Part shown: one piece after another, positions 1 through 40,533 of the stretch
How positions within the stretch are numbered: the first letter of the stretch is position 1
Layout of the letters: each line of letters opens with the position of its first letter
Origin: Fidelibacterota bacterium
Lineage (GTDB): Bacteria; Fidelibacterota; UBA2242
Direction: 5' to 3'
DNA length: 40,533 bases
NCBI GenBank assembly: GCA_011046365.1
Contig: DSAS01000149.1
Location: 1-40,533, forward strand
The notes under the pieces: generated by a model
The model's input: only the letters and a program-made list of their open reading frames with translations
Told to the model about the DNA's origin: nothing
Database searches by the model: none
Translations under genes and position numbers: made by a program

Positions 1-10
1 AGAGTAAAAC

Positions 11-96
11 AACTCCGCAGGAGTTAAACGTGAATAACTCCGGTATGCAATCCGGAGTAAGACACCATCTCCCAGTGACCAACTCCGGCAGGAGTT
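11..96. repeat. Cluster of three short palindromes (AACTCC...GGAGTT family)
   Basis: Three related inverted repeats lie within 86 nt. AACTCC-GCA-GGAGTT is at 11-25, ACTCCGG-N8-CCGGAGT at 37-58, and AACTCC-GGCA-GGAGTT at 81-96. Each could form a small hairpin, but none has a run of T on either side, so they do not look like intrinsic terminators. They lie downstream of the ROK repressor gene and may be operators or part of a repeat family continuing outside the window. The middle copy shares 13 of 17 bases with a site directly upstream of the ROK gene (1453-1469). A regulatory role is inference. Confidence 0.5.
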
Positions 97-168
97 GAAC
101 AATTCCCGTTATCGTCGGTACGCCATCAGTTCATCACATGCGTATCAGATTAAACTCAACTGGTTTTT

Positions 169-1425
169 TTATTGATAGTGGATGGATGCCTTCTTGAAGC
201 TGCGGGTTTTCAACAGTGGCTCAAAAATCACCTGCAACGCCATGGAAATGATCCCCTTCATACAGCCCTCTTCCTTCAGGGTACCCACCTCGATGGGCGT
301 CGCCTTAAACGGTATATTATGCATATTTTCCTGGACGATCTGGCGGCATTTATCCAGAAGATACTCGGAATGCTCGATAATTTTACCGGATAAAATGATT
401 TTACTCGTGTTTAATGTCTTGATTAAATCAGTGCACAGAATAGATAAAAGCATGGCGTACTCATCCAGAATTTCCCGCACGATAGCGGCATATTCATGTT
501 GCTCATCAGACAGCAAATCCTCCAGCTTCAAATTCTCAACATCCTGATGACTCAGATGTTTATCATATTGGATTTTGAGCTTGATTGTGTCCAGCAGATG
601 CTGTTCCCGCATGATACTGCCGAAGCGGTGCTGATTGGTGTACAGGTTTTTAACCAGGGCGGGATTGGTTAGATGGTGCCCCAGCTCCAGATAGCCCAGC
701 TCGCCGGCACTGCCATAGCGCCCCCGAATCAGGTTGCCGTCAACAATAATTCCAGCCCCCAGTCCTTCCCCCAGCCAGATACAGACCAGATTGTCCGTAT
801 CCTGACCGGCGCCCAACAGATGCTCTCCGTAAGTGCGGGCATTAACATCATTTTCGATCAGCACCGGCACCCGGTACCTCTCGCTGAAAACCGACGCCAG
901 GGGATGCTGCACCCAGCCGTGAATTGTGACCGCAAAGGCAAGCTCCCCTTTTTCATAGTCAATAAAGCCCGGCACGGCGATGCCGATGCTGATCAGTTTT
1001 TTACGGTAAATAGGTTTTTTCTTCAGCATCGAATCCAGCAAGGTGGTGATTTTGGGTAATACATGCACAATCGTATCGCCGGTTGCATACGGGACAACAT
1101 TTTCGCTGATAATTTCCGAATTCAGATTGGCTAAAGCGACTTTCGCATAGCTGCTGTGAATCTCGATCCCGACGACAAATCCGTTATTGGGCAATAATTT
1201 TAACAGCGTCGGGCGTTTACCGCCCTTTTTCGTGGATTCACCTTTGCCTATTTCAGTAATATAACCGGCTTCTATTAACCGGCTGACAATATCCGAGACC
1301 GCCACTTTGGAAATCCTGGTTCGTTTCGCCAGTTCCACCCTCGAAATGGTACCCTCGCTGCGCACCAGGTTTAATATTCTGGTTTCGTTCAGCTCTTTGA
1401 TCAGCTGGGAATTGACAATATTCAT
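169..1425 (-). CDS. ROK-family transcriptional repressor (NagC/XylR type)
   Basis: This 418-residue protein has an N-terminal winged helix-turn-helix (about residues 14-60: RILNLVRSEGTISRVELAKR... VAVSDIVSRLIEAG) followed by a sugar-kinase-like ROK domain from about residue 80. The ROK domain shows ENDVNA (191-196) and GEGLGAGIIVDGNLIRG (219-235). Family members repress sugar uptake or catabolic genes and release DNA on binding a sugar or sugar phosphate. The usual ROK zinc site (CxCGxxGCxE after the conserved GH) is missing: after H250 the sequence runs on without cysteines. The start is ATG with an AGGCGG ribosome site just upstream. No sugar genes are in view, so the ligand is unknown. A palindrome upstream (1447-1470) may be its own operator. 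Confidence 0.9.
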   Translation of the reverse strand: MNIVNSQLIKELNETRILNLVRSEGTISRVELAKRTRISKVAVSDIVSRLIEAGYITEIGKGESTKKGGKRPTLLKLLPNNGFVVGIEIHSSYAKVALANLNSEIISENVVPYATGDTIVHVLPKITTLLDSMLKKKPIYRKKLISIGIAVPGFIDYEKGELAFAVTIHGWVQHPLASVFSERYRVPVLIENDVNARTYGEHLLGAGQDTDNLVCIWLGEGLGAGIIVDGNLIRGRYGSAGELGYLELGHHLTNPALVKNLYTNQHRFGSIMREQHLLDTIKLKIQYDKHLSHQDVENLKLEDLLSDEQHEYAAIVREILDEYAMLLSILCTDLIKTLNTSKIILSGKIIEHSEYLLDKCRQIVQENMHNIPFKATPIEVGTLKEEGCMKGIISMALQVIFEPLLKTRSFKKASIHYQ

Positions 1426-1446
1426 CCGCCTGTCCCTTTCGAGAAA

Positions 1447-1470
1447 ATTACTTATGCAGTTTGGAGTAAT
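1447..1470. promoter_or_regulatory. Putative operator upstream of the ROK repressor
   Basis: ATTACT-N12-AGTAAT forms a 24-bp dyad about 22 nt upstream of the ROK start codon, in the intergenic region shared with the divergent thioesterase gene. Its right half, TATGCAGTTTGGAGTAA (1453-1469), resembles TATGCAATCCGGAGTAA at 44-60. ROK repressors are commonly autoregulated through dyads of about this length. The assignment rests on position and symmetry only. Confidence 0.3.
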
Positions 1471-1611
1471 ACATTTTAACCAGTGAAAAAATAGGTAAAC
1501 ATTTTTAAATTTCCAACACTGTTTTTTTGACAGAATAATTATTTTAAAACCGATTTGGGATATTTAGTTAGATTTTTTTACTTTCCTATCAAATTATCAG
1601 GAGAGACAAAT

Positions 1612-2013
1612 ATGCAGGATACCATTACAATCAAAATCCGGGGCTATCATCTGGATTTATACGGACATGTCAATAACACCCGCTATCTTGAATTCCTGGA
1701 GGAAGCCCGCTGGACAATTAAGGAAAAATATTTCGATTTCCCCGCAACTCACGCCGAGGGATACGGTTTTGTCGTGGTCAATACGAACATCAATTACCGC
1801 CATCCGGCTGGACTGGGTGATATCCTCGAAATCCGTACGAAAATCAGCAAAATCGGCAGAAAAAGTGCCACCTTCAGGCATACAATCTATCTTGCCGTTT
1901 CGGAAACCCTGATCGCCGACGCTGAGGTCACCTTCGTTATTATTGATCGCAATACCAATAAAGCGATTCCCATCGGTGACAACTGGCGCGAACGACTGGA
2001 AATACTAAAATAA
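1612..2013 (+). CDS. Acyl-CoA thioesterase, 4HBT hotdog-fold family (FadM/YbgC-like)
   Basis: The 133-residue protein carries the hotdog-thioesterase signature YHLDLYGHVNNTRYLEFLEE (residues 12-31), with the catalytic Asp15 in the expected D-x-x-G-H-x-N-N context. Members hydrolyse acyl-CoA or hydroxybenzoyl-CoA thioesters in the cytoplasm; the substrate cannot be told from sequence. The ATG at 1612 is preferred over an in-frame ATG at 1555 because an AGGAGAG ribosome site sits about 7 nt before it and the conserved domain begins right there. The gene diverges from the ROK repressor and could fall under it, but nothing shows this directly. Confidence 0.85.
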   Translation: MQDTITIKIRGYHLDLYGHVNNTRYLEFLEEARWTIKEKYFDFPATHAEGYGFVVVNTNINYRHPAGLGDILEIRTKISKIGRKSATFRHTIYLAVSETLIADAEVTFVIIDRNTNKAIPIGDNWRERLEILK

Positions 2014-2197
2014 TTTATTAAAATCCAAAATAAGCTTAGGTTTATCCGTATTTATAGCCTATATTAGTCCGATTTGAATTCGTTGAAACATATTTGTCCA
2101 TTAAAAACGCCTTTCCGGCGGTTGTGGCTGATTTGGTCAGGAATTCGCGAGGATAATTAATCAAAAGAATGATTCAAGAGAATCAGAGGAGTTAACG

Positions 2198-2509
2198 TTG
2201 AATATCTATGTGGGTAATTTACCCAGAAGCACAAACGAAGATGATGTCCGTAATCTGTTTGCCGAACACGGTAATGTTGCGGAAGTCAACTTAATCAAAG
2301 ACCGCTACACCGATGAATTGCGCGGTTTTGGTTTTATCGAAATGCCGGAAAAATCCGAAGCACTCAAAGCAATTCAGGAAGTCAATGGCAAAGAGTTAGA
2401 CGGTCGTGTGCTGGTTGTCAATGAAGCCAAACCCCGTGAGAACCGTGGAAGCGGTCCGCGCAGAACTGGCGGTGGCAATCGGGGTGGCGGAGCTCGTAAC
2501 CGCTGGTAA
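2198..2509 (+). CDS. RRM-domain RNA-binding protein (glycine-rich, cold-inducible type)
   Basis: This 103-residue protein is one RNA recognition motif (residues 1-78) plus a short basic Gly/Arg-rich tail (79-103). RNP2 is IYVGNL (3-8) and RNP1 is RGFGFIEM (42-49), with the aromatic RNA-stacking residues present. Such proteins in cyanobacteria and many FCB bacteria bind single-stranded RNA and are often cold-induced. The start is TTG at 2198, supported by an AGAGGAG ribosome site about 6 nt upstream and by RNP2 starting at once. A 184-nt leader precedes it and a strong terminator follows, so it is probably monocistronic. Confidence 0.9.
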   Translation: MNIYVGNLPRSTNEDDVRNLFAEHGNVAEVNLIKDRYTDELRGFGFIEMPEKSEALKAIQEVNGKELDGRVLVVNEAKPRENRGSGPRRTGGGNRGGGARNRW

Positions 2510-2529
2510 AAATTAATTTTTTACAAATA

Positions 2530-2558
2530 AAAAAGCCCCTGTAATTCGGGGCTTTTTT
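2530..2558 (+). terminator. Intrinsic terminator after the RRM gene
   Basis: GCCCC (2535-2539) pairs with GGGGC (2548-2552) around an 8-nt loop, followed by TTTTTT (2553-2558) and preceded by a run of A. The A-rich upstream flank means it could also work in the opposite direction, stopping transcription of the minus-strand dipeptidase gene that ends at 2604. Confidence 0.9.
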
Positions 2559-2603
2559 ATTTTAAAGCCGATATATCTCTATCGCTAAGCCTGGAAATGT
2601 AGG

Positions 2604-4286
2604 CTATGTTGGAGTTTTGGAACAGACCTGCCGGAATACCCGCTGAAAATTGCCCCCTAAAATTTTCGCCAGGTCCGCTTTGGAATAGCCATGATTCAGC
2701 AACGCCAGACTCAAATCGGGAAACTTGGATACATCGCTCAAACCGGTCACAGTCCTTCCAATGCCATCGAAATCGGAACCCAGCGCTACATGATCAATCC
2801 CAACCAGATTGACGATATGTTCGATATGTTCGATCACCTGCTCGATACTGGCAGTCCGTGAGCCACTGATAAAATAAGGATAGAAAACGATCCCCACTAC
2901 CCCGCCTCCGGCGGCAATGGCTTCGATTTGCTCATCGTAAAGGTTACGGTAGTGGTCACAAATCGCCCGCGCCCCGGAATGGGTCGCCACAATAGGATTG
3001 ACAGTCGTCTCCAGAATATCACTCACCGTCTTGATCCCGACGTGTGACACATCAATGATAACTCCCAGGGAATCCAAAGTCCGAATAACTTGCCGACCAA
3101 AGTCATTCAGCCCGACACTACTGCTTCGGGCATCCTGAGCCGACACCGCCCAGTCGGTACTGTTGTTCCAGGTAATCGTCAGATAACGCATCCCGTCATC
3201 ATACAGCTGAATTAGTTTGTTGATATCATTCTCAATAACATGTCCACCCTCGACACACATCACCGCAGCGATCTTATTATCCAGGTTGATTGCCAGGGCT
3301 TCGTCAAGCGTGCGTGCCTGCTGGATAAATTCCGGATACAGATTTAATTCCCGGTTAAACAGACCCAGGGCAACCTGAGCTCCTTGATAAGGATTATGTT
3401 GATACGGTTTACCATCCCGAGGATCTATCCAGATCACAAAAAACTGGATATCCACCCCACCCTCGATCAGCCGGGGAATGTCGGTGTGATGACGAGTTTG
3501 CCGGGGCATCCAGTGATACGACGTATCTTCCAGCATCTGCTCCAGAACATCGTTATGCAGATCAATCAGCGTAAGACTGTTATGAATCGTCTCAAGGATT
3601 ACATCAAAATACTCGCCCCCTGCGATCTCCACCGCCACGGTATCCGCGACATAGGCAAATTTATCGTAAATAATCGTGAGAGGCACCGTGCCGGGCTTTG
3701 AAAGAGTGTTTTCACGACGGAAAGAGGCGCCGCTTATCGCTGTGAGCCCACCGCTACCGCCACCATCCAGCTGAACCATCTTTTTGGTGATTGCTTTGTC
3801 GTTGCAGCGGACCGTATAAAAATACACCCCCGCCGCACCGGTGCTCCGCCACTCAACCTGATAATTACCTGCCTCCAGGAACTGCTTTTTCGCATCCAGC
3901 ACCTGACCGAGAAGATTGTAAACAGCAATCTCCACCTCCCCGGCTGCGGCAATACCAAACTCAATTTTGGTTGTCGGGTTGAAGGGATTAGGAAAGTTCT
4001 GCTGAACCGAAAAGTCATGCGGCAAAGTATGCGGATCCAGTAATCCCGATGATGCGCTGGTATATTCCCATTGCCCGAGATAATTTGTCGTGACAGTATC
4101 GCGGATCGCATGTTCATTGGAAATGAGCACGACATTCACCTGAGATAAATTTTTGCCGGTGACAAAATCCTGCACATGGCCGCTGACGGTAAAAGCCACC
4201 AAATTCAGACCGGTCAACATTATCAGGAGGAAAATCGCTAACCCACCACTTAATCTGAATAACCGTTTGCAATTCTTAAAATACAT
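2604..4286 (-). CDS. Secreted M19 (renal-type) dipeptidase with a nested T9SS sorting domain
   Basis: This 560-residue protein has an N-terminal hydrophobic export signal (about 13-32). A carboxypeptidase-regulatory-like Ig domain begins at about 33 (VSGHVQDFVTGKNL). Residues 90-174 are a full T9SS/FlgD-like sorting domain (QNFPNPFNPTTKIEF ... VYNLLGQVL ... GVYFYTV ... KKMVQLD). The Ig-like domain then appears to resume at about 200-232 (VPLTIIYDKFAYVADTVAVE). The M19 metallopeptidase follows from 238. Zinc-site residues are all visible: DLHND (242-246), E346 in VEGG, H415, H436 in THSGAR and D505 in GSDFDG. It should hydrolyse dipeptides outside the cell or in the periplasm. Sorting domains are normally at the extreme C-terminus, so the internal placement is odd. 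It stands alone on the minus strand. Confidence 0.9.
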   Translation of the reverse strand: MYFKNCKRLFRLSGGLAIFLLIMLTGLNLVAFTVSGHVQDFVTGKNLSQVNVVLISNEHAIRDTVTTNYLGQWEYTSASSGLLDPHTLPHDFSVQQNFPNPFNPTTKIEFGIAAAGEVEIAVYNLLGQVLDAKKQFLEAGNYQVEWRSTGAAGVYFYTVRCNDKAITKKMVQLDGGGSGGLTAISGASFRRENTLSKPGTVPLTIIYDKFAYVADTVAVEIAGGEYFDVILETIHNSLTLIDLHNDVLEQMLEDTSYHWMPRQTRHHTDIPRLIEGGVDIQFFVIWIDPRDGKPYQHNPYQGAQVALGLFNRELNLYPEFIQQARTLDEALAINLDNKIAAVMCVEGGHVIENDINKLIQLYDDGMRYLTITWNNSTDWAVSAQDARSSSVGLNDFGRQVIRTLDSLGVIIDVSHVGIKTVSDILETTVNPIVATHSGARAICDHYRNLYDEQIEAIAAGGGVVGIVFYPYFISGSRTASIEQVIEHIEHIVNLVGIDHVALGSDFDGIGRTVTGLSDVSKFPDLSLALLNHGYSKADLAKILGGNFQRVFRQVCSKTPT

Positions 4287-4536
4287 TTTCGCCTGCCAAC
4301 TGTAAATTTCGGGGGAAATATCTCAAATTCGTCAATTTTCAGGTAAAAATAACACAATCAGACGAATGGAACAATGCCCGTCAGCGATTATTTTCCCGTT
4401 ATATTTGCCACTGATATTTAATTAATTAAGACTCTTAACTAACTTCAACAAGGCAAACGCAGATGACCGGTTAAATATTTAAACTGTATTTTTCTCTTGA
4501 TTAATTATAAAATCTTTTTATCTTAAAACATAAAGA
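4287..4536. other. AT-rich intergenic region upstream of the dapB leader
   Basis: This region has no convincing gene. It holds the divergent control regions of the dipeptidase (minus) and the lysine operon (plus). A perfect 13-bp palindrome TTAAGA-C-TCTTAA lies at 4426-4438. A TATAAA at 4506-4511 could serve as a -10 element for the dapB leader, but no good -35 is seen 16-18 nt upstream, so a promoter is only suggested. Confidence 0.4.
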
Positions 4537-4707
4537 ATGAATTCGGATCGCGGAGAAACGTTGAAAACCATTTTCGAAACAGAACACAGGATACACGACT
4601 CGGGCAGTGCCCCGCGGGTCTACCTCATTCTCTGTTCGAAAAAGCAGAGCGCCGCTCTTCCCGAAAAATCCCCGATAGGTTACACTAAGCGCTTCAAACA
4701 GGCTTAG
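4537..4707 (+). CDS. Possible leader peptide ORF (56 aa) upstream of dapB
   Basis: An ATG-started frame of 56 codons runs through the leader RNA and stops with TAG at 4705-4707, exactly at the end of the inner stem of the putative terminator hairpin. The peptide has six lysines, including CSKKQS (33-38) and YTKRFKQA (49-56). That would fit attenuation by lysine-tRNA availability. However, it is longer than classic leader peptides, has no dense run of lysine codons and no clear ribosome site. It may equally be a chance frame inside a structured RNA. Confidence 0.2.
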   Translation: MNSDRGETLKTIFETEHRIHDSGSAPRVYLILCSKKQSAALPEKSPIGYTKRFKQA

Positions 4708-4747
4708 TAATACCTATTTTTTCAAACCCAAATTACATAGGTATTAC
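4542..4747 (+). ncRNA. Structured 5' leader of dapB: candidate riboswitch or attenuator
   Basis: Several helices can be drawn by eye. P1 is TTCGG (4542-4546) with CCGAA (4661-4665). A long P2 pairs 4571-4583 with 4631-4643 (TTTTCGAAACAGA against TCTGTTCGAAAAA, one bulge) and is capped by GGGC-AGT-GCCC (4602-4612). P3 is AGAGC-GCC-GCTCT (4646-4658). Together they make a closed multi-branched domain. A terminator-like hairpin (4675-4722) follows, then an 11-bp perfect inverted repeat GTAATACCTAT / ATAGGTATTAC (4707-4717 / 4737-4747) ending just before the GGAGG ribosome site of dapB. The repeat and the terminator compete for the same ACCTAT. Lysine-riboswitch consensus elements are not recognisable. 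The ligand or signal is unknown; lysine or a diaminopimelate-pathway metabolite is the natural guess. Confidence 0.5.
4675..4722 (+). terminator. Putative regulatory intrinsic terminator in the dapB leader
   Basis: ATAGGT (4675-4680) pairs with ACCTAT (4712-4717) and ACTAAGC (4684-4690) with GCTTAGT (4702-4708). The two helices are separated by a symmetric 3-nt internal loop and capped by an 11-nt loop. TTTTTT (4717-4722) follows at once. It lies about 35 nt upstream of the dapB start, so it would cut off the whole lysine operon unless disrupted. The 3' strand can instead pair with ATAGGTATTAC at 4737-4747. Confidence 0.5.
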
Positions 4748-4757
4748 GGAGGAAAAG

Positions 4758-5513
4758 ATGAAAATCGCTATTCTGGGTTATGGTCGTATGGGACACGCTG
4801 TCGAGTCAGTGGCGGGAGGACTCGGTCACCGGATTTGTGCCATATTTGACCTGAATAATCCGCTTAAAACCGACTCGAACATCAATGACACCGATGTGAT
4901 TATCAGTTTCACCAATCCCGAGGCGGTTATTCACAACCTCGAACTGGCATCGGAAATAAATCTGCCAATCGTGGAGGGCACCACCGGCTGGTATCACCAG
5001 CTGGACCGGATGAAACAGATAGAGAATCTGACAATTCTGTATAGCCCGAACTTTTCCATCGGCGTGTATCTGTTCACAAAATTGGTGGAAAAAGCCGCCC
5101 GGCTTTTCGGTTCATTGCCGGAATACGACTGCTACATCCATGAATGGCACCACCGGTATAAAGCCGACAGCCCCAGCGGGACGGCGCTGAAACTGGCTGA
5201 GATTATGGTAAAAAATATCAAAACAAAAGAAGAAGTATTATCACAGACCTGCACCGGAAAAATCGCCGAAAACGCCCTGCAGGTCAGCTCCACGCGGGTT
5301 GGTCGGATTCCCGGTACTCACGAGGTCGGATTCGATTCGGAACATGATTCAATCATCCTGCGTCATCAAGCTCACGGTCGCACCGGTTTCGCCGTCGGCG
5401 CTCTGAAAGCAGCCGAATGGCTGATCGGCAAAAAGGGCATTTATACCATGGACGATTTTATGGAATCGCTAATTCAAACTCATTCAATGAAAGGACACAA
5501 TTATGAATATTGA
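4758..5513 (+). CDS. dapB: 4-hydroxy-tetrahydrodipicolinate reductase
   Basis: DapB reduces hydroxy-tetrahydrodipicolinate to tetrahydrodipicolinate with NAD(P)H in diaminopimelate/lysine synthesis. The 251-residue protein (E. coli about 273) starts with the dinucleotide-binding loop GYGRMG (7-12), has EGTTGW (73-78), and carries the family signature HEWHHRYKADSPSGTA (128-143) with the catalytic His and Lys. A strong GGAGG ribosome site precedes the ATG. It is the first gene of dapB-dapA-dapD and overlaps dapA by 11 nt, implying translational coupling. Expression is probably controlled by the structured leader upstream. Confidence 0.95.
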   Translation: MKIAILGYGRMGHAVESVAGGLGHRICAIFDLNNPLKTDSNINDTDVIISFTNPEAVIHNLELASEINLPIVEGTTGWYHQLDRMKQIENLTILYSPNFSIGVYLFTKLVEKAARLFGSLPEYDCYIHEWHHRYKADSPSGTALKLAEIMVKNIKTKEEVLSQTCTGKIAENALQVSSTRVGRIPGTHEVGFDSEHDSIILRHQAHGRTGFAVGALKAAEWLIGKKGIYTMDDFMESLIQTHSMKGHNYEY

Positions 5514-6408
5514 ACAATTTCGTGGAACTACCGTCGCACTCGTTACCCCATTTACTAAAAACGGGAAAATTGACGAAATCAAACTGCGAATGCTCGTTGA
5601 CCGGCAAATTGAGCTGGGTACAAACGTCATCCTGGCTTGCGGTACCACCGGTGAAAGCGCCACCCTCTCCCATGAAGAACATCATCATGTGATGGATATT
5701 GTTATCGAGCAGGTCAATGACCGTGTGCCCGTCATCTGCGGCGCTGGCAGCAATGCCACTCATGAAGCCATTTCACTGTCCAAACATGCGGAAGCGCAAG
5801 GTGCCGATGCGATTCTCTCTGTGGGACCCTATTATAACAAACCCACTCAGGAGGGATTTTACCGGCATTTTCGCACAATCGCCGAGTCAGTCAGCATTCC
5901 GCTGATCATCTACAATGTTCCTGGACGTACCGGCTCCAATATCGAAACAAAAACAGTCTTGCGGCTGGCGGAAATTGACAATATCATCGGTATCAAAGAA
6001 GCCAGCGGCAACATGTCTCAGATCATGAATATCCTGCGCAGTCGCCCCGAAGATTTTCTGGTTCTTTCGGGAGATGACGCCCTCAGCCTTGCCCTCATTG
6101 CGCTGGGCGGCGACGGTACAATCTCCGTCATAGCCAATGAAACGCCCGATCGGTTCAGTCAGATGATTTCAGCGGCTTTGAACGGTGACTGGAATCGGGC
6201 ACGCCAGGTGCATGAACAGCTACTGCCCTTAATGGAAGCAAATTTTATCGAAAGCAATCCAATCCCGGTCAAAACCGCCCTGGCAATGATGGGCATCATC
6301 GAAGATAATTTCCGACTGCCGTTGGTGACTATGGCCCCACATAATAGGGAAATTCTGCAGACAATTCTTAGCGATTTAAACCTGTTGAATTCTAACAATC
6401 ATTCATAA
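5503..6408 (+). CDS. dapA: 4-hydroxy-tetrahydrodipicolinate synthase
   Basis: DapA condenses pyruvate with aspartate semialdehyde, the committed step towards diaminopimelate and lysine. The 301-residue TIM-barrel protein has GTTGES (47-52), the catalytic tyrosine in YNVPGRTGSN (137-146), and the Schiff-base Lys165 in GIKEASGN. Its length matches the family (about 292). The ATG lies inside the end of dapB (11-nt overlap) with a GAAAGGA ribosome site inside dapB. DapA comes after DapB here although it acts before it. Confidence 0.95.
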   Translation: MNIEQFRGTTVALVTPFTKNGKIDEIKLRMLVDRQIELGTNVILACGTTGESATLSHEEHHHVMDIVIEQVNDRVPVICGAGSNATHEAISLSKHAEAQGADAILSVGPYYNKPTQEGFYRHFRTIAESVSIPLIIYNVPGRTGSNIETKTVLRLAEIDNIIGIKEASGNMSQIMNILRSRPEDFLVLSGDDALSLALIALGGDGTISVIANETPDRFSQMISAALNGDWNRARQVHEQLLPLMEANFIESNPIPVKTALAMMGIIEDNFRLPLVTMAPHNREILQTILSDLNLLNSNNHS

Positions 6409-6422
6409 TTATCGGAATTCTC

Positions 6423-7256
6423 ATGCATCAATTACAGCAATCTATCGAGACTCTCTTTGTCACTTCGCCGAAGCAGCCGCCCAGAGACTTCCGCCCAATT
6501 TTCAATGAATTTATTAATCAGTTGAATTCGGGGCAGATTCGGGCGACGGAATTTGACGGTGAAAAATGGCAGGTTAATCATTGGGTTAAAAAAGGTATCC
6601 TGCTGGGATTCCGCTACGGGCAACTAACCGACTACTCCGGTGACATCTTCCCTTTTTTTGATAAGGATACCTATCCGCTGCACTCTTTTGCCATTCACCA
6701 AAAAATCCGGATCGTCCCCGGCGGCAGCAGTGTCCGAAGCGGAAGTTTTCTGGCACCGGGCGTCGTCATCATGCCACCGGCTTATGTAAATGTCGGTGCC
6801 TATGTTGACGCCGATACAATGATCGACTCCCATACGCTCGTCGGTTCCTGCGCTCAGATCGGCAAACGGGTTCACCTGAGTGCCGGTGTCCAGATCGGCG
6901 GCGTCCTGGAACCCATCGGTGCCAGACCGGTTATTATTGAAGATGATGTGCTGGTCGGCGGCAATTGCGGCGTCTTTGAAGGTGTTCTGGTCAGGCATGG
7001 TGCCGTATTGGCGGCGGGAACGATTCTCACCGCTTCGCTACCGGTTTACGATCTGATTCGTCAGGAACTATTAAAAGGGAATAAAGAGCAGCCGCTGGTA
7101 ATCCCGGAAAACGCGGTGGTCATTCCGGGCAGTCGTCCGTTGGAAAAGTCCGATTTCGCCCGCCGGCACGGCTTACACGGATATTGCGCCATCATCACTA
7201 AATACCGCGATTCCGGCACTGAAACCGCAACTGCGCTGGAAAAAAGTCTCCGCTAA
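6423..7256 (+). CDS. dapD: Tetrahydrodipicolinate N-succinyltransferase
   Basis: DapD transfers succinyl from succinyl-CoA to tetrahydrodipicolinate, committing the cell to the succinylase branch of diaminopimelate synthesis. The 277-residue protein (E. coli 274) has a helical N-terminal domain and then hexapeptide repeats of a left-handed beta helix from about residue 85 (VRSGSFLAPGVVIMPPAYVN, GAYVDADTMIDSHTLVGSCA). It follows dapA by 14 nt and ends the compact dapBAD unit. The later genes dapC, dapE, dapF and lysA are not in the window. A 7-bp hairpin CAACCAC-AAC-GTGGTTG (7301-7317) lies downstream without a T-run. Confidence 0.95.
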   Translation: MHQLQQSIETLFVTSPKQPPRDFRPIFNEFINQLNSGQIRATEFDGEKWQVNHWVKKGILLGFRYGQLTDYSGDIFPFFDKDTYPLHSFAIHQKIRIVPGGSSVRSGSFLAPGVVIMPPAYVNVGAYVDADTMIDSHTLVGSCAQIGKRVHLSAGVQIGGVLEPIGARPVIIEDDVLVGGNCGVFEGVLVRHGAVLAAGTILTASLPVYDLIRQELLKGNKEQPLVIPENAVVIPGSRPLEKSDFARRHGLHGYCAIITKYRDSGTETATALEKSLR

Positions 7257-7453
7257 TTCCCTGCTTGACCGCAGAATCTGTCAGTTTCCTTTTATTATAG
7301 CAACCACAACGTGGTTGAACTTATCCCCGCCTCTCCTGGCATCTCTGCACTAAAAAATCCCATCAAAATTTTCATTGTTTCCGGTTAAAATTCCTTTCCT
7401 TTCAAAGTAATTTCTCTTAACTTTCTAAAGTTTTCAACCAACACCGAGGGATC

Positions 7454-8758
7454 ATGCGCATCGGAATACGACGTGAAGATAAAAATGAATACGAAGCCCG
7501 GGTGCCTTTAATACCGGAACATGTTCGCCAGATTTCGGAAAAACACAAGGTGGAAATTTACATCCAACCGTCAGCGATCCGGACATTTTCCGATCATGAG
7601 TACCGGTCAGCCGGCGCGGTGGTAACCGAGAACCTTTCCGCCTGCGATCTGATCCTGGCGGTGAAAGAGATTCCCATCAGTTTTTTCCTTCCCAAGAAAA
7701 AATATCTCTTCTTTTCCCATACCGTTAAAGGGCAGCCTTACAATATGCCGATGCTGAAACGGATGGTTGAGCTGCAGACCACCCTGATTGATTATGAAAA
7801 AATCGTTGATGAAAACCGCAGACGACTGGTCTTTTTCGGGCGCTTCGCCGGACTTGCCGGAATGATTGATTCCTTCTGGGCACTGGGGAAACGCCTGCAG
7901 GACGATGGCACTACGACTCTGCTTGCCGATTTCAAACCGGCACTCGAATACGGCGATCTGGCAACTGTTAAAAAAGCCTACCGGAAACAGGCACAGCTGT
8001 TCGCCCGGGAAGGAATTCCCCAAAATCTAACGCCCCTGATTGTAGGTTTCGCCGGTTATGGCAATGTCTCCAAGGGTGCTCAGGAAATTTTCGATATCCT
8101 GCCCCATATTGAAATTCAGCCCGCAAAATTAACCGACTTTTATCAAAAGGGTGTCTTTTCCAATAAACACCTTTACAAAGTTGTTTTTAAAGAAGAAGAC
8201 CTGGTTGAGCCGCGGGATTCGTCAGGTCGGTTTTTACTACAGGAATACTATCAGCATCCCGAACGGTATCAATCGAAATTTGATAGGTATCTGCCCTATC
8301 TGTCAATGCTGATCAATGCCATTTATTGGGACAGCCGCTATCCCCGGCTCGTCACGAAGCGCTATTTAAGAGATAATTACTCCTGGCTGCCGCTGAAGGT
8401 TATCGGCGACATCACCTGTGACGTCGGCGGTTCCGTCGAATGCAACCTCACCGTAACCGATTCCGGTAATCCCGTCTATGTCTATAATCCCGATACCGGG
8501 CGGATTGATTACGGCATCAGGGGTTATGGTCCGGTCGTACTGGCGGTTGACAATCTGCCCTGTGAACTGCCAAAAGAGTCGTCAACGGTATTCAGCACAG
8601 TACTAAAAAAATTTATCCCGCAACTCCTGACTACCGATTTTTCCCGGGATTTTCAGAATCTGAATTTACCCCCGGAATTGAAGCGGGCAACGATTTTATA
8701 TAATGGTCAGTTCACGCCGGATTATCGTTATATGCATAACTTTATCAAGGATTTATAA
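7454..8758 (+). CDS. Lysine-ketoglutarate reductase (saccharopine-forming; LKR half of AASS)
   Basis: The 434-residue protein matches the LKR half of the animal/plant bifunctional enzyme aminoadipic semialdehyde synthase. It starts with the alanine-dehydrogenase/transhydrogenase-like N domain (GIRREDKNEYEARVPLIPEH, residues 3-22), followed by FSHTVKGQPYNMPML and, near the C-terminus, ITCDVGGSVECNLTVTDSGN. LKR condenses lysine with 2-oxoglutarate and NADPH to give saccharopine. The next gene is the matching dehydrogenase half, so this is a split version of the eukaryotic fusion. It lies 197 nt after dapD and may have its own promoter. Direction (lysine breakdown) is inferred from the family; the reverse reaction cannot be excluded. 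Confidence 0.9.
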   Translation: MRIGIRREDKNEYEARVPLIPEHVRQISEKHKVEIYIQPSAIRTFSDHEYRSAGAVVTENLSACDLILAVKEIPISFFLPKKKYLFFSHTVKGQPYNMPMLKRMVELQTTLIDYEKIVDENRRRLVFFGRFAGLAGMIDSFWALGKRLQDDGTTTLLADFKPALEYGDLATVKKAYRKQAQLFAREGIPQNLTPLIVGFAGYGNVSKGAQEIFDILPHIEIQPAKLTDFYQKGVFSNKHLYKVVFKEEDLVEPRDSSGRFLLQEYYQHPERYQSKFDRYLPYLSMLINAIYWDSRYPRLVTKRYLRDNYSWLPLKVIGDITCDVGGSVECNLTVTDSGNPVYVYNPDTGRIDYGIRGYGPVVLAVDNLPCELPKESSTVFSTVLKKFIPQLLTTDFSRDFQNLNLPPELKRATILYNGQFTPDYRYMHNFIKDL

Positions 8759-8806
8759 AACAGCGATAATCGTAGCAAATTCCATCTTTACTCAGGGAGA
8801 ATAGTA

Positions 8807-10126
8807 ATGAAAAATGTCTTGGTTCTTGGAGCGGGATTGGTATCACGTCCATTGGTTCGATATCTGCTGAACGTACCGGATTTTAAGGTGACCGTCGCCA
8901 GTCGAACCGTTAGCAAAGCCGTCAACTTAATCGCCGATCATCCGCAGGGTGAAGCCGTTGAACTGAATGTCCAAAACGACGCCCAGTTGGAACAGTTAAT
9001 TGAACACTCCGACCTGGCTATCAGCCTGCTGCCCTATACTTACCATGTAAAGGTCGCCGGCTACTGCATCAAACACAACAAGCAGATGGTCACCACCTCC
9101 TACATCAGCGACACCATGAAAGCGCTCGACCGACCGGTCCGGCAGGCTGGCATTCTGATTCTGAATGAAATCGGCGTAGACCCCGGAATTGACCATATGT
9201 CCGCCATGCGCATTATTCATAAAGTGGAAAACAGCGGTGGCAAGATTGTCAGTTTTCGCTCCTATTGTGGTGGTTTGCCGGCACCGGAAGCCAACGATAA
9301 CCCTTTCGGCTATAAATTCAGCTGGAGCCCCCGCGGGGTTTTAATGGCTGGTCGCAACGATGCCAAATATCTGAAAGACGGTAAAATCATCGAAATCGAA
9401 GGTAAAAACCTGTTCCGCCATCACTGGCTGCTGAATATTGAGGGACAACCGCAATTCGAGACCTACCCCAACCGCAATTCCCTGCCCTATATCGAGACCT
9501 ACGGCTTAAAGGATGTCCGCACCATGTTTCGCGGCACAATCCGGAATGTGGGCTGGTGCGAAACCATGCTCTGCATTGCCCGCCTGGGCGTTCTCGACGA
9601 GACCGAGCGTGACGACCTGAAAGGTATGAGTTATGACGACCTGACCCGCCGCTTAGTGAATGCCCCGGCTGGCATGAGCACCCGGAAAGCTACTCAGGCA
9701 TTCCTGGGCGACGACGCCAGCGCAGAAGTCCTCGATCGTTTGGAATGGCTGGGACTCTTCAGCAATGACCCTCTACCGGATGAGCCCACCTATCTCGATA
9801 TCATGACCCATCGCTTTTTGGAAAAAATGCCCTACAAAACGGGCGAACGGGATATGATTGTACTCTATCACGACTTCCTGGCGGAATGGCCGGATCGGCA
9901 GAGACGCATTACCTCTACGCTGGTGGATTTCGGCATTCCCAACGGCGATTCCTCAATGGCTCGTACCGTCAGCCTACCGGCTGCCATCGCCACCCGCCTG
10001 ATCCTTCAGGGAAAAATCAGACTGAGCGGCGTGCATGCGCCGGTTTTGCCCGAGATATATAATCCGGTCCTGGATGAGTTGGAGACCATGAATATCGCCT
10101 GTAAAGAGCAGGAATACCCGGTCTAA
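8807..10126 (+). CDS. Saccharopine dehydrogenase (glutamate-forming; SDH half of AASS)
   Basis: The 439-residue protein has an N-terminal Rossmann fold (VLVLGAGLVSRPLVRYL, 4-20) and sequences typical of the SDH half of aminoadipic semialdehyde synthase: TSYISDTMK, LNEIGVDPGIDHMSAM and YCGGLPAPEANDNPFGYKFS. It oxidises saccharopine to glutamate and aminoadipate semialdehyde with NAD. An AGGGAG ribosome site precedes the ATG, 48 nt after the LKR gene, so the two are surely cotranscribed. The aldehyde dehydrogenase needed for the next catabolic step is not in view. The gene converges with putP, with only 6 nt between the two ends. Confidence 0.93.
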   Translation: MKNVLVLGAGLVSRPLVRYLLNVPDFKVTVASRTVSKAVNLIADHPQGEAVELNVQNDAQLEQLIEHSDLAISLLPYTYHVKVAGYCIKHNKQMVTTSYISDTMKALDRPVRQAGILILNEIGVDPGIDHMSAMRIIHKVENSGGKIVSFRSYCGGLPAPEANDNPFGYKFSWSPRGVLMAGRNDAKYLKDGKIIEIEGKNLFRHHWLLNIEGQPQFETYPNRNSLPYIETYGLKDVRTMFRGTIRNVGWCETMLCIARLGVLDETERDDLKGMSYDDLTRRLVNAPAGMSTRKATQAFLGDDASAEVLDRLEWLGLFSNDPLPDEPTYLDIMTHRFLEKMPYKTGERDMIVLYHDFLAEWPDRQRRITSTLVDFGIPNGDSSMARTVSLPAAIATRLILQGKIRLSGVHAPVLPEIYNPVLDELETMNIACKEQEYPV

Positions 10127-10132
10127 TATCGG

Positions 10133-11548
10133 TCATTCCGAACGAGCGCTTTGCGTCATCAGGCTGACAATAATAATCGCCAGGAAAGCCAGCACATAGC
10201 TGCTTAACCTCTCCGAAATAAGTTCATTAACGGATGCAATATTTTTCCAGATAATCGTCACTATCGAGCCGGTCAGCAAACCGGCAATCGCACCCTCCCG
10301 GGTGACTTTTTTCCAGTAAATAATGCAAAGCAGCAACGGACCAAAACTGGCACCCAGTCCCGACCAGGCATAGGAGACTAACCTAAAGACCAAATCCGTA
10401 GAATAATAAGCCAGTATGAAGGCGAATATTCCGACCAGAACCGTCACAATCCGGCTAACTGATACAAGTTGTTGGGATGGCAGGTCCCTTTTTCCGGCTT
10501 TGTGAATCAGGTCCTCGGAAATCGCTGACGCTGTCACGAGCAGTTGCGAATCGGCGGTGGACATCATCGCCGCCATCGCTCCGGAAATTAATATCCCGGC
10601 AATCCAGCCCGGTAACAAATCGGACGCCATGAAGGGCATCAGAAATTCAGGGTCACCAAATCTGTCGGCACCATACCGCGCCAGTCCGATAATTCCCATG
10701 AAGAACGCCCCGAAAAAAGCCGGGATCGCCCAGCTGAAGGCAACGACCCTGCCCCGCCTGATTTCGACAGAACTCTTGATCGCAATAAATCGCGCCAACA
10801 GATGCGGCTGACCGGTGTAACCGAATCCCCAGCTCAACCCGCTAAGAACAGCCAGTAACGCCCAGACTCCCGTTTTGCCGCCGGTTAATGACATAATCTG
10901 CGGACTAATTTGCCCCGCCACACCGCTTTGCAGCAACTCCACCAGCCCGACTACCGGCAGAATTATCAACGTGGAAAACATGATCAGCGCCTGGACCATA
11001 TCGGTCCAGACCACCGCCCGAAAACCTCCCAATATTGTATACAGAAGGATAATGCCGGCACCAATCAGCATACCCGATAGCTGTGGAATGCCAAACGTGA
11101 CATTCAACACTTTTCCGGCGGCATTGAATTGCGCCGCCACATAAAAAGTAAAGAAAAAGGTAATAATGAGTGACGCGATAATTCGCAGGGTTTTGGTTTC
11201 ATCATTAAAATAGGCGGCGATCAGGTCCGGCAATGTCATCGCATCATATTTTCCCGCCAGTTCCCGGAGAGGTACGGCAATAAAAAGCCACGAAAATATG
11301 ATCCCGAGTACACAGCCTGCCGCCGCCCAAATTTCCAAAAAACCCACCGCCAGAGCAGCGCCAGGCAAACCGATCAGCAACCAGGCGGATTCACCACTGG
11401 CTCGCTCGGACAGCGCAATTGCCCAGGCGCCTAACTTCCGATCGGCAATCAGGAAATCCGACTGGGTTTTATTCTTGCCGACACTTTTCAGACCGATAGC
11501 CAGTACGACTACCAAATACAGAATCAGTCCGATCAATATTGAATTCAT
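10133..11548 (-). CDS. Sodium/solute symporter, PutP (proline permease) branch of the SSS family
   Basis: The 471-residue membrane protein has about 13 hydrophobic segments. PutP-type sequences are visible: SGESAWLLIGLPGAAL near residue 51, GGFRAVVWTDMVQ, and GYTGQPHLLARFIAI. Members import proline or related substrates with sodium across the inner membrane; the substrate here is not proven. The ATG has a strong GGGGG ribosome site upstream. It is transcribed towards saccharopine dehydrogenase and diverges from the B12 riboswitch promoter. Being next to a lysine-to-glutamate route suggests amino-acid scavenging, which is inference. Confidence 0.9.
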   Translation of the reverse strand: MNSILIGLILYLVVVLAIGLKSVGKNKTQSDFLIADRKLGAWAIALSERASGESAWLLIGLPGAALAVGFLEIWAAAGCVLGIIFSWLFIAVPLRELAGKYDAMTLPDLIAAYFNDETKTLRIIASLIITFFFTFYVAAQFNAAGKVLNVTFGIPQLSGMLIGAGIILLYTILGGFRAVVWTDMVQALIMFSTLIILPVVGLVELLQSGVAGQISPQIMSLTGGKTGVWALLAVLSGLSWGFGYTGQPHLLARFIAIKSSVEIRRGRVVAFSWAIPAFFGAFFMGIIGLARYGADRFGDPEFLMPFMASDLLPGWIAGILISGAMAAMMSTADSQLLVTASAISEDLIHKAGKRDLPSQQLVSVSRIVTVLVGIFAFILAYYSTDLVFRLVSYAWSGLGASFGPLLLCIIYWKKVTREGAIAGLLTGSIVTIIWKNIASVNELISERLSSYVLAFLAIIIVSLMTQSARSE

Positions 11549-11621
11549 AATCCCCCTTCACTTTTCCGCTTAATTACCGCATTCAGAATTTATTAAAAAC
11601 CTCCGCAATGGCAAATAAGCA

Positions 11622-11650
11622 TTGCATTAATTTTCAAACCATCGTATATT
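11622..11650 (+). promoter_or_regulatory. Sigma70-type promoter for the B12 uptake operon
   Basis: TTGCAT (11622-11627) and TATATT (11645-11650) are separated by exactly 17 nt, 20 nt upstream of the first paired base of the cobalamin riboswitch. This would put the transcription start at about 11657, just before the aptamer. Confidence 0.65.
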
Positions 11651-11669
11651 CAATCCGTTATTTTAGATA

Positions 11670-11845
11670 TGGATTATGACAGGGAAGCTCGTGTAAATCG
11701 AGCACAGCCCCGCTACTGTAACCGAGGACGCGCCTACGTATACCACGGCAATTGCTGGAAGGTGTAGACCCGCGGACGATCCGGGAGTCAGGATACCTGT
11801 ATAGTCCATTCTAATCCGCTTGCGCGGGCAAATCAGGGATTAGAA
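11670..11845 (+). promoter_or_regulatory. Cobalamin riboswitch with translational expression platform
   Basis: The conserved core of the B12 riboswitch is present in order: AGGGAA (11681), the B12 box CAGCCCCGCTACTGTAACCG (11704-11723), CCACGG (11743), GGAAGG (11757-11762) and AGTCAGGATACCTGT (11786-11800), with closing P1 strands at about 11670-11684 and 11795-11808. The expression platform is a perfect 9-bp stem, TTCTAATCC (11809-11817) with GGATTAGAA (11837-11845). It ends 2 nt before the receptor ATG and covers part of its AGGG ribosome site. TAATCC could alternatively pair with GGATTA at 11671-11676. This fits translation shut-off of B12 uptake when cobalamin is plentiful. Confidence 0.93.
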
Positions 11846-11847
11846 CC

Positions 11848-13944
11848 ATGACCTTTTTACCCCTTCACTCCCCACATTTCCCAAATATAAAAATCATTAT
11901 CATCGGGTTCATTCTGTCCGCTTTCCGGTTGACAGCCAGTCCGCCGACCGTCGGACAGGTTATTGCTCCTGACGATACTCCTATTCCTTACGTGACCATG
12001 TATAACAAATCCAGCGACACCTGGCTGGTTAGCGATGAAAATGGGAAAATATTTTTTACCAACCGACATGCCGCCGGTGACACCCTCGAATTCCGGCGGA
12101 TCGGTTTTCAGAATATCACAGTGATAATGCCCGACAGTGTCGGCATTTTTCAAATCAAGCTCTCCTACTCTCCGGTGGCAATCGGCGCCGTAGAAATCGC
12201 CGGTCGAGTACAGCCGCAAAACCCGGGCGGTTCCTTCACCCGGATTGCCGTCACCGGAGAACTGGGAATTATCGAATCCGGGCAGGTTTTATCCTCTATC
12301 CCCGGTACCTATATCCGTTCCTACGGCGGTCCGGCGGGAATCACTACGCTCAGCCTGGACGGTGCCCCATCCTCGCATACCAATATTTTCTTTTCCGGTT
12401 TTGATTTGACCAGCGCTCAGAACGGACAGGTAGATATCTCCCAGTTTCCCTCATCTTTAATCGGGGCGATTGAATATTCACCCAACCTGACCGAATCCAG
12501 CCCCGAAATCGGTAACGCCGAAGGCAGTATCCAGATTCAACCACCGGAGTCTGAAACGGGATTCAGTACCAGTATCGGGTCTTTTGGTCACTGCTCCCTT
12601 ACCGGCAGAATCGCACGCCAGACGAAACGAAGTCGAATCTATTTCTCCCTGGGAAAACGCCACGATGACGCCGATTACCGGGCAATCAATCCGATCAGCG
12701 GTACCTCCCTAACACGTGATAACAACACATTCGAGCAAAAGTATCTCACCGCCACCCTGACCACGGTTATGTCTACCAACCTGTTTTGGAAAACCATGCT
12801 CATGAGCTCGCACCAGCAGCGCGGAGTCGCCGGATTGATCTGGTCGCCGACGCCCAACGCTACGCGGAGTGACAAAACCTCGATGATCGGTTCAAAACTG
12901 GGTTGGGTCAACCGGTTCGGGCACGGCTATTTTCAATTACTGATGAAACAATCAACGGAGCGCTACGTCAATCCTCAGAATAATATCAACGCCAATCATG
13001 CACTGTCCACTTATCACCTACTCATCAAACAGACCGGAACAATGGGACAGCTCATTCGGTGGTACCTCTATTCAGACGTCAAATACGATTACCTCCGCAG
13101 CACGAATACAGATATACATGATCGCTTGAGCAAAAAGACCATGGCGGCTGTGACGTGCTTACCCTTTGCGAAAATTTCCTTCAGTCCGACAATCATGCAT
13201 AACTTCTCGCCCAATCTCTTTTCCACAATTGATCACGATCTGCAAATACGCTGGCGTTTCGCGGACAACAAGGGGCTCCTCTATGCAAATACAGGAAAAT
13301 TTTACCGCTATCCGACTTTCAACGATCTTTACTGGAAACCGGGGGGCAATCCTGACTTGCAACCCGAACATACCGCAAAAATCGCCGGCGGTTTTGAATT
13401 GAACGAGTTTGCCGGCTTTTCGCTCAAAACCAATATTTATTACAAAGAGAGTAAAAATCTCATTCTGTGGACGCCGATTCAATCCTACTGGCAACCGAAA
13501 AATATCGAAAAGGCTGTCCGGAAAGGGTATAAAATTGGGCTTCAGTGGCAAAGCCGGGGCATCCCTGTTTCGATCAACGCCCTGTACAATCATGTCGTCT
13601 CCCGCAATCTGACGCCGGGTGATTATTATCAAAAACCGCTGCGCTATGCACCCAGGGAAACGAGTTCTCTGACTTTCGACTGGCGCCCGGATAAATTTTA
13701 TATCGCTCTGCAAATGCAGCACGTCAGCCGCCGTATCGCCATGTTCAGCTGGCCGGAAGACCAGACTCTCAAACCCTACACTGTCTACTCTCTCAATCTG
13801 TCGTACAGCCTGGAAAACCGGCTGGGCACCTTCATCATCGTCGGTGCGATTAATAACCTCGGCGATAGTGCTTATGAAACTCTGCTCGGTTACCCCGAAC
13901 CACCGCGCTCATTTCGTCTCACCTTGAATTATAAAATCAATTAA
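11848..13944 (+). CDS. TonB-dependent outer-membrane receptor, probable cobalamin transporter (BtuB-like)
   Basis: The 698-residue protein has an N-terminal signal (hydrophobic IKIIIIGFILSAFRLTAS, about 15-32). A carboxypeptidase-regulatory-like domain follows (about 34-115, GQVIAPDDTPIPYVTMYNK), then a TonB plug (about 130-210, SIPGTYIRSYGGPAGITTLS) and a C-terminal beta barrel ending NYKIN. Such receptors import bulky ligands across the outer membrane using TonB energy. The substrate is inferred from the cobalamin riboswitch directly upstream and the BtuG-like protein downstream. The extra N-terminal domain is the Bacteroidota-style arrangement rather than that of E. coli BtuB. No B12 ABC transporter genes are in the window. 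Confidence 0.9.
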   Translation: MTFLPLHSPHFPNIKIIIIGFILSAFRLTASPPTVGQVIAPDDTPIPYVTMYNKSSDTWLVSDENGKIFFTNRHAAGDTLEFRRIGFQNITVIMPDSVGIFQIKLSYSPVAIGAVEIAGRVQPQNPGGSFTRIAVTGELGIIESGQVLSSIPGTYIRSYGGPAGITTLSLDGAPSSHTNIFFSGFDLTSAQNGQVDISQFPSSLIGAIEYSPNLTESSPEIGNAEGSIQIQPPESETGFSTSIGSFGHCSLTGRIARQTKRSRIYFSLGKRHDDADYRAINPISGTSLTRDNNTFEQKYLTATLTTVMSTNLFWKTMLMSSHQQRGVAGLIWSPTPNATRSDKTSMIGSKLGWVNRFGHGYFQLLMKQSTERYVNPQNNINANHALSTYHLLIKQTGTMGQLIRWYLYSDVKYDYLRSTNTDIHDRLSKKTMAAVTCLPFAKISFSPTIMHNFSPNLFSTIDHDLQIRWRFADNKGLLYANTGKFYRYPTFNDLYWKPGGNPDLQPEHTAKIAGGFELNEFAGFSLKTNIYYKESKNLILWTPIQSYWQPKNIEKAVRKGYKIGLQWQSRGIPVSINALYNHVVSRNLTPGDYYQKPLRYAPRETSSLTFDWRPDKFYIALQMQHVSRRIAMFSWPEDQTLKPYTVYSLNLSYSLENRLGTFIIVGAINNLGDSAYETLLGYPEPPRSFRLTLNYKIN

Positions 13945-13965
13945 CTTCTATGAAAGGATTTATTA

Positions 13966-15276
13966 ATGAAACGCATCGCTGTGATCGTCGCAATTTTTAG
14001 CTCAATTACGTCTGCACAATTTACCACTTACGTCCTTTGTGAGGGTAATTACGGCAGCCTGAACGCTTCGCTCTGGTCACTCAATCCGCACCTGACGGAA
14101 ATCAATGGACCTATCTATTGGAATCAATCTACCAATCCGCTGGGCGATACCGGTCAAAATCTAAAAATCCATCATGACCGCCTATTTATCATCATGAACA
14201 ACTCAAATACCATTGAAATCGCCGACATCAGCTCCGGTTTCGAATACCTCATAACTATTGATTTACCCCTCGCCGGTCCCCGTGATATTGAAATCGTTGA
14301 CAATATCGCTTTTGTCTCCTGCTGGTATCTCGGCGGAATCATTGCCATTAATCTGGACAGCTATACTATTATTGATACACTGAATTTGGGCGCGCTGCCC
14401 GAAGATTTACTCTATTATAATGACAAATTGTACGCCACGATCACTATGAACGCCGACTGGTCATCATCGAATAGGGTGATTGAATTTCAGATTGCTGATT
14501 CTGGTTTGGTGCCCGTTGATACCTTTATTGTCGTTGCCGGTCCTGAAGAGTTGATCGGTCACCGGAATTTTCTCTATGTGTCCAGCACCTACTATGACAG
14601 CGACTGGAACACCCACGCCGGGAATTCCCGAATTGACTTAAGCACCGGTACGGTCGCAACCAAAGATTTCGGTATCACCTTTTCTTTCGGCAGAGATATT
14701 ACGGTTCTGAATGACAAGGTTTATCGGACTTACCGGAACGGAATCTGCGCGCTAACCGACTCGCTGACGATGAATCCGGCTGACCAAATCGGGGATTTTG
14801 CGTCTATTTATTCAATGGCTTCTCATGACAATCTGATTTACCTGGGACTCAGTAACTATGTTGCACCTGACACCGTCATCGTAATTGACACCAGCGGTAC
14901 CCAAATCGCCGCATTTCCGGTTGGTGCCATCCCCGGCTCCTTTGCATTTTACGAACCCGGTTCAGCAATTACAAAAACAGATAACATTCCTCTTCCGGCA
15001 GGTTTTCAACTATCCCAGAACTATCCGAATCCCTTCAATGGAGTCACGGTTATCCCTTTTCAGATTAATCAACTAGGGCACTATACTCTGAAAGTCTATA
15101 ATATCATCGGGCAGCAAGTAGCGGTTTTGCACGATTCAGAAACAGTGACCGGAAATTACCGGACGCTCTGGAACGGAAGAAATCACCACGGTTCAGTGGT
15201 CGCCAATGGTTTGTATCACGCCATTCTCGAATCAGATCGGCACCGCCAGATGATTAAAATTCTTTTTATCAAGTAA
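13966..15276 (+). CDS. BtuG-like beta-propeller protein with C-terminal T9SS sorting domain
   Basis: The 436-residue protein has a signal peptide (about 1-17, cleavage near TSAQ). Propeller-like repeats of the YncE/DUF5074 type follow, beginning with VLCEGNYGSLNASLWSLN (about 23-40), which is typical of that family. A C-terminal T9SS domain runs from about 345 to 436 (FQLSQNYPNPFNGVTV ... YNIIGQQVAVL ... NGLYHAIL ... QMIKILFIK). In Bacteroides, BtuG is a surface lipoprotein of this fold that binds B12 very tightly and sits on BtuB. Here the gene follows the BtuB-like receptor by 21 nt under the same riboswitch. It has no lipobox cysteine and would reach the surface by T9SS instead. B12 binding is inferred. 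Confidence 0.8.
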   Translation: MKRIAVIVAIFSSITSAQFTTYVLCEGNYGSLNASLWSLNPHLTEINGPIYWNQSTNPLGDTGQNLKIHHDRLFIIMNNSNTIEIADISSGFEYLITIDLPLAGPRDIEIVDNIAFVSCWYLGGIIAINLDSYTIIDTLNLGALPEDLLYYNDKLYATITMNADWSSSNRVIEFQIADSGLVPVDTFIVVAGPEELIGHRNFLYVSSTYYDSDWNTHAGNSRIDLSTGTVATKDFGITFSFGRDITVLNDKVYRTYRNGICALTDSLTMNPADQIGDFASIYSMASHDNLIYLGLSNYVAPDTVIVIDTSGTQIAAFPVGAIPGSFAFYEPGSAITKTDNIPLPAGFQLSQNYPNPFNGVTVIPFQINQLGHYTLKVYNIIGQQVAVLHDSETVTGNYRTLWNGRNHHGSVVANGLYHAILESDRHRQMIKILFIK

Positions 15277-15450
15277 AAAGCGCAGACAAATATTGCTTCC
15301 ACATAGCAGGTTGATATTAGCAACGTCAGCCTTTTCGGTTCAAGATTCAATTTCATAAAAGCCAATTTATGATTAACTTATTGTGATTTTTTATTCTTTG
15401 GGAACACCGCAAATGATCAGACTTCGGAAACCGAACGGAGATTACCAATC

Positions 15451-16077
15451 ATGATTATCGAATCCATCGTAACCGGTCCGTTTCAGGAAAATACCTGGAT
15501 CCTCGGCGATTCAAACACCCACCATGCGCTGATCATTGATCCCGGTGACAATGCCTTGACAATTGTAAAAAAACTGGAGGCGCTGCACCTGATTCCTGTT
15601 TTTATTATCAATACTCATGCCCATCCTGATCATATCGGCGCCGCAGCGGAATTGCAGCGTCGCTTCGATCTGCCATTTGCAATTCATACCGCTGATGTGA
15701 TAACCTATAACTCTGCCATCCCCACCGCTCAGTTTCTGGGAGTAATGAATCTGGAACTACCGCAAATCACCAATTATCTGCATGACGGTCAGGTTCTGGA
15801 AATCAACAGCCACCATGTCCAGGTCCTGCATACACCCGGACACACTCCCGGAAGTGTCAGTTTTCTAACCGGGAAGCACCTTTTCTCCGGCGATACACTG
15901 TTCAAAGAATCCGTCGGCAGAACCGACCTGCCGAACGGTTCGTATAAATCCCTGCAAAAGAGCCTGGTACGCCTGAAACAGCTGCCCGCAGATATCCAGG
16001 TTCACCCCGGACATGGCGAATCAACGACTATCGCCGCCGAAATTCAAAACAATCCCTTTTTAAAAGACCTCTCCTGA
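15451..16077 (+). CDS. MBL-fold metallo-hydrolase (glyoxalase II-like)
   Basis: The 208-residue protein shows the metallo-beta-lactamase zinc motifs: THAHPDHIGAA (55-65), GHTPGSVSF, SGDTLFKESVGRTD and HPGHGE. This small group (YcbL/glyoxalase II-like) hydrolyses thioesters such as S-lactoylglutathione or related thiol adducts; the true substrate is unknown. It is the first gene of a long plus-strand run and is followed by tilS with only 1 nt between stop and start. A 174-nt gap precedes it in which a weak promoter could lie. Confidence 0.88.
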   Translation: MIIESIVTGPFQENTWILGDSNTHHALIIDPGDNALTIVKKLEALHLIPVFIINTHAHPDHIGAAAELQRRFDLPFAIHTADVITYNSAIPTAQFLGVMNLELPQITNYLHDGQVLEINSHHVQVLHTPGHTPGSVSFLTGKHLFSGDTLFKESVGRTDLPNGSYKSLQKSLVRLKQLPADIQVHPGHGESTTIAAEIQNNPFLKDLS

Positions 16078-16078
16078 T

Positions 16079-17470
16079 ATGGCGTCGCTCGATAAAGATT
16101 TTACCGAATTTGTATCCCGCCACGGACTCCTGCAAGCGACCGGTACGGTAATCGCCGGCGTCTCTGGCGGCGTGGATTCCATGGTGATGCTGCACTGTCT
16201 TTTGAATTACTGTCGTGAAAATAAAATCGAACTGATCGTCGCTCACCTGAATCACCGGATTCGCGGCTCCGCCGCCGAACAGGATGAAATCCTTGTGCAG
16301 GAATACTGTCGCTTAAATCATTGTAAATTCATTTCTAAATCTGTAAATGTCGCGGAAGTGGCTCGGAAGCAGGATTTGTCCGTGGAAATGGCGGGGCGCG
16401 CGGCGCGTTACCAATTTTTCCAAGATATCAGTAAAAATTATCCCGGTTCCCGGATCGCCACCGCTCACACTGCCGATGATCAGGTTGAGACTATCCTGTA
16501 CCGGATTTTCAAAGGAACCGGACTAAACGGACTGGTGGGAATTCGCATCCGGCGGGATAACATTATCCGCCCGCTTCTCTTTGCCCGAAAATCAGAAATC
16601 TACGACTTCGCCAGGAGCAACCGGATTCCCTTCAGCGAAGATTATACCAACCGAGATACGTCGCTTCCCCGCAATTTTATCCGGAACTTTTTGATCCCGA
16701 ATCTGAAGTCGGCGATCAATCCGTCGCTTGAAAAAGCGATTCTGCACCTTCGCGAAACCTTTTTTGACCTTCATCGCTTAAATCAATCACTCGCCGAAGA
16801 TGCCCTGAAAAACTGTCTTATTCGACAGTCAGCGCTGGAAATTGCCCTTGATATTTCCCAACTCAAAAGGTATTTTAAAACGGTAATATTTGAAGTGGTT
16901 TTGAGAATTCTGAAGAATTTTCATCAGGAAGAATTTCCTGCGATTGACTATAATATTATGACCAATCTGCTGACGCTGCTGGAGTCCGGACGCACCGGTG
17001 GTCGTCAAAAAATCACCGGCGATATTTACGCCTTTCGCAATCGCAATGAACTGATCATCGGTAAAATCAATCCTCCCGCCTGGAACAAAATCAGCATTAC
17101 ACCGGGAAAATCTTACCAAACCGACTACTTTTCGTTCGCCACTGAGTTGCTGGACTGCACTGAATTTAAACCGGACAAAGTAAATGCCAATCTCGAGTAT
17201 GTGGATTTTTCGAAACTCTCCCGGGCACCGCTCCGCCTGCGCCCCTGGAAAAAGGGCGATCGTATTATCCCGCTCGGCTCTTCTCATTCCAGAAAAGTCA
17301 GCGATATTTTTATTGATCAGAAAATTCCATTACTGAAAAAAAACCGGATTCCAATCCTGACCTGTGGCGACTCCATCGTGTGGATTTGCGGTATTAAGCT
17401 AGCGGACACCTTCAAAGTCAAGCCGCATACAACCCGGATTTTGAAATTGAACTATAAGGAACTTAACTGA
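16079..17470 (+). CDS. tilS: tRNA(Ile)-lysidine synthetase
   Basis: TilS attaches lysine to C34 of the CAU-anticodon tRNA-Ile so that it reads AUA, an essential step. The 463-residue protein has the PP-loop ATP site SGGVDS (29-34), the HLNHRIRG and TAHTADDQVETILYRIFKGT regions, and C-terminal substrate-binding domains ending in the LRPWKKGDRIIPLG region. The tilS-hpt-ftsH order is widely conserved in bacteria and supports the call. Its stop overlaps the hpt start by 1 nt (TGATG). Confidence 0.95.
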   Translation: MASLDKDFTEFVSRHGLLQATGTVIAGVSGGVDSMVMLHCLLNYCRENKIELIVAHLNHRIRGSAAEQDEILVQEYCRLNHCKFISKSVNVAEVARKQDLSVEMAGRAARYQFFQDISKNYPGSRIATAHTADDQVETILYRIFKGTGLNGLVGIRIRRDNIIRPLLFARKSEIYDFARSNRIPFSEDYTNRDTSLPRNFIRNFLIPNLKSAINPSLEKAILHLRETFFDLHRLNQSLAEDALKNCLIRQSALEIALDISQLKRYFKTVIFEVVLRILKNFHQEEFPAIDYNIMTNLLTLLESGRTGGRQKITGDIYAFRNRNELIIGKINPPAWNKISITPGKSYQTDYFSFATELLDCTEFKPDKVNANLEYVDFSKLSRAPLRLRPWKKGDRIIPLGSSHSRKVSDIFIDQKIPLLKKNRIPILTCGDSIVWICGIKLADTFKVKPHTTRILKLNYKELN

Positions 17471-18036
17471 TGACAAAGAGGATTCAACTGGATGACAGTT
17501 ATGGACAATTTAGCGGATTAACCCTGCATGAATGGATCAGCTATGACAAAATCATCGAACGGGTCAAAGAGTTAGCCGCCCAAATAACTGCCGACTATCA
17601 TGATAAAACACCCATCATGATCGGCATTTTGAACGGCAGTTTTATTTTCTTTGCCGATCTGATTCGCGAAATGGAGATCCAGGCGGAGGTTGACTTTATT
17701 AAAATTTCCAGTTATGCCAACGAGACCCGCACCAGTGGAACCGTCCGCCTGCTGAAAGATATTAGTTGTGATATCACCGGACGTGATGTAATTGTAGTTG
17801 AAGACATCGTGGATTCCGGATTGTCCATTGACTTTTTACGGCGGCGTTTACAGGGCAGCCAGGCGAAATCGGTTAAATTCGCCACGCTGTTGATTAAAGC
17901 GCAGACTAAATTGGACTTTGCGATTGATTACGTCGGCTTTACGATTCCTGACAAATTTGTTGTCGGTTACGGATTGGATTTGGCGCAAAAATTCCGTAAC
18001 CTTAAGTCTATTTATTATTTAAACCAAGAAGGCTGA
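17470..18036 (+). CDS. hpt: Hypoxanthine phosphoribosyltransferase
   Basis: Hpt salvages hypoxanthine or guanine into nucleotides using PRPP. The 188-residue protein has the PRPP-binding signature VIVVEDIVDSGLS (about 114-126), the ILNGSFIFFADLIREM loop near residue 53, and the DFAIDYVGFTIPDKFVVGYGLD C-terminal region of the family. The start overlaps the tilS stop (TGATG), with an AAGGA ribosome site inside tilS. The ftsH gene follows after 3 nt. Confidence 0.93.
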   Translation: MTKRIQLDDSYGQFSGLTLHEWISYDKIIERVKELAAQITADYHDKTPIMIGILNGSFIFFADLIREMEIQAEVDFIKISSYANETRTSGTVRLLKDISCDITGRDVIVVEDIVDSGLSIDFLRRRLQGSQAKSVKFATLLIKAQTKLDFAIDYVGFTIPDKFVVGYGLDLAQKFRNLKSIYYLNQEG

Positions 18037-18039
18037 TAA

Positions 18040-20109
18040 ATGAATAATTTTACCTCCATACAGCGCTCCCAGGAGCCGAAAAACAACGACCCGAAAAGAC
18101 CGAAAAATCCCAAAAAACCGCAACCGCCGAACAAGAAAAAAGACGGACCGGATAATGATTTCAAGTGGAAAAAGGCATCCAAAACATCGTTGATGTGGAT
18201 TATCATTATCATTAGTTCGATCTTTTTAATTCAGATTCTCGGAAGCGGTTCAAAAGAGGAAATCCGCGTCGAATTTCAACTGTATAAAGAGCTGTTAGCC
18301 GGTAATCAGATCGCCGAAGCGACGATTATTGAACGTGAGTTTCACGGAACCCTGAAGGAGGAAACAACCCTGATCATCCGGGGCAGACCGGTTGATGTCA
18401 AAAAGTTCTTTTTTATCCTGCCGCCCAATTATGATCAATACATGCTTGAAGAATGGGAAAAATACAACCTACACTATAATTTCCAGGAAAAAACCGTCGA
18501 ATGGACTGCGTATCTGTTTCAGATATTGCCCTGGTTTCTCTTCATCGGAATCTGGATATTCTTCATGCGGCGGATGCAGGGACAAAATAATAAAGGCATT
18601 TTCGGATTCGGCAAGAGCAAAGCCCGGCTGTGGTCCTCCGACCGACCAAAGGCGACTTTTAACGACGTCGCTGGTTGTATCGAAGCCAAGGAGGAACTCC
18701 AGGAAATCATCGAATTTCTGAAGTTGCCCGAAAAATTTTCCCGGTTGGGTGGGAAAATCCCCAAAGGTGCATTGTTGCTCGGACCACCGGGAACCGGCAA
18801 GACGCTCCTGGCAAAAGCCGTGGCTGGTGAAGCCGGAGTCCCCTTTTTCAGCATCAGTGGTGCCGATTTTGTGGAAATGTTTGTAGGTGTCGGCGCATCC
18901 CGGGTGCGCGACCTCTTTGAACAGGGCAAGCGCAATTCTCCCTGTATTATCTTCATTGATGAAATTGACGCCGTTGGTCGGCATCGCGGCGCCGGACTGG
19001 GCGGCGGACACGACGAACGGGAGCAGACGCTCAACCAGTTACTTGTCGAGATGGACGGCTTTGACGAAAATACAAACGTCATCATCATCGCAGCTACCAA
19101 CCGCCCCGATGTACTGGATTCGGCGTTGCTGCGACCCGGTAGATTTGATCGTCAAATTGTCGTTGACGTACCCGACGTTAAGGGGCGCGAAGGAATTTTA
19201 CGCGTGCATACAAAAAATATTCCACTGGCAAAGGGTATTGACCTTAGTATCATCGCCAAAGGGACCCCCGGATTGGTGGGTGCCGATCTGGCAAACCTCG
19301 TTAACGAAGCCGCACTGTTGGCTGCCCGTAAAAATAAAAAATACGTCGAGAATGAAGACTTCGAAGAGGCAAAGGATAAGGTCATGATGGGCGTCGAGCG
19401 CAAGAGCCTGCAAATTTCCCAAAAAGAGCGTGAACTCACCGCCTATCACGAATCCGGACATGTGCTGGTTGCCGTCAATATTCCCGGCGCGGACCCGATT
19501 CACAAGGTTACCATCGTCCCGCGGGGACGCGCCCTGGGCATCACCCATCAACTGCCCCTCGACGAACGGCATAACTATTCAAAAAGTTACATCACCGGCA
19601 ACCTCAGTGTTCTGCTCGGTGGTCGGGCGGCGGAAAAGATTATTTTCAATGAACTCACCACCGGCGCCGGGAATGATATTGAACGTGCCACCGAACTTGC
19701 CCGTAAAATGGTCTGCGAATGGGGCATGAGTGAACGCTTGGGACCGCTGACTTTCGGTAAAAAAAATCAGGAGATTTTCCTGGGCAGGGAGATCGCCCAG
19801 CATCGTGATTTCAGCGAAGAAACCGCCAAAGCCATTGACGAAGAGGTACGTCAAATCGTGGAAGCAGCAGAAGCCCGGGCGATTAAAATTTTAAAAGATA
19901 ATCTGAAATCTTTGAAATTACTGGCTGAAACGCTGCTGGAACATGAGGTGATTGACGGCGAAGATATCAAACGCCTGCTGGAAGGTAAGAAGCTGAAAAA
20001 ATCCCGGAACAGCACGATAGGTAAACCAAAATCGAAAGCGACCCAGACCAGTAGCCGAAAATCGGTCAAAAAGGAGCCAAAAGCTGCTACGAAAACTGAC
20101 CCTAAATGA
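18040..20109 (+). CDS. ftsH: ATP-dependent zinc metalloprotease FtsH
   Basis: This membrane-anchored AAA+ protease degrades damaged membrane proteins and regulators. The 689-residue protein has a basic, proline-rich N-terminal extension (1-48), TM1 (about 51-67), a small periplasmic domain, TM2 (about 157-176), the Walker A loop GPPGTGKT (248-255), Walker [10 protein letters not shown], the second region of homology with RPGRFDRQ, and the zinc site HESGH (470-474). The C-terminal tail is Lys/Ser-rich. The N-terminal extension is longer than usual, as FtsH normally reaches TM1 within about 10 residues. It follows tilS-hpt in the classical order. Confidence 0.97.
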
Positions 20110-20131
20110 TACAGCGCACTACGTTGCTGAA

Positions 20132-21283
20132 ATGGAATCCCTACCGGTTGATCCGGGCGGCATCCAGATCATGGCGCCCAAAGGTGAATTCTGCATTCTC
20201 AAAACCGATCCGATTTCGGCTCCGGCGGCAAATATTTTAAAACAGCAGATGCTGTCCGTGGGCGGCGAGTGCGCCGTCTCGCGCGGCGCCTCAACCTGTG
20301 AGATTGATACCGCACCGGCTATCCTTTCCGGTACAAAGAAGCAGTTTCTAAAACTGGCTGAAAGTCTTGAATACCAGATTTTCGGACTGAATCGTTTAAG
20401 TACCGAGATTCGGTATTTTTTCGCCGACGACTTTTCCATTACAGAAATGCGGATTGGTGGACGCCATTTTGACTTCAAAAAGAAAACCGCCGTTATGGGA
20501 GTTTTGAATGTGACACCCGATTCATTTTATGACGGCGGAAAACACGTTCAAGTGACCGGGGCGGTGAAAGCGGCGCTGCAGATGGAAACGGACGGTGCGG
20601 ATATTATTGATATCGGTGGCGAATCCACCCGCCCGGGAGCAGAACCAGTGGACGAAAAAACCGAACTAAATCGCATCATTCCGGTGATCACCGGGTTACG
20701 CCAAAAAAGCAACATTCCCATTTCCATTGATACCTATAAATCCGCTGTTGCTGAAAAAGCTCTGGAAGCCGGCGCTGACATGGTAAACGACATCAGCGGT
20801 TTGACCTTCGATCCGCAGCTGGCAGAGGTCATCGCCAGCCACAATGCCGCAGCCTGTCTCATGCATATTCGTGGTACTCCCCGCAACATGCAGGAAAATC
20901 CACACTATGATAACCTGATTGACGAAATTCTGAACTACCTGGATGCAGCTGTCGGGCGAGCCGTCAAAGCCGGTCTATCCCGTGATCAAATTATCATTGA
21001 CCCCGGAATTGGATTTGGCAAAACAGTCGCAGACAACTATACCATTTTGCGCTATTTAAAGGAATTTGAGTCGCTGGGACAACCGATCCTGGTTGGATTA
21101 TCCCGCAAGTCACTCATCGGAAAGCTGCTCGATTTGCCGGTTGATCAGCGCCTTCCCGGCAGTCTGGCAGGGTTGGCGGTCGCCATCAATAACGGCGCTG
21201 CCGTTATCAGGGTACACGACGTCAGGGAAAGTCGTCAGGCTGCCGCCATTGCCGATGCTATCGTAGGAAAACAGCAAATATGA
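20132..21283 (+). CDS. folP: Dihydropteroate synthase with N-terminal extension
   Basis: FolP joins p-aminobenzoate to the pterin pyrophosphate in folate synthesis. The 383-residue protein has a catalytic TIM barrel from about residue 110, with MGVLNVTPDSFYDGGKH, GADIIDIGGESTRPGAEP and IIDPGIGFGKT. About 110 residues precede it (VDPGGIQIMAPKGEF ... AANILKQQMLSVGGECAVSRG); this is the accessory N-domain seen in some anaerobe and deltaproteobacterial FolP proteins. The ATG at 20132 has no clear ribosome site and homologous extensions usually begin about 15 residues earlier, so a non-ATG start overlapping ftsH is possible. Its stop overlaps cdaA (ATGA). Confidence 0.93.
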   Translation: MESLPVDPGGIQIMAPKGEFCILKTDPISAPAANILKQQMLSVGGECAVSRGASTCEIDTAPAILSGTKKQFLKLAESLEYQIFGLNRLSTEIRYFFADDFSITEMRIGGRHFDFKKKTAVMGVLNVTPDSFYDGGKHVQVTGAVKAALQMETDGADIIDIGGESTRPGAEPVDEKTELNRIIPVITGLRQKSNIPISIDTYKSAVAEKALEAGADMVNDISGLTFDPQLAEVIASHNAAACLMHIRGTPRNMQENPHYDNLIDEILNYLDAAVGRAVKAGLSRDQIIIDPGIGFGKTVADNYTILRYLKEFESLGQPILVGLSRKSLIGKLLDLPVDQRLPGSLAGLAVAINNGAAVIRVHDVRESRQAAAIADAIVGKQQI

Positions 21284-22056
21284 CACTATTCACCATTAAA
21301 TTTATTACCGTCACCATCTGGGATGTTCTGGATATTTTGCTAATCTACTGGATTTTTTTAAAGCTATATCAGTTCTTCAGGGGTTCGCGGGCATCTCAGA
21401 TGATTATCGGACTGGCGGCAATTTTTTTATTATCCTTTGTCGCCCGGATTTTAAATCTGCAAAGCCTGTCCTGGCTGATGGGACATCTCCAGACGGTCTG
21501 GGTAATCGCCTTTGTGATTGTATTTCAGCCGGAGCTACGCCGGATTCTGATCATGATCGGGCAGAGCCGGATATTACGGCGCTTCTTTGCGGAACCAAAT
21601 TCCAAAACCATTAATGCTGTGATTGATGCGTCTATGGAGTTGGTCCGGCGTAAGTGGGGCGGACTCTTCGTTCTCGGACGTGAGGTTCAGTTGAAAATGA
21701 TTAAAGATACCGCAACCACCATCAACGCAGAGGTCTCATCCAGTCTGCTGGTCTCGATTTTTAATCCCGGCAGCCCGCTGCACGACGGTGCGGTCATCAT
21801 CCAGAACGATATTATCGAGGCGGCGGGCGCTATTCTGCCGCTTTCGGACAATCCCGATCTGGACCCGCTACTCGGCACCCGTCATCGGGCTGCGCTGGGC
21901 ATTTCCGAAGAATCCGATGCCATAGTAGTAGTGGTATCTGAAGAGACCCAGAAAATCGCAGTCGCATATCAGGGTATTTTCTATCGCAGCGTTGACGAAG
22001 ATATGCTGCGCGGATTGCTGAATAAACTCTTCTTTGTCGGGAGTGAAAATCGCTAA
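21280..22056 (+). CDS. cdaA: Diadenylate cyclase CdaA (c-di-AMP synthase)
   Basis: CdaA makes the second messenger c-di-AMP from two ATP. The 258-residue protein has three N-terminal membrane segments (within about 10-85) and a DAC domain with the active-site motifs HDGAVII and TRHRAALGISEESDA. The length fits the CdaA/YbbP family. It overlaps folP by 4 nt, and the folP-cdaA pair is found in many bacteria. The usual partner cdaR is absent; the next gene is a PorU-like protease that overlaps its end by 14 to 23 nt. Confidence 0.95.
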   Translation: MTLFTIKFITVTIWDVLDILLIYWIFLKLYQFFRGSRASQMIIGLAAIFLLSFVARILNLQSLSWLMGHLQTVWVIAFVIVFQPELRRILIMIGQSRILRRFFAEPNSKTINAVIDASMELVRRKWGGLFVLGREVQLKMIKDTATTINAEVSSSLLVSIFNPGSPLHDGAVIIQNDIIEAAGAILPLSDNPDLDPLLGTRHRAALGISEESDAIVVVVSEETQKIAVAYQGIFYRSVDEDMLRGLLNKLFFVGSENR

Positions 22057-25000
22057 TATTTTTCCTTCAATCCGGTCTTATCTGACGATAAACCTGGTCT
22101 GTCTATCTACATTGCGGTTTGTTTCTGCACTTGCCCAGCCAGCTAGTCCGGAGCACTCGGTTTTTTTTATCGAGAACTGGCTGGATGACCGTCACTGGGT
22201 CTGGCAGGGAAAAATCAATCCTCCTGTCTTCTCAAGTTTGACGGACGGCGCACTATCAATAAAGGCAGAGCCGCTGGACAATAACAGTCGTACCGGTTTC
22301 CCCGCTTTGCCCTGCTACAGCCGCATTTTTAACGCTTTGCCGCAGGATATCCGGTATCAGATTCAGACCGCAAATCCCAACGGTCTGCTACTGGAAAGTC
22401 AACTCGAATCATTTTTTGACCACCCGAAGACAGAGCTGCGGGAGTTTACAAACGATCAAAATCAGCCTGCGGATATCAGCTACCCGTACCCCGCAGAAAT
22501 CGTTCAAGTCACCTTCATCGGTTATGTTAATCATCAACCACTTACCAATATTAAAATCTATCCCTATCAGTTAACCGACGACGGCACCCGGCTACACTAC
22601 TTTGAGAATTTGGAAATCAGCGTTTCCATCGCTGCTAATCCGGATTTCTCGGAGAGCCGGATTGCTGAGAAATCGAACCTGGAAAAGCTTATCAATCTGA
22701 ATGGTAAGGTTCGTAAAAGGCGGGAATTGAAAACCCTCGAGAAACCGACAGGCGTGCTCCCCTACAGCGAACCCCTGATCCGCATCACCGTTGATTCCAC
22801 CGGCATTTACCGCCTGTCGCAATCCGCCTTGAAGAACAGCAATGTTGCAATTAAAAAAGTTGATCCACGCACCTTTCAGATGTTCAACAAGGGTAACGAA
22901 GTGCCGGTGTTTGTCAAAGGTGAATCCGACGGGAGTTTCGATAACAGCGACTACATCGAATTTTATGGACAGCGCAATCTCAACAGCGTCGCCGATTACT
23001 ATTACGATCCCTTTACCGATAGAAATGTTTATTATCTGACTTGGGGCAAACAGTTTGGTTTGCGCTACGCCGAAGAGTCGGCAAAAACAACCATCCGCAG
23101 CGAGGATGCCATCGTGCCGGCGGATTTTGAATATACCATGCATATTGAGAAGAACCGGCATTTTGATAAGCTGGGTCAGGTTGACACGGATCAGCCGACC
23201 CATACCCGTGATCACTGGTTTTTTGACAGCGGCATTAACGGCGGTACGACCAGAAGTTACATCTTCCAACTGGTCTATCCCAATACGGGTACGGTCGAAC
23301 CTTTCGATATCGCCGTTGGTATGCATGGATTGACCTATCAGGTCAGCGGTCACGAAGTAACAATCACTATCAATAATTATATTGTCACCACAGACCGATG
23401 GAACGGTCAAATCCCGCACGTGATTCGAACCGGGCTCAACCAAAAACTCCAGAATCGCTACCTGAGACATGGTGATAATGTCATTCAGATTGCTGTCGCC
23501 GGCGACGATCCGACCAACAAATACGACCGGGTTTTATTCGATTTTCTGGATGTCCGTTATAAGCGACTCTACCGGGCGCACAATGAGCGCATCACTTTCA
23601 CCAAACCGGAAAGCACGCCGGCAGGCAGGTATCACTTCAAAATCGGCGGCTTCCAAAATCCGGACATTTCCATCTACAAAATCGGGAAAAGTAAACTCGT
23701 GGACTTCAGCGTAAATTACAGCACCTACACGAGGGACTATACCGTCCAGATTGAGGATTACATTCACGATGATGCCACAGAATATTACGCCGCCTCCCGT
23801 GAAGGGGTGCTGCAGCCACTCAGCCTTCAGCCGGACACAATTTTTAATATCCTCAACGAAGAAGATGCCTTTGATCTGATCATCATTACCGATCAGCAAT
23901 TTAAATATCGTCTATCAAAACTGACCTCCTTTTATCATAGTATCGGGATCAATCCCAAAATCGTGAGTATTAAAGACATTTACAATCAGTTCAATCATGG
24001 TATCGTTAGTCCTTATGCCATTCGTGATTATCTTGCCTTGATTCATTCGAACTGGACGCATCAGCCGCGCTTTGTACTACTAATCGGTGACGCCGCTATC
24101 CGTGAGGAGGAATCGGTACCAGCCATCTTTTTTCAGTCCTTGAATTATGGCGCCTGTGCCAGTGATCACTGGTATGTAGCCCTGGACAATAATTCCAAAA
24201 TTCCCGAATACGCCATCGGGCGCTGGCCGGTTTCAAATATGGAGGAACTTGATCTGGTCATTGACAAACGCATCACCTATAAAAATTCTGCCCCGGTTGA
24301 TCCCTGGCACAACGAAATGCTCTTCATCGCCGGCTATGAAAATGCTTTTAAAAACCAGACGGAAAATATGATCAACCGGCAGATTCCGAAGGAATTCAGC
24401 ATCAACCGCATTTATATTGATCCCGCATCGCAAAGCACACCCTTTTTCGGCGGATCGGACACTCTGATTGATCTCTGGAATAAAGGTCTGACTCTGATCA
24501 ATTTTATGGGACACGGCGGCGGCGGTGTCTGGTCCGACCGGTCACTTTTTAACACGTCTCATATCAAATTTCTGGACAATTATAACCGGCTCCCGTTTAT
24601 CAGCAGCCTGACCTGCTTTACCGCCGATTTTGCCAACGTGACCGGTATGGGCGAATATCTGCTTTTAGCGGAAAATGGCGGCGCCATCGCCCTCTGGGGC
24701 GCCACCAGTACCGGCTGGATTAAAAACGACTATCTTATGGCCAAACCTTTCTATGATGTAATTTTCGAACCGGGAATGACTGTTGGCGAAGCAATTCAGT
24801 ACGCCAAAATCAAGTATCTGGCTGACAATCATTTCGACCGGTACGAGTTTTCCATGGTTCATTCCTACACCCTGCTGGGCGATCCGACCATCGAGATACC
24901 TTTTCCCAAAAAACAGATAACACTATCCGTCAGTGAAGAAAATCCCGAGCCCGGGCAAACCATTGAGATTACCGGCTCCGCACCCTTCAGCAGCGGCGAA

Positions 25001-26926
25001 ATATATACCCAACTCTATGATTCTGCCAAATACCGGATATTTCCCGAGCCTCTGTCGGGACAAATACAAAACGGCAGCGTTCGCCAGGAAATAGAACTGC
25101 CACCCACCATCCACCCCGGTAACACCTTTCTCAATTACTATCTGGTTAATAGCAACGCCACCATTGACGGTCATGGAAGCTCACTTTTCAGTATTAAAGG
25201 ATTGAATTTTTATAATTTTTCAGTCCAGCCCGATCTGCCTAAAAAACGTGAAAATTTTCAAATCTGCATCCGCACCGAACTGACCAACCTGGATTCCATA
25301 ATATGCGAACTGGATACGGTCAGCGCCGCTGAAAGACTTGATGAAAACGGCATCGAGTATGTCGTCAGTTTCACCGACGTATCTCATATTATACGGAAAA
25401 AAATGGTTCGTAATCCCACGCAATCCAATCAGTGGCAGCTGGCAGCACCGCTGCAGATTGGTACAGCCGGAAAATTGATCGGGGTCCGTTTCGCCGCAGT
25501 GGACAATCAGCAAAACCGCATCACCAGCCCGAACTTTTCCCTGGAAATAAAACCGGCACCGGATCTTGCCGTCACCGGCATTTCCCAATCCGGCACCAAA
25601 TTTCCCGAACTGGTCGCCAGAGTTAATTATCGGGGTGACGACACCCTTCAAACCGATCTGATCGCCTATCGGATGCATGGTCAATCGGAAAGCCTCTTTG
25701 GAACAGCCAACTTTACCTTGCTCCCCAACCGTCAATCCAACCTGGCAATTCCCGGCTGTCTGGGATTGGGCTGGCAGCAATTTAAAATCCTAATTGATCC
25801 CGAAAAGAAGATTGACGAATTGTATGAAACCAATAACATCCTGACCGATTCCTTTTACGTCATGACCTATCCCGTTACGCCGGCGCTGGGAACCAGCATT
25901 GACGGCACCAGCAACGACACGCTGAAGTATGCCGCTTACGCCCTCTTCGTTGCACCGAACAGCCTGACCGATTCATCGGCACTTATTATTGACCGGCAAT
26001 ATGTAACCCAAAATCCGCTGCAGCCGCAGTTTGTCATTCAGAGCATTGACGGCAGCGACGAGCTGGAATGCCTGGAAATATCCCTTCCTTATCTTGCCGA
26101 TTCGCTGCTGAAGCCGCTTTCGGTTCTGATATCAGCGGCGAATTCCGACGATGAAAATGTCACCGTCGCCAGGTGGGATTCTTACCTGAACATCTGGGTC
26201 AGCGTTGCGACACAGGGTACTCCCGCGGGATACTTGGGCAAATCCGCCTATCCGGGAAAATTTACCCTGGTGACATGTCAGGATACCGAACCGCCGAAAC
26301 TTGAACTGAGCCTCGACGGGCAGCAGTTTTTCCAGAATTCCTACGTCTCCCGGCGTCCGAATATTTCCATTATCGCCGAAGACCGCAACGGTGTACTCTT
26401 TAATCAGCAGGGACTACAAGTTTTTCTGGACGGCAATCCGGTTGCTTTTGCCAATCTGAACATCCCTGACACTCTCGCCAACGGTAATTATGTCTCCGCT
26501 CAGTTTCGTCCGGAACTGGAATACGGCGATCATGATCTGGAGGTCATTATCAAAGACGCCGCCGGAAACAGCACCGCCGATCAGGTCTTCTTTAATGTCA
26601 GTGACGAACTCAAACTGATTGACTACGGCAATTATCCGAATCCCTTCAAGGATCGCACCGTTTTTATCTATGAGCTCACTCAGCGGGTGGACGATTTTAA
26701 AATCAAGATTTATACCACATCAGGGAGACTAATCAAGATTCTCGCAGAATCCACGATTTTCAGTACGGGACTAGACATGAACGATGGTGGCTATCATGAA
26801 ATTATCTGGAACGGTCTGGATGAAAACGGCAATTTCATCGCCAACGGCGTCTATTTCTATAAAATGATTGCTAAAAAAGATAAAAAGACCATGACTCAAA
26901 TCGGTAAAATCGCCAAGGCGCGCTGA
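22034..26926 (+). CDS. PorU-like C25 (gingipain-family) peptidase, T9SS sortase candidate
   Basis: This very large protein (1630 residues) starts with a signal segment (about 10-35). Family C25 catalytic residues are visible: His827 in FMGHGGGGVWSD and Cys861 in SSLTCFTADF, spaced as in gingipains. Downstream are Ig/Fn3-like beta domains and a C-terminal T9SS domain (NYPNPFKDRTVFIYEL ... NGVYFYKM). In Bacteroidota, PorU is the cysteine-protease sortase that removes T9SS sorting domains and attaches cargo to the cell surface. A PorV-like gene follows directly, which favours that role over a plain secreted protease. The start is TTG 22034 or GTG 22043 (closer to a CGGGAG ribosome site); both lie inside cdaA. 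Confidence 0.88.
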   Translation: MSGVKIANIFPSIRSYLTINLVCLSTLRFVSALAQPASPEHSVFFIENWLDDRHWVWQGKINPPVFSSLTDGALSIKAEPLDNNSRTGFPALPCYSRIFNALPQDIRYQIQTANPNGLLLESQLESFFDHPKTELREFTNDQNQPADISYPYPAEIVQVTFIGYVNHQPLTNIKIYPYQLTDDGTRLHYFENLEISVSIAANPDFSESRIAEKSNLEKLINLNGKVRKRRELKTLEKPTGVLPYSEPLIRITVDSTGIYRLSQSALKNSNVAIKKVDPRTFQMFNKGNEVPVFVKGESDGSFDNSDYIEFYGQRNLNSVADYYYDPFTDRNVYYLTWGKQFGLRYAEESAKTTIRSEDAIVPADFEYTMHIEKNRHFDKLGQVDTDQPTHTRDHWFFDSGINGGTTRSYIFQLVYPNTGTVEPFDIAVGMHGLTYQVSGHEVTITINNYIVTTDRWNGQIPHVIRTGLNQKLQNRYLRHGDNVIQIAVAGDDPTNKYDRVLFDFLDVRYKRLYRAHNERITFTKPESTPAGRYHFKIGGFQNPDISIYKIGKSKLVDFSVNYSTYTRDYTVQIEDYIHDDATEYYAASREGVLQPLSLQPDTIFNILNEEDAFDLIIITDQQFKYRLSKLTSFYHSIGINPKIVSIKDIYNQFNHGIVSPYAIRDYLALIHSNWTHQPRFVLLIGDAAIREEESVPAIFFQSLNYGACASDHWYVALDNNSKIPEYAIGRWPVSNMEELDLVIDKRITYKNSAPVDPWHNEMLFIAGYENAFKNQTENMINRQIPKEFSINRIYIDPASQSTPFFGGSDTLIDLWNKGLTLINFMGHGGGGVWSDRSLFNTSHIKFLDNYNRLPFISSLTCFTADFANVTGMGEYLLLAENGGAIALWGATSTGWIKNDYLMAKPFYDVIFEPGMTVGEAIQYAKIKYLADNHFDRYEFSMVHSYTLLGDPTIEIPFPKKQITLSVSEENPEPGQTIEITGSAPFSSGEIYTQLYDSAKYRIFPEPLSGQIQNGSVRQEIELPPTIHPGNTFLNYYLVNSNATIDGHGSSLFSIKGLNFYNFSVQPDLPKKRENFQICIRTELTNLDSIICELDTVSAAERLDENGIEYVVSFTDVSHIIRKKMVRNPTQSNQWQLAAPLQIGTAGKLIGVRFAAVDNQQNRITSPNFSLEIKPAPDLAVTGISQSGTKFPELVARVNYRGDDTLQTDLIAYRMHGQSESLFGTANFTLLPNRQSNLAIPGCLGLGWQQFKILIDPEKKIDELYETNNILTDSFYVMTYPVTPALGTSIDGTSNDTLKYAAYALFVAPNSLTDSSALIIDRQYVTQNPLQPQFVIQSIDGSDELECLEISLPYLADSLLKPLSVLISAANSDDENVTVARWDSYLNIWVSVATQGTPAGYLGKSAYPGKFTLVTCQDTEPPKLELSLDGQQFFQNSYVSRRPNISIIAEDRNGVLFNQQGLQVFLDGNPVAFANLNIPDTLANGNYVSAQFRPELEYGDHDLEVIIKDAAGNSTADQVFFNVSDELKLIDYGNYPNPFKDRTVFIYELTQRVDDFKIKIYTTSGRLIKILAESTIFSTGLDMNDGGYHEIIWNGLDENGNFIANGVYFYKMIAKKDKKTMTQIGKIAKAR

Positions 26927-27933
26927 TGCTAAAAATTCCGATCGCCCTGGCAATATTGCTACTGATAATCGTCGCTTCTGGCGGCGAATATGCCGATGCT
27001 TTTTTGGAAAACGGGGTCAGCGCTCGCGCTCAGGCAATGGGCAACACACTGGGCGCTCTGGATTTCAACCTGACCTCATTTATCAGCAACCCTTCGGGAC
27101 TTAGCTATATCCGGGCACCCCAAGTCGGTCTTATGTACACCTCGCAGTACGGACTCGCCAACCACAATTACGCCGGCTTTGCAATGCCCGTTACCCGGAA
27201 GTCCAGCGCCTCGCTGAACTGGATTCGCTACAGCGTGGATGATATTCCTATCCGCCCTGATATTCTGCGTCAGGTACTCGATCCGGAAGTGCGCCGCGAT
27301 TCGGTGCTGGCGCTGAACCTCTCCCCTTTTGATACCTTCAACGATCTCGAACAGGCAGTCTATATCAGCTTCGGTCACCTGATCTCCCGGGAAGTCAGTC
27401 TCGGCTGGCGTTATTCACGATTTACTCTGGAAGTTCCCCTGGGTGTTAATTTCAAACTGATCCATAAAAAACTATACAATCTCGAAGGCTACGGTTTGGG
27501 TATTGATCTCGGCGGCAGGATGCGATTCAGCGGCGCTGAAGTATTTGAAATCACGAAAATGGGGCAATTGAGTTTCGGTTTCACCCTGCGCGACGTCACC
27601 GGTACGATTATCTACTGGAATACCAAACGGCAGGATGAAATCCGCCTCAACCCGGTATTTTCCTTCGGTTATGAACATATTTTCATGCGCCACAATATCC
27701 TGCTGAATTTCGGGCTTGAAAAGGAATTTCGTTATGAAGATAAAGCCCGTTACGGTCTGGAATGCATAATAAAAAATCGCTTAAGTATCCGCACCGGCTT
27801 AATTAATTCTGGCATAACCGCCGGATTGGGTTTAAATTTTCAGGCAATGAACCGCATTTTCCACATTGATTATTCCTTTTTAAATCACGAACTGGGTGCG
27901 GTCCACCGGATCGGAGGTATGCTGGAATTTTGA
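26926..27933 (+). CDS. PorV/PorQ-family outer-membrane protein
   Basis: The 335-residue protein has a signal peptide (cleavage near residue 18) and the PorV/PorQ family opening FLENGVSARAQAMGNTLGAL, followed by FISNPSGLSYI. The remainder is alternating beta-strand sequence typical of a FadL-like 14-strand barrel, ending in MLEF. PorV shuttles T9SS cargo from the translocon to the PorU sortase. The start overlaps the porU-like stop by 1 nt (TGATG), so the pair is translationally coupled. This is strong context for a T9SS attachment complex. Confidence 0.88.
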   Translation: MLKIPIALAILLLIIVASGGEYADAFLENGVSARAQAMGNTLGALDFNLTSFISNPSGLSYIRAPQVGLMYTSQYGLANHNYAGFAMPVTRKSSASLNWIRYSVDDIPIRPDILRQVLDPEVRRDSVLALNLSPFDTFNDLEQAVYISFGHLISREVSLGWRYSRFTLEVPLGVNFKLIHKKLYNLEGYGLGIDLGGRMRFSGAEVFEITKMGQLSFGFTLRDVTGTIIYWNTKRQDEIRLNPVFSFGYEHIFMRHNILLNFGLEKEFRYEDKARYGLECIIKNRLSIRTGLINSGITAGLGLNFQAMNRIFHIDYSFLNHELGAVHRIGGMLEF

Positions 27934-28694
27934 ATACAAATAGCCCCTTTATCAGCATAATCCTGATGTGCATGCTCCTTTTACTGGTGAATTGCGGCGA
28001 TGCCATCGAGGACCCCGATGCTCCAGGGGCACCCCTCTGGGTGGCTCAGTCCGAACCCACCGATTCAAGACCACGGGGCATTCGCCCATATAATGAGGGC
28101 AACGGAATTATCCTGGAATGGCACCCGAATCCGGAGGAAGACCTCTCCGGCTACAAACTGTATCGTGCCGCCTATACCGAATGGGATCTGCCCGAAGGTA
28201 ACTTTTCACTGATTGCCGATATCAACGCTTTTTCACTGAGTGGTGCCGACACCAGTTATATTGATGATCTGGTCCAGTTCAACACCGATTACTATTACTA
28301 TCTGCGTGCCTATGACCAGGCTGGCAATAAGAGCGTATCTTCAGATACCGTCTGGTTTTCTCTGATTCCTAAAACCGATCCCCTGACACCGACGGGACAG
28401 ATCTCAGCTCCGCCGCTGAATTTCGAGTGGTATGATTTTACCAATTCCGCCAGCGACTATATTCTCTTTCTTGAAACAGTCGCACCCCGAAATTATATTT
28501 GGATTTCTCGTTTCAGAAGACCAAATTATAGCGATTTTTTCCAGTCAATCCAGTTTAATTTCGATGGTAACGCAGAAGCATTAATTTCAGGACAGAGCTA
28601 TCGCTGGTGTATCAAAGCCATCGTTTTTACCGATTACGCCGGCAATATTATTCGGGGATCAATTTCCAACTGGGCTTATTTTTCCCTGGAATAA
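27930..28694 (+). CDS. Putative lipoprotein with fibronectin type III-like domain
   Basis: This 254-residue protein has a hydrophobic N-terminus ending in a probable lipobox (LLLLVNC, Cys22; the Asn at -1 is unusual). An Fn3-like domain (about 50-150) includes GIILEWHPNPEEDLSGYKLYRA and YYYYLRAYDQAGNKS, and a second, less clear beta domain follows. The TTG start at 27930 overlaps the porV-like stop and gives a proper signal peptide; the later ATG at 27966 would leave it too short. A GGAGGT lies 12 nt before the TTG. The function is unknown. Its place between the PorV-like and SLBB genes suggests an envelope-secretion accessory protein. Confidence 0.75.
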   Translation: MNTNSPFISIILMCMLLLLVNCGDAIEDPDAPGAPLWVAQSEPTDSRPRGIRPYNEGNGIILEWHPNPEEDLSGYKLYRAAYTEWDLPEGNFSLIADINAFSLSGADTSYIDDLVQFNTDYYYYLRAYDQAGNKSVSSDTVWFSLIPKTDPLTPTGQISAPPLNFEWYDFTNSASDYILFLETVAPRNYIWISRFRRPNYSDFFQSIQFNFDGNAEALISGQSYRWCIKAIVFTDYAGNIIRGSISNWAYFSLE

Positions 28695-28706
28695 TAAGGA
28701 GACAAT

Positions 28707-29207
28707 ATGAAACGTTCAGGATTTTTTTTACTGATACTAATTTTATCAACTTCAGCAATGAGCCAGGACCCGGTCCGTACGCAAAGCAGCGCCCGGGCGA
28801 ATGCCTCGCGCTACATTCTCTCTTCAGCCAGCGACGCCCTGCTGATGACCGTTAAAGTGTGGGGTGAAGTTCAGCGCCCCGGTCTTTACGACGTTCCCCT
28901 CGGGACTGACCTAATTGAGCTGATCTCCTCCGCCGGGGGACCCAAGGAGACGGCACAGCTGTCAAAAATTAAAGTCATTCGCACCGCCACGAAAGACCGG
29001 GAAGGTTCTGTTATGAAAGTGGATATCAAACACTACTTGGATACCGGCGACGAAAGTGATATTCCGGAGATTAAAGCCGATGACACTGTCATTATTCCCA
29101 TGAAGCCATCCCAGTACGTCCGGATTTCACTGTCCTGGACCCAGCAGCTGATGAGCCTTGTCCAGGCTTATGCACTGGCGGACTTCTATTTAACCAGAAG
29201 CAGATAG
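28707..29207 (+). CDS. Small secreted SLBB-domain protein
   Basis: The 166-residue protein has a signal peptide (about 1-19, cleavage near SAMSQ) and one SLBB (soluble ligand-binding beta-grasp) domain at about 47-130: VKVWGEVQRPGLYDVPLGTD, LIELISSAGGPKETAQLSKI. SLBB domains normally occur in polysaccharide export proteins such as Wza, but the Poly_export domain that usually precedes them is missing and no capsule genes are near. The C-terminus has an amphipathic or short hydrophobic segment (ISLSWTQQLMSLVQAYALAD). An AAGGAG ribosome site precedes the ATG. The exact role is unknown; an envelope or secretion function is inferred from the neighbours. Confidence 0.8.
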   Translation: MKRSGFFLLILILSTSAMSQDPVRTQSSARANASRYILSSASDALLMTVKVWGEVQRPGLYDVPLGTDLIELISSAGGPKETAQLSKIKVIRTATKDREGSVMKVDIKHYLDTGDESDIPEIKADDTVIIPMKPSQYVRISLSWTQQLMSLVQAYALADFYLTRSR

Positions 29208-29236
29208 GAATCGAATACTAAAGGTGAGAAAAAAAC

Positions 29237-29704
29237 ATGATTGATTTGATTGATGTACAGATTCTTGATATCTTACAAAAAGACGGTCGCATTCAACGCA
29301 ATCGCATCGCCGAAAAGGTGGGACTGACGATTCCTGCCGTTAGTGAACGGATGCGCAAGCTGGAATCCAAGGGAATCATTGACGGATATCATGCCAAAGT
29401 CAATCATTCCGCCATCGGAAAAGATGTCACCGCCTTCGTGTTTGTCATCACGTCGCCTTCCAAAAAATACGACGAATTTATCCGGCAGGTGCGCAACGAA
29501 AACGATATTATCGAATGCCATTCCATCACCGGTGAAGGTTCACACCTCCTGAAAATCCAGACCGACAATAACTCGACACTGGAAAAACTACTCTCGGAAA
29601 TGCAGTCGTGGCCCGGTGTATTGCAAACCCGCACCTATATCGTTCTCTCAACTTATAAAGAATTCTCTCCGTTGAAACCATCGAGTCAAATCATAAAAAA
29701 ATAA
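29237..29704 (+). CDS. Lrp/AsnC-family transcriptional regulator
   Basis: The 155-residue protein has the AsnC winged helix-turn-helix (residues 5-60: VQILDILQKDGRIQRNRIAE, IPAVSERMRKLESKGIIDGY) and a C-terminal ligand-binding RAM domain (about 65-145). Family members sense amino acids and form octamers. It sits in the long run just upstream of prfB and lysS. Its targets are not visible; the lysine cluster earlier in the window is a possible but unproven target. Confidence 0.9.
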   Translation: MIDLIDVQILDILQKDGRIQRNRIAEKVGLTIPAVSERMRKLESKGIIDGYHAKVNHSAIGKDVTAFVFVITSPSKKYDEFIRQVRNENDIIECHSITGEGSHLLKIQTDNNSTLEKLLSEMQSWPGVLQTRTYIVLSTYKEFSPLKPSSQIIKK

Positions 29705-29721
29705 CCATCCGATTATACCCT

Positions 29722-30829
<1,108 letters not shown>

Positions 30830-30835
30830 CCACCC

Positions 30836-32335
30836 TTGACTAATGACGACAAACAAATTGGAAAGTCGCTGGCGGAAATACTGGCTGTCCGCCGGGAAAA
30901 AGTAGAGAAAATCCGGGAAATGGGTTTTGAACCCTTTGCCTATGAATTCGCCAAAACCCATTCCAACCCGGAAATCATCCGTGATTACGAGACCCTGAAA
31001 GAGAGCATCACCGTGCGCATCGCCGGGCGGATCATGGCGATCCGGAGGATGGGTCGCGCCAGTTTTTGCCATATTCAGGACGAAAAAACCAAATTGCAGC
31101 TCTATTTTCAGGAAGATAAGATCGGCACTGCCAATTACGCCCTGTTCAAACTGCTGGATATCGGCGATATCATCGGCGCCTCCGGCATCGTCACCAAAAC
31201 ACGCACTGGTGAAATCACAATCTTTGCCGAAGCGCTGCAACTGCTTGCCAAAAGCATCCGCCCCATTCCCATCGTAAAGGAAAAGGACGGCGAGGTCTTC
31301 GACGCCTTCAGCAATAAGGAGCAACGCTATCGCCAGCGTTATCTGGACCTGATCGTCAATCCTGAGATCAAGGATACATTTATCATGCGCAGTAAAATCA
31401 TCCAGTGGTGCCGCGATTTTCTGAACGAGCGCGGCTTTCTGGAGGTTGAGACACCAACCCTGCAACCGATTTACGGCGGGGCATCAGCCCGTCCATTTAA
31501 AACTTTTTATAATGCCCTGGACCGCGAATTTTACCTCCGGATTGCCGACGAACTCTATCTGAAACGGCTGATCATCGGCGGATTTGAGAAGGTCTATGAG
31601 ATTGCCAAAAATTTCCGCAACGAAGGCATTGATCGCAACCACAACCCCGAATTCACGGCTCTGGAATATTACCAGCAATATGTTGATTATAACTTTTTAA
31701 TGGACGAAGTTGAAACTTTTTTCAAATTCATCGCCGGAAAAATAGGTCGCAGTTCCTTCGATTTTGCCGGATCTATCATTGACTTTTCCAAACCATTTCA
31801 ACGTAAACGCATGTTCGATCTGCTGCAGGAGCATGTGGGCACCGATATTTACGGCATGTCCGCGACAAATCTGCGGGAATTCTGCATCGGAAAAGGGCTC
31901 GCGGTTGACAAATCCGTGGGTTATGGAAAAATGATTGAACTCCTGTTCGATCACTTTGTGGAAGATAAATTAATCCAACCAACCTTTGTGACCGACTATC
32001 CCAAGGCGGTCTCACCCCTGGCAAAAATGAGCCGCGACGGTCGTCAGGATATCGTCGAGCGGTTTGAACTGTATGTGGCAGGGCAGGAATTCGCCAACGC
32101 CTTCAGCGAACTGAATGATCCCTTTGATCAGCGTGAACGCCTCGAAAGTCAGAACCGGCTGCGAGAAGCCGGTGACGATGAGGCACAGACAATGGACGAA
32201 GATTTTGTGACCGCCATGGAGTACGGCATGCCGCCCACCGGCGGCGTCGGAATCGGCATTGACCGGCTGGTAATGCTCTTCACCAATCAGCGCTATATCA
32301 AAGATGTCATCCTTTTCCCCCAACTTCGCTCATAA
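30836..32335 (+). CDS. lysS: Lysyl-tRNA synthetase, class II
   Basis: LysS charges tRNA-Lys. The 499-residue protein has an N-terminal OB-fold anticodon-binding domain (about 55-150) and a class II catalytic core with motif 2 RNEGIDRNHNPEFTALE and motif 3 GVGIGIDRLVML near the end. The start is TTG at 30836: the reading frame has no nearer ATG, and an AAAGGAGA ribosome site lies about 11 nt upstream inside the end of prfB. It is directly downstream of prfB as in many bacteria. A full LKR/SDH lysine-degrading pair elsewhere in this window would compete with it for lysine. Confidence 0.95.
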   Translation: MTNDDKQIGKSLAEILAVRREKVEKIREMGFEPFAYEFAKTHSNPEIIRDYETLKESITVRIAGRIMAIRRMGRASFCHIQDEKTKLQLYFQEDKIGTANYALFKLLDIGDIIGASGIVTKTRTGEITIFAEALQLLAKSIRPIPIVKEKDGEVFDAFSNKEQRYRQRYLDLIVNPEIKDTFIMRSKIIQWCRDFLNERGFLEVETPTLQPIYGGASARPFKTFYNALDREFYLRIADELYLKRLIIGGFEKVYEIAKNFRNEGIDRNHNPEFTALEYYQQYVDYNFLMDEVETFFKFIAGKIGRSSFDFAGSIIDFSKPFQRKRMFDLLQEHVGTDIYGMSATNLREFCIGKGLAVDKSVGYGKMIELLFDHFVEDKLIQPTFVTDYPKAVSPLAKMSRDGRQDIVERFELYVAGQEFANAFSELNDPFDQRERLESQNRLREAGDDEAQTMDEDFVTAMEYGMPPTGGVGIGIDRLVMLFTNQRYIKDVILFPQLRS

Positions 32336-32347
32336 ACAGTGGATAAA

Positions 32348-33568
32348 ATGTCTTTTCCCTTTTTCATTGCCAAACGCCATCTCTTCAATCCCCATAAAAT
32401 CGGCTATATCTCCTTTATCAGCATTATCTCAACCGTTGGGTTAGCCATCGGTGTAGCCGCACTGATTCTGACAATTTCCATCCTTAACGGCTTCGAAAAT
32501 GTCATTAAGCAAAAACTGATCGGTTTCGATGCGCACATCCGGCTGCGTCTTTTCAACGGACAGACCTTTAAATCCTCCACTGAGATTGAGCAACAACTTA
32601 GCGCAATTCCCGAAATTCGGGATATCGTTCCCTATGTACACAGTACGGTTATGATCCGCGCTAAAGCAGAAACTGACGGTGTGATTCTGGAAGGTTTGAA
32701 CCAGACGGATATTCATAAATCTCTCGATATAAAACGTTTTATCAGGGAAGGCTCGGTCTCATTTTCCAGCGATGACGGCAAAGACGGCTTGGTTATCGGG
32801 AAAAAACTGGCTGACAAACTGGGAGTCACTCTGGGCAATCCGGTTTATCTGTTTGTGCTCCAGGCGCATACTCAGACTACCCGCCGCCCGCGCATCGGTT
32901 CATTTGTAATTACCGGAATTTATGAGTCCGGCATCTCCGATTATGACGATATCTTCGTATATACCAGCCTTTCAGCGGCTCAGCAGATTTTGAATCTGGG
33001 ATCACAATTCTCCGGTTTCCAGATAACTCTTGATGATCCCTACAACGCCGAAAAAATTACCAGCCGAATCAATAGTGAACTCGGCTATCCCTATCATGCA
33101 ATGAGCTGGATTGACCTGCACGCCAACCTGTTCGAATGGCTGCGCGTTCAGCGATTCCCGATTATCATTGTTTTCGGATTGATTGCCGCCGTGGCGATTT
33201 TCAACATTGTCAGTTCCTTGATGATGATTGTGATTGAAAAAACCAAAGATATCGGCATTCTGAAAAGCATGGGGGTCAGCGGCATCCAGACCGGTCGGAT
33301 TTTTTTGATCGAGGGGGCGATAATAGGAGTTACCGGCACTGTCCTGGGATATCTGATCGCCATGGGGCTCACCTGGTTGCAAAACCGGTTTGGTCTGATC
33401 GCCCTCTCAGAAGATGTCTATTTTATGAGCAAATTACCTGTCGAACCGAAAGTTCTTTACTATTTAATTATCGGTCTTTGTGCAATTCTGGCGGCGTTAC
33501 TGGCGACGATCTATCCTTCCCGAAAAGCTATGAAGCTGGCACCTGCAGAGGCGATCCGTTATGAATAA
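32348..33568 (+). CDS. Lipoprotein-releasing ABC transporter permease (LolC/LolE family), first copy
   Basis: The protein (about 406 residues from ATG 32348) has TM1 near residue 20-45, a large periplasmic MacB-like domain, and three TM helices of the FtsX domain (from about 270), ending SRKAMKLAPAEAIRYE. With the next two genes it forms a LolCDE-like complex that extracts mature lipoproteins from the inner membrane. ATG 32348 (MSFPFFIAKRHLF) is preferred over an in-frame GTG at 32339 because family members usually begin with this sequence. It follows lysS closely and overlaps the second permease by 8 nt. Confidence 0.9.
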   Translation: MSFPFFIAKRHLFNPHKIGYISFISIISTVGLAIGVAALILTISILNGFENVIKQKLIGFDAHIRLRLFNGQTFKSSTEIEQQLSAIPEIRDIVPYVHSTVMIRAKAETDGVILEGLNQTDIHKSLDIKRFIREGSVSFSSDDGKDGLVIGKKLADKLGVTLGNPVYLFVLQAHTQTTRRPRIGSFVITGIYESGISDYDDIFVYTSLSAAQQILNLGSQFSGFQITLDDPYNAEKITSRINSELGYPYHAMSWIDLHANLFEWLRVQRFPIIIVFGLIAAVAIFNIVSSLMMIVIEKTKDIGILKSMGVSGIQTGRIFLIEGAIIGVTGTVLGYLIAMGLTWLQNRFGLIALSEDVYFMSKLPVEPKVLYYLIIGLCAILAALLATIYPSRKAMKLAPAEAIRYE

Positions 33569-34784
33569 CCGGCTGTTAAACTGGATATCCTTTCGCTATT
33601 TTCGGTCAAAAAAGCAGACCGGCTTGATATCATTTACCTCCTATATTTCCATTTTTGGAATCGCACTTGGTTGCTTTGCCCTGCTGATATCCCTAAGTAT
33701 TCTGAACGGATTCGAGTCGGAAATATCCGCCCGGGTGATTGATCTGGAATCGCATCTCCGGATCACCGGCAGTGCGATCACTGATGATACTCTCGACAAA
33801 ATCGCCGCCGCCTTAAAAAATGATAATCCCGACATTATCTATCCCTTCGTTATGAAAAAATCCATTTTGTCCAATCTCGGATCCGAGGCGGTAATTCGCC
33901 TGAAGGGAATTGATTCGACGATTTTTCAAACGAAAATCATGTCACCGGCGGCGATCATGCGGGGCGCCAATCATTTCAATCCGGTTACCGCCGAACTACC
34001 CGGAATAGTCGTTGGCTACCGCCTGGCAGATAAGCTGGGTATGTTTCTGGGCGACACAATCAATGTCATCAATCCACTCGATATCAAGAGTTCCTACAGT
34101 ATCCCTTATGTGGGTCGTTTTGTACTGAGTGGCGTATTCCGCCTGGACCTCTTCGACTATGATGAAAATCTGGCTTTTATAGAGATAGGGGCAGCCCGTC
34201 GAATTTACAAAATGGGTGATCAGTATTCCGGCATTGACATCCGGTTCGACAGCTATAAAAAAGTCAATGTCATCAAACAGCGACTAACCATGGAACTCGC
34301 TGACAACTATATCATTTCCAGCTGGGAGGACCTACATCGCGACCTCTTCGGTGCCATGAAACTGGAGAAATATGGTAGTTTTCTGGCGCTGAGTTTCATT
34401 ATCCTGATTGCAATTTTTAACCTGACCAGCTCCCTCGTAATGCTGGTGATGGAAAAAATCCGCGAGATCGGGATGCTGCAAACGCTGGGGATGAACAGTG
34501 CTCATATCAAAGGCATATTCCTGCGGCTGGGATTCATCACCGGCTCCATCGGATTGCTGGTGGGTCTGTTGCTCGCCACTCTGCTCTGCCTGATCCAGCA
34601 GCACTATAAACTGATTCCACTACCTTCGGTCTACTTTATTCCCTATCTCCCTGTGGAACTCCACCTGTTGGATATTGCGGCAATTTTAACCGCCGGACTG
34701 CTGCTGATTTTTCTGGGCACTTTATACCCCAGCCAACGGGTTGGCAAACTGACACCACTGGAGGCTATTCAATATGAAAAATGA
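33561..34784 (+). CDS. Lipoprotein-releasing ABC transporter permease (LolC/LolE family), second copy
   Basis: The 407-residue protein has the same plan as its neighbour: a cytoplasmic start (LLNWISFRYFRSKKQTGLIS), TM1, a periplasmic domain, and three C-terminal TM helices ending QRVGKLTPLEAIQYEK. The two permeases are paralogues, suggesting the heterodimeric LolC-LolE form rather than a single LolF type. Which one is LolC and which LolE cannot be told by reading. It overlaps the previous gene by 8 nt and lolD by 11 nt, so translation is coupled. Confidence 0.9.
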   Translation: MNNRLLNWISFRYFRSKKQTGLISFTSYISIFGIALGCFALLISLSILNGFESEISARVIDLESHLRITGSAITDDTLDKIAAALKNDNPDIIYPFVMKKSILSNLGSEAVIRLKGIDSTIFQTKIMSPAAIMRGANHFNPVTAELPGIVVGYRLADKLGMFLGDTINVINPLDIKSSYSIPYVGRFVLSGVFRLDLFDYDENLAFIEIGAARRIYKMGDQYSGIDIRFDSYKKVNVIKQRLTMELADNYIISSWEDLHRDLFGAMKLEKYGSFLALSFIILIAIFNLTSSLVMLVMEKIREIGMLQTLGMNSAHIKGIFLRLGFITGSIGLLVGLLLATLLCLIQQHYKLIPLPSVYFIPYLPVELHLLDIAAILTAGLLLIFLGTLYPSQRVGKLTPLEAIQYEK

Positions 34785-35463
34785 CCACGCGCCGATTCTG
34801 ACTGTCAAGAATCTGTCAAAATCCTACCATACCGACGGATTGGATGTACCTGTTCTGCGGGATATTTCCTTTTCCGTGAATTCCGGCGAAGTCATCGCCA
34901 TCATGGGACCGTCGGGTGTCGGTAAATCCACCCTCTTGAATCTCATCGGCACGCTGGATTACCCCGATACCGGTGAAATAATTTACCAATACGTCAATCC
35001 CTTCAGCCTTCCGGACCGTGAAATCGCCATATTCCGCAATAAAACTGTTGGATTTGTCTTTCAATTTCACCACCTTCTGCCCGAATTCACCGCTCTTGAA
35101 AATGTCATGATTCCCTCGATTATTTATCATTATGAACCCGAGCACGCCCGTGAACAGGCGAAAGCCCTGCTCGAACAGGTCGGTCTTGGTCACCGGATAC
35201 ATCACCGCCCCTCCGCCCTTTCCGGTGGTGAACGTCAGCGGGTCGCCGTGGCGCGGGCTTTGATCAACGAACCGCTGGTGGTGCTCGCCGATGAACCTTC
35301 CGGCAATTTGGATTCTCGGAACAGCGCATTGTTGATTGATTTGATTCTCCAGCTGAATGAAAAAGAGAGCCGCACATTTGTCATTGCAACCCATAACAGC
35401 TCCATCGCCGCCCGCTCACACAGAATCCTGATACTTGAAAATGGAACCGCACACTTTCAATAA
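34774..35463 (+). CDS. lolD: Lipoprotein-releasing ABC transporter ATPase
   Basis: The 229-residue ABC ATPase has Walker A GPSGVGKS (45-52), the Q-loop, the ABC signature LSGGERQRVA, Walker B VVLADEPSGNLD and the H-loop ATHNS. It powers the two permeases encoded just upstream. The size and the MacB/LolD-type sequence fit LolD. It ends the long plus-strand run; the next gene has its own promoter. The lipoprotein at 27930 and other surface proteins of this locus would be natural clients. Confidence 0.92.
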   Translation: MKNDHAPILTVKNLSKSYHTDGLDVPVLRDISFSVNSGEVIAIMGPSGVGKSTLLNLIGTLDYPDTGEIIYQYVNPFSLPDREIAIFRNKTVGFVFQFHHLLPEFTALENVMIPSIIYHYEPEHAREQAKALLEQVGLGHRIHHRPSALSGGERQRVAVARALINEPLVVLADEPSGNLDSRNSALLIDLILQLNEKESRTFVIATHNSSIAARSHRILILENGTAHFQ

Positions 35464-35471
35464 AAGTTTAA

Positions 35472-35500
35472 TTGACTTGGAAGGTTTCAGATTTTATATT
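35472..35500 (+). promoter_or_regulatory. Sigma70-type promoter upstream of clpC
   Basis: TTGACT (35472-35477) and TATATT (35495-35500) are separated by exactly 17 nt and lie 24 nt before the clpC ATG, giving a very short leader. This is among the best promoter matches in the window and indicates clpC can be transcribed separately from the upstream lol genes. No CtsR-like heptad repeats are seen around it. Confidence 0.7.
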
Positions 35501-35523
35501 CTAGTCAGGTAATGAAATAAGTT

Positions 35524-37980
35524 ATGAAAGAACAATTTTCGAAATTAATCCAACAAACCATCAAGGACGCCCGTAACCAGGCTGCCCGGCTGGGTCACAA
35601 TCATGTTGATTCAGAACACCTCCTGCTGGCAATTTTAAAAAAAGAGAGCCGCTTGACTGACATTCTGATCAACTTTGAAATTGACATTGATGAACTGATA
35701 AAAAGTATCGAAGAAGCTGCCCCTGCCGGCGACGAGGTCATTCAACTGGGTCGTCTGCCGCTGACCAAACGCGCCGAGCTGATTCTGCGTAATACTTTCC
35801 AGGAAGCCCAGCACATGGGGACAAACGAAGTTGACGAAATTCATATTTTTTTAGCAATTCTCAAACAGCATGACGGTGTAGCCTATAAGGTTCTCAACTC
35901 CTTCGGAATTGAATACTACAACTTCATGGACGAGATCGGCGAATCGGATTCGAGGAAAAACACTTTTATAAATGCACCGAAAAGGGGCAAAACCAGCAAG
36001 ACACCGGCGCTGGATCACTTTTCCAGAGATATTACCGAAAAGGCAAGAAACCAGCAGCTGGATCCGGTCATCGGTCGGGAGATTGAGATCGAGCGGGTGG
36101 CTCAGATTTTATCCCGTCGTAAAAAAAACAATCCAGTCCTTATCGGTGAACCCGGAGTGGGTAAAACCGCCATTGTCGAGGGCTTGGCGATCCGGATCGT
36201 GCAAAAGAAGGTTCCCCGCCTGCTCTATGGTAAGCGTATCATTGATCTTGATCTTGCAGCGATTGTTGCCGGTACAAAGTACCGGGGTCAGTTCGAAGAG
36301 CGTATGAAAACGATCATGCAGGAACTGGAACAGGCGGATGATATCATCCTGTTTATTGACGAGCTGCATACGATCGTCGGAGCCGGCGGCGCTTCCGGTT
36401 CGCTGGATGCCTCCAATATGTTCAAACCGGCTCTGGCACGTGGAGACCTGCAGTGCATCGGAGCCACCACTCTCGACGAATACCGCAAGGTCATTGAAAA
36501 AGACGGTGCCCTGGAACGTCGTTTTCAGAAAATCATCGTCAATCCACCTCTGAAGGACGAGACCCTGGAAATTCTGCGGGGGCTCCAGGAGCGCTACGAG
36601 GATCATCATCGTGTCAAATATACCAGTCAGGCGCTGATCGCCGCCGTTGATCTAAGCGATCGTTATATCACCGATAAGTTCCTTCCCGACAAAGCTATTG
36701 ACGTGGTTGACGAAGCCGGTTCGCGGGTTCATCTGCGGAATATCAATATCCCAAAATATTTAACGGATATGGAAGAAAAAGCCGATCAAATCCGATTAGA
36801 TAAGGAGAGTACCGTCCGGGAACAACTGTTTGAAAAGGCGGCGGAATTGCGCGACAAGGAGCGCAAAATCCGGCAAAAAATCAAGGATGAGTACGATAAA
36901 TGGGAAAAGAAAACCGCCAATGAAACCATTCCGGTCACCGAGGAAGATATCGCAGATGTGGTTGCCATGATGACCGGCATTCCCGTTAATCGCATCGCCG
37001 AATCAGAAAACCGGAAGCTGCTCGAGATGGAAACTGAATTGAAAAAGCGGATTATCGGACAGGACGAGGCAATTCGTCTGGTTTCCAGCGCAATCCGCCG
37101 GGCACGAGCCGGCATCAAAGACCCAAAACGCCCAATCGGCAGTTTTCTCTTTATGGGTCCCACCGGTGTCGGTAAAACCGAAATGGCGAAGGTCATCGCC
37201 AATTTCCTATTTGAGGGAAAAGACGCACTGATCAAAATTGACATGTCGGAATACATGGAAAAATTCGCCGTATCGCGCCTGATTGGCGCTCCCCCCGGCT
37301 ATGTAGGTTATGAAGAGGGTGGCGAATTGACCGAAAGGGTTCGGCAGCACCCTTACTCGGTCGTCCTTTTTGACGAAATCGAAAAAGCCAACACCGATGT
37401 CTTTAACCTCTTACTGCAAATTTTCGATGATGGAGTTTTAACCGACAGCCTGGGTCGCAAAGTCAATTTCAAAAACACCATTATCATCATGACTACCAAT
37501 ATCGGCAGCCGCAACATCTTCAGCGGCTCTTTCGGGTTTTCACAAAGCAGCGTCAAGAGTGAATACAAGACCATGAAGAAAAATATGATTGACGAAGCCC
37601 GCAAGCTTTTCAATCCGGAATTTATGAACAGGATTGACGATCCAATCGTATTTCGTCCGCTATCCAAAGAAGATATTTTAAAAATCATCGCACTGCAACT
37701 CGATGAAGTCCAGCAGAATCTGGCAAATAGCGGCACCTTATTGAAAATCAGCAAGGGTGTCAAAGAATTTATACTTGAAAAAGGCTTCAAACCGGAGTAC
37801 GGCGCCCGACCACTCCGGCGCGCGATTCAGACCCTGATTGAAGACCCGATCGCCGAAAAATTTCTCAGTAAAACCTTGCACAAAGGTAATGTCATCAATA
37901 TCCGGATTCGCAAAGGTCAATTGAGTTTTTCCCATCCCCGCACCCAGACTAACAAACAATCGGTCGAACTAAACAGTTAG
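35524..37980 (+). CDS. clpC: ATP-dependent Clp protease ATP-binding subunit ClpC
   Basis: ClpC unfolds proteins for degradation by ClpP. The 818-residue protein has the double Clp N-domain (1-145), AAA1 with Walker A GEPGVGKT (208-215), a middle region with a UVR-type motif (about 420-450), AAA2 with Walker A GPTGVGKT (near 545), and the C-terminal D2-small domain. The UVR motif and short middle domain fit ClpC rather than ClpB. A GSFGFSQ loop in AAA2 is consistent with a ClpP-docking loop. mcsA, mcsB and ctsR are not adjacent, unlike in Firmicutes. Confidence 0.95.
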
Positions 37981-38121
37981 CCAACAGTCTCCGACATTTT
38001 TTCCGATTTATCTGCCGTAGATTTGAGTAATAAGGCACAATCGGTCGTAATGTCTTAGTCAGTTCTTGGCATAACATTTGTCGCTTTAAAAACGTCAATT
38101 GGAAGAATATTTGAAATTTGA

Positions 38122-40071
<1,950 letters not shown>

Positions 40072-40094
40072 ATAGATATTCTCATTTTACTGAC

Positions 40095-40121
40095 AAGGGA
40101 GTGAAGATTCACTCCCTTTTT
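40095..40121 (+). terminator. Intrinsic terminator after dnaK
   Basis: GGGAGTGA (40097-40104) pairs perfectly with TCACTCCC (40109-40116) over a 4-nt loop, with flanking AA/TT extending the stem. A run of T follows (40117-40121). Confidence 0.95.
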
Positions 40122-40138
40122 GTTTCCGGAATTTTGGA

Positions 40139-40167
40139 TTGAAATCTGTTGGTTTTTAGCATGAAAT
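40139..40167 (+). promoter_or_regulatory. Possible promoter for tRNA-Cys
   Basis: TTGAAA (40139-40144) and TGAAAT (40162-40167; 4 of 6 matches to TATAAT) are 17 nt apart, about 35 nt before the tRNA. The -10 is weak, so this is only a suggestion supported by the terminator upstream and the need for a tRNA promoter. Confidence 0.25.
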
Positions 40168-40201
40168 TGCTTATTTTCCAGCGCTGTTTTTAATCCGAAT
40201 T

Positions 40202-40274
40202 GGCGACGTACCCAAGTGGCTAAGGGAGCGGTCTGCAAAATCGCTATGCACCGGTTCGAATCCGGTCGTCGCCT
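40202..40274 (+). tRNA. tRNA-Cys (anticodon GCA)
   Basis: Full cloverleaf by eye. The acceptor stem is GGCGACG with CGTCGCC, the D-arm contains GTGGCTAAGGGA, and the anticodon stem GCGGT / ATCGC carries the loop CTGCAAA (anticodon 40235-40237). The T-arm is CCGGTTCGAATCCGG. The discriminator is U, as required for cysteine. CCA is not encoded. A tRNA-Leu-like repeat follows directly downstream, in line with the Cys-Leu tRNA pairing common in bacteria. Confidence 0.96.
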
Positions 40275-40299
40275 CAACAGTGCTTTTTGAGCGATGCTC

Positions 40300-40533
40300 C
40301 CGAAGTGGCGGAAATGTCTCATCGGAGATCCCCTCGGGAGTAGACGCAAGGGACTTAAATTTCGATCAATGGCAGGTACGCTCTTTCAAAGATTTCATTC
40401 AGCCGAAGTGGCGGAAATGTCTCATCGGAGATCCCCTCGGGAGTAGACGCAAGGGACTTAAATTTCGATCAATGGCAGGTACGCTCTTTCAAAGATTTCA
40501 TTCAGCCGAAGTAGCGGAAATGTCTCATCGGAG
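40300..40533 (+). repeat. 103-bp tandem repeat containing tRNA-Leu(UAA)-like 5' half
   Basis: Two complete units (40300-40402, 40403-40505) and 28 nt of a third (40506-40533, one mismatch) run to the window edge. Each unit has GCCGAAGTGGCGGAAATG (the first starts CCCGAAG) and GTAGACGCAAGGGACTTAAA. Joined together these reproduce the acceptor 5' strand, D-arm and anticodon loop of tRNA-Leu(UAA). A 23-nt block between them (40318-40340 in unit 1, give or take 1) is two mini-hairpins, TCTC-ATCG-GAGA and TCCC-CTC-GGGA. After the anticodon loop the sequence departs from any tRNA, and no tRNA 3' half is visible. It may be tRNA-derived repeats, a broken or interrupted tRNA-Leu, or an assembly artefact at a contig end. 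Confidence 0.7.

Follow-up and report, generated by a model that had tools for sequence, protein, structure and literature searches.

The 221 nucleotides in front of the lysine-biosynthesis genes dapB, dapA and dapD (positions 4537-4757) contain a convincing transcription stop signal, which is probably a simple on/off brake that is either read by a ribosome or leaked through. Our tentative reading is that the region is a terminator-based attenuator of dapB-dapA-dapD, with read-through most likely controlled by translation of a short leader open reading frame, ORF56, that ends inside the terminator hairpin. A new riboswitch class, as put forward in the original prediction, is not supported by the folding energies, family searches and genome comparisons described below.

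Genomic context of the leader

The host genome is a metagenome-assembled genome of 2.68 Mb from a marine bacterium, and the window that we analysed is a 40,533-nucleotide stretch of it. The leader occupies the dapB-proximal end of a divergent intergenic region (4287-4757), with an M19 dipeptidase gene upstream on the other strand and dapB downstream. That the element precedes a lysine operon, as originally stated, is confirmed by NCBIfam and Pfam identification of dapB, dapA and dapD. The features of the locus are as follows.

2604-4286, strand opposite to dapB: M19 dipeptidase gene
4487-4536, + strand: AT-rich stretch (12% GC), likely promoter or start region of the leader transcript
4748-4752, + strand: GGAGG, ribosome-binding site of dapB, read from the sequence
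4758-5513, + strand: dapB, 4-hydroxy-tetrahydrodipicolinate reductase (TIGR00036, 151.5 bits, above cut-off; Pfam DapB_N/DapB_C)
5503-6408, + strand: dapA (TIGR00674, 369.7 bits)
6423-7256, + strand: dapD-like tetrahydrodipicolinate N-succinyltransferase gene (NF008808, 297.6 bits)
7454-8758, 3' of the dapD-like gene: LYS1-like protein with alanine-dehydrogenase/PNT domains
8807-10126, 3' of the LYS1-like gene: saccharopine-dehydrogenase-like protein

GC content is 12% in 4487-4526 and rises to about 50% in the block 4540-4670, and no sigma-70 consensus was found on the + strand. We take 4537-4757 to be the 5' leader of a dapB-dapA-dapD transcript whose promoter would lie in the AT-rich stretch.

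Two other aspects of the neighborhood deserve mention. Directly behind dapB-dapA-dapD, at 7454-10126, are the LYS1-like and LYS9-like genes, which resemble the two saccharopine-pathway dehydrogenases, and in a relative (G007) the LYS1-like gene adjoins the M19 dipeptidase gene with no dapBAD in between; together with dapBAD these genes possibly constitute a mixed cluster for lysine synthesis and degradation. Further downstream, a cobalamin riboswitch (RF00174, 87.3 bits) at 11631-11818 ends 29 nt 5' of a 698-aa ORF (11848-13944) that, by reading, looks like a TonB-dependent outer-membrane receptor.

A terminator hairpin in front of dapB

The elements of the leader itself, including those of the fold discussed further below, are these.

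4537-4707, + strand: ORF56, 56 codons, from ATG at 4537 to TAG at 4705-4707; a possible leader peptide, coding uncertain
4542-4665, + strand: claimed multi-branched fold P1/P2/P3; the pairings exist on paper, the whole domain lies within chance
4571-4643, + strand: P2 rod hairpin (z -3.18), the sole part of the fold with low energy relative to shuffles, its boundaries chosen post hoc
4672-4722, + strand: intrinsic-terminator-shaped hairpin followed by TTTTTT (-16.9 kcal/mol, z -5.14)
4707-4747, no strand assigned: perfect 11-bp inverted repeat with arms 4707-4717 and 4737-4747 and a 19-nt loop (0 of 500 shuffles)

The strongest signal is the hairpin at 4675-4717 with its six T residues at 4717-4722, which was described in the original prediction and emerges here as a stable hairpin with a U-run right after it, the form of an intrinsic terminator; none of 200 shuffles of 4672-4722 was as stable. 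The T-run is separated from dapB by 35 nt, with the GGAGG at 4748 in between, and transcripts begun in the AT-rich stretch must therefore cross the terminator.

The 11-bp inverted repeat beside the dapB GGAGG also proved to be exact (GTAATACCTAT/ATAGGTATTAC), with its 3' end at 4747 directly abutting GGAGG at 4748-4752. Dinucleotide shuffles of the 221 nt gave a perfect inverted repeat of at least 11 bp in none of 500 cases, and one of at least 10 bp in 5 of 500. This repeat had been proposed to take part in a terminator switch, in which segments A (4675-4680), B (4712-4717) and C (4737-4742) pair in two mutually exclusive ways. The segments do share letters as described, but the switch does not follow from this: the A:B pairing is complete once the polymerase has reached the T-run, when segment C, 3' of the T-run, is still untranscribed, and B:C pairing cannot decide termination because C is made after the terminator. 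In thermodynamic, not kinetic, prediction A:B is also the more stable, at -15.0 kcal/mol (4675-4717) versus -9.7 for B:C (4707-4747). Nor does thermodynamic prediction yield any upstream anti-terminator pairing, including one overlapping the 5' arm of the terminator; when the transcript is truncated ahead of the 3' arm, no upstream sequence pairs strongly with segment A, whose largest predicted pairings are local or below 0.15 with 4536-4548. At most, B:C pairing would come into play once transcription has passed the terminator, at the base of the dapB ribosome-binding site.

A leader open reading frame that ends in the terminator

ORF56, overlooked previously, spans P1, P2 and P3, and its stop codon lies within the 3' side of the terminator stem. 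Its codon score of about 0.05-0.06 bits per codon exceeds that of both other forward frames, and only 0.25% of 2000 shuffles of its own sequence score as high; measured against the window's real genes, the same score stands at the 3rd percentile, and 31 of the 167 non-coding shadow ORFs reach it. The ATG at 4537 is preceded immediately by AAAGA, and there is no good ribosome-binding site in front of it. Six lysine codons are dispersed through the reading frame. Searches of Pfam (with E values as high as 10), NCBIfam and the PDB gave no match to the product, and a protein search of 244 genomes of the phylum returned no convincing homologue, the best match elsewhere (E 0.011) being antisense to a long unrelated ORF.

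If ORF56 is translated, the arrangement suggests how the operon might be controlled. The terminator would set expression of the operon by the amount of read-through. A ribosome following close behind RNA polymerase, on reaching the ORF56 stop codon, would cover the hairpin and allow transcription into dapB, and with a lagging or absent ribosome the hairpin would form and transcription would stop; in that case the folds further upstream would be no more than the usual structure of an mRNA. Taken loosely, the term attenuator very likely applies to this terminator-shaped element, and translation of a leader ORF is the control that needs the fewest assumptions. There is published precedent for such an effect in Escherichia coli, where termination fell from about 90% to under 10% when a stop codon lay 5 bp upstream of a terminator, an effect lost without translation (PMC4824070). 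The stability of the terminator (z -5.1), the position of the ORF56 stop within the hairpin and a codon score above that of shuffles all argue for this reading, whereas the ambiguous coding score, the lack of a good ribosome-binding site and the want of an ORF56 homologue weigh against it.

A possible, if somewhat doubtful, alternative is that the terminator is plain and unregulated or leaky, making 4537-4722 a small transcription unit in its own right, either a small gene or a small RNA; dapB would then receive whatever transcription passes the terminator, and nothing would be sensed. In favor of this, the terminator is the single strong signal, the stretch of about 185 nt between the AT-rich start and the T-run is self-contained, and no upstream anti-terminator is predicted. 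However, pure leakage would be unusual for a biosynthetic operon, and no homologue of the unit was recovered by DNA or covariance-model searches. As a small RNA it is not 6S RNA (RF00013), a candidate that we rejected given that the genome's only match lies elsewhere (G000:C2:41047-41215, 75 bits).

The proposed riboswitch fold

The original prediction envisaged a closed multi-branched fold serving as a riboswitch or another attenuator responsive to lysine or to an intermediate of its pathway. All three helices are readable in the sequence: P1 (TTCGG/CCGAA, 4542-4546/4661-4665) and P3 (AGAGC-GCC-GCTCT, 4646-4658) are exact at 5 bp each, and P2 (4571-4583/4631-4643) comprises 12 bp with one bulged A. 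The minimum-energy fold of 4537-4757 recovers P1, P2 and P3 together with the terminator, but the closed domain as a whole (4540-4668, -34.8 kcal/mol) is not beyond chance, with z -1.07, p 0.16 and 16% of shuffles equally stable. This value is ordinary, since 156 background stretches of 129 nt across the window average z -0.30 with a standard deviation of 1.0. The full 221 nt reaches z -2.5 against shuffles, mainly because of the terminator (4672-4722) and the P2 rod. Read on the minus strand, P3 (4646-4658) and the GCTTTTTCGA that follows it make up a terminator-like site; one such site was found versus 0.8 in shuffles, and it is probably due to chance.

No Rfam family matched the + strand of 4537-4757 at the gathering cut-off or at E up to 10, in agreement with the earlier view that the lysine riboswitch core (RF00168) is not recognisable here; the only + strand match at E up to 10 is to G-CSF_SLDE at 4419-4497 (E 3.2), far under the cut-off and outside the leader. 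Among 244 genomes of the phylum, none gave a lysine-riboswitch match over the gathering score, which is in line with a published survey in which these elements are rare outside Firmicutes and Gammaproteobacteria (PMC5584792).

Relatives of the leader were sought in several ways. Searching 245 Neomarinimicrobiota genomes by blastn yielded nothing convincing except the window itself, the best matches elsewhere being short fragments, most of them from the AT-rich part with the terminator. A covariance model of 4540-4668, built from a single sequence, run with stricter filters and weak by construction, found no relative in 244 genomes. The phage collection gave no match. The only near relative with the same operon is a member of the genus (G001) with 75% DNA identity over window positions 5430-10114; of its contigs, the one with the operon breaks off within dapB and the one with the M19 gene starts inside that gene, placing the leader in an assembly gap. 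The nearest complete dapB (G013) has 46% protein identity, and its upstream stretch is AT-rich, looks unrelated by reading and has no comparable terminator. Elsewhere in the phylum many dapB genes directly adjoin another gene (lysC- or dapA-like by reading) and are leaderless.

A new riboswitch or protein-bound attenuator for lysine or a pathway intermediate is unlikely: the position before dapB, the long leader, the greater stability of the P2 rod than of its shuffles (z -3.2) and the lack of lysine riboswitches in the 244 phylum genomes, which leaves room for other regulation, are set against an aptamer domain of unexceptional stability, the empty Rfam search, the dissimilar G013 leader and the lack of any relative or predicted ligand-controlled anti-terminator. 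The claim of a new class is not sustained on these grounds. Its narrower form, a lineage-restricted and unclassified riboswitch in Neomarinimicrobiota that senses lysine or an intermediate of the DAP pathway, we consider distinctly unlikely.

Less likely readings: gene decay or a DNA operator

That a former gene decayed to leave the GC-richer block 4540-4670 is also quite improbable. The jump in GC content from 12% to about 50% is consistent with such an origin, and there is a parallel in another genus relative (G003), in which only a C-terminal piece of dapA is left (L040 1450-1653, about 54-61% identity to dapA of the window), followed by the apparent start of a dapD-like gene; within the genus, then, the DAP genes have undergone decay. 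ORF56 also includes 20 residues (IHDS..AP.VY..L) with 50% identity to a GPI-type isomerase. However, that match is weak (E 0.010 in a small locus set), Pfam is empty at E up to 10 and no GPI gene was found in the genome, and we dropped a GPI-like origin of ORF56; a terminator at the end of the block would moreover be a coincidence.

Least probable is a role for the inverted repeat as the operator at which some regulator binds DNA, with the RNA folds incidental. A perfect 11-bp repeat whose arms lie 30 bp apart is more than chance would give, but the genome contains just three copies of the 11-mer arm, as many as of its reversed control, so that no regulon is seen, and the repeat is located downstream of the likely promoter.

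Comparison with known systems

If the leader is a translation-coupled attenuator, it adds one more example of an old mechanism, from a phylum that has been little studied; a real aptamer would make it a new amino-acid-pathway riboswitch, and nothing here requires one. The leader also illustrates how a fold can be mistaken for a riboswitch when it is drawn across an open reading frame whose end carries a terminator.

The leader resembles the lysine riboswitch (L box, RF00168) in its position before dap genes and in having a terminator near the operon start, but it gives no match to that family at E up to 10, nor was one found among the 244 phylum genomes. With the leader-peptide attenuators of the trp, his and thr type it shares a short ORF before a terminator, in this instance one with six lysine codons; in contrast to those systems, the lysine codons are spread out and the ORF56 leader lacks a predicted anti-terminator pairing to the 5' arm of the terminator. 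Ribosomes stalled at codons 10 or 35-36 of ORF56 would presumably promote termination on starvation, which is the wrong direction. A trp-type attenuator was rejected, there being no cognate-codon cluster and no competing anti-terminator.

The attenuator reading has its closest known precedent in pyrL/pyrBI of Escherichia coli, in which the ribosome blocks the pyrBI terminator (PMC5021804). The pathway here is that of lysine rather than pyrimidines, there is no evidence of a nucleotide-sensing pause site, and translation of ORF56 is putative; the common design is a leader ORF that extends into an intrinsic terminator ahead of biosynthetic genes in an operon, such that a translating ribosome would mask the hairpin.
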